Of a stretch of 64,000 nucleotides of DNA, positions 1-64,000 are shown in pieces (positions within the stretch are counted from its first letter, which is position 1; each line of letters opens with the position of its first letter). The DNA lies in contig NZ_CP034550.1 in NCBI RefSeq assembly GCF_009498035.1, positions 1,364,001-1,428,000 of the forward strand, written 5' to 3'. Source of the DNA: Saccharothrix syringae (lineage in GTDB: Bacteria; Actinomycetota; Actinomycetes; Mycobacteriales; Pseudonocardiaceae). The position numbers and the translations under genes are program-made. The notes under the pieces were generated by a model, which was not told the DNA's origin, did no database searches, and saw only the letters and a list, made by a program, of their open reading frames with translations.

Positions 1-285
1 GCCGGCGAACCGGCGCTGCTCGCCCTGCCAGTACAGGTCGACCGAGTAGGCGTCGCCGGGCCGGTGCAGCTGGAGCTTGCCGGTGCCGCGCCAGTGCGTC
101 CGGCCGAGGGTCCGCCAGTGGTGCGGCCAGGGGTGCTCCGGGAACCCGAACACCGTGCCGGGCGCGGTGAACACCACCAGCAGCCCCGGCTCGTCGAGCA
201 CGACCCGGGTCGGCGTCACCGACCACGGCCTGCCGTGCAGCACCTCGCGCCGCAGTGCCGTGTCCCCCGGTCGGAAGTGCCCCAT
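1..285 (-). CDS. DUF402-family protein (5' part; gene runs off the window start)
   Basis: Translation from ATG at 285 gives 95 residues starting MGHFRPGDTALRREVLHGRPWS and reaching the window edge without a stop. The pattern (FRPGDT, RREVLHGRPW, a W-rich middle, then YSVDLYWQGEQRRFAG) fits the N-terminal half of DUF402 proteins, a small beta-barrel family that includes nucleoside-phosphate phosphatases such as FomD-like enzymes. The catalytic C-terminal half lies outside the window, so activity cannot be judged. It is the gene after the GH20 hexosaminidase on the same strand, but a hairpin separates them. Confidence 0.7.
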   Translation of the reverse strand, partial: MGHFRPGDTALRREVLHGRPWSVTPTRVVLDEPGLLVVFTAPGTVFGFPEHPWPHHWRTLGRTHWRGTGKLQLHRPGDAYSVDLYWQGEQRRFAG

Positions 286-378
286 GCCGCACAGCCTAGG
301 CAACGGCCGGCCGGTCGGCGGCCGTGGTCGCCTCCCGGCACCGACCCTCCCGCCGGGAACAGGACCGGCCGAACCGGC

Positions 379-409
379 GGGGGAGGCGGCTCTCCCGGCC
401 GCCTCCCCC
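379..409 (-). terminator. Hairpin terminator after the GH20 gene
   Basis: Two perfect 12-nt arms (379-390 and 398-409) flank a 7-nt loop, starting 8 nt beyond the GH20 stop codon. There is no T-run, which is common for actinobacterial terminators. Confidence 0.7.
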
Positions 410-416
410 ACCCCCG

Positions 417-2009
417 TCAGCCGTTCCAGGGCACCTGCGGCGAGGCGTAGAAGTTGACGCCCATCACCCTCCACCGCTCGGCCTGCGCGGCCAGCCGCAC
501 CTTGAACGACGCCCAGTCGTGCGTCGACCACGGCGACCAGCCCAGCTCGGCGATCGCGGGCAGGCGCGGGAACGCCATGAACTCCACGCCGGCCGAGTCG
601 GTCAGGGTCTCGCTCCACAGCGGGGCCTCCACCCCGCGCACCGCCGACCCGGGCAGGCCCTCGACGTAGGCGCCGGGGTTCCAGTCGTAGGCGTCCTCGA
701 CGTCGGTGTACCCGGCCCAGCTCAGCCCCAGCGGGGTGTTCGCGTCGTACTTCATGTCCAGGTACGCCTTGCTGGCGGGCGACAGCACGATCCCGTTGCC
801 CCGCGCGGCGGCGGCGACCACGTCGGGCGCGGTGGTCCTGGTGCCCCAGAACTGCGCCACCGCCTCGGCAGGCGGGCCCGCCTTGACGAACTCGTGCCAG
901 CCGGAGGCGACCTTGCCGTGCTTGGCGACCAGCGGCACGACCTTGTCGATGAACAGGTCGAAGTCCGGGTCGGTGGTGGCGTGGGCCTCGTCGCCGCCGA
1001 TGTGGATGTACCGGCCGGGGGTCAGGGCGGCGACCTCGCGCAGCACGTCGTCGACGAACTTGTAGGTGATGTCCTTGGTGATGCACAGCGAGCTGAAGCC
1101 GACGTCGATGCCGGTGTAGAGCGGCGGCGCGACGCCGTCGCAGTTCAGCTCCGGGTAGGAGGCGAGCGCGGCGTTGGTGTGGCCCGGCATGTCGATCTCC
1201 GGGATCACCGTGATGTGCCGGGCCGCCGCGTAGGCCACGAGGTCCCGGTACTGCTCCTGGGTGTAGTAACCGCCGGGGCCGCCGCCCACCTCGGTGCTGC
1301 CGCCGTGGGTGGCCAGCCTCGGCCAGCTCTTGATCTCCAGCCGCCAGCCCTGGTCGTCGGTCAGGTGCAGGTGCAGCCGGTTGACCTTGTAGAGGGCGAT
1401 CTGGTCGATGTACCGCTTGACCTCGTCGGGGCTGAAGAAGTGCCGGGCCACGTCGAGCATCGCGCCGCGGTGGGCGTAGCGCGGGTGGTCCAGCACCCGG
1501 CCGCCCGGCGCGGTGAACGGGCCCTGCTGCCGGGTCTTCGCCTCGACCTTGGCGGGCAGCAGCTGGCGGAAGGTCTGCACGCCCGCGAACAGGCCCGCGG
1601 CCGTGCGCGCCCGGACGACCACGCCGGCGCGGGTCACGTCGAGCTGGTAGCCCTCGTCGCCGACCTCCCGGGGTGCGCCGGTCAGCAGCAGCGCGATGCC
1701 CCGCGTGGACGCGCCGGGCACGACCGGCAGCCGGTAGCCCGTGGACGGGCGCAGCACGCCGGCCAGGAACTCACCGACCCGCCGGGCGTCGGCCGAGCCG
1801 GGCTGGGTGTGGATGCGGGTGTCCGCGCCGAGGGTGAAGGCCGCGCCGGGGCGCGGGGTGACCTCCACGGGAGCGGGCACGATGTGGCGCAAGGGGTTCT
1901 CCGGGGCTGCTTGTGCGGGTGCCGCCGCGCCGACCGAGCCCAGGAGCAGCAGGGCGGCGAGCGCCCGGCCGAGCCCGCGCCTCGCGGCGCCTTCCGATTT
2001 TCTGGACAC
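417..2009 (-). CDS. Secreted beta-N-acetylhexosaminidase (GH20)
   Basis: 530 residues. It hydrolyses terminal N-acetylglucosamine from chitin oligomers or glycans outside the cell. A basic n-region and hydrophobic core ending near AAAPAQA (about residue 34) form a signal peptide. A GH20 N-terminal domain precedes the TIM barrel. The catalytic Asp-Glu pair lies in HIGGDEAH (D340-E341), matching substrate-assisted catalysis in GH20, and the HLTDDQGWR stretch is also typical. The GTG start at 2009 has an AGGAGGA ribosome site about 6 nt upstream. The promoter overlaps a DasR-like site, which links it to GlcNAc control. The length is normal for the family. Confidence 0.92.
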   Translation of the reverse strand: MSRKSEGAARRGLGRALAALLLLGSVGAAAPAQAAPENPLRHIVPAPVEVTPRPGAAFTLGADTRIHTQPGSADARRVGEFLAGVLRPSTGYRLPVVPGASTRGIALLLTGAPREVGDEGYQLDVTRAGVVVRARTAAGLFAGVQTFRQLLPAKVEAKTRQQGPFTAPGGRVLDHPRYAHRGAMLDVARHFFSPDEVKRYIDQIALYKVNRLHLHLTDDQGWRLEIKSWPRLATHGGSTEVGGGPGGYYTQEQYRDLVAYAAARHITVIPEIDMPGHTNAALASYPELNCDGVAPPLYTGIDVGFSSLCITKDITYKFVDDVLREVAALTPGRYIHIGGDEAHATTDPDFDLFIDKVVPLVAKHGKVASGWHEFVKAGPPAEAVAQFWGTRTTAPDVVAAAARGNGIVLSPASKAYLDMKYDANTPLGLSWAGYTDVEDAYDWNPGAYVEGLPGSAVRGVEAPLWSETLTDSAGVEFMAFPRLPAIAELGWSPWSTHDWASFKVRLAAQAERWRVMGVNFYASPQVPWNG

Positions 2010-2060
2010 CTGACGTCCTCCTGGCAGGCGTGCGGGTTTCAGGGGCGGCGGCCGGATTCA

Positions 2061-2101
2061 CCGTTACAGCCCCACCAGGAGGTGTCAAGGTCCAGACCAA
2101 T
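2061..2101 (-). promoter_or_regulatory. Promoter and DasR-like (dre) operator of the GH20 gene
   Basis: Read on the minus strand, TTGACA (2088-2083) and TAACGG (2066-2061) are 16 nt apart. Overlapping the -35 box is ATTGGTCTGGACCTTG (2101-2086), whose core GGTCTGGACC differs by one base from the streptomycete dre core GGTCTAGACC bound by the GntR-type GlcNAc regulator DasR. Role inferred from the match and from the chitin-related target. Confidence 0.6.
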
Positions 2102-2106
2102 CGGGG

Positions 2107-3591
2107 TCAGCGCAGCTTCGGCCGGCCCAGGTCCGGCCACGAGGCGGCGAACCGCTCCGCCAGGGCCCGCGCCCGCGCGGTCTCCAGGCCGAGCAGCAGG
2201 CCGAAGGTGAAGCCGTTCTCGCCGTCGAGCCGCGCCTTGGCGCCCAGCTCCCGCAGCACCGGCCGCGCCACCACGCTGTCCTGGTGGTCGCCCAGCAGCG
2301 TCTGCACGTCCTTGAGCCGCTTGCCGTACCTCCTGGCCCGCTTGCCGAACACCGGCGCGGCCACCTCGACGGAGTAGCGCAGCCGCTTGGCCGCCTTGCG
2401 CGCCTCGTGCAGCCCGGTGTCGTCGTGCGCGGCGGCGACCCGCTTGGCGAGCCTGCGGTAGGCGTCGTCGACCAGCTCCGGGAGCACCTTGGTGGCCTTG
2501 CGGCGCGCCAGCGGGGTGAACGGCGGGTCCTCGACCAGCGCGTCGACCGCGTCGAGCAGCGCGAAGTACCGGGAACCGTCCAGCGCCGCCACCGCCGACT
2601 GGTGCGCGGCGGCCTCCAGCGGGGAGAAGTGCCTGGTCAGCAGGGCCCGCACCGGGCCGAGCACCAGCTCGTCCTCCAGCTCGCCCACGCCCCGCTCGAA
2701 CCGGTCGCGCAGCACCTCCAGGTCGCGGGCCTGCCCCAGCACGCCCGCGAGCCACTTCAGCTCGCCGACCAGCTCGCGGGTGCGGTCGCGCGCCACCACC
2801 GCGCCGAACGCCTGCAACGCGCTGCGCAGCCGCCGCGTCGCCACCCGCATCTGGTGCACGGCGTCGTCCTCGCCCCGGCGCACCCGCGGGTCCTGGTGCT
2901 TCAACGCCTCGACCTGCTCGCGCAGGTAGGCGCGCACCACGTCACCGGCGGACGTGCCGACGGCCGGCGCCGGCGCGGCGGGGGAGAGCCGGTCGCCCAG
3001 CAGCCGGGTCAGCTTGGCCGACGACCGCGACCGCACGATCCCGGCGTCCGACAGCCGGGCCTCCACCCGGTCCAGCAGCCCGGTGTCGCCGCGCTCGCCC
3101 AGCTCCACCTCGAACTCCCGCCACGAGTCGACGCGCGACTCGTCGGCGGTGTCCTGCGCCGACACCAGGTCCTCGACCACCTCGGCGAGCAGCCGGCCCT
3201 TCCCGTCGACCAGCTGCCAGCGGTGCCGCGTGGTCCGGATGCGCGCGACCGGCGACAGCTCGCCGCCGCGGGCGTGCGCCTGCACCAGCGACCCCAGCTC
3301 CCGGGGCGGGTGCTCGGCCGCGCGGCCCGCCGGCAGCCGCACCTCCTCGCGGGTGTCGCCGCCGACCGGCAGCTTGAGGTGCCAGCCCGCGTCGTCCCCG
3401 CCGGTGCGGCGGCGCAGCGTCAGCCCGGCGCGGGCCAGCCGGAGGTCGGCGGTGTCGTAGTAGACCGCCTCCAGCCGCTGCTCCTCCGGCCCCGCCGCCG
3501 CGGCGACCCCGGGCAGGCCGCCCAGGTCCGGCAGCGAGGTCCCGTCGGGCGCCTCGTACTTGCGTTCCGTCTCGTGTACCGACCTCGCCAT
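2107..3591 (-). CDS. CYTH and CHAD domain protein
   Basis: 494 residues from the ATG at 3591; a GTG at 3606 in the same frame is an alternative, and neither has a clear ribosome site. The N-terminal half is a CYTH triphosphate tunnel domain with the ExExK signature ETERK at residues 7-11 and further acidic/basic strand pairs. From about residue 215 a helical CHAD domain follows, with conserved His/Arg helices (VHQMRVATRRLRSAL, LHEARKAAKRLRYSVE) thought to bind polyphosphate. Such fusions act on short-chain polyphosphate or triphosphate, but the substrate here is unknown. The gene diverges from the coiled-coil gene at 3742. Confidence 0.85.
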   Translation of the reverse strand: MARSVHETERKYEAPDGTSLPDLGGLPGVAAAAGPEEQRLEAVYYDTADLRLARAGLTLRRRTGGDDAGWHLKLPVGGDTREEVRLPAGRAAEHPPRELGSLVQAHARGGELSPVARIRTTRHRWQLVDGKGRLLAEVVEDLVSAQDTADESRVDSWREFEVELGERGDTGLLDRVEARLSDAGIVRSRSSAKLTRLLGDRLSPAAPAPAVGTSAGDVVRAYLREQVEALKHQDPRVRRGEDDAVHQMRVATRRLRSALQAFGAVVARDRTRELVGELKWLAGVLGQARDLEVLRDRFERGVGELEDELVLGPVRALLTRHFSPLEAAAHQSAVAALDGSRYFALLDAVDALVEDPPFTPLARRKATKVLPELVDDAYRRLAKRVAAAHDDTGLHEARKAAKRLRYSVEVAAPVFGKRARRYGKRLKDVQTLLGDHQDSVVARPVLRELGAKARLDGENGFTFGLLLGLETARARALAERFAASWPDLGRPKLR

Positions 3592-3741
3592 GCACCAGGC
3601 ATACACCCTTTGGTCACGTTTCAGTCATCATCACCATGGGTGACCGGTCGTTAACCTTGCCGGGGGTTTGCGTCGGACCGTCCGCGTGGTTTTCGCCCCG
3701 GGCACCTGGACGGGGCCCCTTCATGGGGTTGTCTGGTCCAC

Positions 3742-4533
3742 GTGCCCACGGAGAAGGAGCGGCTCGACGAGGTCGAGCCGACGGTCGCGGACCTCGTCGC
3801 CACCACGGAGGCGCTGAAGGTCGAGCTCAACCGGGTGAACACCCGGCTGCGCGTGCTGGAGAGCAGGCTCTCCGGCGCGGGCTCGGGACCCGACGAGGAC
3901 CTGGACGCGGTGGACGACATCGCCGAGACCGCGGCGGCGCTGCGCGCGGCGTGGGACGCCGAGCAGGAGCTGCTGGCCGACTCGTGGCGGGCCGACCTGC
4001 GCTCGGAGGTGGCCGAGTACGAGTCGCTGCGGCAGGAGCGCGACACCCTGGTCGCCAGGCTCACCTCCACCCGGCTGCCCCGCATCGAGCGCGACCAGCT
4101 CCAGCACCGGGTGGACAACCTGGAGTGGCAGATGGGCATGCAGGAGGTGGCCGCCGCGGGTGCGGCCGAGCGCCTGGCCGCCGACCAGGCCGCCGCCGAG
4201 GAGCCGTGGCGCGCCGAGGCGGTCATCGCCGGCGACAAGGCCCGCCTGGAGATCCTGGACATCGCCCGCGCGCGCCTCACCCGCGCCCTGGCCGCCGACG
4301 CCCGCATGCCGCTGTGGTTCCGCGTGGGCCTGGGCGAGATCACCAACCCCGACCCCACCCCCTGGGTGGAGGCCGCCGTGGCCCTGATCGCCTACCGCCT
4401 GGAGTACGGCGTCACCGACCCCGTCTCCCCCCTCGGCGAGGTCCCCTCGGCCACCTCGGGCTTCGCCGCCTGGGTCCGCCGAGCCGAGGCGTACACCGAC
4501 CTGGTGGACCAACTGGACGCCCTGCGCCCCTGA
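3742..4533 (+). CDS. Hypothetical coiled-coil protein
   Basis: 263 residues from GTG at 3742. I do not recognise the family. Residues 1-50 (KERLDEVEPTVADLVATTEA...) and about 85-130 are rich in heptad-spaced Leu/Val and charged residues, suggesting coiled coils. The C-terminal third is more globular (PLWFRVGLGEITNPDPTPW and SGFAAWVRRAEAYTDL). There is no signal peptide or membrane segment, so it is probably cytosolic. G/C at third codon positions supports it being real. No clear Shine-Dalgarno sequence precedes the start. Confidence 0.6.
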   Translation: MPTEKERLDEVEPTVADLVATTEALKVELNRVNTRLRVLESRLSGAGSGPDEDLDAVDDIAETAAALRAAWDAEQELLADSWRADLRSEVAEYESLRQERDTLVARLTSTRLPRIERDQLQHRVDNLEWQMGMQEVAAAGAAERLAADQAAAEEPWRAEAVIAGDKARLEILDIARARLTRALAADARMPLWFRVGLGEITNPDPTPWVEAAVALIAYRLEYGVTDPVSPLGEVPSATSGFAAWVRRAEAYTDLVDQLDALRP

Positions 4534-4537
4534 CCCC

Positions 4538-4724
4538 AACGCACAACACCCGGCCTCCGAACGCATGACACGCGGGCTCCCAACGCATGACACGCCCGAA
4601 TGCCGGCCTTAACCCCCCGGCGTGTCATGCGCTCAGACCACGCGTGTCATGCGCTCAAGCCGCGCGAGTCGAACGTTCGGAGCCGTCGTGTCGAACGTTC
4701 GGGACCCCCGAGTTCGACGTTCAG
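4538..4724 (+). repeat. 22-bp-periodic intergenic repeat array with inverted halves
   Basis: AACGCATGACACG-type units begin at 4538, 4560 and 4582, exactly 22 bp apart. After a short gap, opposite-orientation units (CGTGTCATGCGCTCA, later CGTGTCGAACGTTCGG) begin at 4621, 4643, 4665, 4687 and 4709, again 22 bp apart. Later units contain the palindrome GAACGTTC. The array fills the space between two convergent genes and its last unit touches the stop codon of the HNH gene. Confidence 0.85.
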
Positions 4725-5392
4725 CAGGTCTTGAGCATCGCGGCCAGGGCGTCGCGCTCGGCCTCGTCCACGCTCAGCGAGTAGGCCGTCTTCACCGACA
4801 CCACCGCCCGCGCGTACGTGCACCAGTACGCCTCCACCGGCGGCTTCCACTTCGCCACGTCCTGGTCGCCCTTGGACCGGTTGCTGCTCGCCGTCACCGC
4901 GACCAGCTGCAACCCGCCCATGTCGTTGGCGAACTTCTCCCGCTGCTCGTCGGTCCACTTGTCCGCACCCGACCGCCACGCCTCGGCCAGCGCCACGGTG
5001 TGGTCGATGTCCAGGTCGCCCGCCTTCGTGACGGTCACCCCGTCGTACGGGCTGACCCACGTCCCGGACGTGGCCCGGCACTCGCCGTCGGTCTGCACGT
5101 CCGAGCCCTGCCGCTGCAGCACGATCTCGCGCGTGTCGCACGAGTCGCCCTGGCTGCTCCAGTGCGGGAACCGCTCGCGGCTGTAGCCGGTCATCTTCCC
5201 CTCGGGCGCCACGGTCAGCGCCGCGAGCTGCGCCGCCGGGTCGTCACCCGGCGCGGCGGGTTCGCTGGTCGCCGACGGCGCGCCTCCCGGTGGCCCGGTG
5301 TCGTCGTTGTCCTGGGCCAGGTAGAAGCCGATGACGACCAGGGCGATCAACAGGACGATGCCGGCCGCCGTGCTCGATCGCTTGCCGCTCAT
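4721..5392 (-). CDS. Membrane-anchored HNH endonuclease (DUF1524/GmrSD C-terminal type)
   Basis: 223 residues from ATG at 5392. A single hydrophobic segment (about residues 8-26) anchors or exports it, followed by a Pro/Gly/Ala linker. The nuclease region carries DLDIDHTVALAEAW (D130-H131), then SSNRSKGD (N171, K174), the order seen in extracellular HNH proteins of the DUF1524 type. Cysteines at 85, 105, 191 and 223 could form disulfides, which fits an extracytoplasmic site. It likely cuts DNA outside the membrane; substrate and role (nutrient release or competition) are unknown. Upstream in-frame starts to 5461 exist but would displace the membrane segment from the N-terminus. Confidence 0.8.
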   Translation of the reverse strand: MSGKRSSTAAGIVLLIALVVIGFYLAQDNDDTGPPGGAPSATSEPAAPGDDPAAQLAALTVAPEGKMTGYSRERFPHWSSQGDSCDTREIVLQRQGSDVQTDGECRATSGTWVSPYDGVTVTKAGDLDIDHTVALAEAWRSGADKWTDEQREKFANDMGGLQLVAVTASSNRSKGDQDVAKWKPPVEAYWCTYARAVVSVKTAYSLSVDEAERDALAAMLKTC

Positions 5393-5463
5393 GCACCAAT
5401 GATCAGTGATGACGGCCGTCGCGCAAACACCGGATCCGAACCACTCCGGGATAATCGCCACCC

Positions 5464-6492
5464 GTGCGGGGGATTCGAACGGCGTTCGACGTGGTCATAC
5501 CGGCCGGCACGGCGCTGCTGACCGCGTGGGTGGTCCTGGGCACGTCTCAGCACGGCCACCTCGTCACCGCGTCGGCCGCCCTGTCGGCCCTGGCCTGCGG
5601 TGCCGCGCTGTGGTGGCGCCGACGCCACCCGGTGGCCGTGATGGGGGTCGCGCTCGCGGGCGGCCTCGTCGTGCAGGTGGTCGCGCCGATGACCGTGTTC
5701 CCCCTCGCCGCCCTGTTCGCCGTCGGCGCGCTCGCCGCCGCCAGGCCGCCGCTGGTCTCGTTGCCCGCCCTGGCCCTGCTGCTGGGCGTGGTCTCGCTGA
5801 ACTTCCGCACCACCACCGACGAGGACACCTTCTTCGTGATGGCCGTCGCCGCGCTGTCGTGGCTGCTGGGCGAGAACCGCCGGGGCGCCACCGCGCGGGC
5901 CGCCGAGCGCGCCGTGGCCGAGGAGCAGGCCCGCATGGCGCGCGAGCTGCACGACGTCATCGCGCACGGCGTGTCGGTGATCGTCGTGCAGGCGGCCGCC
6001 GCGGACGACGTGTTCGACCACCGGCCCGACCGGGCGCGCGAGTCGCTGCGGGCGATCGAGGCCACCGGCCGCGCCACGCTCGACGAGCTGCGCAAGCTCT
6101 TGGGCGGACCGGCCGAGCGCCCCGGCCTGGACCGGCTGGCCGACCTGGTCGAGCCGCTGCGCGCGGCGGGGCTGCGGGTGGACGTGCGCTGCGAGCCGGT
6201 GCCGCTGCCCGCGGGCGTGGACCAGTCGGCGTACCGGATCGTGCAGGAGGCGCTGACCAACACCCTGCGCCACGCCCGCGCGAGCCGGGTGGAGGTGTCG
6301 GTGCGCGGCGGCCCCGGCGTGCTGGAGCTGGAGGTCCGCGACGACGGCCGCGGCGGCCTGGTCGGCGTCGGCCGCGGCATCCCGGGGATGCGCGAGCGGG
6401 CCGTGCTGCTCGGCGGCACGGTCGAAGCAGGCCCGCTGCCCGACGGCGGGTTCGGCGTGCGCGCCCGCCTGCCGCTGGCGGCCGCCCGGTGA
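5464..6492 (+). CDS. Two-component sensor histidine kinase, NarL/DesK type
   Basis: 342 residues. The first about 135 residues hold four to five hydrophobic segments, then a short coiled coil leads to the HisKA_3 motif ARMARELHDVIAHG with the phospho-acceptor H163. A HATPase domain follows (QEALTNTLRHARAS N-box, VRDDGRGG G-box). The GTG start has GATAAT 8 nt upstream (5450-5455) and no ribosome site, so the mRNA may be leaderless. The stop overlaps the response regulator start by four bases. No dedicated sensor domain is visible, so the signal is probably membrane-related. Confidence 0.9.
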   Translation: MRGIRTAFDVVIPAGTALLTAWVVLGTSQHGHLVTASAALSALACGAALWWRRRHPVAVMGVALAGGLVVQVVAPMTVFPLAALFAVGALAAARPPLVSLPALALLLGVVSLNFRTTTDEDTFFVMAVAALSWLLGENRRGATARAAERAVAEEQARMARELHDVIAHGVSVIVVQAAAADDVFDHRPDRARESLRAIEATGRATLDELRKLLGGPAERPGLDRLADLVEPLRAAGLRVDVRCEPVPLPAGVDQSAYRIVQEALTNTLRHARASRVEVSVRGGPGVLELEVRDDGRGGLVGVGRGIPGMRERAVLLGGTVEAGPLPDGGFGVRARLPLAAAR

Positions 6493-7142
6493 TCCGCGTG
6501 CTGATCGCCGACGACCAGGCGCTGGTGCGCGGCGGGTTCCGGATGATCCTGGAGTCGCGGGACGACCTCGACGTGGTCGGCGAGGCCGCGGACGGCGCGG
6601 AGGCGGTGGACCTGACCGCGGCGCTGGACCCGGACGTGGTGCTGATGGACGTGCGGATGCCGGGCGTGGACGGCCTGGCCGCGACCCGCCGGATCGTCGG
6701 TTCCGGCTCCGGGGCGCGCGTGCTGGTGCTCACCACCTACGACGTGGACGACTCGGTGTACGAGGCGCTGCGCGCCGGCGCGAGCGGGTTCCTGCTCAAG
6801 GACGTGCGGCCGGTGGAGCTGGTGGAGGCGGTGCGGGTGGTGGCCCGCGGCGACGCGCTGCTGGCGCCGTCGGTGACCAGGCGGCTGCTGGACCGGTTCG
6901 TGCGGGCGCTGCCCGCGCCGCCGCCCCGCGCCCTGGACGTGCTGACCGGGCGGGAGGTGGAGGTGCTGCGCCTGGTGGCGCTGGCGATGTCGAACGCCGA
7001 GATCGCCGCGCACCTGGTGCTGACCGAGGCGACGGTGAAGACGCACGTGTCGGCGGTGCTGCGCAAGCTGGGGCTGCGCGACCGCGTGCAGGCCGTGGTG
7101 TTCGCCTACGAGGTGGGCCTGGTGCGCCCGGCCTCCGCCTGA
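6489..7142 (+). CDS. LuxR-family response regulator
   Basis: 217 residues from GTG at 6489, overlapping the kinase stop. The receiver domain has the acidic pair D8-D9, phospho-acceptor D54 (VVLMDVRMPG) and the conserved Lys in GFLLKDV. The C-terminal LuxR helix-turn-helix is clear (LTGREVEVLRLVALAMSNAEIAAHLVLTEATVKTHV). It is the partner of the preceding kinase. A likely target is the membrane protein gene 69 bp downstream, but the sequence does not prove this. Confidence 0.93.
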   Translation: MIRVLIADDQALVRGGFRMILESRDDLDVVGEAADGAEAVDLTAALDPDVVLMDVRMPGVDGLAATRRIVGSGSGARVLVLTTYDVDDSVYEALRAGASGFLLKDVRPVELVEAVRVVARGDALLAPSVTRRLLDRFVRALPAPPPRALDVLTGREVEVLRLVALAMSNAEIAAHLVLTEATVKTHVSAVLRKLGLRDRVQAVVFAYEVGLVRPASA

Positions 7143-7210
7143 GGGGGGAGGCCGGAGACCGTTCCCGCGCCCGATGTGCCCGGCGCCCGCGGTTCCTAGC
7201 GTCTGCGGGC

Positions 7211-8122
7211 GTGAGCTTCCTGCTGTTCCTGCTGGCGCCGCTGGTCGGCGAGTACGTGCTGGGCAACGTCCCGGTGTCCGAGCTGCCCGCGCTGGTGGTG
7301 CTGGCGCCGATGTACGGCGGGGGAGCGGTGCTGGTCCGCGAGGTCGCCCGCCGCACCGGCCGCGGTTGGCCGGCGATCCTGGTGCTGGGCCTGGCCTACG
7401 GCGTGCTGGAGGCCGGCCTGCTGGACCAGTCGCTGTTCAACCCCTCGTTCGAGGGCCACGACTTCCAGGCGGTGACGCCGGTGCCCGCGCTGGGCATCAG
7501 CGCGGTGAACTCGCTGGCGTTCGTGGTGGGCCACGCGGTGTGGAGCATCGGCGTGCCGATCGCGCTGGTCGAGACGGTGGCGTGGCGGCGGCGCACCGGG
7601 CCGTGGCCGGGTCGCGCCGGCCTGGTCGGGTATGCGCTGGTGTTCGTCGCCGGTTCGCTGCTGGTGCACCGGTTCCTGCTGCGCCAGGAGGGTTTCCTGG
7701 CCTCGCCCGCGCAACGGGTCGGCGCCGCGGCGGTCGTGGTGGCCCTGGTCGCGGTGGCGCTGCTGCCGCGCCCCCGCCCGCGCGTCGAACGGCCGGTGCC
7801 CCGGCCGTGGGTGGTGGGCGTCGGCGCGTTCCTGGTGTCCTCGCTGTTCGTGTCGGTGCCCGAGGACTGGGCGGGGTTCGCGCTGAAGCTGGGCTGGCCG
7901 GCGACGGCGGCCGCGGCGGGGCTGTGGTGGGGGCGCGGCACGCGGTGGGGCGCCGCCCACCGCTTCGCCGCGGCGGCCGGCGCCCTCGTCACCTGCACGT
8001 GGATGAGCTGGATCCTGGTCGAGAAGGCCCCGGCACCCCTGCTGGCCCACGCCGTGCTGGTCGTGCTGACGTGGGCCTCGCTGTTCGCCGTGCGGCGGTT
8101 CGCGGTCAGGGGCGGCTCGTGA
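7211..8122 (+). CDS. Polytopic membrane protein of unknown function
   Basis: 303 residues with about eight hydrophobic segments spread along the chain, beginning at the N-terminus (FLLFLLAPLVGEYVLG). A conserved-looking loop VREVARRTGRGWPAILVLGLAYGVLEAGLLDQSLF resembles the EExxxR-like region of some intramembrane proteins, but I cannot assign a family. The GTG start has TAGCGT 8 nt upstream (7197-7202) and no ribosome site. It lies just downstream of the two-component pair and overlaps the end of the convergent formyltransferase gene by 17 bp. Confidence 0.7.
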   Translation: MSFLLFLLAPLVGEYVLGNVPVSELPALVVLAPMYGGGAVLVREVARRTGRGWPAILVLGLAYGVLEAGLLDQSLFNPSFEGHDFQAVTPVPALGISAVNSLAFVVGHAVWSIGVPIALVETVAWRRRTGPWPGRAGLVGYALVFVAGSLLVHRFLLRQEGFLASPAQRVGAAAVVVALVAVALLPRPRPRVERPVPRPWVVGVGAFLVSSLFVSVPEDWAGFALKLGWPATAAAAGLWWGRGTRWGAAHRFAAAAGALVTCTWMSWILVEKAPAPLLAHAVLVVLTWASLFAVRRFAVRGGS

Positions 8123-9053
8123 GGTACCCGCCCATGTGCGTGAAGTACTCGGTGGCGCCGAGTTCGCGGCCGTCCTCGGTGCGCACCCGCTTGACCAGCA
8201 GCGCGTGGTTGCGGCCGCGGCGGGCCAGCGCGCCGGCGACGATCGCCACGCCGTCGCCCTCGCGGTAGAAGATCCGGCCGGGCGTGCCGCCGTAGCGCCC
8301 CTCGGACACCTCGGCCTCGACGATCTCCAGCCGCTTGCCCCTGTGGAAGCAGAACGCGCTCGGGTACGGCGCGCACTGGGCGCGGACCAGCCGGTCGAGC
8401 TCGTCGGCCTCCCACGTCCAGTCGATGCGCAGGTCCTCCTCGGCGCGCTTGTGGAAGAAGCTGGCCTTGGACCGGTCCTGCTTGAGGAAGTCGGTGCGGC
8501 CCTTGGCGATCTCGGCCAGGCCGTCGACGGTGATCGGGCCGAACAGGGCGAGGGTCTTGTGGAACAGGTCGGCGGTGGTGTCGCGGGGGCCGACCGGGAC
8601 GGCGCGCTGGAGCACGATGTCGCCCGCGTCGAGCGTCTCGTCCATCATGTGGGCGGTGACGCCGACCTCCTTCTCGTCGTTGATCAGGGCCCAGATCAGC
8701 GGCGAGAAGCCCGCGTAGGCGGGCAGCAGCGAGTCGTGCACGTTCAGCGTGCCGTGCTTGGGCAGGGTGAAGATGTGGGGCGGGATCCAGGTGCGCCAGT
8801 TGGTGGCGACGATGACGTCCGGCTCGACCTGCTTGAGCCGCTGGAACAGCTCGTCGTCGTCCGGCCGGTTGCGGATGATCGTCTCGACGCCGTGCTCGGC
8901 GGCCAGGTCGGCGACGGAGTCGCTCCAGATGCGCTCGTAGGCGTGGTCGCTCTTGGGGTGGGTCACCACCAGGACGACCTCGTGCTCGGAGTCCAGCAGC
9001 GCCTGGAGGGTGCGGTGACCCCAGGTTTGGTAGCCGAACATGACGACGCGCAT
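8106..9053 (-). CDS. Methionyl-tRNA formyltransferase-like enzyme, probably siderophore N-hydroxyornithine formyltransferase
   Basis: 315 residues. The N-terminal formyltransferase domain shows the N10-formyl-THF site NVHDSLLPAYAG (N104, H106) and the LDAGDIV motif (142-147). A C-terminal OB-like domain with EIVEAEV follows, as in Fmt. The housekeeping Fmt normally sits beside def and has a different N-terminus. This copy is monocistronic and begins under an iron-box-like sequence, as do orphan hydroxamate-siderophore formyltransferases (CchA in coelichelin, Rft for rhodochelin). ATG at 9053 has AAGGAG 7 nt upstream. No NRPS is present in the window, so the link is inferred from the motif and regulation. 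Confidence 0.75.
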   Translation of the reverse strand: MRVVMFGYQTWGHRTLQALLDSEHEVVLVVTHPKSDHAYERIWSDSVADLAAEHGVETIIRNRPDDDELFQRLKQVEPDVIVATNWRTWIPPHIFTLPKHGTLNVHDSLLPAYAGFSPLIWALINDEKEVGVTAHMMDETLDAGDIVLQRAVPVGPRDTTADLFHKTLALFGPITVDGLAEIAKGRTDFLKQDRSKASFFHKRAEEDLRIDWTWEADELDRLVRAQCAPYPSAFCFHRGKRLEIVEAEVSEGRYGGTPGRIFYREGDGVAIVAGALARRGRNHALLVKRVRTEDGRELGATEYFTHMGGYLTSRP

Positions 9054-9064
9054 GGGCGCTCTCC

Positions 9065-9116
9065 TTAGCCTCGCCTAAGTTATCGCACCCTAACCTAAGT
9101 TGGTGTTCGCTAGCCT
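9065..9116. promoter_or_regulatory. Iron-box-like sites and divergent promoter
   Basis: Box B (9080-9098) matches the 19-bp IdeR/DmdR consensus TTAGGTTAGSCTAACCTAA at 14 positions, with its right half CTAACCTAA exact. Box A (9065-9078, TTAGCCTCGCCTAA) matches 12 of the right-hand 14 and overlaps the ribosome site of the formyltransferase gene. TAGCCT at 9111-9116 is the likely -10 box of the amidohydrolase gene, 6 nt before its GTG. Confidence 0.65.
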
Positions 9117-9122
9117 GCGCGG

Positions 9123-10712
9123 GTGATCCTGGACCAGAAGTTCGTGAACGGACGGGTCGTGACCCTGGACCCGGCCCACCCGGCGGCCACCGTGATCGGC
9201 ACGTGGGCGGGACGCGTGGTCGGCCTGGACGACGCCGTGGCGGACCTGCCCGCCCGGCGGGTGGTCGACCTGGGCGGGGCGGTGGTGCTGCCGGGGTTCG
9301 TCGACGCGCACAACCACCTGGCCTGGGCCGGCCGGGCCTCGCGGACCCCCGACATCTCCTCGTGCGCGACCGTGGTCCAGGTGCTGGACGTGCTGCGCGC
9401 CGCGCCGCGGACCTCCGACTGGCTGGAGGTGGCCGGGTACGACCACCGCGCCCTGGACCGGCCGCTGACCTCCCGCGACCTGGACCTGGTCGGCCCGCGG
9501 GTCTACGTGCAGGACCTGTCCGGGCACGCGTGCGTGGTCAGCGGCGACGTGCTCGACGTGCTGCCCGCGCACGTGCTGCGGGAGGCGCAGCGCGACGCCG
9601 AGGGGAGGCCGACCGGGTTCCTGGCCGAGGGCGCCCAGACCGCGGTGCGGGCCCTGCGGCTGCCGTACTCGCTGGACGACATCGCCGCGGACGTCGCGCT
9701 CGGCGCGGCGCAGTGCGCCCGCGAGGGCGTGGTGCTGGCCGCCGAGGCGGGGGTCGGTGGTGGCCTGATCGGCAGCAGCCCGCTGGAGGTCGAGGCGTAC
9801 CAGCGCGCCGACCTGCCGATCCGCGTCCAGCTCATGGTCTCGGCCGACCGGCTGGAGCCCGTGGTCGCCCACCTCGCCGACGGCATCCGCCGGGCCGTGC
9901 CGCTGGGCCTGCGCACCGGCCTGGGCGGCGACCGGCTGTCCATCGGCGCGCTCAAGCTGTGGACCGACGGCGGCATGATCGCCCGCACGGCGGCCCTGAC
10001 CTCGCCGTACGAGGGCATGGACACGGCCGGCCAGCTCCAGGACGACCCGTCGCTCATGCACGCCGCGATCGTCGACGGCCACGCGGCCGGGTGGCAGCTG
10101 GCCGTGCACGCCATCGGGGACCGGGCGATCGACTTCGCCCTCGACGCGCTGGCCGACGCCCAGCACGCGGTGCCCCGGCCGGACGCGCGGCACCGCATCG
10201 AGCACTGCGGGCTGGTGCGGCCCGAGCAGGTGGACCGGATCGCGGAGCTGAACGTGGTGCCGGTGGTCCAGCCGACGTTCCTGTGGGCCTACGGGGACGA
10301 CTACTCGCGGATCATGGGGCCGGAGCGGGCGCCGTGGCTGTACCGGGGGCGGGCGTTCCTCGACCGGGGGATCGTGGTGGCGGGCAGCTCGGACCGGCCG
10401 GTGGCCGACGGGAAGCCGTTGCGGGCGGTGCAGTTCATGGTCGAGCGGCTGTCGCGGGAGGGGACGGCGGTCGGGCCGGACGAGGCGGTGTCGGTGGAGG
10501 AGGCGCTGCGGGCCTACACGTTCGGCGCCGCTTACGCCTGTCGGCGGGAGGACGTGCTCGGCAGCGTCGGGCCGGGGCGGTTCGCCGACTTCGCGGTGCT
10601 GGCCGACGACCCGTTGAGGTGCGAGGTGTCGCGGATCGGGGACATCGAGGTGCTGGCGACGGTGGTGGGCGGCGACTTCGCCCACGACGCGGGGGGCTTC
10701 GGCGGCGAGTGA
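9123..10712 (+). CDS. Metal-dependent amidohydrolase, YtcJ-like
   Basis: 529 residues. The N-terminal beta-sandwich (VILDQKFVNGRVVTLDP) and the metal motif GFVDAHNH (HxH, about residues 60-65), followed by LAVHAIGDRAIDFAL, RHRIEHCGLV and SSDRPV, match the YtcJ/amidohydrolase-3 group. These hydrolyse amide or ester bonds in varied small molecules; the substrate is unknown. The GTG start is probably leaderless (TAGCCT 6 nt before). It diverges from the formyltransferase gene, so iron control of both is possible. No signal peptide. Confidence 0.87.
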   Translation: MILDQKFVNGRVVTLDPAHPAATVIGTWAGRVVGLDDAVADLPARRVVDLGGAVVLPGFVDAHNHLAWAGRASRTPDISSCATVVQVLDVLRAAPRTSDWLEVAGYDHRALDRPLTSRDLDLVGPRVYVQDLSGHACVVSGDVLDVLPAHVLREAQRDAEGRPTGFLAEGAQTAVRALRLPYSLDDIAADVALGAAQCAREGVVLAAEAGVGGGLIGSSPLEVEAYQRADLPIRVQLMVSADRLEPVVAHLADGIRRAVPLGLRTGLGGDRLSIGALKLWTDGGMIARTAALTSPYEGMDTAGQLQDDPSLMHAAIVDGHAAGWQLAVHAIGDRAIDFALDALADAQHAVPRPDARHRIEHCGLVRPEQVDRIAELNVVPVVQPTFLWAYGDDYSRIMGPERAPWLYRGRAFLDRGIVVAGSSDRPVADGKPLRAVQFMVERLSREGTAVGPDEAVSVEEALRAYTFGAAYACRREDVLGSVGPGRFADFAVLADDPLRCEVSRIGDIEVLATVVGGDFAHDAGGFGGE

Positions 10713-10933
10713 CCCGGGCCGACCCTGACCAACACCGACCTGTGCCGACCCGGCCGTGACCTGCCCGGACCTGTGCCGACCCGCCCCGACCCCGCGCCGC
10801 CCCCGACCCCTCGCCCCGCCCCCTCGGTTCGGGCCCTCGGTCCGGCCCCGACCCCCGTGTCCCCCTCGGCCCTCCTCGGCTCCCTCGACCCCGCGCGCCG
10901 GCCGGCGACCTGGCCACCGGCCGGCGGGCGGGG
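10713..10933. terminator. C-rich intergenic stretch with a bidirectional terminator
   Basis: Non-coding space between convergent genes. It is strongly C-rich with recurring CCGACC words, and GACCTGTGCCGACCCG occurs twice about 32 bp apart. A perfect 10-bp stem, CGCCGGCCGG (10896-10905) with CCGGCCGGCG (10917-10926), lies just before the stop of the minus-strand gene. Confidence 0.55.
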
Positions 10934-11563
10934 TCAGGCGCTCATCCGCCAGTGCACGACGTACCCCGCCGCCTCGGCCGCGATCAGCGCGTCGAGCTTG
11001 GCCAGGTTCGTCCGCCGCGACATCCGGAACGCCCGCCCGCGCCGCGCGTCCAGCACCAGCGGCGTGGCGTCGGGCAGCACGTCGTCCATGCTCTGCTGCA
11101 GCACGCGCAGCGCCACGTTCGCCGCCTCCTGGGTCAGCGGCGGCTCCTTGACGTACACCAGCACCGCGGCCCGCGACCCGTCCGGCGCCAGCAGCCCCAG
11201 GTGCGGCCGCACCCGCAGCTCCAGCTCACCGGCGAACCACCGCGTCGACCCGACCGGGATGCCGGTGGCCCGCGTGTCCAGCAACCAGGGCAGGAACCCG
11301 TCCCGCAGCTCCTGGAACGCCCGCAGCTGCCCGGCCCGCGGCGAGTCCAGCGCCACCCCGATCGCCTTCTCCAGCTCGGCCTCCGGGTCGGGCGAGTTCG
11401 CGGCGCGGCGCATCGCGTCGCGCATCGGGTTGTAGAAGCCCGCGACCCACTGCCCCGACGACAGGTAGATCCGGCGCTGATCGTTGACGATGCTGATCCG
11501 GCCACGCTGGCCGCTCATGGCGTACTCGGTGAAGGACAGGGCGGTGACGCTGACCAGTGCCAC
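10934..11563 (-). CDS. Conserved hypothetical protein
   Basis: 209 residues from GTG at 11563, with GAGGGGAG 7 nt upstream. I do not recognise the family. It is soluble, with no signal peptide or membrane segment. It starts with a beta-rich part (MALVSVTALSFTEYAM, GRISIVNDQRRIYLS), then an alpha-helical middle (about 45-105), then strands ELELRVRPHLGLL and AAVLVYVKEPPLTQEAA and a C-terminal helix. Its 3' end faces the amidohydrolase gene and its 5' end follows the MarR gene by 69 bp on the same strand, so the two may be co-transcribed. Confidence 0.65.
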   Translation of the reverse strand: MALVSVTALSFTEYAMSGQRGRISIVNDQRRIYLSSGQWVAGFYNPMRDAMRRAANSPDPEAELEKAIGVALDSPRAGQLRAFQELRDGFLPWLLDTRATGIPVGSTRWFAGELELRVRPHLGLLAPDGSRAAVLVYVKEPPLTQEAANVALRVLQQSMDDVLPDATPLVLDARRGRAFRMSRRTNLAKLDALIAAEAAGYVVHWRMSA

Positions 11564-11631
11564 GGCAGGCTCCCCTCGGGCGATCGAACTCGTGTTCGAT
11601 TCTACTCCGGGGGTCCGACAAAAAACCGTCC

Positions 11632-12042
11632 TCAAGCACGCACTTTGGCCAGCAGCGGACCCAGTTCGGGGTCCTCGGCGACCTCCTCGAAGATGGCCGT
11701 GAGGGTGTGCTCGAAGAACGGCTCCGCCTCGTCGAGCACCTGCCGCCCGGCGGGGGTGATGCAGCTGAACACGCCGCGCCGGTCGGTCTCGCACAGCTCC
11801 CGCGACGTCAGCCCGGACTGCTCCAACCGGGCGACCAGCCGGCTCACCGAGCTCTGGTTGAGCCCGACCACCTCGGTCAGCTCCTGCATCCGCAGCTCGC
11901 CTTCCGGCGCACCGGCCAGCGCGGACAGCGCGACGAACTCCGACATGCCGAAGTTGAACCGCCGCTGCAGGGCGCGCTCCAGGTTCGCGTTGATCCGGTT
12001 GTGCAACGCCCGCAGACCCGACCAAGTGGCGTGAACGGACAA
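11632..12042 (-). CDS. MarR-family transcriptional regulator
   Basis: 136 residues if TTG at 12042 is the start, with GGGGG 6 nt upstream. An in-frame ATG at 12078 exists but lies inside TAGGAT (12082-12077), the best -10 box here, so transcription should begin downstream of it. The winged helix is typical: FNFGMSEFVALSALAG, then MQELTEVVGLNQSSVSRLVARLEQSGL as recognition helix and TDRRGVFSCITPAG as the wing. The ligand is unknown. It diverges from the methyltransferase gene and may control it. Confidence 0.85.
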   Translation of the reverse strand: MSVHATWSGLRALHNRINANLERALQRRFNFGMSEFVALSALAGAPEGELRMQELTEVVGLNQSSVSRLVARLEQSGLTSRELCETDRRGVFSCITPAGRQVLDEAEPFFEHTLTAIFEEVAEDPELGPLLAKVRA

Positions 12043-12127
12043 CGACGACCCCCTGGGACGAAGCTGTGGGCCTCCCATCCTATGCCGCTCGGCGCGGGCC
12101 TAAGCTGCGACCGGGAAGGAGCCGAGC

Positions 12128-12913
12128 GTGGCTGAACGACCGGACATCGACCTGACCAGACCCAGTGCGGCCCGGGTGTACGACTACTACCTCGGCGGGG
12201 CGCACAACTTCGCCGTGGACCGGGAGATGGCCGAGCAGGCCATCCGGATGTGGCCCGAAGTGCCGATGATCATGCGGGCCAACCGGGCGTTCCTGCGCCG
12301 GGCCGTGCGGTTCTGCGTGGCCCGGGGGGTCACCCAGTTCCTCGACCTGGGCTCGGGCATACCGACCGTGGGCAACGTCCACGAGGTGGCCCGCGCCGCC
12401 GACCCCGGGGCGCGCGTGGTCTACGTCGACAACGACCCGGTCGCGGTCACCTACAGCCGCACGATCCTCGACGGCGACCGGCAGACCGCCGTCGTCCAGG
12501 AGGACCTGCGGCACCCGGCCGAGGTGCTGGCCGCCCAGCAGCTGCTGGACCTGTCCCGGCCGGTCGCGGTGATGATGGTCGCGGTCCTGCACTTCGTGGC
12601 CGACGGCGCCGCGGACGTGGTCGCCGCCTACCGCGACGCCGTGCCGCCCGGCAGCTTCCTGGTGGTCTCGCACGCCACGGGCGACGGGCAGGCCCCGCGC
12701 GACGCCGACGCGCACACCGACCTGTACCGGCAGCGCACCACCACCCCGATGACCATGCGCTCGAAGGCCGAGGTGGAGGCGTTGTTCGCGGGGTTCGAGC
12801 TGGTGGAGCCGGGTGTGGTGCACCTGCCGCTGTGGCGGCCGGAGACGCCGGAGGACGTCGACGAGCACCCCGAGCGCTTCGCCGGGCTGGCCGCGGTCGG
12901 CCGCAGGCGCTGA
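12128..12913 (+). CDS. S-adenosylmethionine-dependent methyltransferase, Methyltransf_19 (DUF574) family
   Basis: 261 residues from GTG at 12128, preceded by GAAGGAG. The N-terminus DLTRPSAARVYDYYLGGAHNFAVDREMAEQ is the hallmark of this actinobacterial family. The SAM site follows: FLDLGSGIPTVGNVHEVA (glycine-rich loop) and VVYVDNDPVAVTYSR (acidic residue binding the ribose). Many paralogues exist per genome, often near small regulators, and their substrates are not known. It diverges from the MarR gene. Confidence 0.93.
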   Translation: MAERPDIDLTRPSAARVYDYYLGGAHNFAVDREMAEQAIRMWPEVPMIMRANRAFLRRAVRFCVARGVTQFLDLGSGIPTVGNVHEVARAADPGARVVYVDNDPVAVTYSRTILDGDRQTAVVQEDLRHPAEVLAAQQLLDLSRPVAVMMVAVLHFVADGAADVVAAYRDAVPPGSFLVVSHATGDGQAPRDADAHTDLYRQRTTTPMTMRSKAEVEALFAGFELVEPGVVHLPLWRPETPEDVDEHPERFAGLAAVGRRR

Positions 12914-13277
12914 GTTCGCACCTCCGAGTGATCGGGGACCACCGGTCGCCGCCGATGTCGTGGTTTTGCCACCCGGCAGGTGCGGCTGCCGCCGAGGCTC
13001 CCCCCGACCCGGTCGGGGCGGGTGCCCCCGGAGCGCGTCCTGGCCGGCGGCCGGGTCGAGTCCCGCGACGCGCTCACCGGCATCGCGCGCGGCCCGGGCG
13101 TGCCGCCGGGCTGCACGGGCCCACCCCGTCCAGGCCGAGTCGCGCGACTGCGCCGGCCTGGACGAGCGCGCCGGGCGCGACCGGTTCCCCGCGCACGCGG
13201 CCCCGGTCACCGCGGGTTCCGCCGCCACCTCGCCGTGCCGCGCCAGGACGTGCCGCCGCACCGCGTGACCCCGGCCC
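12914..13277. other. Intergenic region without a recognisable gene
   Basis: 364 bp between a plus-strand methyltransferase gene and the end of a minus-strand regulator gene. Several short open frames cross it but none has a ribosome site or a recognisable domain. The text is coding-like in composition and could be a decayed gene. No strong terminator was seen. Confidence 0.4.
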
Positions 13278-13871
13278 TCAGGCGGGCCGGCCGGGTGCCT
13301 CCTCCCGCCGCACCGCCTGCGCGATGCGCGCCCGCACCACCTCCACGGCGAGGGTGACCAGGTCGTCGAAGCAGGGCGTCGGGCCGGTCCGGGTCCAGGA
13401 GGCCATCCGGCGGACGGCCTCCAGCACGTCGTCGGCCTGCGGCGCCAGCGTCTCCGCCACCTCGGCGAGCAGCGCCAGCGCGGCGACCGCGGACACGCCC
13501 GCCGTGCGCGCGGTCAGCACGGCGCGCGCGGCCCGCACCTCCACGGTCCCGTCCGCGCGCCTGACCAGGATGCCGTTGGCCACCATCGCCGCCAGCAGGT
13601 CGGGCCGCTCGCGCAGCGCCTCGGTCACCGCGCGGCCCACCGGCAGCAGCCGCACCAGGCAGGCGTCCGGTTCCAGCAGGGCCTGCACGGCGTCCAGCGA
13701 GAGGCCCTGCCGCTGCAACCGCAGCACGTGCCGCATGCGGGTCAGGTGGGCGCGCAGGTAGTACGGCGTCCGGCCCACCCGGACGGGCTGCGGCAACAGA
13801 CCGCGTGCGTGGTAGGAACGCACGGTCCGGGTGGTCACCCCGATTTCTGCGGCAAATTGATTGACGTTCAT
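13278..13871 (-). CDS. MerR-like transcriptional regulator
   Basis: 197 residues from ATG at 13871. The N-terminal helix-turn-helix MNVNQFAAEIGVTTRTVRSYHARGLLPQP with the wing VGRTPYYLRAHLTRM is MerR-type. The rest is helical and Ala/Leu-rich, without the Cys ligands of metal-sensing MerR proteins, so a small-molecule or protein signal is more likely. A GGGA stretch lies 10 nt upstream. It diverges from the small secreted protein gene across a 458-bp region holding three candidate operators. Confidence 0.8.
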   Translation of the reverse strand: MNVNQFAAEIGVTTRTVRSYHARGLLPQPVRVGRTPYYLRAHLTRMRHVLRLQRQGLSLDAVQALLEPDACLVRLLPVGRAVTEALRERPDLLAAMVANGILVRRADGTVEVRAARAVLTARTAGVSAVAALALLAEVAETLAPQADDVLEAVRRMASWTRTGPTPCFDDLVTLAVEVVRARIAQAVRREEAPGRPA

Positions 13872-13980
13872 CAGGCGGGTGTCCCTTTTCCGGTGAAGGG
13901 AACCCGCCGTCGGTCTCCACGGAGTGTTGGAACGGTCTGCGAGAAGATCGGCGCTCTCCATCGCGTTCCCCCTTCGATGC

Positions 13981-14023
13981 GGGGACCAATCCGAGGAAGC
14001 CTTAATCTGGCGGATTGTTCCCC
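13981..14023. promoter_or_regulatory. Inverted repeat upstream of the MerR gene
   Basis: Arms 13981-13993 and 14011-14023 match at 12 of 13 positions when inverted (core CAATCCG/CGGATTG), with a 17-nt spacer containing CCTTAAT. It may be an operator or a leader hairpin. The function is inferred from position only. Confidence 0.4.
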
Positions 14024-14066
14024 AGTGTACGACGGCGATGCCCGGAGCAGTCTGCCACCGGGCGCA

Positions 14067-14083
14067 TAAGCAAACCATAAGCA
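14067..14083. promoter_or_regulatory. Direct-repeat motif shared with the two-component locus
   Basis: TAAGCA-AACCA-TAAGCA: two identical hexamers 11 bp apart, the spacing bound by OmpR/PhoB-type regulators. The inverted sequence recurs with 16 of 17 bases at 18362-18378, directly upstream of an OmpR-type regulator gene. Confidence 0.6.
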
Positions 14084-14217
14084 GTGTGCGGGGTTGATCC
14101 GAAAGGGCGATGCCCGCCGGCAACCGGCAGGCTCCCGGAACGAAGCGCTTCCGGTGCTTCCCTCGTCGGTGCTCCCGTGCTAGCGGCGGGATTGGGGTTC
14201 GGGCAATTGTGCGAACC

Positions 14218-14235
14218 TGGAAGTATTTACTTCCA
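14218..14235. promoter_or_regulatory. Perfect 18-bp palindrome upstream of the small secreted protein gene
   Basis: TGGAAGTATTTACTTCCA is fully self-complementary and AT-rich for this genome. TTGTGC lies about 10 bp upstream. It is 95 bp before the start codon, so it fits a repressor or activator operator. Confidence 0.5.
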
Positions 14236-14329
14236 ACTCTGCTGAGCTGCGGGATTCGTGGTCAGAATTCTCGGCGTCCGAGATGTCGCCCGATACCGGG
14301 TGGCACGATAGAGGGAGGACAGGCCGCCG

Positions 14330-14734
14330 ATGATTGACACCCAGAACCGCACGTTCCTCGTGCGGGCGCTCAAGATGCTGGTCGTCTCGCTAGCGTTCTT
14401 CGCGGGTACGTCCGCCGCGGTGCAGGCGGCGTCGGCCGCGCCCGCCGTGCAGTCCGCCGCCGTGCAGGCCGTCGCACCCCAGGCCGCGCCCCAGGCCGCC
14501 CCCGCCGACTCGCAGCCGTCGGTCGCGGCGAGCTGGGCGTGCACCAGCTACCTCTACAGCAACGCCGTCGAGCGCTACTGCAACGTGTACTCCGGCTACA
14601 TCCGCTCCTACCTGCAGTGCAGCAACGGCTACACGTACTACAGCGCGTGGGTCGGCACGGGTTCGTGGTACTTCCTGCAGATCTGCCCGTCCGGCTACTA
14701 CCGCGTCTCGTCCGGCATCCAGTACACCGGCTGA
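14330..14734 (+). CDS. Small secreted Cys-containing protein of unknown function
   Basis: 134 residues. A long n-region is followed by a hydrophobic core (MLVVSLAFFAGTSAAVQAASA) and probable cleavage after an Ala-x-Ala near residue 36. Next comes an Ala/Gln/Pro/Val-rich spacer with repeated VQA/PQA units, then a mature domain of about 65 residues rich in Tyr, Ser and Gly with four cysteines (ACTSY, YCNVY, LQCSN, QICPSG), enough for two disulfides. ATG at 14330 has GGGAGGA upstream. I do not recognise the fold. Its promoter region shares a motif with the downstream two-component locus, which suggests membership of the same regulon as the MacB-like operon. Confidence 0.75.
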   Translation: MIDTQNRTFLVRALKMLVVSLAFFAGTSAAVQAASAAPAVQSAAVQAVAPQAAPQAAPADSQPSVAASWACTSYLYSNAVERYCNVYSGYIRSYLQCSNGYTYYSAWVGTGSWYFLQICPSGYYRVSSGIQYTG

Positions 14735-14753
14735 TCCCGGCAACACCCCCACC

Positions 14754-14786
14754 GCGCGGTCCCCGGTCCCAGGCCGGGGACCGCGC
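14754..14786. terminator. Bidirectional terminator hairpin
   Basis: Perfect 13-bp stem, GCGCGGTCCCCGG (14754-14766) and its complement (14774-14786), with a 7-nt loop, between the convergent secreted-protein and permease genes. Confidence 0.8.
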
Positions 14787-14796
14787 CCCCGCGCGC

Positions 14797-16005
14797 TCAG
14801 GCATCGGCCAGCGCTGCGGTGGGCGGCAGCCGCGCCGCGCGCACCGCGGGGTACACGCCGGCGAGCACGCCGATGGCCGTCGCGGCGCCGACCCCGCCGA
14901 GCAGCACCGGCACGGGCAGCACGGCGGGCCACCCCTGGACGACCGCGTAGCCGGCCGTGACCGCCGTGCCGAGCAGGGCGCCCGCCGCGCCGCCGATCCC
15001 GGCGAGCACCACCGACTCGGTGAGGAACTGGGCCCGGACCTGCCGCCTGCTCGCGCCCAGCGCCCGGCGCAGGCCGATCTCCCGCCGCCGTTCGAGCACC
15101 GAGATGACCATGGTGTTGGCCACGCCGATGCCGCCGACGAGCAGGGCGATCGCCCCGAGCCCCAGGAACAGCGCGGAGTAGGCGCGCTCGGTGATCCGCT
15201 GGGCCACCAGCACGTCCGACGGCCTGCTGACCAGCACCTCGTTCGGCCGCTCCGGGTTGACCGTGCGGCCCAGCACCGACTTCACCGCCTCCACGGCCTG
15301 CTCCCGCGCCCGGACGTAGACCAGGCCGGGGGTGCCGTCGAAGCCGAGGTACCGCTCGGCGGCGGGCCACCCGACCAGCGCGGACCCGTCGATCTCCGGC
15401 GCCAGCGGCACCGGTTCCAGCACCCCGGCCACCGCGAACGACCGGTCCGCGATCCACACCAGCGGCGTGGGCCCGGCGGCCGGGAGCTCGACGCCCAGCA
15501 CGCGCGCGGCCCGGTCCCCGAGCACCACCACGGGGTAGTGCTCGGTGGCGGGGGTGAGGAACCGCCCGGTCCGGACCCGGGCGTGGACCACGTCGAGCAG
15601 GTCGAGCCGGCCGGCCGCGACCCGGATGCCGCCGTTGTCCGCGCGCGGCACCAGGTCGCTGCGCCGCACCGTCGCCGTGGTCGCCCCGGTCGCGGACACC
15701 GCCTCGACCGGCGGGATGCGCCTGATCATGGCCGGCGAGTCCGGGGGCAGCTTCGCCCTGGTCGAGCTGAACAGGTCGTTGCCCGGCGAGACGGTCAGCA
15801 GGTTCGGGCCCAGCGCGGCGATCTGCGCCCGCAGCGCGGCCTGGCTCGACGCCGGTATGCCGACCACGGCGACCAGGGAGGCGATGCCGATCGCGATGCC
15901 CAGGGCCGCGAGGGCGGTGCGCACCAGGCGGGTGCGCAGGCCGACCAGGCCCAGCAGCAGCACGTCGGCCGGGGACAGGCGGGTGGGGCGGGGGAGTTCG
16001 GTCAC
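14797..16005 (-). CDS. MacB-like ABC transporter permease (FtsX family)
   Basis: 402 residues from GTG at 16005, overlapping the ATPase stop by four bases. Topology is MacB-like: one TM near residues 18-50 ([23 protein letters not shown]), a large extracytoplasmic MacB_PCD domain (about 60-270), then three TMs with the FtsX motif [20 protein letters not shown] between them. It would couple ATP use to extracytoplasmic movement of a peptide, lipoprotein or antibiotic rather than form a classical pore. It is the last gene of a four-gene operon. Confidence 0.92.
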
Positions 16006-16682
16006 GGCCGCCACCCCGTGTCCAGCCGGATGCGGCCGTCGAAGACCTCCACCCGGCGGGGCGCCGCCGCGGCGATCGCCCCGTCGTGCGTGATCAGCAC
16101 GACCGTGGTGCCCTCGGCGTTGAGCTCGCGCAGCAGCGCCAGCACCTCGCCGCCGGAGGTCGAGTCGAGGTTCCCGGTCGGTTCGTCCGCCAGCACGACG
16201 GACGGCCGGTTCACCACGGCCCGGGCGATCGCGACCCGCTGCTTCTCGCCGCCGGACAGCTCCGCGGGCAGGTGGTCGGCGCGGTGGGTCAGCCCCACCC
16301 GGGCCAGCGCCGCGTCGGCGCGGGCCCGGCGCTCGCGGCGGGGCACGCCGCGGTAGACCTGGGCGGCCACCACGTTCTCCCGCGCGGTCAGCCCCTCGGT
16401 CAGGTGGAACTGCTGGAACACGAAGCCCAGCCACGACGCGCGCAGCGCGGACAGCCGCCGGTCGGGCAGCGCGCCCACGTCGTGCCCGTTGACCAGGACC
16501 CGGCCCGCGCTGGGCCGGTCCAGCGCGCCCATCAGGTGCAGCATGGTCGACTTGCCGGAACCCGACGGCCCGACCACCGCGACCAGCTCGCCCGCGCCCA
16601 CCGCGATCGACGCGCCGCGCAGGGCGGCGACGCCGCCGGGGTGGACCTTGGCCACCCCGTCCAGTTCGAGCACCGGGGTCAC
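16002..16682 (-). CDS. ABC transporter ATP-binding protein (MacB/LolD type)
   Basis: 226 residues from GTG at 16682. Walker [11 protein letters not shown]-loop [10 protein letters not shown], signature LSGGEKQR, Walker [13 protein letters not shown] and the H-loop LITHD are all intact. The short single-domain form and the GNLD sequence after Walker B are typical of the MacB/LolD/FtsE group, which pairs with FtsX-like permeases such as its neighbour. Four-base overlaps on both sides imply translational coupling. Confidence 0.95.
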
Positions 16683-17752
16683 GACGCCACCACCACCTCG
16701 GCGCCCTCGACCAGCCCCGGGCCGGTCACCTCGACCAGGCCCGACGCGAACATGCCCGGCTCGACGGGCACCAGCGACCGCCCGCCGTCGCGCAGCACCT
16801 CCACGGCGTAACCGCCCTCGGCCAGCGCCACCAGCGCCCGCACCGGCACGGCGAGCACCTGGTCGCGCCGAGCGCCGGTCAGCACCACCACGACCTGGCC
16901 GGACTCGGGCGCGGCGGCCGGGTCGGCGAACGCGACCGTGACCACCAGCTTGGTCTCGCCCTCCTCGGCCGAGGCGGTCGCCACCGACCGCACGGTCCCC
17001 GCGGCGGTGCGCCGGTCCGGCAGCCGGACCTCGACCGCGGCGCCCGCCGGGGCGTAGTCCCGGCGCGACTTCTCCAGCTCGGCGGTCACCAACCGCTCGG
17101 TGCCCGTGACCTCCATCAGCTCCCCTTCCGCCGCGGCGCCCAACTGCGCGGTGACGCGGTCGACCCGCACCGCCGCCGGCAGCACCAGCGCGTCGCCCTG
17201 CGCCAGCACGCCGCTCTGCGGGAGGCCCGCGGCCTTCTGCCACTTCCGCAGCGCCCGGCCGGTGCCCGCGTCGAACTTCCCGTCCGGCGGACCGGCCTCG
17301 GCGTAGCCCAGGGCGACCAGGTTCTCCTGGAGCACCCTCACGTCCGGCCCGGCCGGCACGTCGGCGCGGATCTCCCGGTACAGCGGCGTCGAGCCGATCA
17401 GCAGCGGCACCGCGACCGCGTCCACCGCGTAGAGCGGCTGGCCGCGGTCGACGACCTTCCCCGGTTCCGGCAGCCAGGTCAGGGTGCCCTGCTTGCGCCC
17501 GGACAGCGGCGTCGCGGCGCCGTACCCCGGGGTGCCGTCGACCTCGACCCGGTCGACCAAGTCCGTCCGCACGACCTTCGCGGTGGCGGGTGGCGGCGCG
17601 GTCGGCCGCGCCGCCGGTTCCGGCCTGGTCGCCACCCGGGTGAACAGCACCACCCCGACCGTGGCGGCGACCGCGAGGACCACCGCGACCAGCAGGAGCC
17701 GCCGCCGCCGCCGGCGGAGCGCCCCCCGCCCCTGCGGCTCGACTTCGGTCAC
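16679..17752 (-). CDS. HlyD/MacA-like adaptor with peptidoglycan-binding domain
   Basis: 357 residues. A basic N-terminus ([25 protein letters not shown]) anchors it in the membrane. It continues with a lipoyl/hybrid-motif region (about 55-110), a peptidoglycan-binding type-1 domain ([14 protein letters not shown] to [17 protein letters not shown], about 135-180) and a beta-barrel part with HlyD-like strands ([16 protein letters not shown]). Gram-positive actinobacteria use such adaptors beside MacB transporters, probably linking the pump to the wall. The GTG start overlaps the lipoprotein stop. Confidence 0.88.
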
Positions 17753-18288
17753 CGCGTGCTCTCCGGCGTCAACCCGTTCGTCCGGCGCGAGCAGTCGGCC
17801 ATCTTCTCCCGGATGGCCGGGTCGTTGATGTCAATTCCCTCGGGAATTCGTGAAACACCTTCGCCAGCGCCCTGGTTGGGATCTGGGTCGGGGTATTCGA
17901 CGCCCTTCTCGCGCATGCACTTGGCGAATTCACGGGCCTGTGCCAGGGCCTCCTCGCCCATCGGTTTCGCCGCCCCGCCGTCGGGCAGGAACCGCCGGCA
18001 CCGGTCCAGTGCCTCCTGCTGCTTGCGCTGGTCACCGGGCGCCGCGCTGCCCTGCGCCTCGGGCTGGTTCTCGTCGTCCGGGGTGCCCTGTGCCTCGATG
18101 TCGACGCCGTTCTCCTTCATGCACCGGGTGAAGGCGTCCTGCCCGTCGGTGCTGCCGGCGGCAGCGGCCTCGCTGGTGGGGGAGGCGCTCGACACCGACG
18201 GCACGCCGAGCGGTTCCTCCTTGGCGCAGGCGGCCGCGGCCAGTACGCACGCCGCCGCGAGCATTGTCGTGATCAAGCGGGTAACCAT
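17749..18288 (-). CDS. Lipoprotein, first gene of the MacB-like operon
   Basis: 179 residues. A signal peptide with lipobox LAAAAC ends at about C21. The mature part is acidic and holds two copies of a short unit, [16 protein letters not shown] and [17 protein letters not shown], plus a third Cys region (LDRCRRFL) and a fourth near the end (MADCSRR). The paired CM(K/R)E(N/K)GV units suggest a duplicated disulfide-bonded fold. GGAGGCGATTC precedes ATG at 18288. Its place at the head of the operon suggests it captures the ligand or substrate for the transporter; this is inference. Confidence 0.85.
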
Positions 18289-18361
18289 GAATCGCCTCCG
18301 AAAGCGAACCGGCTTTGTCGGTTGTTCTACCCGGAAGCGGATCTCTGGACCGTAAGGGTCA

Positions 18362-18396
18362 CGCTTATGGTTTGCTTAGACCCGCTTGAGCACAAT
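18362..18396. promoter_or_regulatory. Shared TAAGC direct-repeat operator between lipoprotein operon and response regulator
   Basis: On the minus strand TAAGCAAACCATAAGCG (18378-18362) matches the motif at 14067-14083 at 16 of 17 positions. A further AAGC lies 10 bp away (CAAGCGGGTCTAAGC), giving three half-sites in helical phase. CACAAT at 18391-18396 is 6 nt before the regulator's ATG and may be a -10 box. Autoregulation and control of the divergent operon are likely. Confidence 0.65.
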
Positions 18397-18402
18397 GGGC
18401 CC

Positions 18403-19062
18403 ATGCGGGTTCTGGTCGTCGAGGACGAAGTGCTGCTCGCCGAGGCCATCGCCGAGGGGCTGCGGCAGCAGGCCATGGCCGTCGACGTCTGCTTCGACGG
18501 CGCCGCCGCGCAGGAGAAGGTGGGGGTCAACCGCTACGACGTGGTGGTGCTCGACCGCGACCTGCCGCTCGTGCACGGCGACGACGTGTGCCGGGGCATC
18601 GTGTCCACCGGCGGCACCACGCGGGTGATCATGTTGACCGCCGCCCGGAACGTGATGGACCGGGTGCACGGCCTCGGCCTGGGCGCCGACGACTACCTGA
18701 CCAAGCCGTTCGCGCTGGCGGAGCTGGTGGCCAGGGTGCACGCGCTGGGCCGCCGGGTGCAGCCCGCCCTGCCGCCCGTCCTGCGGTGGGGCGACATCGA
18801 GATGAACGTGCCCAGGCACCAGGTCCTGCGCGAGGACCGGTTCGTCTACCTCTCGCGCAAGGAGTTCGCCGTGCTGGAGGTGCTCATGCGGGCGGGCGGG
18901 GCCGTCGTTAGCGCCGAGGAGCTACTGGAGCAGGCATGGGACGAGCACATCGACCCGTTCACCAACGCGGTGCGGGTGACGATGATGACGCTGCGCAAGA
19001 AGCTCGGCGACCCGCCGGTGATCAGGACCGTCCCGGGGGTGGGGTACCAGCTGGTCGAGTGA
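18403..19062 (+). CDS. OmpR/PhoB-family response regulator
   Basis: 219 residues from ATG at 18403. The receiver domain has E7-D8, phospho-acceptor D51 (DVVVLDRDLP), T/K positions in MLTAA and LTKPF. The C-terminal winged helix is typical (YLSRKEFAVLEVLMRAGGAVVSAEELLEQAW to NAVRVTMMTLRKKLGDPPVIRTVPGVGYQL). No ribosome site is visible, so it may be leaderless. It is translationally coupled to the kinase and diverges from the MacB-like operon, the usual arrangement for peptide- or antibiotic-sensing systems. Confidence 0.95.
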   Translation: MRVLVVEDEVLLAEAIAEGLRQQAMAVDVCFDGAAAQEKVGVNRYDVVVLDRDLPLVHGDDVCRGIVSTGGTTRVIMLTAARNVMDRVHGLGLGADDYLTKPFALAELVARVHALGRRVQPALPPVLRWGDIEMNVPRHQVLREDRFVYLSRKEFAVLEVLMRAGGAVVSAEELLEQAWDEHIDPFTNAVRVTMMTLRKKLGDPPVIRTVPGVGYQLVE

Positions 19063-20198
19063 GCGGCCGGCGGCTCTCGGTCCGGACCAGGCTGTCGGTG
19101 CTCATCGGCGCGCTGCTGCTGGTCAGCGGCGCGCTCCTGCTGGGCGTCAACTACCTGCTGGTCAGCGGCGCCCTCCCGGTCCCGCCGGACCAGGCGCCGA
19201 CCTCGGTCGCGCCCCCGCCCGGCGGCGAGGAGCGGCTGGTGCCGGACCGGGAGGGCGACTCCGGGACGCGGGTCCACGAGGTCGACATCCAGGGGTACCG
19301 GTCCGACATGCTCCGGACGCTGCTGATCCAGTCGGGCGTCACGCTGGCCGGTTCGGCGGTGGTGGCGCTGCTCCTGGGGCGGCTCGCGGCCTCCGGGATG
19401 CTGCGGCCGGTGCACCACGTGGTGGCGATGGCGCGCAGGCTCAGCGCCGACGAGCTGGACCAGCGCATCCGCATGCAGGGACCGAAGGACGAGCTGACCG
19501 AGCTGGCCGACACCTTCGACGGGATGCTGGACCGGCTGGCCAGGTCGTTCGACAGCCAGCGGCGCTTCGTCGCGAACGCCTCGCACGAGCTGCGCACCCC
19601 GCTGGCCACGCAGCGCACCATGGTCGAGGTGGCCATGACGCGGCTGGGCAAGGACCGGGCCGCGCGCGAGCTGTGCGAGAAGCTGCTCGTGGTCAACGCG
19701 CGCAGCGAGGCGCTGATCGAGGGGCTGCTGGTGCTCGCCAACAGCGACCGGGGCCTGGAGCGCACCCAGCCGGTGCGGCTGGACCGGATCGTCGTCCAGG
19801 TCGTCGACGCCCACCGCCCGGCCCTGGAGCAGGCGGGGGTCCGGCTGCACGCGGCCTCGGCGCCGCGGACCGTGCCGGGCGACCCGGTGCTGCTGGAGCG
19901 GCTGGTGACCAACCTGGTGGGCAACGCGATCAAGTACAACGACGGCGGCGCGGTCTGGGTCCGGGTGGGGGCCGAGCCCGCGCTGGAGGTGGCCAACACC
20001 GGGCCGCCGGTGCCCGCCGACCGGGTGCCGAGCCTGTTCGAGCCGTTCGTGCGGCTGCGGTCCGAGCGGGTGGGCGCGGACCGCGGCGTGGGGCTGGGCC
20101 TGTCGATCGTCGCCTCGGTCGTCCGCGCGCACGGCGGCGCGGTCCGGGCTGAACCCCGGGACGGGGGCGGGTTGACCGTCGGGGTGTCGCTGCCGTGA
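19059..20198 (+). CDS. Sensor histidine kinase, two-TM HAMP type
   Basis: 379 residues from GTG at 19059, overlapping the regulator stop. TM1 at about 15-35 and TM2 at about 85-110 flank a short extracytoplasmic domain of some 50 residues. A HAMP domain then leads to the H-box NASHELRTPLATQRT (H176) and the ATPase boxes (NLVGNAIKYNDGG, GVGLGLSIVASVV). The small extracytoplasmic loop suggests sensing inside the membrane or through an accessory protein, for instance the lipoprotein or adaptor encoded divergently. Confidence 0.93.
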   Translation: MSGRRLSVRTRLSVLIGALLLVSGALLLGVNYLLVSGALPVPPDQAPTSVAPPPGGEERLVPDREGDSGTRVHEVDIQGYRSDMLRTLLIQSGVTLAGSAVVALLLGRLAASGMLRPVHHVVAMARRLSADELDQRIRMQGPKDELTELADTFDGMLDRLARSFDSQRRFVANASHELRTPLATQRTMVEVAMTRLGKDRAARELCEKLLVVNARSEALIEGLLVLANSDRGLERTQPVRLDRIVVQVVDAHRPALEQAGVRLHAASAPRTVPGDPVLLERLVTNLVGNAIKYNDGGAVWVRVGAEPALEVANTGPPVPADRVPSLFEPFVRLRSERVGADRGVGLGLSIVASVVRAHGGAVRAEPRDGGGLTVGVSLP

Positions 20199-20311
20199 GC
20201 GCAGGGCGGCGCTGTCGGACCCTCCCCGGGCCGGTCGGTCGCGTCGACCTCCACCTCGTTCCCGGCACGGCAGCGGCGACCGGCGGGGGACGCCGGTCGC
20301 CGAGGGGAGAA

Positions 20312-20347
20312 GGGGAGGGGCCCGGCGTCGTTGCCAGGCCCCTCCCC
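20312..20347. terminator. Bidirectional terminator hairpin
   Basis: Perfect 11-bp stem GGGGAGGGGCC (20312-20322) with GGCCCCTCCCC (20337-20347), 14-nt loop, between the convergent kinase and xylanase genes. Confidence 0.75.
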
Positions 20348-20361
20348 GGACCGCGGGGTGG

Positions 20362-21811
<1,450 letters not shown>

Positions 21812-22001
21812 GTACTTGTTTCGAGCGTTGGTCTCCCGGGGCAGCGACGCTCCGGGGTGTGAACCCGTGGATGCATCGCAGAAGAATCGGTTAACCTTGA
21901 TCCACTGTTGGAGGCAAAACCGCAGCTAGGCAAGGCTTGTGGGGTCCACTTGATCCATTCCGGACCCTGGCGCCCAGCCGTCCTTCGGTGGAAGAAGTTA
22001 T

Positions 22002-22120
22002 CGAAAGTATTCGAAACTATATTCGCAAGTTTCTGTGTCCGAAGACGGTTCGGTTGGCACGCTGTTGAGGCAGGTGCCCCATCCCGTCCATAGCCCGATC
22101 GGCCTATTTGAAAGTCTTTC
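22002..22120. promoter_or_regulatory. Further CGAA/TTCG and GAAAG/CTTTC palindromes in the xylanase upstream region
   Basis: CGAAAGTATTCG (22002-22013) overlaps CGAA-ACTATA-TTCG (22012-22025), and GAAAGTCTTTC (22110-22120) is a perfect 11-bp palindrome. The 498-bp region upstream of the xylanase gene otherwise shows no gene. Confidence 0.4.
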
Positions 22121-22156
22121 GAACCCGACGGCCTCGCCGGCCGCCGGTCGCAGCGG

Positions 22157-22203
22157 TTTAGGAACGATCGTTCTTGACTGGTCGTTCCTAAACGCTCTAC
22201 GGT
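22157..22203 (+). promoter_or_regulatory. Promoter and operator of the TetR gene
   Basis: TTTAGGAACGA (22157-22167) and TCGTTCCTAAA (22182-22192) form a perfect 11-bp inverted repeat, with an inner palindrome GAACGATCGTTC (22162-22173). TTGACT (22174-22179) and TACGGT (22198-22203) form the promoter, 6 nt before the ATG. The operator overlaps the promoter, as expected for autorepression. Confidence 0.7.
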
Positions 22204-22209
22204 GGGCGC

Positions 22210-22683
22210 ATGGGCCGACCCAGGGGATTCGACGAAGCCGAGGTGGTGCGAGCGGCGGCGGCGCTGTTCGCGAGCCGGGCGTACGACGGCGTGTCCGTCG
22301 ACGACCTGGTCACCCACCTGGGTGTGCACCGCAACAGCCTCTACAAGACCTTCGGCAGCAAGCGCGGCCTGTACCTGGCGGCACTGCGCTGGTACCTGGA
22401 GCACGAGGTCCACCCCCTGGCCGAGTCGCTGGGACGCGCCGGCGACTTCGCCGGGGCCGCGCGCCTGGTGTCGTCGGAGGCCGGGACGGACCTGGACTTC
22501 CTGCTGCTGGCGGCGGTCGAACGCGCACCGGTGGACCCCGAGGTCGCCACCGAGGTGACCAGGGCCCTGGACGTCATCGACGAGGCGCTGGGCGCCGTCG
22601 CGGCCACCCCGCCACCCACCGCCGCCCTGCTCGGCCTGCGCCTGCGCGCCAAGGCCGAGCAGGGCGCCACCCCTTCCCGCTGA
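22210..22683 (+). CDS. TetR-family transcriptional regulator
   Basis: 157 residues, short for the family. The helix-turn-helix is clear (FDEAEVVRAAAALFASRAYDGVSVDDLVTHLGVHRNSLYKTFGSKRGLYLAAL). The helical ligand domain (about 60-157) is truncated compared with the usual 190-210 residues. Likely leaderless and autoregulated. It is followed after 10 bp by a small protein gene and then a secreted hydrolase gene, which are its probable targets. Confidence 0.9.
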   Translation: MGRPRGFDEAEVVRAAAALFASRAYDGVSVDDLVTHLGVHRNSLYKTFGSKRGLYLAALRWYLEHEVHPLAESLGRAGDFAGAARLVSSEAGTDLDFLLLAAVERAPVDPEVATEVTRALDVIDEALGAVAATPPPTAALLGLRLRAKAEQGATPSR

Positions 22684-22693
22684 GGAGCACGAC

Positions 22694-23050
22694 ATGGCAA
22701 AGGTCCACATCGACGGCGACGACCTGGTCGTGGTGATCGAAGGGCTGGACAAGCTCTGGGCGCTCAAGAGCACCCTGACCATCCCGCTGGCCAACGTCCG
22801 GGGCGCCACCGCCGACCCGGGCATCGCCAAGGAGCCCAAGGGCATCCGCGCCCCCGGCACGCACATGCCCGGCGTGATCACCGCGGGCACCTTCCACCTG
22901 AACGGCGACCGGGTGTTCTGGGACGTGCGCGACCCGGCCAAGGCCGTCGTGATCGAACTGGCCGACGAGCGCTACGCCCGCCTGGTGCTCCAGGTCGACG
23001 ACCCCAGGGCCACGGTCGAACTGGTCGAAGGCGTCACGCGCCGCCCCTGA
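22694..23050 (+). CDS. Small conserved hypothetical protein
   Basis: 118 residues from ATG at 22694, with GAGGAG upstream. It is beta-rich and soluble, beginning AKVHIDGDDLVVVIEGLDKLWALKSTLTIPL, and resembles bacterial PH-like/YdjM-type single-domain proteins that are often found beside TetR regulators. Motifs such as GVITAGTF and FWDVRDP are typical of this group. No catalytic residues can be named. It sits in the TetR operon; function unknown. Confidence 0.7.
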   Translation: MAKVHIDGDDLVVVIEGLDKLWALKSTLTIPLANVRGATADPGIAKEPKGIRAPGTHMPGVITAGTFHLNGDRVFWDVRDPAKAVVIELADERYARLVLQVDDPRATVELVEGVTRRP

Positions 23051-23073
23051 TCCCCCCGCGAAAGGCACCCCAC

Positions 23074-24114
23074 GTGTTCCAGCGCAGAACAGCGCTCACC
23101 CTGGCCCTGACGACCGCCCTCCTGGTCACGACCCCCGCCGGCGCGACCCCCGCGTCGATCCCGGCCACCGACCACGAGGTCGTGTTCACCGTCGAGGGCA
23201 CGAAGACCTACGGCACCCTCCACGTCCCGGCCCACCGCAGGGGCCAACGGCTCCCCGCCGCGCTCCTGCTGCCCGGCAGCGGCCCCACCGACCGCGACGG
23301 CGACCAGCCACCGGCGATCACCCCGCACACCCTGTCCCACCTGGCCGCCGCCCTGGACGGACAGGGCGTCGCCACCCTCCGCTTCGACAAGTACGGCAGC
23401 GGCCGGACAGGACTGGGCGCCTACGAGGGCCACCCCGAGGACGTCGACCACCCGGCCTTCGTCCGCCAGGCCGCGGCCGCCTACGACCTGCTGCGCGCCC
23501 ACCCCGCCACCGACCCGCGCGCCCTGCTCGTCGTGGGCCACAGCGAAGGAGCGCTCACCGGCCTCCTGCTGGCCGACAAGGTCCACCCCCGCCCGGCCGG
23601 CCTGGCGCTGCTGCAACCGCAGGCGATCCGCCTGCTGGACCTGATCGCACTGCAACTGCACGCCCAACTGGCCGCGGCGGCGCAGGCCGGCCGGCTCACC
23701 CCGGAGCAGCAGCGGGCCAACGACCAGGCCGTGGACCGCGCCGTCGGCGCCCTGCGCGCGAACCAACCGCTCGACCCGACCGACCTGCTGCCCACCCTGG
23801 CCCAGTTCTTCCAGTCGCTCTTCGACGGCCCCAGCCGCCGCTTCGTCCTGAGCAACGACCGGGTGGACCCGCCGACCGCTGCCAGCCACCTCCGCCCGGG
23901 CACCCGGGTCCTGCTGACCTGCGGCACCAACGACCCCCAGGTCCCCTGCGCCACCACCGACGCCCTCGCGGGGGCCCTGCGCCGAGCCCGCACCACCGGC
24001 CCGGGCCGCACGGTGCTGCCCGGCGTGGACCACAACCTGCGCGGCACCGACCCGGACACCCTGGCCCCCGCCGCCCTGACCGCCCTGCGCGCCTTCACCG
24101 ACGGCCTGCGCTGA
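23074..24114 (+). CDS. Secreted alpha/beta hydrolase
   Basis: 346 residues from GTG at 23074 with GAAAGG upstream. An N-terminal signal peptide (LTLALTTALLVTTPAGATPA, cleavage near residue 26) directs export. The alpha/beta fold shows the oxyanion region LLLPGSGPTDRDGD, the nucleophile elbow VVGHSEGAL (Ser in GHSEG) and a late His in GVDHNLRG. It resembles dienelactone hydrolase/serine aminopeptidase-like esterases. The substrate is unknown. Last gene of the TetR unit, followed by a strong terminator. Confidence 0.87.
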   Translation: MFQRRTALTLALTTALLVTTPAGATPASIPATDHEVVFTVEGTKTYGTLHVPAHRRGQRLPAALLLPGSGPTDRDGDQPPAITPHTLSHLAAALDGQGVATLRFDKYGSGRTGLGAYEGHPEDVDHPAFVRQAAAAYDLLRAHPATDPRALLVVGHSEGALTGLLLADKVHPRPAGLALLQPQAIRLLDLIALQLHAQLAAAAQAGRLTPEQQRANDQAVDRAVGALRANQPLDPTDLLPTLAQFFQSLFDGPSRRFVLSNDRVDPPTAASHLRPGTRVLLTCGTNDPQVPCATTDALAGALRRARTTGPGRTVLPGVDHNLRGTDPDTLAPAALTALRAFTDGLR

Positions 24115-24119
24115 AAACA

Positions 24120-24174
24120 CGATCGGGCGGTGGGCGCTCACAGCCACGAGCTGTGAGCGCCCACCGCCCGATCG
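24120..24174. terminator. Very long perfect terminator hairpin
   Basis: 24-bp perfect stem (24120-24143 and 24151-24174) with a 7-nt loop CCACGAG, 5 nt after the hydrolase stop and just before the convergent tRNA gene. It can act on both strands. Confidence 0.85.
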
Positions 24175-24185
24175 TCGACGTCGAG

Positions 24186-24258
24186 CGCCCCCGGCAGGAT
24201 TCGAACCTGCGACCTCGGGATTAGAAGTCCCTCGCTCTCTCCACTGAGCTACGGAGGC
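24186..24258 (-). tRNA. tRNA-Arg (TCT)
   Basis: The minus strand folds as a cloverleaf: acceptor GCCTCCG/CGGGGGC, D-arm GCTC...GAGC, anticodon stem GGGA/TCCC with loop CTTCTAA (anticodon TCT) and T-arm GCAGG-TTCGAAT-CCTGC. CCA is not encoded. It reads AGA, a rare codon in such genomes. No integrase or att duplication was seen next to it. Confidence 0.95.
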
Positions 24259-24383
24259 TCAGGGGCCGTTGACCACGCGCTGTAGCACCGTAGCCGGCCC
24301 CACCGGACACATCGTCCGGAAGACTCGTCGCGTTTCCGTTCCGCGCGGGAAGACCGATCAGAACGGCCTAAAAGTGATGTGTA

Positions 24384-25436
24384 TCACTCTGGAGCGGCCG
24401 TCGAGTCGCGCAGGACCAGGGAGACGGGCAGTCTTGTCGGCTCTCCCGGTCTGCCGCCGTCCAGCAGGCGCAGGGCCAGCTCGCCCGCGCGCCGCCCCTT
24501 CTCGGTCAGCGGTTGACGCACGGTAGTCAACGGCGGGTCCGCGTGCTCCGCGGCCGGCACGTCGTCGAACCCGATCACCGACACGTCGGCGGGTACCCGC
24601 AGGCCGAGGTCGCGTACCGCCTGCAGCGCGCCGAACGCCAGTTCGTCCGACGCGCACAGCAGCGCCGTCGGCCGGGGGGAGGCGGACAGCAGCTCGCGCG
24701 CACCGGCCCGGCCCAGCTCGCGGCTGCTCCGCGCGCACTCCCAGACCGGCTGCGCCCCGACCACCGCCAGGTACCCGCGCAGCCGGTCCCGGGTGACCCG
24801 GAACGGCGCGCTCTCCAGCCGCTCGGCCGACACGGGGCCGCTGTGCCCGTCGGGGTGCAGCGCGAACGTGACCACGCCGAACCGGCGGTGCCCCAGCTCC
24901 CGCAGCGCGGTCGCGGCCATCCGCGCACCGCCGAGGTCGTCCACCTCGACCCGCGCCGTGTCCGGTAACACCGGCTGGTCGATCACCACCATCGGCAGGC
25001 CGCGCGCCCGTGCCGCCGCCAGGGCCGGCGCGTCGTCGGGCAGCGAGTAGGCCACCACGACGTCCGCCTGCGCCCGCGCCACCGTCTCCGGTCGCGGCCC
25101 GCCCCGGTCGCGGCCCGGCATCAGCACCAGGCAGTGGTCGTGCCCGTCCACGGTCGACGCGAGCCCGTCGAGCACGACCGACAGCGCCGGGTCGGAGAAC
25201 GACGTGGACAGCTGCTGCCCGAGCATGAACCCGACCGCCGCGCTGTGCCTGGTCGCCAGGCTGCGCGCGACCGGGTCCGGCCCGGTGTAGCCCATCTCGG
25301 CGGCCGTGGCGAGGATGCGCTCGCGCAACGCGGCGGAGAGCTGGTCCGGCCGGTTGTACGCGTTGGAGACCGTCGCGCGCGACACGCCGACGGCGCTGGC
25401 GACCGTGTCGAGCGTCGGTTTCCGGGGGCGGTCCAC
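24384..25436 (-). CDS. LacI-family transcriptional regulator
   Basis: 350 residues from GTG at 25436. Helix-turn-helix and hinge: PTLDTVASAVGVSRATVSNAYNRPDQLSAALRERILATAAEMGY, then the periplasmic-binding-like domain with the C-terminal VSVIGFDDVPAAEHADPPLTTVRQPLTEKG motif typical of LacI/GalR dimers. It diverges from an MFS transporter gene with a perfect 14-bp LacI-type operator between them, so it probably represses that gene and itself. Confidence 0.93.
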   Translation of the reverse strand: MDRPRKPTLDTVASAVGVSRATVSNAYNRPDQLSAALRERILATAAEMGYTGPDPVARSLATRHSAAVGFMLGQQLSTSFSDPALSVVLDGLASTVDGHDHCLVLMPGRDRGGPRPETVARAQADVVVAYSLPDDAPALAAARARGLPMVVIDQPVLPDTARVEVDDLGGARMAATALRELGHRRFGVVTFALHPDGHSGPVSAERLESAPFRVTRDRLRGYLAVVGAQPVWECARSSRELGRAGARELLSASPRPTALLCASDELAFGALQAVRDLGLRVPADVSVIGFDDVPAAEHADPPLTTVRQPLTEKGRRAGELALRLLDGGRPGEPTRLPVSLVLRDSTAAPE

Positions 25437-25461
25437 GTGGGGAGCGTAACGAGGTATTCCG

Positions 25462-25491
25462 TTGGACGTTCTGAAGCGCTTCAGTCACACT
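25462..25491 (+). promoter_or_regulatory. MFS promoter with LacI-type operator between -35 and -10
   Basis: CTGAAGCGCTTCAG (25471-25484) is a perfect palindrome with the central CG of LacI-family sites. TTGGAC (25462-25467) and CACACT (25486-25491) flank it at 18-nt spacing, and the ATG at 25499 is 7 nt further, without a ribosome site. Confidence 0.7.
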
Positions 25492-25498
25492 CGTACCC

Positions 25499-26686
25499 AT
25501 GCCGACGCCACGCCTCGCCGTCTTCGCGGTGTTCCTGTTCAACGGGGCGCTGTTCCTGTCCTGGGCCGCCCGGATGCCCGCGCTGGCCGCCCAGGTCGGC
25601 GCCACCGAGGCGACGCTCGGCCTGGCGCTGCTCGGCGCCAGCCTCGGCCTCGCGCTCACCGCGCCGTTCGCGGCCCGGGCCTGCGCGCGGGTCGGCGCCC
25701 GCAGCCTGGTGCTGGCCGGCTCGGCGATCACGGTCGTGGGCGTGCCCGCGCTGACCCTCGCCACGTCACCGCTGCAGCTGGGCCTGACCCTGTTCGTGCT
25801 GGGCTCGTGCGGCGCGATGCTGGACGTCGGCATGAACGTCGCCGCGGTGGCCGTCACCCGCGCGCTGGACCGCCCGCTGATGCCGCAGTTCCACTCGGGC
25901 TTCAGCGTCGGCGGCCTGATCGGCTCGCTCGGCGCGGCGGCCGCCGCGGGCGCCGGCTGGGACCTGACCCGCCACCTGCTCACCGCCGCCGTCGTCGGCG
26001 CGCTCGCCATCGTCTGGGTCATCCGGGCCGTGCCGGGCGCCACGGGCGACACCGCCGACGCCCCGGCGGGCGACCGCCCGGTGCTCAAGCGGCCGCTGCT
26101 GTGGCTGCTGGCGCTGATCACGCTGTGCTCGGCGATCGCCGAGGGCGCGACGGCCGACTGGTCCGCGCTGTTCTTCGTCGACCAGCGCGGGGTGGGGGAG
26201 AGCGCCGCGGCCGCCGCCTACGTCGGGTTCTCCATCGCGATGGCCGTCGCCCGCCTGTTCGGCGAGCCGGTGCAGCGCCGGCTGGGCCCGTACCGCCTGC
26301 TCGCGTCGGGCGCGGTGGTGGCCGCGGCGGGCCTGGCGCTGGTCGTGCTGGTGCCGCTGCCGGCCACCGGCTACGTCGGGTTCGGCCTCGTCGGCCTGGG
26401 CCTGGCGTTCGCCTTCCCGGTGATCATGGACCTGGCGGGCGACGCGGGCCGCCGCGACGACGGCACCGGCGGCGAGCGCGAGATCGGCATGGTGACGACG
26501 GTCGCCTACACCGGCTTCCTGGTCGGCCCGCCGCTGGTCGGCGGCATCGCGCACGCCAGCAACCTGTCGGTGTCGCTGGGCTTCGTGGCGGTGGTGATCG
26601 CCATGATGGTGCCGGCGGTGTGGCTGGCCCGGCGCTCCCGGGCCCGCGAGGTCACGCGGCGGGCAGTCGGTTCAGCGCGGCTTTGA
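25499..26686 (+). CDS. MFS transporter, YbjJ-like
   Basis: 395 residues with about 12 hydrophobic segments. The N-terminal FLFNGALFLSWAARMPALAAQVGATEATLGLALLG and the loop GMNVAAVAVTRALDRPLMPQFHSGFSVGGLIG are characteristic of the YbjJ/fucose-permease-like branch. The substrate is unknown; LacI control suggests a sugar or nucleoside derivative. Probably leaderless. The 3' end overlaps the convergent lipoprotein gene by 35 bp. Confidence 0.87.
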   Translation: MPTPRLAVFAVFLFNGALFLSWAARMPALAAQVGATEATLGLALLGASLGLALTAPFAARACARVGARSLVLAGSAITVVGVPALTLATSPLQLGLTLFVLGSCGAMLDVGMNVAAVAVTRALDRPLMPQFHSGFSVGGLIGSLGAAAAAGAGWDLTRHLLTAAVVGALAIVWVIRAVPGATGDTADAPAGDRPVLKRPLLWLLALITLCSAIAEGATADWSALFFVDQRGVGESAAAAAYVGFSIAMAVARLFGEPVQRRLGPYRLLASGAVVAAAGLALVVLVPLPATGYVGFGLVGLGLAFAFPVIMDLAGDAGRRDDGTGGEREIGMVTTVAYTGFLVGPPLVGGIAHASNLSVSLGFVAVVIAMMVPAVWLARRSRAREVTRRAVGSARL

Positions 26687-27218
26687 GCAGCGGCCGCATC
26701 ACCGCGAGCATCTGCTCCTCGGCACCGCCGGGCTGGGCCATCGCGACCAGGACGCTGCGGTTGGTGTTCACCGCCAGCGTCGCCGTGCACGCCGTCTCGG
26801 TGCCGCCGGGCTCGCAGTACACCCAGGTCGAGTGCCCCTCCACGACCAGCTCGTGCCCCTTGCTCTGCCGGGACCGCACCTGCTCGTACTTCTGGTAGAG
26901 CGCGGCGACGACGGTGCGGCCCGCGGTCGAGCCGTCGTCGAGCAGGTACTGGCAGGACTCCTGGATCACGTCGTCCTTGCGCGCGGGTTCCTTCTTCAGC
27001 GGCCCGATCGACTTGAGGTCGTCCGCGGTCAGCAGCCCGCACGGCTCCACGCCGACCACCGTGCGCGGGCGCGCGATCTGCGGCCCGCCGGGGGCGGACG
27101 TCGTGGTGGGCGGTGCCACCGGGGCGTCGGGGACCGCCGTGCCGTTGATGGTGTAGCTGCACCCGGCGGTCAGGAGCAGGGCGAGGGCCACCAGGGGGGC
27201 CGTGCGGGAACCGGTCAC
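26652..27218 (-). CDS. DUF3558 lipoprotein
   Basis: 188 residues from GTG at 27218, giving a compact signal peptide with lipobox LLLTAGC. TACCGT (27232-27227) is 8 nt upstream; a GTG at 27251 would place an unusually long n-region before the core. The mature protein has a Thr/Pro linker, then the DUF3558 pattern: DPCGLL-like VEPCGLLTADDL, ESCQYLLDDG, CEPGGTETACTATL and MLAVMRPLLKAALNRLP. These surface lipoproteins are abundant in Pseudonocardiaceae and of unknown function. Confidence 0.82.
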   Translation of the reverse strand: MTGSRTAPLVALALLLTAGCSYTINGTAVPDAPVAPPTTTSAPGGPQIARPRTVVGVEPCGLLTADDLKSIGPLKKEPARKDDVIQESCQYLLDDGSTAGRTVVAALYQKYEQVRSRQSKGHELVVEGHSTWVYCEPGGTETACTATLAVNTNRSVLVAMAQPGGAEEQMLAVMRPLLKAALNRLPAA

Positions 27219-27297
27219 ACCCGGCAACGGTAGCGGGTGTGATCTGCGCACGTCCGGCGGTTGGTGGCGGTGGACCGGCGGCGCCTACCCTCGTGCC

Positions 27298-29250
27298 GTG
27301 ACCACTGAAGCGCCCACCCGAACCCAGCGCACCGGTCTGATCCCCCTGCTGGTGGTCGGCACGGCGATAGCCGCCCTGGTGGCGGCGGGCCTGCTGGCCC
27401 TCACCACCGGCGGCGCGTCGGGCCTGATCGTGGTGCGCGTGGTGACCGAGGCGAGCGCGGTGGTGACCATCGGCTCCCTGCTGCTGGCGGCGTTCCTGGT
27501 GCCGCCGCAGGACAGCGGCACGCTGGCCGCCGACGGCTACGCGGCGGTGCGCACGGCGGCGTGGACGGCCCTGGTGTGGCTGGTCGGCGCGGTCCTGGCG
27601 GTGCCGTTCACGGTGGCGGACGCGCTGGGCCAGCCGGTGGGCGCCTTCCTCGACCCCGAGGTGCTGCTGCGGACCGCGGGCCTGGTGGAGCAGTCCAAGG
27701 CGTGGGTGATCACGGCGGTGGTCGTGGCGCTGATCGCGCTGGGCTGCCGGCTGGTGCTGTCCTGGGGCTGGACCACCGTGCTGTTCTTCGCGTCCCTGTT
27801 CGCGCTGGTGCCGGTCGCGGTGACCGGGCACTCCTCGGGCGGCGGCTCGCACGACGTGGCCACGAACAGCCTGCTCTACCACCTGGTCGGCGCGGCGCTG
27901 TGGGTCGGCGGCCTGATCGCGCTGCTCGCGCACGGCCGCCGCAGTGGCGCCCACCTGGCCCTGGCGACCTCGCGGTTCTCCCGGCTCGCCCTGGTCTGCT
28001 GGATCGTGATGGCGGTCTCCGGCGTGGTCAACGCGTGGGTGCGGCTGCCCGTGGACCAGCTTTTCACCAGCGATTACGGCCTGCTGGTGCTGGGCAAGAC
28101 CGCCGCCCTGGTCGCGCTGGGCGTGATCGGCTACTTCCAGCGCGAGCGGGGCGTGAAGCAGGTCGTGGCCACGGGGTCCGGGCGCGCGCTGCTGCGGCTC
28201 GCGGGCGTCGAGGTCCTGCTGATGTTCCTGACCTTCGGCCTGGCCGCCGCGCTGAGCCGCACGCCGCCGCCCGCCGAGGGCCGCACCCTGCCCAGCCGGG
28301 TCGAGCTGCGCATCGGCTACGACCTGTTCGGCGCGCCCACCCTGCCCCGGCTGCTGTTCGACTGGCGGTTCGACCTGGTCTTCGGGACCCTCGCGATCAC
28401 CCTGGCCGTGCTCTACCTGCTGGGCGTGCGGCGGCTGCGCAAGCGCGGCGACGCGTGGCCGGTCGGGCGCGCGGTCGCGTGGGTCGCGGGCTGCCTGACC
28501 GTGCTGTTCGCCACGTCGTCGGGCCTGGGCCGGTACGCGCCGGCCATGTTCAGCATCCACATGGAAGCGCACATGCTGCTGTCCATGCTGGCGCCGATCC
28601 TGCTGGTGCTGGGCGGGCCGGTGACGCTGGCGCTGCGCGCCCTGCCCGCCGCCGGCAAGGGCACCCCGCCGGGGCCGCGCGAGTGGCTGCTGGCGTTCGT
28701 CCACTCGCCGGTGGCGAAGGTGCTGACCAACCCGTTCGTGGCGCTGGCGCTGTTCGTGGGCTCGTTCTACGGCCTGTACTTCTCGGGCCTGTTCGACCGG
28801 GCGCTGGACTACCACTGGGCGCACCTGGCGATGAACGCGCACTTCATCCTGGTCGGCTACGTCTTCTACTGGCCGGTGATCGGCATCGACCCGTCCCCGA
28901 ACCGCCTGCCGCCGCTGGGCAGGCTGGGGCTGCTGTTCGCCTCGATCCCGTTCCACGCGTTCTTCGGCATCGTGCTGATGAGCTCCCAGACGGTGATCGG
29001 CGAGGAGTTCTACCGCTGGCTCGGCCTGCCGTGGGCGACCGACCTGCTGGAGGACCAGCGGCTGGGCGGCGGCATCGCGTGGGCGGCGGGCGAGCTGCCG
29101 CTGATCGTGGTGATGGTGGCGCTGCTGGTGCAGTGGGCCAGGTCGGACGACCGCGAGGCCCGCCGGGCGGACCGGCGGGCGGACGCGGACGGCGACGCGG
29201 ACCTCGCCGCGTACAACGCCATGCTGCGCAAGATGTCCGGCAAGGACTAG
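27298..29250 (+). CDS. CopD-CtaG fusion membrane protein (copper handling / cytochrome oxidase assembly)
   Basis: 650 residues from GTG at 27298, with TACCCT 6 nt upstream. The N-terminal half (about 1-330) is a CopD-like multi-pass domain with conserved His (VTGHSSGGGSHDVATN, LYHLVGAALWVGGL). The C-terminal half (about 355-620) is the caa3-type CtaG assembly domain with FSIHMEAHMLLSMLAPILL, YHWAHLAMNAHFILVGYVFYWPVIG and PFHAFFGIVLMS, His-rich helices thought to carry copper for CuB insertion. About 16 TMs in total. This fusion is standard in actinobacteria. Confidence 0.92.
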   Translation: MTTEAPTRTQRTGLIPLLVVGTAIAALVAAGLLALTTGGASGLIVVRVVTEASAVVTIGSLLLAAFLVPPQDSGTLAADGYAAVRTAAWTALVWLVGAVLAVPFTVADALGQPVGAFLDPEVLLRTAGLVEQSKAWVITAVVVALIALGCRLVLSWGWTTVLFFASLFALVPVAVTGHSSGGGSHDVATNSLLYHLVGAALWVGGLIALLAHGRRSGAHLALATSRFSRLALVCWIVMAVSGVVNAWVRLPVDQLFTSDYGLLVLGKTAALVALGVIGYFQRERGVKQVVATGSGRALLRLAGVEVLLMFLTFGLAAALSRTPPPAEGRTLPSRVELRIGYDLFGAPTLPRLLFDWRFDLVFGTLAITLAVLYLLGVRRLRKRGDAWPVGRAVAWVAGCLTVLFATSSGLGRYAPAMFSIHMEAHMLLSMLAPILLVLGGPVTLALRALPAAGKGTPPGPREWLLAFVHSPVAKVLTNPFVALALFVGSFYGLYFSGLFDRALDYHWAHLAMNAHFILVGYVFYWPVIGIDPSPNRLPPLGRLGLLFASIPFHAFFGIVLMSSQTVIGEEFYRWLGLPWATDLLEDQRLGGGIAWAAGELPLIVVMVALLVQWARSDDREARRADRRADADGDADLAAYNAMLRKMSGKD

Positions 29251-30062
29251 GCCGGCACCGGGCGCCGGAAGCCCCGCACCGCGAGCACCCAGCCCACGGC
29301 GGCCAGCGCGCCGCTGGTGACCAGCGCGCCGACCACGCCGGTGACGGGGTGGCCGAGCGCCATGGCGCGCGCCGCGTCGACCGCGTGGGTCAGCGGGTTG
29401 ACGTCGGCGACCGCCTGGAGCCAGCCCGGCAGGCCGCTGACCGGCACGTAGGCGCTGGAGGCGAACATCAGCGGGAACATCGCCAGGAAGCCGACGGTCT
29501 GCATCAGCTCGGCGTTGCGCAGCCACGTGGCGATGGCCAGGAACACCCAGCCCAGGCCCCAGGAGACGGCCAGGGCCAGCGCCAGCGAACCGGCCACGCC
29601 GAGCAGGCCGCCCGCGGGGGAGAAGCCGAAGATCGTCACGGCGAACACCAGCATCAGCAGCAGCTGCGCGGACGTGCGGACCAGGTCGGACAGGCTGCGG
29701 GCGACGAGCACCGCGCCCAGCCGGATGGGCAGCGAGCGGAACCGGGCCAGCACGCCGTTCTTCATGTCGGTGACGAGGCCGACCCCGGCCTGCAGCGAGG
29801 ACTGCATGGCCGTGTTGACCAGGATCGCGGGCATCAGGAAGTCGATGTAGGCCACCCCGCTGGGAAAGCCGGGCGTGTCGGCGATGCTGGCGAAGATCTG
29901 GCTGAACAGGGTCAGCATGATCAGCGGTTGGAGGACGCTGAACACGATCATGCGCGGGTCGTTGACCAGGGTGCGCAGCGACCGGCGGGTCAGCACGAGC
30001 ACCTGGGTGCCGAAGTCGGTGCCGCGCCAGCGGGTCGGCGGCGCGGCGGTCGGGGTCGTCAT
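29247..30062 (-). CDS. ABC-2 type exporter permease (DrrB-like)
   Basis: 271 residues from ATG at 30062 with GGGAGC upstream. A cytosolic N-terminus (TQVLVLTRRSLRTLVNDPRMIVFSVLQPLIM) and six TMs match ABC-2 permeases, including the NPLTHAVDAARAMALG motif near the C-terminus. It pairs with the ATPase 14 bp upstream. Likely exports a drug or secondary metabolite. The last four bases overlap the end of the convergent CopD-CtaG gene. Confidence 0.92.
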   Translation of the reverse strand: MTTPTAAPPTRWRGTDFGTQVLVLTRRSLRTLVNDPRMIVFSVLQPLIMLTLFSQIFASIADTPGFPSGVAYIDFLMPAILVNTAMQSSLQAGVGLVTDMKNGVLARFRSLPIRLGAVLVARSLSDLVRTSAQLLLMLVFAVTIFGFSPAGGLLGVAGSLALALAVSWGLGWVFLAIATWLRNAELMQTVGFLAMFPLMFASSAYVPVSGLPGWLQAVADVNPLTHAVDAARAMALGHPVTGVVGALVTSGALAAVGWVLAVRGFRRPVPA

Positions 30063-30076
30063 GTCGGGGCTCCCGT

Positions 30077-31009
30077 TCAGGCCGCGTGCTGGTGGGCGAG
30101 GGCGAGGTAGACGTCGTCGAGGGTCGGTTCGCCCAGGGCCAGCTCGGTGGCCTCCAGGCCGACCTCGTCCAGGGCGCGGACCACGGTGGCGAGCTGGCGG
30201 GACGACGTGACGGGCGCGGTGAGCGCGTGCCCGGCGGCGACGGGTTGCAGGCCCGCCCGCTCCAGCGCCTCGGTGGCCTTGGGCACGTCGGTGACCTCGG
30301 CCAGGGTGACGGTGACCGTGCGCCTGCCGACCTGGGCCTTCAGCTCGGCGCTGGTGCCCGAGGCGACGACCCGGCCCCGCGAGAGCACGGTGATGGAGTC
30401 GGCCAGGCGGTCGGCCTCGTCCAGGTACTGGGTGGTCAGCAGGACCGCGGTGCCGTCGGTGACCAGGCGTTCCACGATCTCCCACAGGCCAAGCCGGCTG
30501 GCCGGGTCCAGGCCGGTGGTCGGCTCGTCGAGGAAGATCACCTCGGGGTGGCCGACCAGGCTCGCGGCCAGGTCCAGGCGCCGGCGCATGCCACCGGAGT
30601 AGGTGCGCGACGGCCGCTTCGCCGCGTCGGCCAGGCCGAACAGCTCCAGCAGCTCGGAGCCGCGCTCCCGGGCCTGGCGCGGGCTCGCGCCGAGCAGCCG
30701 GGCGATCAGCACCAGGTTGTCCAGGCCGGACAGCTGCTCGTCCACGGCGGCGAACTGGCCGGTCAGGCCGATGCGGCTGCGCACCTGGTGCGCCTCGCGG
30801 ACCACGTCGAACCCGGCCACCCTGGCGTGCCCCGAGTCCGGCGGCAGCAGCGTGGTGAGCACGTTGACCAGGGTCGTCTTGCCCGCGCCGTTGTGGCCGA
30901 GCAGGCCCAGCACGGTGCCCCTGGGCACGGCGACGCCCACCCCGTCGAGCGCCTTCTGCGCGCCGAACGCCTTGCCGACGTCCGTCGCCTCGATCATCAG
31001 GTCGTTCAC
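30077..31009 (-). CDS. ABC-2 exporter ATP-binding protein (DrrA-like)
   Basis: 310 residues from GTG at 31009, which overlaps the TetR stop; ATG at 30997 is an alternative. Walker A GHNGAGKTT, signature YSGGMRRR, Walker B VIFLDEPTTGLD and H-loop TTQYLDEAD are intact. A C-terminal extension of about 80 residues ends TLDDVYLALAHQH, as in the daunorubicin-resistance (DrrA) group. Confidence 0.95.
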   Translation of the reverse strand: MNDLMIEATDVGKAFGAQKALDGVGVAVPRGTVLGLLGHNGAGKTTLVNVLTTLLPPDSGHARVAGFDVVREAHQVRSRIGLTGQFAAVDEQLSGLDNLVLIARLLGASPRQARERGSELLELFGLADAAKRPSRTYSGGMRRRLDLAASLVGHPEVIFLDEPTTGLDPASRLGLWEIVERLVTDGTAVLLTTQYLDEADRLADSITVLSRGRVVASGTSAELKAQVGRRTVTVTLAEVTDVPKATEALERAGLQPVAAGHALTAPVTSSRQLATVVRALDEVGLEATELALGEPTLDDVYLALAHQHAA

Positions 31010-31620
31010 TGGTCTCCCCTCAGCAGCACGCCGTGCAGGTACACCTCGACGAGCTGGTCGATGTCGGCCGTGGCGTCGCCGAACCCCTTGCCCTGCATGC
31101 GGTTGGTGAACACGAGCCCGAGCAGCAGCCGGGCGGCCAAGGACGGGTCGACCCGCAGGCGGTCCGCCGGGCCGAACAGCGAGGCGATGCGCTCGGCGAG
31201 CAGTTGCATCTCCACCGGCGGGCCCTTGTGCTCGCGCTCCTCGTCGCGCGGGTCGAAGCCGGTCTCGCGCAGGACGCCGACCAGCGTCCACATCCGGTCC
31301 AGGTAGCCGGTGACGGCGCCGACGGCCCAGGAGAGCCGGTCGGCGAGCTTCTCGGCCCGGCGGGCCTGCTCGATCAGCTCCAGCTCCGCGTCGGCCGCGA
31401 GGAGGGTCCGCACGCAGGTGCGGATCAGCTCCTGCTTGTCCTTGAACGCCCGGAAGACCGTGCCCTCCGCGATGCCGGCCGCCTTGGCGATCTGGCTGGT
31501 GGTCACGTTGGCGCCGTGGGTGAACAGCAGCGGGATGGTGGCCTGGACGATCGCCTCGCGGCGGTCCTCGGGGCTCATCGCCGGTGCTCGCCTGCGGCGC
31601 CGGGTGGTCTCCTCGGGCAT
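31006..31620 (-). CDS. TetR-family regulator of the ABC-2 exporter
   Basis: 204 residues. Helix-turn-helix SPEDRREAIVQATIPLLFTHGANVTTSQIAKAAGIAEGTVFRAFKDKQELI, followed by a helical ligand domain. It is the first gene of the exporter operon with a GTGA overlap into the ATPase. Twin palindromes cover its promoter, so it likely represses the whole operon until the exported compound binds. CATAAC 8 nt before the ATG suggests a leaderless start. Confidence 0.93.
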   Translation of the reverse strand: MPEETTRRRRRAPAMSPEDRREAIVQATIPLLFTHGANVTTSQIAKAAGIAEGTVFRAFKDKQELIRTCVRTLLAADAELELIEQARRAEKLADRLSWAVGAVTGYLDRMWTLVGVLRETGFDPRDEEREHKGPPVEMQLLAERIASLFGPADRLRVDPSLAARLLLGLVFTNRMQGKGFGDATADIDQLVEVYLHGVLLRGDQ

Positions 31621-31628
31621 GGGACCAG

Positions 31629-31674
31629 GTTATGAGTGAGTCCTCACTCATGTCAACGAGTGAGTGCTCACTCA
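31629..31674 (-). promoter_or_regulatory. Twin TetR operators over the exporter promoter
   Basis: ATGAGTGAGTCCTCACTCAT (31632-31651) and GAGTGAGTGCTCACTC (31659-31674) are palindromes with the same half-site GAGTGAG, 25 bp centre to centre. TTGACA (31656-31651) and CATAAC (31634-31629) lie with operator 1 filling the spacer. Confidence 0.8.
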
Positions 31675-31698
31675 TTGCGATTATGCATGCCTCGGAAG

Positions 31699-31707
31699 TT
31701 GTCCACA
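31699..31707 (+). promoter_or_regulatory. DnaA box upstream of ssb
   Basis: TTGTCCACA is the preferred actinobacterial DnaA box. It lies 77 bp before the ssb start, so DnaA could tie ssb expression to replication. A single site; function inferred. Confidence 0.45.
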
Positions 31708-31783
31708 GGTCGCGGTTCCGCGCTTCCCGACCCGGCCGACGGCGGGCAACCTGGTCCTGGGCGATCAACGCGAGGAGGCGGTC

Positions 31784-32893
31784 GTGGCTTACAACGAGAC
31801 GCGGGTCACCGTGTGCGGCAACGTGGCCAGCAAGGTCACGCACCACAAGGTCGGCACGGGGTTCAGCAAGGTGAACTTCCGGTTGTTCACCACCGAGCGG
31901 CGGTGGGACCCGGAGCAGCGGACCTGGGGTGACGGTGCCCAGATGTTCCTGTCGGTCAACTGCTGGCGGGCGCTCGCCGACAACGCGCACGCCTCGCTGA
32001 ACCGCGGTGATCCCGTGGTGGTGACCGGGCGGATGATGATCAAGGAGTTGCGGGAGGAGGGGCACACCAGGCAGTTGGTCGAGATCGAGGCGAGCGCCAT
32101 CGGGCCGAACCTCGCCCTGTGCACCGCCACGCCGTCGCGCACGCGGGCGGCACCGGAGGTCGCGTCGGCCGACGTGGCCGGTGTGGCCGGTGCGGCCGGT
32201 GAGGGCAAGGGGCTGTTCGAGCTCGTCGGGGCTTCGGGGCAGGCGGGGGCTCGGAGGTCCGCGGGGGCTTCCGAGGTCGCGGAGCCTCGGTCGCCTGTGA
32301 GGGCTTCGGGGAGCGCGGAAGTCCGGCTGTCCCCAGGGGCGCCGGAGGGCGCGGAAGTCCTGGCTGCCGCAAAAGCCCCCGGAGCCGAGGAGGCCCCAGC
32401 GCTCGCGAAGGTCCTGGAAACCGCGGGGGTCGCGGAAGCCTCTGTGCCCGAGGAACCGCGCGTGTCCGAGGAACCTCGCGTGTCCGAGGAGTTTCGGGCA
32501 TCCGGGGAGTCCCGGGCGTCCGGGGAGTCCGCGGGCCCGGTCGCCGACCCGCTTCCCGCTCCCGCCGCCCCCACCCGCACGGCGACCAGGCGCAAGGCCG
32601 CCACCCGGACCCCCGCGCCCGCCGCTCCCGCGCCCGCCGCTTCGGGCTCTGCTGTACCGGGTTCTGCTGTCCCGGACTCCATCGCCCCAGCGCCCGTCCC
32701 GGCGTCGGTCCCCGCGCCCGCCCCTGCCGCCGAGACCGACTCCGTCCCCGGGCCTGCCGCCCCCGTGCCCGCCGCCCCCGTAGTCGCGCCACCCGTCCCC
32801 GAGATCGTGGCCCCCCGCAAGGAGGGCGAATCGGTGCTGGTGCGGTCGGGTGAAGGGGAGCGGCCGAGGGAGGTGGCCGAAGTGCCGTTCTGA
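31784..32893 (+). CDS. ssb: Single-stranded DNA-binding protein with long disordered tail
   Basis: 369 residues from GTG at 31784 (GAGGAGG upstream). Residues 1-110 form the OB fold: TRVTVCGNVASKVTHHKVGTGFSKVNFRLFTTERRW, FLSVNCWRALADNAHASLNRGDPVVVTGRM. The remaining about 255 residues are Ala/Pro/Glu/Ser-rich with degenerate repeats (SEEPRVSEEFRASGESRASGES), then basic ATRRKAATRTPAP. The last residues, EVAEVPF, resemble the acidic -PF tip by which SSB recruits partner proteins. It is the paralogue next to ettA (Rv2478c position), not the replication operon copy, and is far longer than usual (about 160-180). Confidence 0.87.
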   Translation: MAYNETRVTVCGNVASKVTHHKVGTGFSKVNFRLFTTERRWDPEQRTWGDGAQMFLSVNCWRALADNAHASLNRGDPVVVTGRMMIKELREEGHTRQLVEIEASAIGPNLALCTATPSRTRAAPEVASADVAGVAGAAGEGKGLFELVGASGQAGARRSAGASEVAEPRSPVRASGSAEVRLSPGAPEGAEVLAAAKAPGAEEAPALAKVLETAGVAEASVPEEPRVSEEPRVSEEFRASGESRASGESAGPVADPLPAPAAPTRTATRRKAATRTPAPAAPAPAASGSAVPGSAVPDSIAPAPVPASVPAPAPAAETDSVPGPAAPVPAAPVVAPPVPEIVAPRKEGESVLVRSGEGERPREVAEVPF

Positions 32894-33211
32894 AGCAATC
32901 GGGCTACAAGCCCTTCCCGAACGGGTATGACAGCGGAGAATGCGGCGGGCAGTCGTCGCCGTTGCGAGCGTGGAGGAGGGAGGTCGTGGGTCGGCGCCGT
33001 GGGCGGGACCCGCGCAGGCATCGGGGGCTTGACAGCACGACGAGTTCGCGCATCGGATCGGATCCGCTGGTCGCAGCGCCGCGCCAGGGTGGTCGCCGGA
33101 CCGGGTGACAGGTGTGGGTGACCCACGTTCGCGTTAACTCTTCGTTGTCGTCACGTCCGTTGCCGGCGTCCGAGGTTCAGGCCCGATCGGCACCGCTCTA
33201 CGATCGCGGGC
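32894..33211 (+). promoter_or_regulatory. Intergenic region with two candidate ettA promoters
   Basis: Holds TTGACA-18-TCGGAT (33029-33058) and, nearer the gene, TACGAT (33199-33204) 7 nt before the ettA ATG, which would give a leaderless mRNA. Between them is a perfect palindrome GTGGGTGACCCAC (33114-33126). A weak GGGCT/AGCCC hairpin (32901-32913) follows the ssb stop. No gene seen. Confidence 0.5.
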
Positions 33212-34888
<1,677 letters not shown>

Positions 34889-34906
34889 GAGCCGAGTACC
34901 GACATC

Positions 34907-37900
34907 GTGGCGGCGAGGGGCGAGGCGCAGGCGGACGTCGAGGTGAGCACGCTGGTCGTGCCCGCCTGGCGGCTGCGTTGGCGGGCACCGGAGCTGGCGC
35001 TGGTGCTGGGCGAGCGCGCGGTCGCGCTCGCCTCCGCCCGCCGTGACGAGGTCGACCGGTTGCGCGCGGAGGCCCTGGTGGTCTTCGCGAGCAACCGCAT
35101 GGGGCGGGGCGTCCGGACCGCGGACCGGGCGCTCGACGCGCTCAAGGCGGCCGAGGCCGAGGGCGAGCGGGAGACCGCCTGGCGCCTCCGCGTCGAACTG
35201 GCCGACAGCGCCAGGTCGGTGGGTGCGCCGCTGACGGGCTTCGCGGCCGTCCGCCCGGTCCTGGAGGCGGACGACGTGCCGCCGGGCCTGCGCGCCTCGG
35301 CCCTCGTGCAGGCCAGCGAGTGCCTGGTCTCGGTGGGCCGGGGCACGGCCCTCACCCGGGCCCTGGACGAGGCCGACCACCTCTACCAGGCCGACCCGCT
35401 GCTCGACCACGACATCACGATCCTGCACCGCGGCCTGCTCCGGGCCGCGGTCGCGGGCCAGCACCGCCGCTGGGGCGACCTCGCCGCGGCGATCACCGCC
35501 TGCCGCGAGGGCCTGGCCCTGCTCGACGATCTGGAGGACGCCGAGTCGGACAACGGCCAGGTCCGCGGCCGGCTCACCGTGGAGCTGGTCTGCGCCCTGC
35601 TGGACTCCAACAAGGAGGGCGAGGCGTCGCAGGCGGGCACCCCCCTCCTGGAACGCCCGGTCCGCGCACCCGCCGCGGCCACCACCGGGTGGCTGCGCCT
35701 GGCCCTCGCCACCAGGGTCCACCTGCCCGCGGGTCGCGTCGACCAGGCCCGCGACCTGCTGCGCGACGCGGCGGACAACGCCGAGCGCCACCAGCTCGAC
35801 ACCCTCCAGACCGAGAGCCTGCTGGCGCTGGCCCACGTCCACGAGGTGTCCGGCGACCTCACCGAGGCCCTGCTGAACCTGCGCACCGCGCACGCGGCCG
35901 AGCGCAGGCGCGCCAGGGCCGTCTACGCGGTGCGCGCCAGGCTCGCCGCCGAGTTCTCCGGCGTCCACCGCCAGCCCGCCGGCAGCCTGCACGACCAACT
36001 GGCCGCCCTGCTCAGCGCGGGTGACCCGACCTTCCCGCCCGCCGCCGACCCCGGCCTGGCACCCGACGTCAAGCAGCAGCTGCGCCAGTGGCGACCGGTG
36101 CAGGTCCACCGCAACGAGGGCCTGCGCGTCAAGCGCTCCCGCCGCGCGGCCGAGGACATGACGGTCGAGGGCATCTCGGCGGCCAGGGCCCACGCCGCCG
36201 ACCGCTGGCGGTTGGTGCACCCCTTCGGTGAGCAGGGAGGACAGGGCGGCCACGACGAACAGCGCAGCCTGGGCGAGCGGCCCGCCCCGACCGAGCAGCC
36301 GAGCCAGGGTGGGCAGCCGAGCCAGGGTGGGCAGCCGAGCCAGGGTGGGCAGCCGAGCCAGGGTGGGCAGCCCGCCCTGACCGAGCAGCCCGCCCTGACC
36401 GAGCAGCGTGGTCTGACCGAGCAGCGTGGCTTGACCGAACAGCGCGACCAGGGCGGGCAGCACAACCAAGGTGGGCAGCCCGGCAAGGATGGGCAGTCCA
36501 ACCCGGGGGAGCAGGCCAGCCCGGGTGAGCAGGCAGCGGACACCCCGAAGCCCACCGGTCGCCGTCGAGCCCCGGAGCCGGACTCGTTGTCGCTGCCTCT
36601 GTCACGGCCCCTGCCGCAGCCCCTGTCCCAACCCCTGTCTCAGCCCTTGCCGCAGCCGTGGTTGGCGGCTCAGCCGCGTCCGGAGGTGTCGGAGCCGCCG
36701 CCGGTCGCCCAGGGACGCCCGGAACACGCCAGAACCAGCGAAGCGAAACCAACCGCCCTCTCCCGTCCCCCCACCCCTCCAGGCGGCTTGGACCTCCACT
36801 CCGGTACCGCCCCCACCCCCTCGCTCGGCGTCGTCCCCACCGGCCCCGTTCCCTCCCCGGCCCCGGCGACCACGCCGCCCCCCGCGCAGGCCCCCGCACA
36901 CACCGCTGCGCCGCCTTCTGCGCCACCTGCCGTCACGCCACCTGCCGCGCCGCCGGGCTTCGCGTCGCCCCCTGTGGCGCCCCCGAGCCCAGTGCGAGGG
37001 CCTGCGCAGGGACCGACTCCGGACAACCCGATCTCGGGGAACCCGTCGGCACCTCCCGCGCCGACCAGCGGGCCCACCGACTTCGACCTGCCGCCGGCCC
37101 TGGGAGGTGCGGCCCCGACCGCCTTCGGGACCCCGACTACCCCGGCCGTGCCGGGGAGAGCCGGTGCCCACGACAGCCCTGCCGGCGCAGACCCGGCCGA
37201 AACCGCGATCACCGGGGCCGCGATCACCGAGGCCGCAACTGCCGAGACCGCGACCGCCGAAACCGCCTCCGGTTCAACCGCCAAGGCGAGCGGGGAGCGC
37301 ACCGTCCCCGCCGCTGGGTTGATCGCGGCTGCCGGAGCGGTGCGCAGCGGGCGGCGACGGGCGGCCAGGGAGGCGGCTGAGGAGGAAGCCGAGAGGTCAC
37401 CCGGTGAGCCGGCGGGCGAGTCCAGCGTGCTGGACAGCCTGAAGGCCGCCGGGTTGCTCCACTCCCCGCGAGCCGGAGGACGGCGGCGGGCTCCGGAGGC
37501 TGAGGAGCCCGTCCCGGACGCGCCGGTCGTTCCGGTGCCGGAAGCCCCTGGCGGGTCGACTGACGAGCCGGTGATCACTGTCGAGCCGAAGGCCGTCGAG
37601 CCGAAGGCCGTCGAGCCGGAAGCCGTCCAGGCGGAAGTCGTCGAAACGGAAGTCGCCGTTGATCAGGTGCAGTGGCGCGTTGAAGCACCTGCGCGGTTCC
37701 GAACCGACGAACCGGTTGACACGGCGGTTGACATGCCGGTTGACATGCCGGTTGACATGTTCGACTCGCCCACCATGGTTCAACCCGTCGTTCGGGATGA
37801 TGTCCCGCCTGTTGGGCTCGGCGCGGCATTTGTGAAGGGGCCCCTGATCCCCACCGCGCGGACGCCCGAACCACCCGATTTCACCTCGGTCGCGCCTCTG

Positions 37901-38989
37901 TTCCCGATCGAGGACGTGGACGGCGGGACGCGGCCCGCCGAGGTCGAGTCCGACAACCCCGACAACGAGCCCGCCACCGAGACCAGTACCGAGATCGGCG
38001 CCCGGACCGAGATCATGCCGTTGATCAAGGTGGAGCCGGAGGACGTGCCCCGGCGCCCCGTGTTCGACGAGCCGAGGCCCGCGCCCGAACCCGCGCCCGA
38101 ACCTCCGCCCGCGTACGAACCCGCTTCCGCGTACGAACCCGCTTCCGCGTACGAACCCGCTTCCGCGTACGAGCCTGCCTCGGGGTACGAATCTGCCTCC
38201 GGGTACGAGCCCGCGCCGGAACCCGCGCCGGTTCTCGAACCCGAACCTCGCCCCGAAGCTGTTTCGGAGCCCATCGCAGAGCCCATCGCGGAGCCCGCTC
38301 CGGAGCCCACCCCTGCGCCCCCGGCGTCCTCGACCCCGGTGCCCACCACCCCGGAACCCGACCCGGCTCCGCCGACGCCGAGCAACCCGGTCCCTTCCAG
38401 CGGCCTCACCGGCCCGTCCGGCCTCACCGGCTCCACGAGCTTCCTCGGCGCCGCCGACGTCGAGGACGACGCCCCTGAGCAGCCGTTCGTCCGGGCCGTC
38501 GTGGTCGGGGGCAGGACCATCGACCTCCCGGCGGTCGTCGAACCCGCCTCGCCCACCGAGCCGCCGAGCACCACCCGCGCCTCGCGTCGCCCGAAGAGCG
38601 ACCTCAGCCTCGCCGAACTGCTCGCCGAAGCCCTGGTCGCCTACGAGGACGCCCGCCGGCAGGACGAGGCGTCCTACCGGTCGGACCACGACGCCCCGGC
38701 CGACCACCTCGACCAGGCCGCCTACGCCGACCGGCCCGCCCGCACGGACCAGGCCGCCCACACCGACCAAGCCGCCCACACCGACCAGGCCGCCCACACC
38801 GACCGGCCCGCCCCGCCCCAGGACGACCAGCCGACCCGAACCCCACAGGTCGCGCAGGTCGCCCCGGGCGACGACGACACCGTGCCGATCACCCCCGTGG
38901 CACCGACCGCCCCGGACAACGAGACCACCGCGCCCATCCGGCGCGTGGACCCGCCCCGCTTCGACACCTGGACGCTTCCCGAATCTTGA
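34907..38989 (+). CDS. Giant TPR-like protein with long repetitive disordered region
   Basis: 1360 residues from GTG at 34907. Residues 1-about 385 are helical repeats of TPR/SNAP character (PELALVLGERAVALASARRDEVDRLRAEALV, RGVRTADRALDALKAAEAEGE, ALTRALDEADHLYQADPLL, ARDLLRDAADNAERHQL). The rest is low complexity with in-frame tandem repeats: PSQGGQ x4 (465-488), LTEQ units, PLPQPLSQ units, AVEPK/AVEPE, VDMP x3-4 (37715-37762), AYEPAS x4-6 (38111-38218) and AHTDQA x3 (38756-38809). Short ordered islands (SVLDSLKAAGLLHSPRAGGRRRAPE, SDLSLAELLAEALVAYED) may be binding motifs. No signal peptide or TM. Function unknown; the TPR part suggests a protein-interaction scaffold. It is inserted between ettA and gdh. 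Confidence 0.8.
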   Translation: MAARGEAQADVEVSTLVVPAWRLRWRAPELALVLGERAVALASARRDEVDRLRAEALVVFASNRMGRGVRTADRALDALKAAEAEGERETAWRLRVELADSARSVGAPLTGFAAVRPVLEADDVPPGLRASALVQASECLVSVGRGTALTRALDEADHLYQADPLLDHDITILHRGLLRAAVAGQHRRWGDLAAAITACREGLALLDDLEDAESDNGQVRGRLTVELVCALLDSNKEGEASQAGTPLLERPVRAPAAATTGWLRLALATRVHLPAGRVDQARDLLRDAADNAERHQLDTLQTESLLALAHVHEVSGDLTEALLNLRTAHAAERRRARAVYAVRARLAAEFSGVHRQPAGSLHDQLAALLSAGDPTFPPAADPGLAPDVKQQLRQWRPVQVHRNEGLRVKRSRRAAEDMTVEGISAARAHAADRWRLVHPFGEQGGQGGHDEQRSLGERPAPTEQPSQGGQPSQGGQPSQGGQPSQGGQPALTEQPALTEQRGLTEQRGLTEQRDQGGQHNQGGQPGKDGQSNPGEQASPGEQAADTPKPTGRRRAPEPDSLSLPLSRPLPQPLSQPLSQPLPQPWLAAQPRPEVSEPPPVAQGRPEHARTSEAKPTALSRPPTPPGGLDLHSGTAPTPSLGVVPTGPVPSPAPATTPPPAQAPAHTAAPPSAPPAVTPPAAPPGFASPPVAPPSPVRGPAQGPTPDNPISGNPSAPPAPTSGPTDFDLPPALGGAAPTAFGTPTTPAVPGRAGAHDSPAGADPAETAITGAAITEAATAETATAETASGSTAKASGERTVPAAGLIAAAGAVRSGRRRAAREAAEEEAERSPGEPAGESSVLDSLKAAGLLHSPRAGGRRRAPEAEEPVPDAPVVPVPEAPGGSTDEPVITVEPKAVEPKAVEPEAVQAEVVETEVAVDQVQWRVEAPARFRTDEPVDTAVDMPVDMPVDMFDSPTMVQPVVRDDVPPVGLGAAFVKGPLIPTARTPEPPDFTSVAPLFPIEDVDGGTRPAEVESDNPDNEPATETSTEIGARTEIMPLIKVEPEDVPRRPVFDEPRPAPEPAPEPPPAYEPASAYEPASAYEPASAYEPASGYESASGYEPAPEPAPVLEPEPRPEAVSEPIAEPIAEPAPEPTPAPPASSTPVPTTPEPDPAPPTPSNPVPSSGLTGPSGLTGSTSFLGAADVEDDAPEQPFVRAVVVGGRTIDLPAVVEPASPTEPPSTTRASRRPKSDLSLAELLAEALVAYEDARRQDEASYRSDHDAPADHLDQAAYADRPARTDQAAHTDQAAHTDQAAHTDRPAPPQDDQPTRTPQVAQVAPGDDDTVPITPVAPTAPDNETTAPIRRVDPPRFDTWTLPES

Positions 38990-39012
38990 AATGATTTGAG
39001 GTTCTAATAAGG

Positions 39013-39038
39013 TTTCCCGCGGGTAACAAAGCGGGAAA
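39013..39038. terminator. Hairpin after the giant TPR gene
   Basis: TTTCCCGC (39013-39020) pairs with GCGGGAAA (39031-39038) around a 10-nt loop, 24 nt past the stop codon. No T-run follows. Confidence 0.5.
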
Positions 39039-39144
39039 TACATCCGTGCCGTGGTGAATTCGCCACTTTGCGTCAAGTGGTTCGATTCAGTTGACGGGTT
39101 GAGCCGAACGGGTTCGCGCGCATGTGATTAAGTGGTGTGCGGAC

Positions 39145-39171
39145 CCGGTACACAGAGGTACCGGATAGCGT
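39145..39171 (+). promoter_or_regulatory. Inverted repeat and -10 box before gdh
   Basis: CCGGTAC (39145-39151) and GTACCGG (39158-39164) form a perfect inverted repeat with a 6-nt spacer, ending 1 nt before TAGCGT (39166-39171), a plausible -10 box 14 nt before the start codon. A repressor binding here would block the promoter. Confidence 0.5.
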
Positions 39172-39185
39172 GGAGCCGCCTGAAC

Positions 39186-42100
39186 ATGACCTCGACTGGA
39201 GTCCCGTCCCGATCCGAGCACGCCACCGGCAACGGCGCCGTGGCCCGCGTCGCCAGCCCCGAGCAGGCGCGTGACGAGCTGATCGAGCGGGCCGCCGCCA
39301 ACGCCCCCGAGCTCTCCGACCTGATCCGCCTGTACTACCGGCACGTCCCGGCCGAGGAGGTCATCGACGACGACCCGGTGGACCTGGTGGGCGCGGTGCG
39401 CTCGAACTTCCAGCTCGCCGAGACCCGGGTGCCGGGTCGCCCGGTGGTGCGGATCCTCAACCCGACACGCGCGCACGACGGCTGGGCCTGCCCGGCCACG
39501 GTCGTGCAGGTGATCACCGACGACATGCCGTACCTGGTCGACTCGGTGGCCTCCGAGCTGACCCGCGGCGGCGTGCAGGTGCAGCGCGTGGTTCACCCGA
39601 TCGTGGTGGTGCGCCGGGACCTGGTGACGGGCGCGCTCGGGGAGGTCCTGCCCACGGCGGACCCGGCCGAGCCGCCGTCCGACGCGATCGCCGAGTCGTG
39701 GATGCACATCGAGGTCGACCTGCTCACCGACCCGCACCGGGCCCGTGAGCTGGAGACCAGGCTGCACACCGTGCTCAACGACGTCCGCGAGGTCGTCGAG
39801 GACACCGGCAAGATGACCGGCACCGCGCTGTCGCTGGCCGACGAGCTGGAGGCGTCACCGCCGCCGCTGCCCCGGCACGAGGTGTCCGACGGCGCGAGAC
39901 TGCTGCGCTGGCTCGCCGCCGACCACTTCACCTTCCTCGGCTACCGCCGCTACGAGCTGGTCCGCGACGACCCGGCCACGGCCGGCGAGCCCGCCCTGCG
40001 CGCGGTCCTGGCCAGCGGGCTGGGCGTGCTCAGACAGGACAGCCTCGCGGCGCGCAGCCTGACCGCGGGTCCCGACGCGGGCGCCCAGGCGCTGTCCCCG
40101 GAGCTGCTGGTGCTCACCCAGGCCAGCGCCCAGTCCAGCGTCCACCGCTCGGTCTACCCGTACTACGTGGGCGTGAAGACCTTCGACGCCGACGGCAACG
40201 TGACCGGCGAGCACCGCTTCCTCGGCGTCTTCTCCACCACGGCCCTGCACGAGGACGTGCTGGACATCCCGGCCGTCGAGCGCCGGGTGCGCGACGTGAT
40301 CCACCGCGCGGGCTTCCCGCTGCACTCCTACTCGGGCCAGCAGATGCTGGAGGTGATCCAGAACTACCCGCGCACCGAGCTGTTCTCGGTCGACCCGGAC
40401 ACGCTGTACCAGACCGTGACGGGCGTGATCGCGCTGGCCGAGCGCCGCCGCCTGCGCCTGTTCCTGCGCCGCGACCCGTACGGCCGCTTCTTCTCCTGCC
40501 TGGTCTACCTGCCGCGCGACCGCTACACCACGACCTCGCGGCTGGCCATGCAGGAGGTGCTGATCGACCAGCTCGGCGGCGTGAACCTGGAGTACAGCGC
40601 GCGCGTCGGCGAGTCCGCGCTGGCCCGCGTGCACTTCACCGTGCACACCGAGCCGCAGCGGCAGGTCGAGCCCGACACCGGCCACATCCAGCAGCTGCTG
40701 GCCGAGGCCGTGCGCTCGTGGGACGACCGCATGGTCGAGGCGGTGCTGGAGCAGGGCCACGGCCTGGGCGCCGAGTCGTCCTCCGAGCAGGGGCAGCGCA
40801 TCGCCGCGGCGTTCCCCGAGGCGTACAAGGAGGACTTCGCCGCGGCCGAGGGCCTGGCGGACTACCGGCGCATCGAGGCGCTCAAGCCCGGTGACCTGGA
40901 CATGGTCTTCTACGTGCCGCGCGACGCCGAGGCGGGCGAGCGCCGCTTCAAGCTGTTCCTGGCCGGCGGCCGGATCACCCTGTCGGACGTGCTGCCGATG
41001 CTCCAGCGCATGGGCGTGGTCGTGGCCGACGAGCGCCCGTACGAGCTGGTCCGCGACGACGGCACCGAGTGCTGGATCTACGACTTCGGCCTGCGCATCG
41101 ACCAGGCGACCCTGGACAAGCTGTCGCAGGAGGACGCGGAGGCCGTCCGCACCCGCTTCCAGGACGCGTTCGCCGCGATGTGGCGCGACGAGGCCGAGGT
41201 GGACGGCTTCAACACGCTGGTGCTGCGGGCGGGCCTGACCTGGCAGCAGGCGGCGATGCTGCGCGCCTACGCCAAGTACCTGCGGCAGGCGGGCACCCCC
41301 TACAGCCAGGACTACATCGAGGACGCCGTGCTCGGGCACACCGAGGTCGCCACGGCCCTGGTGCGGCTGTTCGAGGCCCGGTTCGACCCCAGCCTGGACG
41401 ACGCCCGGCGCGAAGGCCGCACCGAGCAGCTGGCCGGTGAGATCACCGCCCTGATCGACGACGTGACCAGCCTGGACGCGGACCGCATCCTGCGCAGCCT
41501 GCTCACCCTCGTGCAGGCGACCCTGCGCACGAACTACTTCGTCCGCGACGCCGACGGCAACCCCCGCCCCTACCTGGCGGTCAAGCTCGACCCGCGCGCG
41601 ATCCCGGACCTGCCGCAGCCGCGGCCGCGGTTCGAGATCTTCGTGTACTCGCCGCGCGTGGAGGGCGTGCACCTGCGGTTCGGCCCGGTCGCCCGCGGCG
41701 GGCTGCGCTGGTCCGACCGGCGCGAGGACTTCCGCACCGAGGTCCTGGGCCTGGTCAAGGCGCAGGCGGTGAAGAACGCGGTGATCGTGCCGGTGGGCGC
41801 GAAGGGCGGGTTCGTGGTCAAGCGGCAGCCCGCGCCGACCGGCGACCCGGGCCTGGACCGCGAGGCGTTCCTGGCCGAGGGCATCGCCTGCTACCGCATG
41901 TTCATCTCCGGCCTGCTCGACCTCACCGACAACCTCAGCTCGGGCACGGTCATCCCGGCGCCGCAGGTGGTGCGCCACGACGGCGACGACACCTACCTGG
42001 TGGTCGCGGCCGACAAGGGCACCGCGTCGTTCTCCGACATCGCCAACGACGTGTCGGCCTCCTACGGCTTCTGGCTGGGCGACGCGTTCGCCTCCGGCGG

Positions 42101-44138
42101 CTCGGTGGGCTACGACCACAAGGCCATGGGCATCACCGCCAAGGGCGCGTGGGAGAGCGTGAAGCGGCACTTCCGCGAGCTGGGCGTCGACACCCAGGCC
42201 CAGGAGTTCACCGTGGTCGGCGTCGGCGACATGTCCGGCGACGTGTTCGGCAACGGCATGCTGCTCTCCGAGCACATCCGGCTGGTGGCCGCGTTCGACC
42301 ACCGGCACGTGTTCATCGACCCGAACCCGGTCGCCCAGCTGTCCTACGCCGAGCGCAAGCGCCTGTTCGAGCTGCCGCGCTCCTCGTGGGACGACTACGA
42401 CCGCTCGCTGATCAGCGAGGGCGGCGGCGTGTGGCCGCGCACGGCCAAGTCGATCCCGGTCAGCGAGCAGGCCCGGGTGGCGCTGGGCCTGCCCGAGGGC
42501 GTGACCAAGCTGTCGCCGCCCGAGCTGATGAAGGCGGTCCTGCTCGCCCCGGTCGACCTGCTGTGGAACGGCGGCATCGGCACCTACGTCAAGGCGTCCA
42601 CCGAGTCCCACGCCGAGGTCGGCGACAAGGCCAACGACGCGATCCGCGTCAACGGCGCCGACCTGCGCGCCAAGGTCGTCGGCGAGGGCGGCAACCTGGG
42701 CCTGACCCAGCGGGGCCGCATCGAGTTCGCCCGCGCCGGCGGCAAGGTCAACACCGACGCGCTGGACAACTCGGCGGGCGTGGACTGCTCCGACCACGAG
42801 GTCAACATCAAGATCCTGCTCGACGAGCTGGTCCGCGACGGCCGGCTCGACACCGGGCGGCGCAACGAGCTGCTGGGCCAGATGACCGACGAGGTCGGCG
42901 AGCTGGTGCTGGCCGACAACTACGCGCAGAACTTCGTGCTGGGCGTGTCCCGCGCCCACGCCGCGCCGATGGTGTCGGTGCACGCGCGGCTGGTCGCGGA
43001 CCTGGAGCAGCGGGGCGCGCTCGACCGGGCCCTGGAGGCGCTGCCGTCACCGGCGGAGTTCAAGGCGCTGGAGAAGTCCGGCGAGGGCCTGACCTCGCCG
43101 GAGCTGGCCACGCTGCTCGCGCACGTGAAGCTGGCCCTGAAGGAGGAGGTGCTGGCCAGCGACCTGCCCACGGTCGACGTGCTGGCCCGCAAGCTGCCCG
43201 ACTACTTCCCCAGCGAGCTGCGCGAGCGGTTCACCGACGCGGTCGCCGGGCACCCGCTGTCCCGCGAGATCATCACCACGGTGCTGGTCAACGAGGTCGT
43301 CGACGGCGGCGGCGTGTCCTACGCGTTCCGGCTGGCCGAGGAGACCAGCGCGTCGGCGACCGACGCCGTGCGCGCCTACACCGTGGTCACGGCGGTATAC
43401 GGCCTGCCCGCGCTGTGGCGGGAGATCCAGGCGCTGGACAACGTCATCCCGACCCACGTCCAGGACGCCATGGTGCTGGAGAGCCGCCGCCTGCTGGACC
43501 GGGCGTCCCGCTGGCTGCTGACCAACCGCCCCCAGCCGCTGGCGGTCGGCTCGACCATCAGCCGGTTCGGCCCGGTGGTCGCGGCCCTGGCACCGCGCGT
43601 GCCCGAGCTGCTCAAGGGGCAGGAGGCGCAGTCCTGGGCGGAGCACACCGAACGCCTGGTCGCGCACGGCGTGCCGGAGGACCTGGCGCGGCGGGTGGCG
43701 TCGCTGCTGTTCACCTACGCCCTGCTGGACGTGACCGAGGTGGCGGAGCTGGCCGAGCGCGAGGACGGCGCCACGGCCGGGCGGGAGCGGACGCACGAGG
43801 AGACCGCCGAGCTGTACTTCGCGCTGTCCGAGCACCTGGACATCGACCGGATGCTCAGCTCGGTGTCGAACCTGGAGCGCCTCAACCGCTGGCACTCGCT
43901 GGCGCGCCTGGCGCTGCGCGACGACTTCTACTCGTCGCTGCGGGCGATCACCGTCGACGTGCTGCGGTCCGCGGACCCCGGTGACGGCCCGGACGAGAAG
44001 ATCGCCGCGTGGGAGCAGGCCAACTCGTCCCGGCTGGGCCGGGCGCGGGCCGCGCTGGCGGAGATCAACCGGGTGACCAGGCTGGACCTGGCCACGCTGT
44101 CGGTGGCGGCGCGGCAGGTGCGCAGCATGATCCGCTGA
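39186..44138 (+). CDS. gdh: NAD-specific glutamate dehydrogenase, large type
   Basis: 1650 residues from ATG at 39186 (GGAG about 9 nt upstream; upstream in-frame starts to 39132 lie in the promoter region). This is the large bacterial GDH class (Bac_GDH, about 1600 residues) with N-terminal ACT-like regulatory domains (about 20-700), then the catalytic core: RFGPVARGGLRWSDRREDFRTEVLGLVKAQAVKNAVIVPVGAKGGFVVK (substrate Lys residues), VVAADKGTASFSDIAN and the NAD site VGVGDMSGDVFGNGMLLS. It oxidises glutamate to 2-oxoglutarate and ammonia, feeding the TCA cycle. In mycobacteria this enzyme is controlled by GarA. The ettA-gdh order is conserved there. Confidence 0.96.
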   Translation: MTSTGVPSRSEHATGNGAVARVASPEQARDELIERAAANAPELSDLIRLYYRHVPAEEVIDDDPVDLVGAVRSNFQLAETRVPGRPVVRILNPTRAHDGWACPATVVQVITDDMPYLVDSVASELTRGGVQVQRVVHPIVVVRRDLVTGALGEVLPTADPAEPPSDAIAESWMHIEVDLLTDPHRARELETRLHTVLNDVREVVEDTGKMTGTALSLADELEASPPPLPRHEVSDGARLLRWLAADHFTFLGYRRYELVRDDPATAGEPALRAVLASGLGVLRQDSLAARSLTAGPDAGAQALSPELLVLTQASAQSSVHRSVYPYYVGVKTFDADGNVTGEHRFLGVFSTTALHEDVLDIPAVERRVRDVIHRAGFPLHSYSGQQMLEVIQNYPRTELFSVDPDTLYQTVTGVIALAERRRLRLFLRRDPYGRFFSCLVYLPRDRYTTTSRLAMQEVLIDQLGGVNLEYSARVGESALARVHFTVHTEPQRQVEPDTGHIQQLLAEAVRSWDDRMVEAVLEQGHGLGAESSSEQGQRIAAAFPEAYKEDFAAAEGLADYRRIEALKPGDLDMVFYVPRDAEAGERRFKLFLAGGRITLSDVLPMLQRMGVVVADERPYELVRDDGTECWIYDFGLRIDQATLDKLSQEDAEAVRTRFQDAFAAMWRDEAEVDGFNTLVLRAGLTWQQAAMLRAYAKYLRQAGTPYSQDYIEDAVLGHTEVATALVRLFEARFDPSLDDARREGRTEQLAGEITALIDDVTSLDADRILRSLLTLVQATLRTNYFVRDADGNPRPYLAVKLDPRAIPDLPQPRPRFEIFVYSPRVEGVHLRFGPVARGGLRWSDRREDFRTEVLGLVKAQAVKNAVIVPVGAKGGFVVKRQPAPTGDPGLDREAFLAEGIACYRMFISGLLDLTDNLSSGTVIPAPQVVRHDGDDTYLVVAADKGTASFSDIANDVSASYGFWLGDAFASGGSVGYDHKAMGITAKGAWESVKRHFRELGVDTQAQEFTVVGVGDMSGDVFGNGMLLSEHIRLVAAFDHRHVFIDPNPVAQLSYAERKRLFELPRSSWDDYDRSLISEGGGVWPRTAKSIPVSEQARVALGLPEGVTKLSPPELMKAVLLAPVDLLWNGGIGTYVKASTESHAEVGDKANDAIRVNGADLRAKVVGEGGNLGLTQRGRIEFARAGGKVNTDALDNSAGVDCSDHEVNIKILLDELVRDGRLDTGRRNELLGQMTDEVGELVLADNYAQNFVLGVSRAHAAPMVSVHARLVADLEQRGALDRALEALPSPAEFKALEKSGEGLTSPELATLLAHVKLALKEEVLASDLPTVDVLARKLPDYFPSELRERFTDAVAGHPLSREIITTVLVNEVVDGGGVSYAFRLAEETSASATDAVRAYTVVTAVYGLPALWREIQALDNVIPTHVQDAMVLESRRLLDRASRWLLTNRPQPLAVGSTISRFGPVVAALAPRVPELLKGQEAQSWAEHTERLVAHGVPEDLARRVASLLFTYALLDVTEVAELAEREDGATAGRERTHEETAELYFALSEHLDIDRMLSSVSNLERLNRWHSLARLALRDDFYSSLRAITVDVLRSADPGDGPDEKIAAWEQANSSRLGRARAALAEINRVTRLDLATLSVAARQVRSMIR

Positions 44139-44156
44139 CGCCCGCGCGGGCGCCGG

Positions 44157-45263
44157 TCACCGGTAGAGCGCGTCGGTGATCGGCGCCCAGCGCGGGTCGG
44201 GCCCGGCGGGCGTGAGGACGGGCCGGTTCGGCGCGTACCCGAGCGCGAGGCCCAGGTCCGGGTCGGCGAACGCCAGCGCGCCGCCCGCCCCGGTGTGGCC
44301 GAACGCCCGCGGGTTGGGCGAGTACGGGCGCAGCGCGTTGGGCAGCATGTAGCCCAGGCCGAACCGGGTCGGGCCGCCCAGCACCTCGTCGTGGCCCTCG
44401 CTGCGCGGCGCGGTGGCCTCGGCCAGGGCGGTCGGGGGCAGCAGGTCGCCGATCCGCCCGAGCAGCCGGGCCAGCGCGCGGGCCGTGGCGTGGCCGTTGG
44501 CGGCGGGGACCTGGGCGGCGCGCCACGCCGGGGTGTTGACCACGCCGGGCACCACGAGGTCGGCCGGGTTGGCGAAGGCCAGCGCGGTGATCGGCGCGGG
44601 CGGCGGCCCGGCCGGTCCGGCTTTCGGGGACGGCCCGCCCGGCCCGGCCCCCGGCGGCGGTCCACCCGGCAATCCGCCCGGCCCGGCCCCCGGCGGCAGC
44701 ACGAACGCGGGTTCACCGGGTCCCGGCCACCCCAGCGGCACGCCCAGTTCGGCGGTCAGCTCGCGCGGTTCGCGGCCGGTGGCGCGGCGCAGCACCTCGC
44801 CGACCAGCCAGCCGAAGGTGACCGCGTGGTAGCCGTGCCGCGTGCCGGGCTCCCACCACGGCCGCTCGGCGGCCAGGGCGGTGGTCATCGCGGTCCAGTC
44901 GTAGAGGCTGCCGGCAGGCAGGGGCTCGCGGATCGCGGGCAGGCCGGCCCGGTGCGACAGCAGGTCGGCCACGGTCGTGGCGGTCCCGAACCCCGGCCAG
45001 TACGCGGACACGCGCGCGTCGAGGTCGAGCAGCCCGTCGCGGGCGGCCAGGTGCGCCGCCGTGGCGAGCACGGCCTTGGACACCGAGAACACGTTCACGG
45101 CGGTGTCGCGCTCCCAGGGCAGCCGCCCGGCCTCGTCGCGCGTGCCGTGCCACACGTCGACCACCAGCCGCCCGCCGGCCACGACCGCCAGCGCGGCACC
45201 ACCCTCGCCGACCCCGTCCCGAAAAGCCTCGACGACGTGCTTGAACGCCGGATCGCAGATCAT
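44157..45263 (-). CDS. Serine hydrolase of the beta-lactamase (class C/EstB) family
   Basis: 368 residues from ATG at 45263 with GAGGAC upstream. The catalytic SxxK is FSVSK (S60, K63). The second motif is GYHAVTFGW (Y145), with Ala in place of the usual Asn/Ser at the third position. The last part has HTGAGG, the HxG-like third motif. There is no signal peptide, so it is probably a cytosolic esterase or peptidase rather than a beta-lactamase. An unusual Gly/Pro/Ala insert (about residues 190-228: PGAGPGGLPGGPPPGAGPGG) interrupts the fold. It diverges from a MarR gene. Confidence 0.88.
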   Translation of the reverse strand: MICDPAFKHVVEAFRDGVGEGGAALAVVAGGRLVVDVWHGTRDEAGRLPWERDTAVNVFSVSKAVLATAAHLAARDGLLDLDARVSAYWPGFGTATTVADLLSHRAGLPAIREPLPAGSLYDWTAMTTALAAERPWWEPGTRHGYHAVTFGWLVGEVLRRATGREPRELTAELGVPLGWPGPGEPAFVLPPGAGPGGLPGGPPPGAGPGGPSPKAGPAGPPPAPITALAFANPADLVVPGVVNTPAWRAAQVPAANGHATARALARLLGRIGDLLPPTALAEATAPRSEGHDEVLGGPTRFGLGYMLPNALRPYSPNPRAFGHTGAGGALAFADPDLGLALGYAPNRPVLTPAGPDPRWAPITDALYR

Positions 45264-45275
45264 CGCCCCAGTCCT

Positions 45276-45314
45276 CAACCTAGGTTGCTAAACCAGGGTT
45301 GAACATGTCAGCAT
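45276..45314. promoter_or_regulatory. MarR-type operators between the hydrolase and MarR genes
   Basis: CAACCTAGGTTG (45276-45287) is a perfect 12-bp palindrome, and AACCAGGGTT (45291-45300) repeats the half-sites. TTGCTA (45285-45290) and CAGCAT (45309-45314), 18 nt apart, are a possible promoter for the MarR gene. The layout fits mutual control of the divergent pair. Confidence 0.6.
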
Positions 45315-45320
45315 CCGCCG

Positions 45321-45779
45321 GTGCCGTCAACCCCCGACCTCACCCTGCTGTTCACCGCGCTGGCGGCGTCCTGCGACGCGGCCGTGCGCGCCCGCATGGC
45401 CGACGCCGGTCACCCCGGGGTCCGCACCGTCCACGGGTACGTGTTCCAGCACCTGCTCGTCGGGCCGGTCCGCGTCACCGACCTCGCCGACCTGCTGGGC
45501 ATGACGGCCCAGGGCGCGTCGAAGGTGGTCGCCGAGATGGAGCGCGTCGGCTACGCCGTGCGGCGCCCCGACCCGCACGACAGCCGCGTCCGGCTGGTGG
45601 AGATGACCCCGCGCGGCCACGAGGCGGTGGCGGCGGGGAGGGCGGCCCGCGCCGAGGTCACCGCCGAGCTGCTGGCCGGCCTGGGTGACGACGCGGGGCC
45701 GGTGGTGCGCGCCCTGGACTCGCTGGCCGACCGCACCGGGGCGATGCGCGACCTGATGGCGCGTCGGCTGCGGCCCTGA
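45321..45779 (+). CDS. MarR-family transcriptional regulator
   Basis: 152 residues from GTG at 45321, no ribosome site, CAGCAT 6 nt upstream. Winged helix: VHGYVFQHLLVGPVRVTDLADLLGMTAQGASKVVAEMERVGYAVRRPDPHDSRVRLVEMTPRGHEAV, with the conserved D-x-R wing (HDSRVRLV). The N- and C-terminal helices form the dimer interface. It probably represses the divergent serine hydrolase gene through the palindromes between them. Confidence 0.93.
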   Translation: MPSTPDLTLLFTALAASCDAAVRARMADAGHPGVRTVHGYVFQHLLVGPVRVTDLADLLGMTAQGASKVVAEMERVGYAVRRPDPHDSRVRLVEMTPRGHEAVAAGRAARAEVTAELLAGLGDDAGPVVRALDSLADRTGAMRDLMARRLRP

Positions 45780-45791
45780 CCGGGAGGACGC

Positions 45792-45825
45792 CGGCGGCGG
45801 GACCGGGGTTCCGGTCCCGCCGCCG
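45792..45825. terminator. Bidirectional terminator hairpin
   Basis: Perfect 15-bp stem (45792-45806 and 45811-45825) with loop GGTT, between the convergent MarR and amylase genes. Confidence 0.85.
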
Positions 45826-45837
45826 GGCGTCACCGCG

Positions 45838-47508
45838 TCAGTTCCGCCAGGTGTCGGACGGCGAGGCCGGGACCGTGGCCGTGCGGTTCGCGCCGCTCTC
45901 CCACGTCACCGCCCCCGAGGCGTCCTTGCGCACGTACTTGTACTGGATCGCCGTCCCGGTGGGCAGCGACAGCGATGCCCGCCAGGTCGGGTAGGTCGCC
46001 GCGGACAGCGGCACCGCGTTGGCCGGGTTCCACGAGCCCAGGGACGCGTGGTCGCCGACGACGAAGATGTTCTGGCCCGGCGACGTGGTGGCGCTGACCG
46101 CGAACGACACCGTCCCGGTCGGCGGGGGAGTGGTGCCGCCGCCGGTCGCGCCGGTGTGCAGGGCCAGCGCCTCGCCGGCGCCGAGGGTGGCGGTGAACTG
46201 GCCGTTCGAGCCCACCGACACCGCGGCGCAGCCGTCCCGCTGGACGTTGCAGTAGCTGCCGGCCGGCAGGGAGGTCTGGAACGTGCGGGTCAGGGGCGTC
46301 GACTCGCGGTTGATCACCACGAAGCCCTTGGTGCCGCGGCCGAAGGCGATGGCGTCGCCGCCGTTGTCCCACCAGTTCGTCACGGCCGTGCCCGCCACGG
46401 TGTTGCGGAACTGGACCATGTTCGCGATCTGCGTCCACCGGTGCTGGCACTTCCACCCGGACGTGTAGCACTCGGCACCGCCGGGCGGGCCGGCGTCGTG
46501 GTCGCTGAACTCGTAGCCGGAGTACACGTTCGGGGCGCCGTACGGCCACGCGAGCATGAAGACGTTCGCCAGCGTGTACGTGGAGCCGTCCTTGTACGAC
46601 AGGGTGGAGCCGTTGCGCTCGGTGTCCCAGTTGTCCACGAACGAGCGAGCCTGGTTGCTCGGCAGGTAACCCCACGACTGCCCGAAGGTGCTCAGGTAGG
46701 CGAGGTTCTCGTTGGTGAAGATCCGCTTGATGTCGTAGGCGTAGCGGAACTCGTCGACGTCACCCGAACCGGTGTACTCGCCCGGCTGGACCGCCTCGCC
46801 CGCGCCGTAGATCACCTCGTGCACCCAGAACACGTTCGGGTTGCTCAGCCGCGACTTGATGGCCGACAGGTCGGCCGCCGCGACGTGCTTGGCCGCGTCG
46901 ATGCGGAAGCCGTCCACGCCCAGGGAGATCAGGTGGTTGAGGTAGGTCGCGATCCGGCCGCGCACGTAGTCGCTGCCGGTGTTCAGGTCCGACAGGCCGA
47001 CCAGCTCGCAGTTCTGGACGTTGTCGCGGTTGCGGTAGTCGCTGATGCCGGTGCGGCAGGAGTGGAAGTCCGGGTCGCTGTAGGTCCCGGGGTAGTCGTA
47101 CTTCGTGTAGGACGAGCCGCCGGTGCCGGTGCCGGACCCGGCGCTCATGTGGTTGATCACCGCGTCCGCGATGACCTTCACGCCGGCCGCGTGGCAGGCG
47201 GCGACCATGTTCCGGAACGCGGCCTCGTCACCGAGCCGGCCGGCGATCCGGTAGCTGACCGGCTGGTAGGAGGTCCACCACTGCGAGCCCTGGACGTGCT
47301 CGGTGGCGGGCGAGACCTCGACGAACCCGTAGCCCTTGGGCCCGAGCACGGTGGTGCACTCGCTCGCGACCCGCGAGAACGGCCACTGGAACAGCGTCGC
47401 GGTCACGTCCTTCGCCGAGGGCGGGCTCGCAAAACTTTGCGGAACGACGAACAGGCTCAGCAGCAGGGTGGCTGTGGCGAGCAGGGCTCGCCGGGGTGCG
47501 GAAACCAC
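45838..47508 (-). CDS. Secreted alpha-amylase (GH13) with C-terminal starch-binding CBM20
   Basis: 556 residues. Signal peptide to about residue 28. The GH13 barrel carries the nucleophile in [10 protein letters not shown] (D204), the acid/base in WVHEVIYG (E231) and the third acid in [11 protein letters not shown] (D295). Most GH13 enzymes have His where Trp294 stands here. Paired Cys residues are typical of extracellular actinomycete amylases. A Thr/Pro linker (about 445-457) leads to a CBM20 ([35 protein letters not shown], to [22 protein letters not shown]). It cuts internal alpha-1,4 bonds of starch. It diverges from the alpha-glucosidase gene that completes starch breakdown. Confidence 0.95.
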
Positions 47509-47552
47509 GTTGTCTCCTTGGCTGGCAGGGAATGTGTTCTAGGTCATACCAG

Positions 47553-47581
47553 TTGCGGGACTTGCTGAAAACACTTGCAAA
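47553..47581. promoter_or_regulatory. TTGC half-site cluster between amylase and alpha-glucosidase genes
   Basis: TTGC occurs at 47553, 47562 and 47575; the last two lie in ACTTGCTGA and ACTTGCAAA, 13 bp apart. TTGCAA-type half-sites are used by LacI-family maltose regulators (MalR) in actinomycetes, and a LacI gene sits at the end of the adjacent operon. A perfect palindrome CGCAAAACTTTGCG lies inside the amylase gene at 47428-47441. Confidence 0.45.
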
Positions 47582-47626
47582 GTATTTCATTGCCCTCCGG
47601 CCGACCCGACCCGGAAGGACACCCCC

Positions 47627-49177
47627 ATGACGCAGGACTGGTGGCGCGAGGCCGTCATCTACCAGGTCTACGTGCGCAGCTTCGCCGACTCCAACGGCGA
47701 CGGCGTCGGTGACCTCCCGGGCATCCGCTCCCGGCTGCCGTACCTGGCCGGGCTGGGCGTCGACGCGGTGTGGATCACCCCGTTCTACGCCTCGCCGATG
47801 GCCGACGGCGGCTACGACGTGGCCGACTACCGCGCCGTCGACCCGTCCTTCGGCGAGCTGGAGGACGCCCGGCTGCTCGTCGAGGACGCGCACGCGCACG
47901 GCATCCGGGTGATCGTCGACCTCGTGCCCAACCACACCTCCGACCGGCACGCCTGGTTCCAGGAGGCGCTGCGCGCCGGGCCGGGCTCGCCCGAGCGCGC
48001 CCGCTACCACTTCCGCGACGGCCGGGGCGACCAGCCGCCGAACGACTGGGAGTCCGTCTTCGGCGGCCCGGCGTGGACCAGGACCGCCGACGGCCAGTGG
48101 TACCTGCACCTGTTCGCGCCCGAGCAGCCCGACCTGAACTGGGGCCGGCCGGAGGTGCGCGAGGAGTTCCTCGACGTGCTGCGGTTCTGGCTGGACCTGG
48201 GCGTGGACGGGTTCCGCGTCGACGTGGCGCACGGCATGGTCAAGGCCGACGGCCTGCCCGACGTCGGCACGCCCGGCCACCTCAAGCTGCTGGGCACCGA
48301 GCCGCTGCCGTTCTTCGACCAGGACGGCGTGCACGAGATCTACCGCGACTGGCGCAAGGTCCTCGACTCCTACCCGGGGCAGCGGATCGGCGTGGCCGAA
48401 GCGTGGACGCCCAGCCCGGAGCGCACCGCCCGCTACCTGCGCGCCGACGAGCTGCACCAGGCGTTCAACTTCCACTACCTGACCGCGGGCTGGGACGCCG
48501 CCGCGCTGCGGGCCGTCATCGACGACTCGCTGGCCGCGATGGCCCCGGTCGGCGCGCCCACCACCTGGGTGCTGTCCAACCACGACGTGCAGCGGCACGC
48601 CACCCGCTACGGCAGCGTCACCCGCGCCCGCGCCGCCGCCCTGCTGATGCTCGCCCTGCCCGGCAGCGCCTACGTCTACCAGGGTGAGGAGCTGGGCCTG
48701 CCCGAGGTGCTGGACCTGCCCGACGACGTGCTCCAGGACCCGGTGTGGGAGCGCTCCGGCCACACCGACCGGGGCCGCGACGGCTGCCGCGTGCCCATCC
48801 CGTGGACGGCCGAGGGCCCGTCGCTCGGCTTCGGCGACGGCGGCTCGTGGCTGCCGCAGCCCGCGTCCTGGGCGGAGCTGAGCGTGGCGCGGCAGCAGGG
48901 CGACCCGAACTCGGTGCTGGAGCTGTACCGCTCGGCCCTGCGCGCCCGGCGCGCGCACCCCGACCTCGGCGCGGGCTCCGAAGTGGAGTGGCTGGACGTG
49001 CCCGGGGGCGTGCTGTCGTTCCGCCGCAACAGGTTCACCTGCGTGGTCAACCTCGGGACCGAGGTCGTCCGGCTGCCCGCCGACGGCGAGGTGCTGCTGT
49101 CCTCGTCGGGCGTGGCGACCGACGGCGCGGACCTCCTCGTGCCGCCGGACACGACCGTGTGGCTCTCGCGCCCGTAG
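47627..49177 (+). CDS. Alpha-glucosidase / oligo-1,6-glucosidase-like (GH13)
   Basis: 516 residues, cytosolic (no signal peptide). Begins WWREAVIYQVYVRSFADSNGDGVGDLPGI, the hallmark of GH13 exo-glucosidases. Catalytic residues: D199 (FRVDVAHG), E258 (GVAEAW), D320 (LSNHD). The calcium-like loop DSNGDGVGD is intact. It hydrolyses maltose and malto-oligosaccharides delivered from the extracellular amylase. A LacI regulator follows after 11 bp in the same operon. Confidence 0.93.
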   Translation: MTQDWWREAVIYQVYVRSFADSNGDGVGDLPGIRSRLPYLAGLGVDAVWITPFYASPMADGGYDVADYRAVDPSFGELEDARLLVEDAHAHGIRVIVDLVPNHTSDRHAWFQEALRAGPGSPERARYHFRDGRGDQPPNDWESVFGGPAWTRTADGQWYLHLFAPEQPDLNWGRPEVREEFLDVLRFWLDLGVDGFRVDVAHGMVKADGLPDVGTPGHLKLLGTEPLPFFDQDGVHEIYRDWRKVLDSYPGQRIGVAEAWTPSPERTARYLRADELHQAFNFHYLTAGWDAAALRAVIDDSLAAMAPVGAPTTWVLSNHDVQRHATRYGSVTRARAAALLMLALPGSAYVYQGEELGLPEVLDLPDDVLQDPVWERSGHTDRGRDGCRVPIPWTAEGPSLGFGDGGSWLPQPASWAELSVARQQGDPNSVLELYRSALRARRAHPDLGAGSEVEWLDVPGGVLSFRRNRFTCVVNLGTEVVRLPADGEVLLSSSGVATDGADLLVPPDTTVWLSRP

Positions 49178-49188
49178 AGTCACCCGAT

Positions 49189-50181
49189 GTGACAGCGCGG
49201 CTCAGTGACATCGCGACCCAGGCAGGCGTGAGCGAGGCGACGGTCAGCCGCGTGGTCAACGGCAAGCCAGGCGTCTCCGCGGCCACCCGCCAGGCCGTGG
49301 TCGCCGCGATGGACGTCCTCGGCTACGAGCGCCCGCCGCGCCTGCGCCAGCGCAGCGCCGGGTTGATCGGGTTGATCACCCCCGAGTTGAGCAACCCGAT
49401 CTTCCCGGCGTTCGCGCAGGTCATCGAGCAGGTGCTGACCCGCGACGGGTACACGCCGGTGCTGTGCACGCAGACACCGGGCGGCTCGACGGAGGACCAG
49501 CTGACCGACATGCTGGTCGACCGCGGCGTCAACGGCATCGTGTTCGTCTCCGGCCTGCACGCCGACACCACCGCCGACAAGGACCGCTACGTCAAGCTCG
49601 CGGGCCGCGGCGTGCCGTTCGTCATGGTCAACGGGTTCACCGACCAGGTCTCCGCGCCCTTCGTGTCGGTGGACTACCGGGCGGCGGCGCGCCTGGCCGT
49701 GTCCCACCTGGTGGAGCTGGGGCACGACCGGATCGGCCTGGCGGTCGGCCCGCCGCGGTTCGTGCCCGCGCAGCGCACCGTGGAGGGCTTCGCGCTGGCC
49801 CGCCCCGGCGCCGGCGACCTGGTCGAGCACTCGCTGTTCACCGTCGAGGGCGGGCAGGCCGCGGCCAACGCCCTGCTCGACCGCGGCTGCACCGCCATCG
49901 TCTGCGGCAGCGACCTCATGGCGTTCGGCGCGATCCGCGCGGCCCGGCAGCGCGGCCTGCAGGTGCCCCGGGACGTGTCCGTGGTCGGCTTCGACGACTC
50001 GCCGCTGATCGTGTTCGCCGACCCGCCGCTGACCACCATCCGCCAGCCGGTCGAGGCCATGGGGCAGGCCGCCGTGCACGCCCTGCTGGAGGAGATCGGC
50101 GGCACGCCCGCGCCGCACGCCGAGTTCGTGTTCCAGCCCGAGCTGGTGGTCCGCGGCTCGACCGGCGCCCGCCCGAGGTGA
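49189..50181 (+). CDS. LacI-family regulator of starch/maltose genes
   Basis: 330 residues from GTG at 49189. DNA-binding part RLSDIATQAGVSEATVSRVVNGKPGVSAATRQAVVAAMDVLGYERPP and a sugar-binding core ending VSVVGFDDSPLIVFADPPLTTIRQPVEAMG, as in MalR/CelR-type repressors. Its position directly after the alpha-glucosidase gene makes maltose/maltodextrin the likely inducer and the TTGC sites upstream the likely operators. The stop overlaps the next start (GTGA). Confidence 0.92.
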   Translation: MTARLSDIATQAGVSEATVSRVVNGKPGVSAATRQAVVAAMDVLGYERPPRLRQRSAGLIGLITPELSNPIFPAFAQVIEQVLTRDGYTPVLCTQTPGGSTEDQLTDMLVDRGVNGIVFVSGLHADTTADKDRYVKLAGRGVPFVMVNGFTDQVSAPFVSVDYRAAARLAVSHLVELGHDRIGLAVGPPRFVPAQRTVEGFALARPGAGDLVEHSLFTVEGGQAAANALLDRGCTAIVCGSDLMAFGAIRAARQRGLQVPRDVSVVGFDDSPLIVFADPPLTTIRQPVEAMGQAAVHALLEEIGGTPAPHAEFVFQPELVVRGSTGARPR

Positions 50182-51155
50182 GCCCCCTCGTTCGGCGGAT
50201 GCGGGCCCAGCGCCTGTCCCGCCCGGCCGCGGACGTGGACGAGCTGCTGGGCTCGGTGTTCGCGTTGCAGGCCCAGGACGTGCCCGCCGCACGGCTCGCG
50301 GCGCGCGCCAGGGGCGTGAGGTTCCTCGACGGTCCCGTGGTGCGCACGTGGGCCATGCGCGGCACCCTGCACCTGCTGCACGAGCGCGACCTGTGGGTGG
50401 TGCCGCTGCTGGCGCCGGTGTTCATCGCGGCCGGTCGGCGCAGGCGGTCGCAGCTGGGGCTGACCGACGAGCTGTGCGCGCGGGCGCTGCCGGCGCTGCG
50501 CGAGGTGCTGACCGGGCCGCTCGACCGCGCCACCGCGGTCGCCCGCCTGGCCGAGGTCGGCATCCCGCTCGACCCGAGGTCGCAGGCACCCGCCCACCTG
50601 CTCGCCTACGCGGCGTACTCGGGCGTGCTGAAGCGCGGCCTGGACGACACGTACGAGTTGTTGCACATCGACTGCGAACCACGCGACGTGACCGAGCTGT
50701 GGCGCCGCTACCGGCGTGCCTACGGCCCGGCCACGCCCGACGACTTCGCCGCGTGGAGCGGGCTGCCCAAGCGCGGCCTCCGCGACCTGCCGCCGGTCGA
50801 CGACGAGGCGTTCGGGGAGGTCGACGGGGTGTCGGGGCCTGCCGGAGGGGCGGCCGGGTGCGCCGGGGCAGCCGGGCCGACCGGCGTGGTCCGGATGCTC
50901 GGCCACTTCGACCCCTACCTGCTCGGCTACCGCGACCGGTCCGCCATGCTGGACCCGGCGCACGCCCGGCTCGTCCAGACCGGCGGCGGGTTCCTCACCC
51001 CGCACGTCGTGGTGGACGGCCGCGTGGTCGCCACCTGGCGGCGCGTCGGCGGGCGGATCGAGGTTCACCCCTTCGGACCTCGCCCGGACGTGGCCGAGGA
51101 GGTCGCCGACCTGGGGCGCTTCCTCGACGTGGACGCCGCCTTAACCTGGGTGTAG
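50178..51155 (+). CDS. AlkZ-like winged-helix DNA glycosylase family protein (HTH_42)
   Basis: 325 residues from GTG at 50178. The N-terminus VRRMRAQRLSRPAADVDELLGSVFALQAQDVPAARLAARARG and RTWAMRGTLHLLHERDLWVV match the HTH_42/AlkZ family. AlkZ unhooks DNA crosslinks using Gln-rich QxQ or QxD motifs, and ALQAQD here is a candidate for that motif. A Gly/Ala-rich insert (GPAGGAAGCAGAAGPTG) precedes MLGHFDPYLLGYRDR. It may be a DNA-repair or self-resistance enzyme. Translationally coupled to the LacI gene, but a functional link is not evident. Confidence 0.82.
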   Translation: MSPLVRRMRAQRLSRPAADVDELLGSVFALQAQDVPAARLAARARGVRFLDGPVVRTWAMRGTLHLLHERDLWVVPLLAPVFIAAGRRRRSQLGLTDELCARALPALREVLTGPLDRATAVARLAEVGIPLDPRSQAPAHLLAYAAYSGVLKRGLDDTYELLHIDCEPRDVTELWRRYRRAYGPATPDDFAAWSGLPKRGLRDLPPVDDEAFGEVDGVSGPAGGAAGCAGAAGPTGVVRMLGHFDPYLLGYRDRSAMLDPAHARLVQTGGGFLTPHVVVDGRVVATWRRVGGRIEVHPFGPRPDVAEEVADLGRFLDVDAALTWV

Positions 51156-51180
51156 CACGTGGATAGGGTCTCGGCCACCG

Positions 51181-51639
51181 ATGTCGACCGCGGGAGGCGC
51201 GTTCAAGTTGGGTGTGTTCGTCACGGGTGTGCGCCCGCGCTGGTCCGACATGGACGCGTACGGCCACGTCAACCACGCCAACACGGTCACGCTGCTGGAG
51301 GAGGCGCGGATCGACCTGCTGTTCACCGAGGCCGCCCGGCACGGCGTGCCGGAGATGGCCAGGGGCGTGGTCGTGGCCCGGCTGGTGGTGGACTACCTGG
51401 CGCCGCTGGTGTTCACCGGTGACGAGGTGCTGGTGGAGATGTCGGTGCGCGAGCTGAAGTCCGCCTCGTTCACCCTCGACTACGCCGTCCGCGGCGGCCG
51501 CCGCGAGGGCAGTGCCGTGGTGACCAAGGCGGAGACCCTGATGGTCCCCTACAACCTGGAGGCGGGGCGCCCCCGCCGCCTGCTGGATGCCGAGCGCGAC
51601 TTCCTCGCCGGGTGGCGAGCCGGAGGTAATGGTGCCTGA
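51181..51639 (+). CDS. Acyl-CoA thioesterase (4HBT hot-dog fold)
   Basis: 152 residues. The hot-dog pattern is clear: RPRWSDMDAYGHVNHANTVTLLEEARIDLL has the catalytic Asp (SDMD) and the HVNHA helix of 4-hydroxybenzoyl-CoA thioesterases, followed by VVARLVVDYLAPLVFTGDEVLVEMSV. It hydrolyses acyl-CoA thioesters; chain specificity is unknown. It corresponds in order to Rv2475c next to gdh in M. tuberculosis (from memory). Confidence 0.92.
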   Translation: MSTAGGAFKLGVFVTGVRPRWSDMDAYGHVNHANTVTLLEEARIDLLFTEAARHGVPEMARGVVVARLVVDYLAPLVFTGDEVLVEMSVRELKSASFTLDYAVRGGRREGSAVVTKAETLMVPYNLEAGRPRRLLDAERDFLAGWRAGGNGA

Positions 51640-52255
51640 GTTGGTCCTCGACCCCGCCGAGCGCGACGACCTGGGCGCGTTCGTCGCCCGAGCCGTCCGC
51701 CTGGACCAGCAGGCGGTGGTGCGGCTGCGCAACCGCGAGTCCGGGAACCTGGTGGACGCGTGGGTGGCGACCCCGTTCGACGCCCTGGCCACCCGCACGG
51801 TGGCCGGGCGGGTGAGCCCCGGTGACGTGACCGTGTCCGCGACCGACCTGCTCACCGGCCTGGCGGTGGTGCGCAGCGAGGTCGTCGACCCCGGTCCGGC
51901 GCGGGACATGATGTGGCGCTCGGCGCTGCCGCCGACGGCCGGCTGGCTGGCGGTGGACCGGCTGCCCGGCAGCGTGGTGTCCGAGCTGGCCGAGAAGGGC
52001 GTCGCGGTGGCGCGGGAGAACGCGGGACCGCGCGGCACGCCGCCCGCGTCGCTGCTGGACCAGACCGTGATCACGGTCAGCGGGTCCGGGCTGGACGTGA
52101 AGGTGCCGATGCGGTGCCTGTTCGCGCTGTCCGGGATGGGGTTCCTGGGCGGTGACGACGTGCGCGTCACCGCCACCGACTCGTGGCTGCGCATCGACGC
52201 CCGGTTCGGCGCGGTGGTCCGCCGCCGCCACTCCATGCTGCCGCTGCTGGTCTGA
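51632..52255 (+). CDS. Conserved actinobacterial hypothetical protein (Rv2474c position)
   Basis: 207 residues if GTG at 51632 is used, 4 nt after GGAGGT; ATG at 51629 is only 1 nt from that site. It overlaps the thioesterase stop. Soluble, with no recognised domain. Notable stretches are AVVRLRNRESGNLVDAWVATPFDALATRTV, SALPPTAGWLAVDRLPGSVVSELAEKGVAVA and DVKVPMRCLFALSGMGFLGGDD. Its position between the thioesterase and the alpha-glucosidase genes matches Rv2474c, also a conserved hypothetical (from memory). Confidence 0.78.
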   Translation: MPELVLDPAERDDLGAFVARAVRLDQQAVVRLRNRESGNLVDAWVATPFDALATRTVAGRVSPGDVTVSATDLLTGLAVVRSEVVDPGPARDMMWRSALPPTAGWLAVDRLPGSVVSELAEKGVAVARENAGPRGTPPASLLDQTVITVSGSGLDVKVPMRCLFALSGMGFLGGDDVRVTATDSWLRIDARFGAVVRRRHSMLPLLV

Positions 52256-52267
52256 GGCCCCGGGCGG

Positions 52268-52297
52268 CCCGGGCGCGCGGTGGGCCGCGCGCCCGGG
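52268..52297. terminator. Bidirectional terminator hairpin
   Basis: Perfect 13-bp stem CCCGGGCGCGCGG (52268-52280) and complement (52285-52297), loop TGGG, between convergent genes. Confidence 0.8.
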
Positions 52298-52304
52298 ACC
52301 CCGG

Positions 52305-53900
52305 TCAGACCAGCCAGACGGCCGTGTCGGGCGGCAGCTGGTTGCCGTCCATCGGGCCGCTGGCCAGCAGCACCTCGCCGGGCGGCAGCGGCACCGGGGC
52401 GCCCGAGGTGTTGAGCGCGCAGATCAGGCCGCCGCCCTTGCGGCGGAACGCGAAGCAGCCCGCCGGGGCGCCGTACCACTCCAGCTCGTCGCCGGTGAAC
52501 GCCTGGTGCGACTTCCGCAGCTCCAGCGCGTGCCGGTAGAACGAGAGCATCGAGTCCGGGTCCTCCAGCTGCGACTCGGCGGTCAGGCCCGCCCACTCGT
52601 TGGGCTGGGGCAGCCAGGTGGTGACCCCCTCGGTGAACCCGAACGGCGGGGTGTCGCCCTCCCAGGGCAGCGGGACGCGGCAGCCGTCGCGGCCGCGCCT
52701 GGTGTGGCGGGAGCGGGTCCAGATCGGGTCCTGGAGGGCCCAGTCGGGCAGCTCCACGTTCGGCAGGCCCAGTTCCTCGCCGTTGTAGAGGTAGACCACG
52801 CCGGGCAGGGCCAGCTCGACCAGGGCCATGGCGCGGGCCCGCTGCCGGCCGATCGAGCCGTCACCGTAACGGGTGACGTGCCGGACCACGTCGTGGTTGG
52901 ACAGGGTCCAGGTCGGCGGCGCGCCGGTGCCGCGCACGGCCGCCAGCGAGTGGTCGATGGCCGCCCGCACCGCGTCCGCGTCGAACTCCGCCTCGACCAG
53001 GCGGAAGTTGAACCCCAGGTGCAGCTCGTCGGGGCGGACGTAGCGGGCCCACCGCTCGTCGTCCTTGACCCAGATCTCGCCGACGGCCATCCGGCCCGGG
53101 TACTCGTCGACGACCTTGCGGATCATCCGGTGCACCTCGTGCACCCCGTCGTCGTCGAAGCGGGGGTCGAGGGCGTTGTCGTGCCGGACCCCGGAGCCCA
53201 GCTCGGCGCGCGGGTCCACGTCGGGCAGGCCCACCGGCTTGGCCATGCCGTGGGCGACGTCGATGCGGAACCCGTCCACGCCCCGGTCCAGCCAGAACCG
53301 CAGCGTGCGGGCCAGGTCGGCGGACACCTCGGGGTTGTCCCAGTTCAGGTCCGGCTGCTCCGGGGCGAACAGGTGCAGGTACCACTGCCCGTCCGGCAGG
53401 CGCGTCCACGCGGGGCCGCCGAACTGGCTGGGCCAGTTGTTCGGCGGCAGGGACCCGTCGAAGCCGCCGCCCTCGCGGAAGACGTAGCGGGCCCGCTCGG
53501 GCGACCCGGGACCGGCGCGCAGGGCGGCCTGGAACCACGGGTGCCGGTCGCTGGTGTGGTTGGGCACCAGGTCGATGGTGACGCGGATGTTGTGCGCGTG
53601 CGCCTCGGTGACCAGCCGGTCGAACGCGTCGAGGTCGCCGAACAGCGGGTCGACGTCGCGCGGGTCGGCCACGTCGTAGCCGTGGTCGGCCATCGGCGAG
53701 GTGAAGAACGGCGTGAGCCACAGCGCGTCCACCCCGAGCAGTTCGAGGTACCCGAGCCGGGAGCGGATGCCGTCGAGGTCGCCCACGCCGTCGTCGTTGG
53801 CGTCGGCGAACGACCGGACGTAGACCTGGTAGAAGACGGCGTCACGCCACCAGGCGGACTCGTCGGCGATCTCTGGTTGGAGGTCGGAGGATCGTCGCAC
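52305..53900 (-). CDS. Alpha-glucosidase (GH13), AglA-like
   Basis: 531 residues from GTG at 53900, cytosolic. It starts WWRDAVFYQVYVRSFADANDDGVGDLDGI. Catalytic residues are D214 (FRIDVAHG), E275 (AVGEIWV) and D337 (LSNHD). It is closely similar in layout to the enzyme at 47627-49177, so the window carries two paralogues. This one lies beside glbO as aglA (Rv2471) does in M. tuberculosis (from memory) and is therefore the ancestral copy. No regulator or operator is obvious, which suggests constitutive glycogen/maltose metabolism. Confidence 0.92.
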   Translation of the reverse strand: MRRSSDLQPEIADESAWWRDAVFYQVYVRSFADANDDGVGDLDGIRSRLGYLELLGVDALWLTPFFTSPMADHGYDVADPRDVDPLFGDLDAFDRLVTEAHAHNIRVTIDLVPNHTSDRHPWFQAALRAGPGSPERARYVFREGGGFDGSLPPNNWPSQFGGPAWTRLPDGQWYLHLFAPEQPDLNWDNPEVSADLARTLRFWLDRGVDGFRIDVAHGMAKPVGLPDVDPRAELGSGVRHDNALDPRFDDDGVHEVHRMIRKVVDEYPGRMAVGEIWVKDDERWARYVRPDELHLGFNFRLVEAEFDADAVRAAIDHSLAAVRGTGAPPTWTLSNHDVVRHVTRYGDGSIGRQRARAMALVELALPGVVYLYNGEELGLPNVELPDWALQDPIWTRSRHTRRGRDGCRVPLPWEGDTPPFGFTEGVTTWLPQPNEWAGLTAESQLEDPDSMLSFYRHALELRKSHQAFTGDELEWYGAPAGCFAFRRKGGGLICALNTSGAPVPLPPGEVLLASGPMDGNQLPPDTAVWLV

Positions 53901-53957
53901 GAGAAGTCATCCTGCCATTCGCGGCCGACGGCACGACCTCGTTCGGGTGAGCAAGGA

Positions 53958-54344
53958 TCACGCCCAGGCGTTCATCAGGCTGTTGGCGGCCATGTCGAGG
54001 TAGGCCCAGAGCTGCTTGCGGTGCTCGGGGGACAGCTCGACCGAGTCGACGGCGACCTCCATGCAGCGCAGCCAGGCGTCCCGCTCCACGGGACCGATGA
54101 CGAACGGGGCGTGCCGCATCCGCAACCGGGGGTGACCGCGGGTGTCGGAGTAGGTGTGCGGGCCGCCCCAGTACTGCATCAGGAACAGCCGGAAGCGCTC
54201 CTCGGCCGGGCCCAGGTCCTCTTCGGGGTACAGGGGGCGGAGGATCGGATCGGTGGCTACCTCCTGGTAGAAGCGCGCGACGATCCGGTGGAACGTGTCG
54301 TACCCGCCCACCGCTTCGTAGAAGTTCTCCGGAGGATTGGTCAC
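53958..54344 (-). CDS. glbO: Truncated haemoglobin, group II (GlbO)
   Basis: 128 residues from GTG at 54344 with GGAGGG directly upstream. The globin shows [22 protein letters not shown], the B/E-helix region [47 protein letters not shown] with the proximal His in RMRHAPF, and the group-II Trp in DAWLRCM. GlbO proteins bind oxygen and may protect against NO or peroxide and associate with the respiratory chain. Order aglA-glbO is conserved with M. tuberculosis. Confidence 0.95.
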
Positions 54345-54646
54345 CCCTCCATCCTGCCTCAGGTGCCGGGGCGGGGCCCACGCCCACCCGGTGTGGGCCG
54401 AGTCGCGGTCGAGCCGGGTTCGAGCGGGAAGCGAGCCGGGGTCGGGGCTGCCGGGGCCGGTGGGGGACGGGACCTGCGGCGGGGTTGTCGGGTGGCCGGG
54501 CACGTGGGCCGGGTGGGGGACCGGCCCTGCCGGGCGCGGGGTCAGGGGACGTGCGGGGCCGCGGGTGGGGCGGGGGCCGGAAGAGGACCAGTCCGCGACC
54601 GGGGTCGCGAGCTGGTGAGCAGGATCACGGACGGGGCTGCGAGGCC
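54345..54646. other. G-rich intergenic region upstream of glbO
   Basis: About 300 bp with strong G over C skew on the plus strand (words such as GCCGGGG, GGGTGGGG) and no convincing gene. CAGGAT (54356-54351 on the minus strand) could be the glbO -10 box. Several G-runs could form quadruplexes. Confidence 0.4.
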
Positions 54647-54800
54647 CGGGTCGCGCAGCCCGGGTCGCGCAGCTCGGGTCGCGCAGCTCGGGTCGCGCAG
54701 CTCGGGTCGCGCAGCTCGGGTCGCGCAGCTCGGGTCGCGCAGCTCGGGTCGCGCAGCTCGGGTCGCGCAGCTCGGGTCCCGCAGCTCGGGTCCCGCAGCC
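54647..54800 (+). repeat. 14-bp minisatellite, 11 tandem copies
   Basis: Eleven head-to-tail copies of CGGGTCGCGCAGCT with no spacer. Copies 1 and 11 end in C, and copies 10-11 have CCC for CGC at the centre. As 14 is not a multiple of 3, the array is unlikely to be coding. Each pair of units can form a GCGC-stemmed hairpin. Confidence 0.95.
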
Positions 54801-54874
54801 GGGGCATCAAGCCGCGGTCACGGGGCCGAGACCACGGAGCCAAGACCACGGGGCCGAGGTCACCCCCGCCGGCG

Positions 54875-55762
54875 TCACGATGCCTTGAGCGAGATCCCCG
54901 CGTCCTCCAGCGCCGGCATGAGCTTGGCCCGCAGCGCGCGCTGCACGGCCCACTGCCGCCCCGGCCGCACCTTGACCGTCACGCGCATGGTGATGCCCTC
55001 CGGCGTCACCTTCTCCACACCCAGGACCTGCGGCTTGTCCGTCACGTCCTTGGCCAGCAGCTCCTCCGCCGTGGCCTCCTCGGCCGCCACGGTCAGCACC
55101 TCCGTGGCCGAGGCGAGGTTCGCGCCGTAGGCCAGCGGCAGGTCGACCACGGCCACCGCGAAGCCCTGCGACGAGTTGCCGACCCGCATGATCTCGCCGT
55201 TGCGGACGTACCAGACCGTGCCGTTGGTGTCGCGGATCGTGGTGATGCGCAGGGCCACCGACTCGACCGTGCCCGTCGCGGGCCCGAGGTCGACCACGTC
55301 GCCCACGCCGTACTGGTCCTCCAGCATCATGAACATGCCGGCCAGGAAGTCCTTGACCAGGTTCTGCGCGCCGAAGCCGATCGCGACGCCGAGGATGCCC
55401 GCCGAGGTCAGGATGGGTGCGACGTTCATGCCCAGCTCGGTCAGCACCTGGATGAACGCGACGCCGAAGACGATGATCGTGACGAACGACTTCAGCACCG
55501 AGCCGATGGTCTTGGCCCGCTGCTCCCGCCGCTCGGAGGCGAACGCGCCCAGCGCCTGCGGCGCCCGCTCGCGCAGCGGCTTGAGCAGCTTGGGCTTGCG
55601 ACCGCCGTTGCCGCGGGTCATGCCGTCGATGAGCCGCCGCAGGACCGCTCGGATGATCACCGCGACCACCACGATCAACACGATCCGCAGCGCGCCGCCC
55701 GCGATCCTGGGGCCGTTCTCGACCCACCACTCGACTGCGAGCGTCCGCTCCACGTCCACCAC
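54875..55762 (-). CDS. MscS-family mechanosensitive channel
   Basis: 295 residues from GTG at 55762, with GGGAGGA 7 nt upstream. Two or three TMs: RIVLIVVVAVIIRAVLRRLID, then SFVTIIVFGVAFIQVLTELGM and the pore helix APILTSAGILGVAIGFGAQNLVKDFLAGMFMMLED, the MscS signature. The beta domain follows (VGDVVDLGPATGTVESVALRITTIRDTNGTVWYVRNGEI). It releases solutes on hypo-osmotic shock. It starts 18 bp after the prolyl oligopeptidase gene and may share its transcript. Confidence 0.93.
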   Translation of the reverse strand: MVDVERTLAVEWWVENGPRIAGGALRIVLIVVVAVIIRAVLRRLIDGMTRGNGGRKPKLLKPLRERAPQALGAFASERREQRAKTIGSVLKSFVTIIVFGVAFIQVLTELGMNVAPILTSAGILGVAIGFGAQNLVKDFLAGMFMMLEDQYGVGDVVDLGPATGTVESVALRITTIRDTNGTVWYVRNGEIMRVGNSSQGFAVAVVDLPLAYGANLASATEVLTVAAEEATAEELLAKDVTDKPQVLGVEKVTPEGITMRVTVKVRPGRQWAVQRALRAKLMPALEDAGISLKAS

Positions 55763-55779
55763 GAAGCAGTCCTCCCGAT

Positions 55780-57871
55780 CTACAACTCGAGGCCCGTCGC
55801 CCAGGCCAGGAAGGTCAACTGGTCCACGGCCAGCCCGACGGACCGGCTGACCGACCGCCCCGCGTGCCCCACCTCGGTCTCCCGGCGGATGAGCACCGGG
55901 TGCTTGGTCGGATCGCTCGCCGACGCGTGCTGCAGCGCCGCGCACATCTTCCGGGCGTGGTTGGGGTCCACGCGGCTGTCCGACTCGAAGACCGTGAACA
56001 GCACCGAAGGGTACTCAACCCCCGGCCGCACCCGGTGGTACGGGGAGTAGGACAGCAGCCACCCCAGCTCCTCCGGCACGGCCGCCGACCCGTACTCCTC
56101 CGCCCACAACCGCCCGAGCAGGAAGTTCTCGTACCGCACCATGTCCAGCAGTGGCGCCGAGCACACCACCGCCGCGTACAGCTCGGGCCGCTGCGTCAGC
56201 GCCGCCCCGACCAGCAGGCCGCCGTTCGAGCCGCCCATGACCGACAGCTGCTCCGGTGTCGTCCACCCGTCCGAGACCAGCCGCTCCGCCGCCGCGTGGA
56301 AGTCGTCGAACACGTTCTGCTTCCGCGACCGCATCCCGGCCTTGTGCCATTCCTCTCCCTCCTCGTCGCCGCCGCGCAGCGACGCGTGCGCCCACACCCC
56401 GCCCGCCTCGACCCACGCCAGCGTCGTGGCGCTGTACCCCGGCCCGCGCCCGACGGCGAACCCGCCGTACCCCGTCAGCAGCGCCGGCCTGGGCAGGTCC
56501 GGGTCCCGCGTCCCGGACACCACGAACATTCGCACGACCGTCCCGTCCGCCGACGGGTACGAGACCTGCTGTGTGGACAACTCCGGGATCGTCACCCGTC
56601 CGGGGGCCGGGGTCTCCAGCGAGACGACGCCCCCGGACAGCGAGAACCGGTACACCGACAGGGGCGTGACGAAGTCGGACCAGCCGAACCACAGCACGTC
56701 GCGGTCCGCAAGGGTCCGCTCGTCGACTGTGGACAACCCGTGCACCGACCCCGTCCCGGGGAGCGCGATCTCCCGCAGCCACGTGCCGTCCGCGGCGTGC
56801 AGGTGCAGCTCCGAGACCGCGTGCCGGGTCCGCAGCACCACCAGCGACCCGTCCAGCGGCACGACCGCGTCCAGCACCGAGTCCGGTTCCTCGGCCACCA
56901 GCTCGGTCCACGCGGTCGGCTCCGCCGGGTCGGCCACGCACAGCCGGAACCGCGGCGCGCCCAGGCTGGTCAGCAGGTACAGCCGCCCGTCGGCGCCCAC
57001 CCCACGCCGAGCACTGCGCCCCGTCGTCGGCCGAGAGCACCGGCCGCAGCTCCCCGGAACCGCGCAGGTCGGCGATCCACACCGAGTCCCGCCGCACGGT
57101 CCCCGGCGCGCCGACCACGACCAGCCACCGGCCGTCCTCGGACACCGTCAGCCCGTAGTAGTAGGTGTGGTCGAGCCCGTCGCCGTGCACGTTCACGTCC
57201 GAGGCGGTCGGCGCGCCCACCCGGTGCCGCCACACCCGCCGGTGGAACTGCCGCTCGTCCTCGGGCACCAGGTCGGGGTCGAGCCGCCGCACGTAGAAGA
57301 ACTCCTCGCCGCCGGGCAGCCACCCCACCGGCGAGTACCGGCAGCGGTCGACGGGGCCGTCGAGCAGCTCGCCGGTGTCCACGTCGACCACGTGCAGCAG
57401 GGAGTGCTCGTCGCCGCCCACCGATACCTGGTACGCCAGCCGCGTGCCCTCCAGCGACGGCGACCAGCGGTCCAGCGTGGTCCGCCCCGACGGGTCGAGC
57501 GCCGACACGTCGAGCAGCACCCGCTCCACGCCGTCGACCCGCACGTAGAGCACGGGGTGGTCCTGGTCGGGGTCGCGGCGCGTGTAGAACACCCGGCCGG
57601 CCCGCCGCACCGGCACGCCGACGGACCCGGTGCGCATCAGCTCGGCGAGCCGCGCGCCCAGCCGCTCGCGGCCCGGCATCGCGTCCAGCCACGACCGGGT
57701 GAGGTCGTCCTGGGCGGTCGACCACGCGTCGGTGCGCGGGTCGGCCGGGTCCTCCAACCAGCGGTAGGGATCGGCCACGGCGTGCCCGTGCAGGTCCTCG
57801 ACGAGGTCGAGCCGTTCGGCGGTCGGGTAGGTGGTCGTCGCAGGCAGCGCTGCGCGGGGAGGCTCGGTCAC
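55780..57871 (-). pseudogene. Prolyl oligopeptidase (S9A) interrupted by a frameshift
   Basis: A full-length S9A enzyme (about 697 codons) is encoded in two frames. Start GTG at 57871 (TACGCT 7 nt upstream). The N-terminal frame reads TTTYPTAERLDLVEDLHGHAVADPYRWLEDP and the beta-propeller as far as DDGAQCSAW; the C-terminal frame continues VGADGRLYLLTSL. The switch lies at a run of four G on the coding strand (57000-57003); removing one G restores the frame. The triad is intact: GGSNGG (Ser), DSRVDPNHARK (Asp) and EVGHAGR (His). It could be a sequencing error, a true mutation or phase variation. Two DnaA boxes lie inside. Confidence 0.85.
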
Positions 57872-58023
57872 CCCGCCGAGCGTACCGACAGATTTGAAAA
57901 CGATCGTCGATAGGGGTGGGTTCACCGAAGTTTTGGCCACGGCTCCGTGACACGTCACATATCACAGGTGATTTTTCACCGTGATCTGTGGTCTCCTAGG
58001 TCTGAACCGGTGGAGGTGGTCGC

Positions 58024-58683
58024 GTGCCAGACCGACAACCCACCCCGATCGGCGCCCTGGCGAACGCCGGGATCGCGTCGTCGGCCCCGTACGGCCCGAA
58101 GCAGCCCGGCGTGCACGCCGTGGCGGTGGGCGGGGAGGGAGCCGGTCCGGCCCCCCTGGTGCTGCCCTGGGGGAGGCGCAAGGTCCTCCTCCTCAACGCC
58201 ACCTTCGAGCCCCTGACCGCGCTGCCGCTGCGGCGCGCCGTGGTGCTCGTGGTGTGCGGGAAGGCGGAGGTGGTGCACGGCGACCCGGCGGGCGCCGTCG
58301 TCCACTCCTCGACGGCCCAGGTGGTGGTGCCGTCGGTGATCAGGCTGGCGAACTACGTGCGGGTGCCCTACCGCGGCCGGGTCCCGCTGACCCGCGCCGG
58401 GCTGATGCACCGCGACCGGTACCGCTGCGCGTACTGCGGCGGGCGCGCCGAGACCATCGACCACGTGGTGCCGCGCAGCAGGGGCGGCGCCCACTCGTGG
58501 ACCAACTGCGTGGCCTGCTGCGCCCGGTGCAACCACCGCAAGGCCGACAAGCTCCTGTCGGAGCTGGGCTGGCGGCTGCGGGTGGTGCCCGCCGCGCCCC
58601 GCGGGCCGCACTGGCGGCTGCTGGCCGGCGTCACCGAGGCCGACCCGCTGTGGCTGCCCTACCTGGGCGAGCCCGCGGCCTGA
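58024..58683 (+). CDS. HNH endonuclease family protein (Rv2469c-like)
   Basis: 219 residues from GTG at 58024, GGAGG 8 nt upstream. After an N-terminal extension, VLLLNATFEPLTALPLRRAVVLVVCGKAEVV is the conserved start of an actinobacterial HNH family. The nuclease core is RYRCAYCGGRAETIDHVVPRSRGGAHSWTNCVACCARCNHRKADK, with CxxC/CxxC zinc pairs and the DH...N...H catalytic pattern. Widely conserved, cytosolic, likely in DNA repair or processing; exact role unknown. GGTGATTTTTCACC (57967-57980) upstream is a palindromic hairpin or operator. Confidence 0.9.
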   Translation: MPDRQPTPIGALANAGIASSAPYGPKQPGVHAVAVGGEGAGPAPLVLPWGRRKVLLLNATFEPLTALPLRRAVVLVVCGKAEVVHGDPAGAVVHSSTAQVVVPSVIRLANYVRVPYRGRVPLTRAGLMHRDRYRCAYCGGRAETIDHVVPRSRGGAHSWTNCVACCARCNHRKADKLLSELGWRLRVVPAAPRGPHWRLLAGVTEADPLWLPYLGEPAA

Positions 58684-58692
58684 CGCGCCCCT

Positions 58693-59037
58693 TCACGCCG
58701 CGAGGGCGAGGTCTTCGCGGCGCACCGTGATGCGCACGGAGTCCGATGCCGTGATCCGGACCGAGTCCGACGCGGTGATCCGGACCGAGTCCGACGCGGT
58801 GATGCGGACCGAGTCGTCGGCCGTGATCCGGACCGAGTCGGACGCCGTGATGCGCACCGAGTCCGAGGCCGTGATGCGGACGGAGTCGTCCGCGGTGATC
58901 CGAACGGAGTCCCGCGCGGTGATGCGAACCGAGTCCGGGGACGACGCCTGAGCCTGAACAGTGGTAACGCTCTGCTCCGATCGGGTGTACGGCGAAAGGG
59001 TGAGGGTAGCAACGTGAAAGCGCTTCACGGTGTACAT
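58693..59037 (-). CDS. Octapeptide-repeat protein of unknown function
   Basis: 114 residues from ATG at 59037, with GGAGGA 6 nt upstream, which decides the start and strand. Residues 1-34 (MYTVKRFHVATLTLSPYTRS to ASSP) are non-repetitive with Thr/Ser/Gln and no signal peptide. Residues 35-106 are nine exact 8-residue units, DSVRITA followed by S, D or R; only the last has V for A. The end is REDLALAA. Alternating V/I/A facing one side and S/R/T the other predicts beta-strands with Asp at turns, as in a beta-solenoid or amyloid-like fold. The leader-plus-repeats layout also resembles multi-core RiPP precursors, but no modifying enzyme is adjacent. It interrupts the HNH-ctaJ backbone. No known family recognised. 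Confidence 0.75.
   Translation of the reverse strand: MYTVKRFHVATLTLSPYTRSEQSVTTVQAQASSPDSVRITARDSVRITADDSVRITASDSVRITASDSVRITADDSVRITASDSVRITASDSVRITASDSVRITVRREDLALAA
58720..58935 (-). repeat. 24-bp tandem repeat, nine copies, in the octapeptide gene
   Basis: Nine units of 24 bp encode residues 35-106. Unit sequences vary mainly at third codon positions while the peptide is kept, so the repeats are older than a recent slippage event and appear to be under selection on the minus-strand reading. Confidence 0.9.
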
Positions 59038-59511
59038 GTCGTGTCCTCCGGGCCTCGTGAGGCGGGACTTTTGATCCCTCAAGGGATGCGCAAGAGCCGT
59101 ACAGGTGAAAAGTTAGAAGCCGAGTGGGCCCGGGACAAGACGCCAAACCGGCCGCCATTCACCTCCTTCCGGGGGAAGCCCGTCCGGGTGCACGCGCTGC
59201 GACGAACGACCCGCCGGCCTGCTGCATCCGGAGCCGATCACCGCGGGCGGTGGCATCGCCCCAGGTAGGGGGTCGGCCGCGACGGGCCTCCCCAAGCCTC
59301 GCCGGGTGCCCTGCTTTCGTGAGGGGAGTGGTCCGCCGGTTACCTACCGGGCGGTCGCGAGCGGAACGTGATCGGGGCCCGCGGCGGCGGGGCGGCGTTC
59401 ACAGACGGCGCGGCCGCCGGCGGGTGGTGCGCGCGGCCCCCAACCCCCACCAGTGCGGAAAGGGGTGACCTCGACCTGAGGCGGGCAGCGGGATCGGTTA
59501 CCGTAACCGCC
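59038..59511. promoter_or_regulatory. Divergent upstream region of the octapeptide gene and ctaJ
   Basis: 474 bp without a convincing gene. Near the octapeptide gene are GCCTCGTGAGGC (59053-59064) and a perfect palindrome ATCCCTCAAGGGAT (59074-59087). Next to ctaJ, GGTTACCGTAACC (59496-59508) is a palindrome that contains the -10 box TACCGT (59499-59504), 7 nt before the ctaJ GTG. Confidence 0.5.
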
Positions 59512-59757
59512 GTGACCATCGTGGAGACCGTGCTCGTCTTCGCGCTGATCCCGCTGGCCATCTACGGCGTGATCGCGCTACTGACGCTGAGGCCGAAGGC
59601 CACCCGCATCCAGCGGTACCGGCCCGGTCAGGAATGGGATTACGCGCCCGTCTGGTGGACCGCCAACCCCGCCGGCCTGCCCGGTGGCGCGCACCAGGTC
59701 GCCGCCGCGCCGGTCGAGGGCCGCACCGCCGTGGGAGGCGCTCGTGGCAACTGGTGA
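59512..59757 (+). CDS. ctaJ: aa3-type cytochrome oxidase subunit CtaJ
   Basis: 81 residues from GTG at 59512, likely leaderless. One TM at the N-terminus (VETVLVFALIPLAIYGVIALLTL), then RYRPGQEWDYAPVWWTAN and the C-terminal tail ending VGGARGNW. This single-TM form with a W-rich segment and GGAxGxW end matches CtaJ, a small subunit found in the mycobacterial III2-IV2 supercomplex. Its neighbour is a DUF5130 gene, as in mycobacteria. The stop overlaps the next gene by 14 bp. Assignment is from memory of the family. Confidence 0.75.
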   Translation: MTIVETVLVFALIPLAIYGVIALLTLRPKATRIQRYRPGQEWDYAPVWWTANPAGLPGGAHQVAAAPVEGRTAVGGARGNW

Positions 59758-60226
59758 GCTGACCCGAACCGAGGTGGACCCGTCGACCCTGCCGGTCGGC
59801 GCCGCCGTGACCAACAGCGGCCGCGTGTCCGCCGCGAAGATGTACGAGCCGCACGCGCCGAGCCTGCCGTTCACGCCCGTGCAGCTGTCCACGCTGGACG
59901 AGGTGCTGACCGTGGCCGGCCGCACCACCGGCCTGGACTTCAGCGTCTACCTGGGCGGGCTGGGGCCGGACTCGCGGGCGCGGGCCGAGGAGCTGCACGC
60001 CTCCACGCCGAACCCGGCCAACGCCGTGCTGGTCGCGGTGTCGCCCGGTGAGCGCGTGGTCGAGGTGGTGACCGGCGAGGAGTCCCACCGGCGCCTCGAC
60101 GACCGCGGCTGCAAGCTCGCGGTGATGAGCATGATCGCCTCCTTCAAGGAGGGCGACCTGGCGGGCGGCCTGATCAGCGGCCTGCGCATGCTGACCGACC
60201 AGGCCGGGTACGCGCCCCGCCGCTGA
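59744..60226 (+). CDS. DUF5130 (TPM-like) family protein
   Basis: 160 residues from GTG at 59744. It begins with a short polar N-terminus, then LPFTPVQLSTLDEVLTVAGRTTGLDFSVYLGGLGPDSRARAEELHAS and NAVLVAVSPGERVVEVVTGEESHRRLDDRGCKLAVMSMIASFKEGDLAGGL, a TPM-like alpha/beta domain (phosphatase/assembly-factor-like). No signal peptide. It corresponds to Rv2468c. Translational coupling with ctaJ suggests a role in respiratory-complex assembly, but that is inference. Confidence 0.85.
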   Translation: MATGELTRTEVDPSTLPVGAAVTNSGRVSAAKMYEPHAPSLPFTPVQLSTLDEVLTVAGRTTGLDFSVYLGGLGPDSRARAEELHASTPNPANAVLVAVSPGERVVEVVTGEESHRRLDDRGCKLAVMSMIASFKEGDLAGGLISGLRMLTDQAGYAPRR

Positions 60227-60243
60227 ACGGCTCCGACGCGAGG

Positions 60244-60273
60244 AGGCCCCGGCTGCCCGGCCGGGGCCTTTTT
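60244..60273 (+). terminator. Rho-independent terminator after the ctaJ operon
   Basis: 10-bp stem AGGCCCCGGC (60244-60253) and GCCGGGGCCT (60260-60269), 6-nt loop, followed by a run of T. A canonical intrinsic terminator. Confidence 0.92.
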
Positions 60274-60574
60274 CGTGCCGCCGGCTTTCGGCGGGGCCCT
60301 GTTCCGATTGGGTGGATCGCTGCCCGAATTTGTTGCGCGAAAGCACCACGCGCCTGCGCGGTATTCGTCCGACGAGCTGGCGTCGACTGATTGAAGTGCT
60401 TTCCCGGGTGTTGCGCGAACGCGCCTCGAATTCGACGGGTTCCGGTGTATTCTGGAGCATAGCCGCAGCTAGAAGCGGTACAGCCGGTACATTCCGTCCC
60501 TCGAAAAGTGCATTGACGGCTACGTTTTACCTCGTGTCATCCTGGTGCGGAACAAATCCAGACCGAGGGGAACC
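60274..60574 (+). promoter_or_regulatory. Upstream region of the XRE regulator gene
   Basis: About 300 bp, lower in GC than its surroundings (TTTGTTGCGCGAAAG, TGTATTCTGGAGCATAG, GTTTTACCTCGTG). TTGACG (60513-60518) and TGTCAT (60535-60540), 16 nt apart, form a good promoter. No gene seen. The composition hints at a transferred segment. Confidence 0.5.
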
Positions 60575-61423
60575 ATGCAGACGGACGAAAAGCAGTCCAC
60601 CCGCCTGAGCACCGCGCGCAGCCGGGAGCTGGGGGAGGAACTGCGCCGCGTGCGGCACCGGGCCGGGATGTCGTCGGGGTTGGTCACCGAGGCGCTGGGC
60701 TGGTCGCTGGGAAAGCTGTCCAAGCTGGAGACCGGCACCCGCGGCACCAGCCCGTGGGAGATCGGCACCCTGCTCGGCCGGTGCGGCGCGGACAAGGCCA
60801 CGCGCGAGCGCATCATGGCCATCGCCAACGAACCGGACACCGGCAGCTTCCTGCGCCGGCACGCCACGGCGGCGGACGACCTGCTCGCGGTGGCCCTGCA
60901 CGAGGGCGTGGCCCGCGCGATCGCCACCTACGAGCCGATCACCGTCCCGAGCCTGGCCCAGACCGAGGACTACGCCCGCGCCCTCACCGGCGACCACGAC
61001 CTGGCCGGTGCCCGCGTCGCCCGCCAGGAGAACCTGAACCGCGCCGACGGCCCCGACACCGTCGTCTACGTCCACGAGATCGCGCTGCGGCTCGTGGTCG
61101 GCGACGTCGGCGTCATGCGCGACCAGGTCCTGCACCTGACCGCGCTGTGCGGCCGGCCGCGGTACGGCCCGCGCGTCATCCCCATGACGGCGGCCGCCCA
61201 CGCCGCGCTGCGCCACCCGGCCACCGTGCTGACGTTCAACGCCCCGTTCAAGCCCCTGGTCTACACCGAGACCGACGCGGCCACCGTCTTCCACGACGAC
61301 CCCACCACCGTCACCGTCTACCAGGCGAAGATGCGCCGGCTGCACCGCCTGGCCCTCGACGCCGAACGCTCACGCGACCTCCTGGCCCGCTGGGCCGAGG
61401 TCTACGACAGGGAGACCCGCTGA
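60575..61423 (+). CDS. XRE-family regulator with DUF5753
   Basis: 282 residues from ATG at 60575, with GAGGGGAA upstream; an in-frame GTG at 60545, near the expected start point, is an alternative. The helix-turn-helix (RELGEELRRVRHRAGMSSGLVTEALGWSLGKLSKLETGTRGTSPWEIGTLL) is followed by a DUF5753 domain (LHEGVARAIATYEPITVPSLAQTEDYARAL, to VVYVHEIALRLVVG and YQAKMRRLHRLALDAERSRDLL). Such regulators occur in many copies in actinomycetes, usually with a small partner gene (often DUF397), and influence development and antibiotic production. Overlaps the next gene (TGATG). Confidence 0.93.
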   Translation: MQTDEKQSTRLSTARSRELGEELRRVRHRAGMSSGLVTEALGWSLGKLSKLETGTRGTSPWEIGTLLGRCGADKATRERIMAIANEPDTGSFLRRHATAADDLLAVALHEGVARAIATYEPITVPSLAQTEDYARALTGDHDLAGARVARQENLNRADGPDTVVYVHEIALRLVVGDVGVMRDQVLHLTALCGRPRYGPRVIPMTAAAHAALRHPATVLTFNAPFKPLVYTETDAATVFHDDPTTVTVYQAKMRRLHRLALDAERSRDLLARWAEVYDRETR

Positions 61424-61689
61424 TGTCGCTGCGCCCGTTCCGCTGGCTGCCCCACAACGGCAAGCGCCACGCCGTGCCCGCCGAACTCGTGCCGAGGGAC
61501 GCGGCCACCACGCTGTGCGGGGAGGAGCTGGTCATCCCGGTCCAGCGCGCCTCCTCCCTGGAGTGGTGCTGGCCGACGTGCACCGACTGCGACAGCGCCT
61601 GGCGGCGGGTCGAGCGCATCCCCGCGTTCCCGCGCCAGCGCACGGCCGCCTCGAAGCGGACCTGGAACATCCCGATCACCACCGGTTGA
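61423..61689 (+). CDS. Small zinc-ribbon-like partner protein of the XRE regulator
   Basis: 88 residues from ATG at 61423, overlapping the regulator stop by one base. It reads FRWLPHNGKRHAVPAELVPRDAATTLCGEEL then SSLEWCWPTCTDCDSAWRRVERIPAF, with two His (H11, H16) and Cys at TLC, WC and CTDC that could bind zinc. The basic C-terminal tail ends TWNIPITTG. It occupies the slot normally filled by DUF397 beside such XRE genes but is a different family. It is probably an effector or co-regulator; no experimental role known to me. Confidence 0.8.
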   Translation: MSLRPFRWLPHNGKRHAVPAELVPRDAATTLCGEELVIPVQRASSLEWCWPTCTDCDSAWRRVERIPAFPRQRTAASKRTWNIPITTG

Positions 61690-61805
61690 CCGGGTTCCCG
61701 CGTCCGGCCGAGGCGCGCCCGCGGGGGCAGCGGCCCGCCGTTCGCGGTCTTCTGCGGCGAAGCGGGCCGTTCGACGCCCTTCCGCCGAAAACCCCGGACG
61801 AACGC

Positions 61806-61841
61806 GGCGGGGCGGCACCGACCAGCCGGTGCCGCCCCGCC
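61806..61841. terminator. Bidirectional terminator hairpin
   Basis: Perfect 15-bp stem GGCGGGGCGGCACCG (61806-61820) and complement (61827-61841), 6-nt loop, between the convergent zinc-ribbon and pepN genes. Confidence 0.88.
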
Positions 61842-61852
61842 CGCGCCCCGCG

Positions 61853-64000
<2,148 letters not shown>

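Follow-up and report, generated by a model that had tools for sequence, protein, structure and literature searches.

Within the window, the 64,000-nucleotide stretch of the Saccharothrix syringae genome analyzed here, lies a minus-strand gene that encodes a leader, nine copies of DSVRIT and a short tail. Judged by comparison of sequences, this gene belongs to a family widespread in the Pseudonocardiaceae, in which selection maintains a short repeated pentapeptide that differs between lineages in a set of dialects, with a 21-nt element placed upstream and, in some genera, a C-terminus ending in LAA. The array gene is a regular resident of most of the sampled Pseudonocardiaceae genera and is not accessory. 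No description of the array protein was found in the open-access PMC literature, among the matches listed.

Organization of the array gene

The gene and its immediate surroundings comprise the following features.

58693..59037, minus strand: array gene, 114 codons plus stop, with its ATG at 59037
58936..59037, minus strand: leader of 34 residues (MYT...), kept within the genus Saccharothrix, pLDDT <50 in the model
58720..58935, minus strand: nine 24-nt units, each encoding DSVRIT plus two residues
58693..58719, minus strand: tail REDLALAA and stop, like the tmRNA tag of the organism itself, AESNDQRAFALAA
59044..59049, minus strand: Shine-Dalgarno-like GGAGGA, 6 nt 5' of the ATG, with similar sequences there in relatives
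59090..59110, minus strand: 21-nt element TTTCACCTGTACGGCTCTTGC, nearly invariant across Pseudonocardiaceae and at a nearly constant distance from the ATG
59110..59115, minus strand: putative -10 box TAACTT, by eye
59133..59138, minus strand: putative -35 box TTGTCC, 17 nt upstream of the -10 box, by eye
58024..58683, plus strand: HNH endonuclease gene (Pfam), convergent, used as the locus anchor
59500..59757, plus strand: small ctaJ-like gene, divergent, start approximate, its enclosing ORF having no Pfam match
59684..60226, plus strand: DUF5130 gene (Pfam)

The initial annotation had placed a minus-strand ORF at 58693-59037 with a 34-residue leader and a short tail, and had set the strand by the GGAGGA 6 nt before the ATG. 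Both points are borne out, giving a protein of 114 amino acids with a tail of 8 residues. It had also described nine exact 8-residue units; there are indeed nine, and they are exact only as DSVRIT, with alanine next in eight units and the ninth reading DSVRITVR. TRF finds the array with a period of 24 (score 242) and with a period of 72 (score 293). The small divergent gene at 59500..59757 is presumably ctaJ, the name used in the initial annotation. A second DSVRIT protein in the S. syringae genome was considered and rejected, as the degenerate pattern adds a single site, reading DTVRIT. A GTRVT-like match at 2419246 in the same genome is an other-frame or low-complexity repeat.

Selection on the repeat peptide

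Over the nine units of the window the DSVRIT core has pN = 0.000 and pS = 0.442. For the whole 8-residue unit pN/pS is 0.21, well away from the value near 1 that would have spoken against the repeat peptide. When eight of the units are read in six frames, the coding frame has the lowest ratio (pN/pS 0.17), with 0.32-2.83 in the other five. DSVRIT is fixed and silent sites differ between units, and therefore selection acts on the peptide, as had been proposed from the window alone. Between array copies across the family, silent sites approach saturation (median pS 0.50) and median pN is 0.016, a value conditioned by taking in only copies at most one residue from the dominant motif. Because the silent sites are near-saturated, the identity of the copies is not explained by fresh duplication.

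We have considered whether the functional element might instead be DNA or RNA, as an iteron-like array or a sponge RNA, or whether the repeat is a neutral minisatellite. The wide range of copy number (2-51) would be consistent with this, as would the greater uniformity of the non-coding 21-nt element compared with the array protein. However, third codon positions vary freely, whereas no change is accepted at replacement sites. No Rfam match was found, and the 5' region has no consensus fold (RNAalifold -0.5 kcal/mol), its single-sequence fold z-scores being scattered around 0, from -2.6 to 2.6, relative to mononucleotide shuffles. A function of the array at the nucleic acid level is already contradicted by these comparisons, and we give it hardly any credence.

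Distribution and genomic neighborhood

A protein search of 60 genomes, S. syringae included, gave matches in 30. These take in all 24 other Saccharothrix genomes, but also a false match, G050, which is not a member of the family. Homologues with a conserved leader, whose existence had been anticipated, are found in relatives, the leader being conserved within the genus. The profile search A1 matched 104 of 297 family genomes, which is an undercount because mainly SVRIT was seen, hence the family was surveyed by genus. In one genome for each of 46 genera the HNH gene was located and the sequence following it was read.

In 39 of the 46 Pseudonocardiaceae genera there is an array beside the HNH gene; the seven array-less genera are g3, g4, g5, g50, g58, g59 and g64. 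Measured between tblastn matches and not annotated genes, HNH and ctaJ lie 45-130 nt apart in five array-less genera. In the 32 of 39 array loci in which ctaJ was placed, they are separated by 455-1290 nt. Absence of the array is less sure in g5 and g64 because there is no ctaJ match in either locus, and in g5 the HNH is moreover only about half identical. The initial annotation had regarded the gene as accessory, interrupting a conserved HNH-ctaJ order. This is not what the survey reveals, since the array holds that place in all but seven of the genera. Four loci from another family of the order (f8, which we take to be Mycobacteriaceae) have no array. At class level a GTRVT search matched 48 of 394 genomes, and those loci read among the matches (L262, L264-L267, L270 and L271) are other-frame or low-complexity repeats.

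In the window locus and in the loci of 28 relatives, one of which (L046) is a 3.4-kb contig showing only part of the region, the array gene is flanked by the convergent HNH gene and by DUF5130, in a neighborhood with genes for globin, a mechanosensitive channel, and S9 and M1 peptidases. By Pfam the window neighbors are HNH, DUF5130, S9 peptidase, mechanosensitive channel, globin, HTH/DUF5753 and M1 peptidase, and six of these seven recur around the gene in relatives. The arrays of L040, L051 and L052 were missed by the match to the window protein and recovered by reading the loci. Three further fetched loci (L048, L049 and L050) have none of these neighbors and contain other-frame or low-complexity repeats; the apparent match in L176 (G767) is of the same kind.

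Several other features of the window were observed. The S9 (prolyl oligopeptidase) gene at 55780-57958 on the minus strand is split over two overlapping frames, both halves of which match S9 profiles. The tblastn starts of the two pieces are offset by a non-multiple of three here and by a multiple of three in L021 and L022; the split may be either a frame break or a sequencing error. A tandem 14-bp unit (11.3 copies, 97% matches) occupies 54647-54803, between the globin and mechanosensitive-channel genes, and a CRP-like palindrome (GTGA...TCAC) was seen by eye at 57920-57990, upstream of the HNH gene. Repeats of period 12-54 bp, mostly multiples of three, at 36274-38813 are unrelated to the array gene.

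Pentapeptide dialects

Each array has one dominant pentapeptide, and ten such words are found over the 39 array genera, with the common pattern [GS]-[VTI]-R-[VI]-[TSHEN]. GTRVT is dominant in 15 genera, GVRIS in 9 and SVRIT in 5 (Saccharothrix, Lentzea and Umezawaea among the named records); GVRIH, GTRIT and GVRVT are each dominant in 2 genera, and GVRIE, GIRVT, GVRIN and GVRVN each in 1. The 39 arrays contain 560 exact copies and 22 with a one-residue change, located once at position 1, never at position 2, four times at position 3, twelve times at position 4 and five times at position 5. The motif expression fixes R at position 3, so that the pooled 575 of 575 R arises by construction, and the one-off count (4 of 22 changes at R) is the fairer test of R conservation. 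In 48 distinct SVRIT arrays there are 775 exact and 5 one-off copies.

The number of copies per array ranges from 2 to 51, the fewest being 2 in g57 and 3 in g42, and the linkers vary in sequence, charge and length, with two values, 73 and 82, that are stray motif matches ahead of the array. Linkers of 2 residues are scarce. The unit length is 6 in most GTRVT genera, mixed 8 and 9 in Lentzea and strictly 8 in the window. Linkers of GTRVT arrays recur every third unit, a lag-3 periodicity with z = 8.6 over 27 GTRVT arrays. The Asp turn per unit that had been predicted from the window is no general feature, as Asp and Glu are both absent from 11 of 15 GTRVT arrays. In L011, L012 and L042-L045 decayed repeats (VRPTPE and ARAAVANRG, for example) accompany perfect units, and many of them are in the array's first half.

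On a tree of HNH proteins, with the ten words and 'none' as 11 states, the distribution requires 13 changes, where shuffles need 29.0 (none of 200 reached 13) and the least possible number is 10; g5 was left out of this tree, two f8 loci were added as 'none', and 16 of its 44 inner branches are well supported. The small number of changes indicates that a word is passed on by descent, although entire arrays have gone over to another word on several occasions. Such a switch in all copies at once between lineages, despite strict purifying selection, is an evolutionary puzzle.

Models of the fold

The repeats had been predicted to form beta-strands, as a solenoid or an amyloid-like structure. The beta-forming part of this is supported to some extent: of five AlphaFold2 models of a Lentzea homologue one is solenoid-like, the other four being of very low confidence, beta-helical family profiles match array proteins, mostly below cut-off, and the GTRVT arrays have their period of three. 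In the model of the window protein the repeats are confident, yet without intrachain strands, and the leader is disordered. This model has no match in the PDB, and matches in BFVD only at E >2. No NCBIfam model reaches cut-off in four proteins scanned. PADLOC assigns 0 families to the window protein and L107, giving no indication of anti-phage defence in these two, and the PHROG matches are to a family without assigned function and, weakly, to a head-decoration family.

DUF2345, the C-terminal beta-helix of VgrG, is above the Pfam cut-off in three of seven array proteins scanned, these being the window protein and two SVRIT-type homologues, L107 and L101 (37, 61 and 88 bits). It lies below cut-off in L079 and in a GVRIS protein, and has no match at E 0.01 in the GTRVT and Kribbella proteins. 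VgrG and the T4 gp5 needle contain beta-forming repeats of ~8 residues with alternating aliphatic positions, which wind three chains together in the stem. The array could in principle form a homotrimeric beta-helical needle of this type. The strict period of 8 in the window, a model that is confident in its repeats without strands within one chain, and the choice of VgrG as best match in a PDB sequence search (E 0.085, not significant) are all consistent with it. However, the VgrG/gp27/gp5 core is absent from the window protein, which comprises leader, array and tail only. Units of 6 residues in many genera, and of mixed length in Lentzea, would not fit such a needle, and unlike VgrG and gp5 the pentapeptide is identical in nearly every copy. 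Gp5_trimer_C is found only below cut-off. The unrelated families ChapFlgA, DUF3540 and Sarcoglycan_1 also pass the Pfam cut-off in L107 or L101, and because of this, and because other dialects are without a match, the DUF2345 match looks compositional; membership of VgrG was rejected. No phage or secretion genes are present among the window neighbors scanned with Pfam. We therefore regard the trimeric needle as highly unlikely.

Other known repeat proteins share individual properties with the arrays. GTRVT arrays have in common with the left-handed beta-helix of LpxA, LpxD and GlmU their 6-residue units and period-3 linkers (18 residues), and LpxD- and NeuD-type NCBIfam profiles match one GTRVT protein below cut-off. 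Unlike those enzymes, the array proteins lack an enzyme domain and their repeats are far more uniform, and they conform only in part to the hexapeptide consensus. The functional amyloids FapC and CsgA also have beta repeats (Foldseek E 0.38 and 0.97, not significant), but the repeat is different and a secretion signal is not seen in the array proteins. Pentapeptide-repeat proteins (MfpA/Qnr) likewise have a conserved unit of five residues; theirs are contiguous A(D/N)LXX, whereas the array words [GS][VTI]R[VI]X are separated by linkers, and no Pfam pentapeptide-repeat match was found in the seven array proteins scanned.

The closest rival to a solenoid is a disordered array of stickers and spacers, in which the pentapeptides would be free linear motifs, each docking to a single partner site by strand addition, connected by flexible linkers. 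Such a protein might be a multivalent scaffold, a decoy or a condensate former, with the same switch and tail (see below) limiting its amount. A motif that is almost invariant between linkers of varied sequence, charge and length would be expected of it, as would the tolerance of degenerate copies (L011/L012), the disorder modeled for the leader and the very low confidence of four Lentzea models. The lag-3 periodicity of the GTRVT linkers and the rarity of 2-residue linkers are by contrast unexpected of free spacers, and the fifth Lentzea model is solenoid-like. We consider the free-motif array possible, if on balance rather doubtful.

A 21-nt element upstream of the gene

A sigma-A-like promoter recognized by eye (TTGTCC, 17 nt, TAACTT) runs into the element. 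With up to two mismatches allowed, the element occurs in 36 of the 39 array genera, in 32 of them without any mismatch, and in 0 of the 7 array-less ones, whose best match has at least four; shuffled loci (mononucleotide shuffles) give 2-4 at best. The consensus of the element was drawn up after the sequences had been seen. The exceptions among array genera are g45, g55 and g62, the last two with a variant recognizable by eye. A degenerate pattern that tolerates one mismatch hits 106 of 150 family genomes, 105 of them a single time and the other twice, compared with 9 of 150 for the reversed control pattern; the 44 genomes with no site include some of array genera. Among the element matches listed, 30 of 30 loci carry the array and 29 also have an HNH match, the other locus (L237) ending at 2,623 bases. 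A search for the element in 394 genomes at class level gives exact matches in only two, both Pseudonocardiaceae.

Counted from the element's first base, the ATG ends after 73-78 nt in 33 of 34 cases measured, and after 56 nt in Lentzea, while the intervening sequence is not conserved. The natural reading is that the element would be a dedicated operator or an RNA signal at the 5' end. A role as a regulon box in S. syringae was rejected: the 15-nt core has 1 exact site and 5 with two mismatches, the reversed control having one, and those five sites have 4-6 mismatches over the full 21 nt.

C-terminal tails and possible peptide release

The window protein ends in LALAA, and thus has the C-terminal LAA of an ssrA-like degron. 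Twelve of the 39 array genera have ends in LAA (11) or LAG (1), and a further 7 end in AA; the corresponding numbers are 0 and 8 in 320 flanking ORFs, defined stop-to-stop with at least 150 codons and drawn from 25 loci, 24 of them Saccharothrix. In nine of the 39 genera the likeness to the tmRNA tag spans about eight residues (REDLALAA, RGDFALAA, QNDFSLAA, QSDLSLAA, RAQLALAA, RSEYALAA twice, RDELALAA and RSRYALAG). Full-length tmRNA tags end in LAA in 26 of 26 genomes tested; the tag of S. syringae is given in the feature list above. The array tails differ from the tmRNA (ssrA) tag in being encoded in the gene itself. The ClpX- and ClpC1-ClpP1P2 proteases of M. tuberculosis are reported to degrade substrates carrying AADSHQRDYALAA (PMC4416901). 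The array protein may be degraded by Clp.

Proteases (Clp and peptidases) might alternatively free lineage-specific peptides of 5-9 residues from the array, which would then be a multi-copy precursor of a RiPP or of a signal, intracellular or exported. A leader followed by identical cores, and the existence of dialects, are consistent with this, and the Phr signal peptides of Bacillus are pentapeptides of similar make-up. Outside the Pseudonocardiaceae, a protein of Kribbella sp. ALI-6-A (order Propionibacteriales; L108:3950-4183) starts like a signal peptide and continues with five DSVRIT copies. Its gene has unrelated neighbors and is close to what, judged by eye, are an ABC-transporter region and a topoisomerase-type gene. 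The Kribbella record favors an exported peptide. A signal-peptide-like N-terminus is however not seen by eye in the leaders of the family, the linkers are not conserved as cleavage sites, and no modifying enzyme is present among the nine window neighbor ORFs scanned with Pfam. The multi-core precursor suggested in the initial annotation thus finds no support among the typed neighbors, six of seven of which recur in relatives, and we think a peptide precursor quite improbable.

A possible mechanism

The reading that we favor, tentatively and at rather less than even confidence, is a cytoplasmic beta-solenoid whose rows of Arg and polar residues are offered to a co-evolving partner, and which is held in check by the switch and, in some genera, by Clp. 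We infer its fold, location, partner, degradation and switch as follows. The single-copy gene would make a rod-like repeat protein in the cytoplasm, with each pentapeptide [GS]-[VTI]-R-[VI]-[TSHEN] forming one strand of the solenoid. The beta-branched residues 2 and 4 would point inward, with Arg3 and the polar residue 5 outward, and the linkers would form the corners. One turn would comprise three 6-residue units (GTRVT) or three 8-9-residue units (SVRIT/GVRIS). The rod would present its regular rows of Arg and polar residue to a putative partner, either a protein or a polyanion, with copy number setting valency and rod length. Between genus groups all copies change their pentapeptide together, as expected if the partner co-evolves. 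The dedicated switch, located where transcription starts, would set the amount of protein, and roughly one third of the genera would in addition hand it to ClpX/ClpC1-ClpP by way of the ssrA-like C-terminus.

A further reading, which we think unlikely, is that the system serves lineage-specific intracellular recognition. There would be one word per lineage, a co-evolving receptor, a dedicated switch and continual destruction through the ssrA-like tag, and either occupancy or released peptide would report proteolytic state or lineage identity.

The Clp machinery is the target of several actinobacterial antibiotics, and if the tail works, the array proteins would be natural Clp substrates. The ten dialects offer ready-made swap experiments for finding the receptor. 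A gene otherwise filed as a hypothetical ORF is a regular resident with a strikingly uniform cis-element, and if the recognition reading is true, it would represent a previously undescribed class of recognition system in Pseudonocardiaceae.
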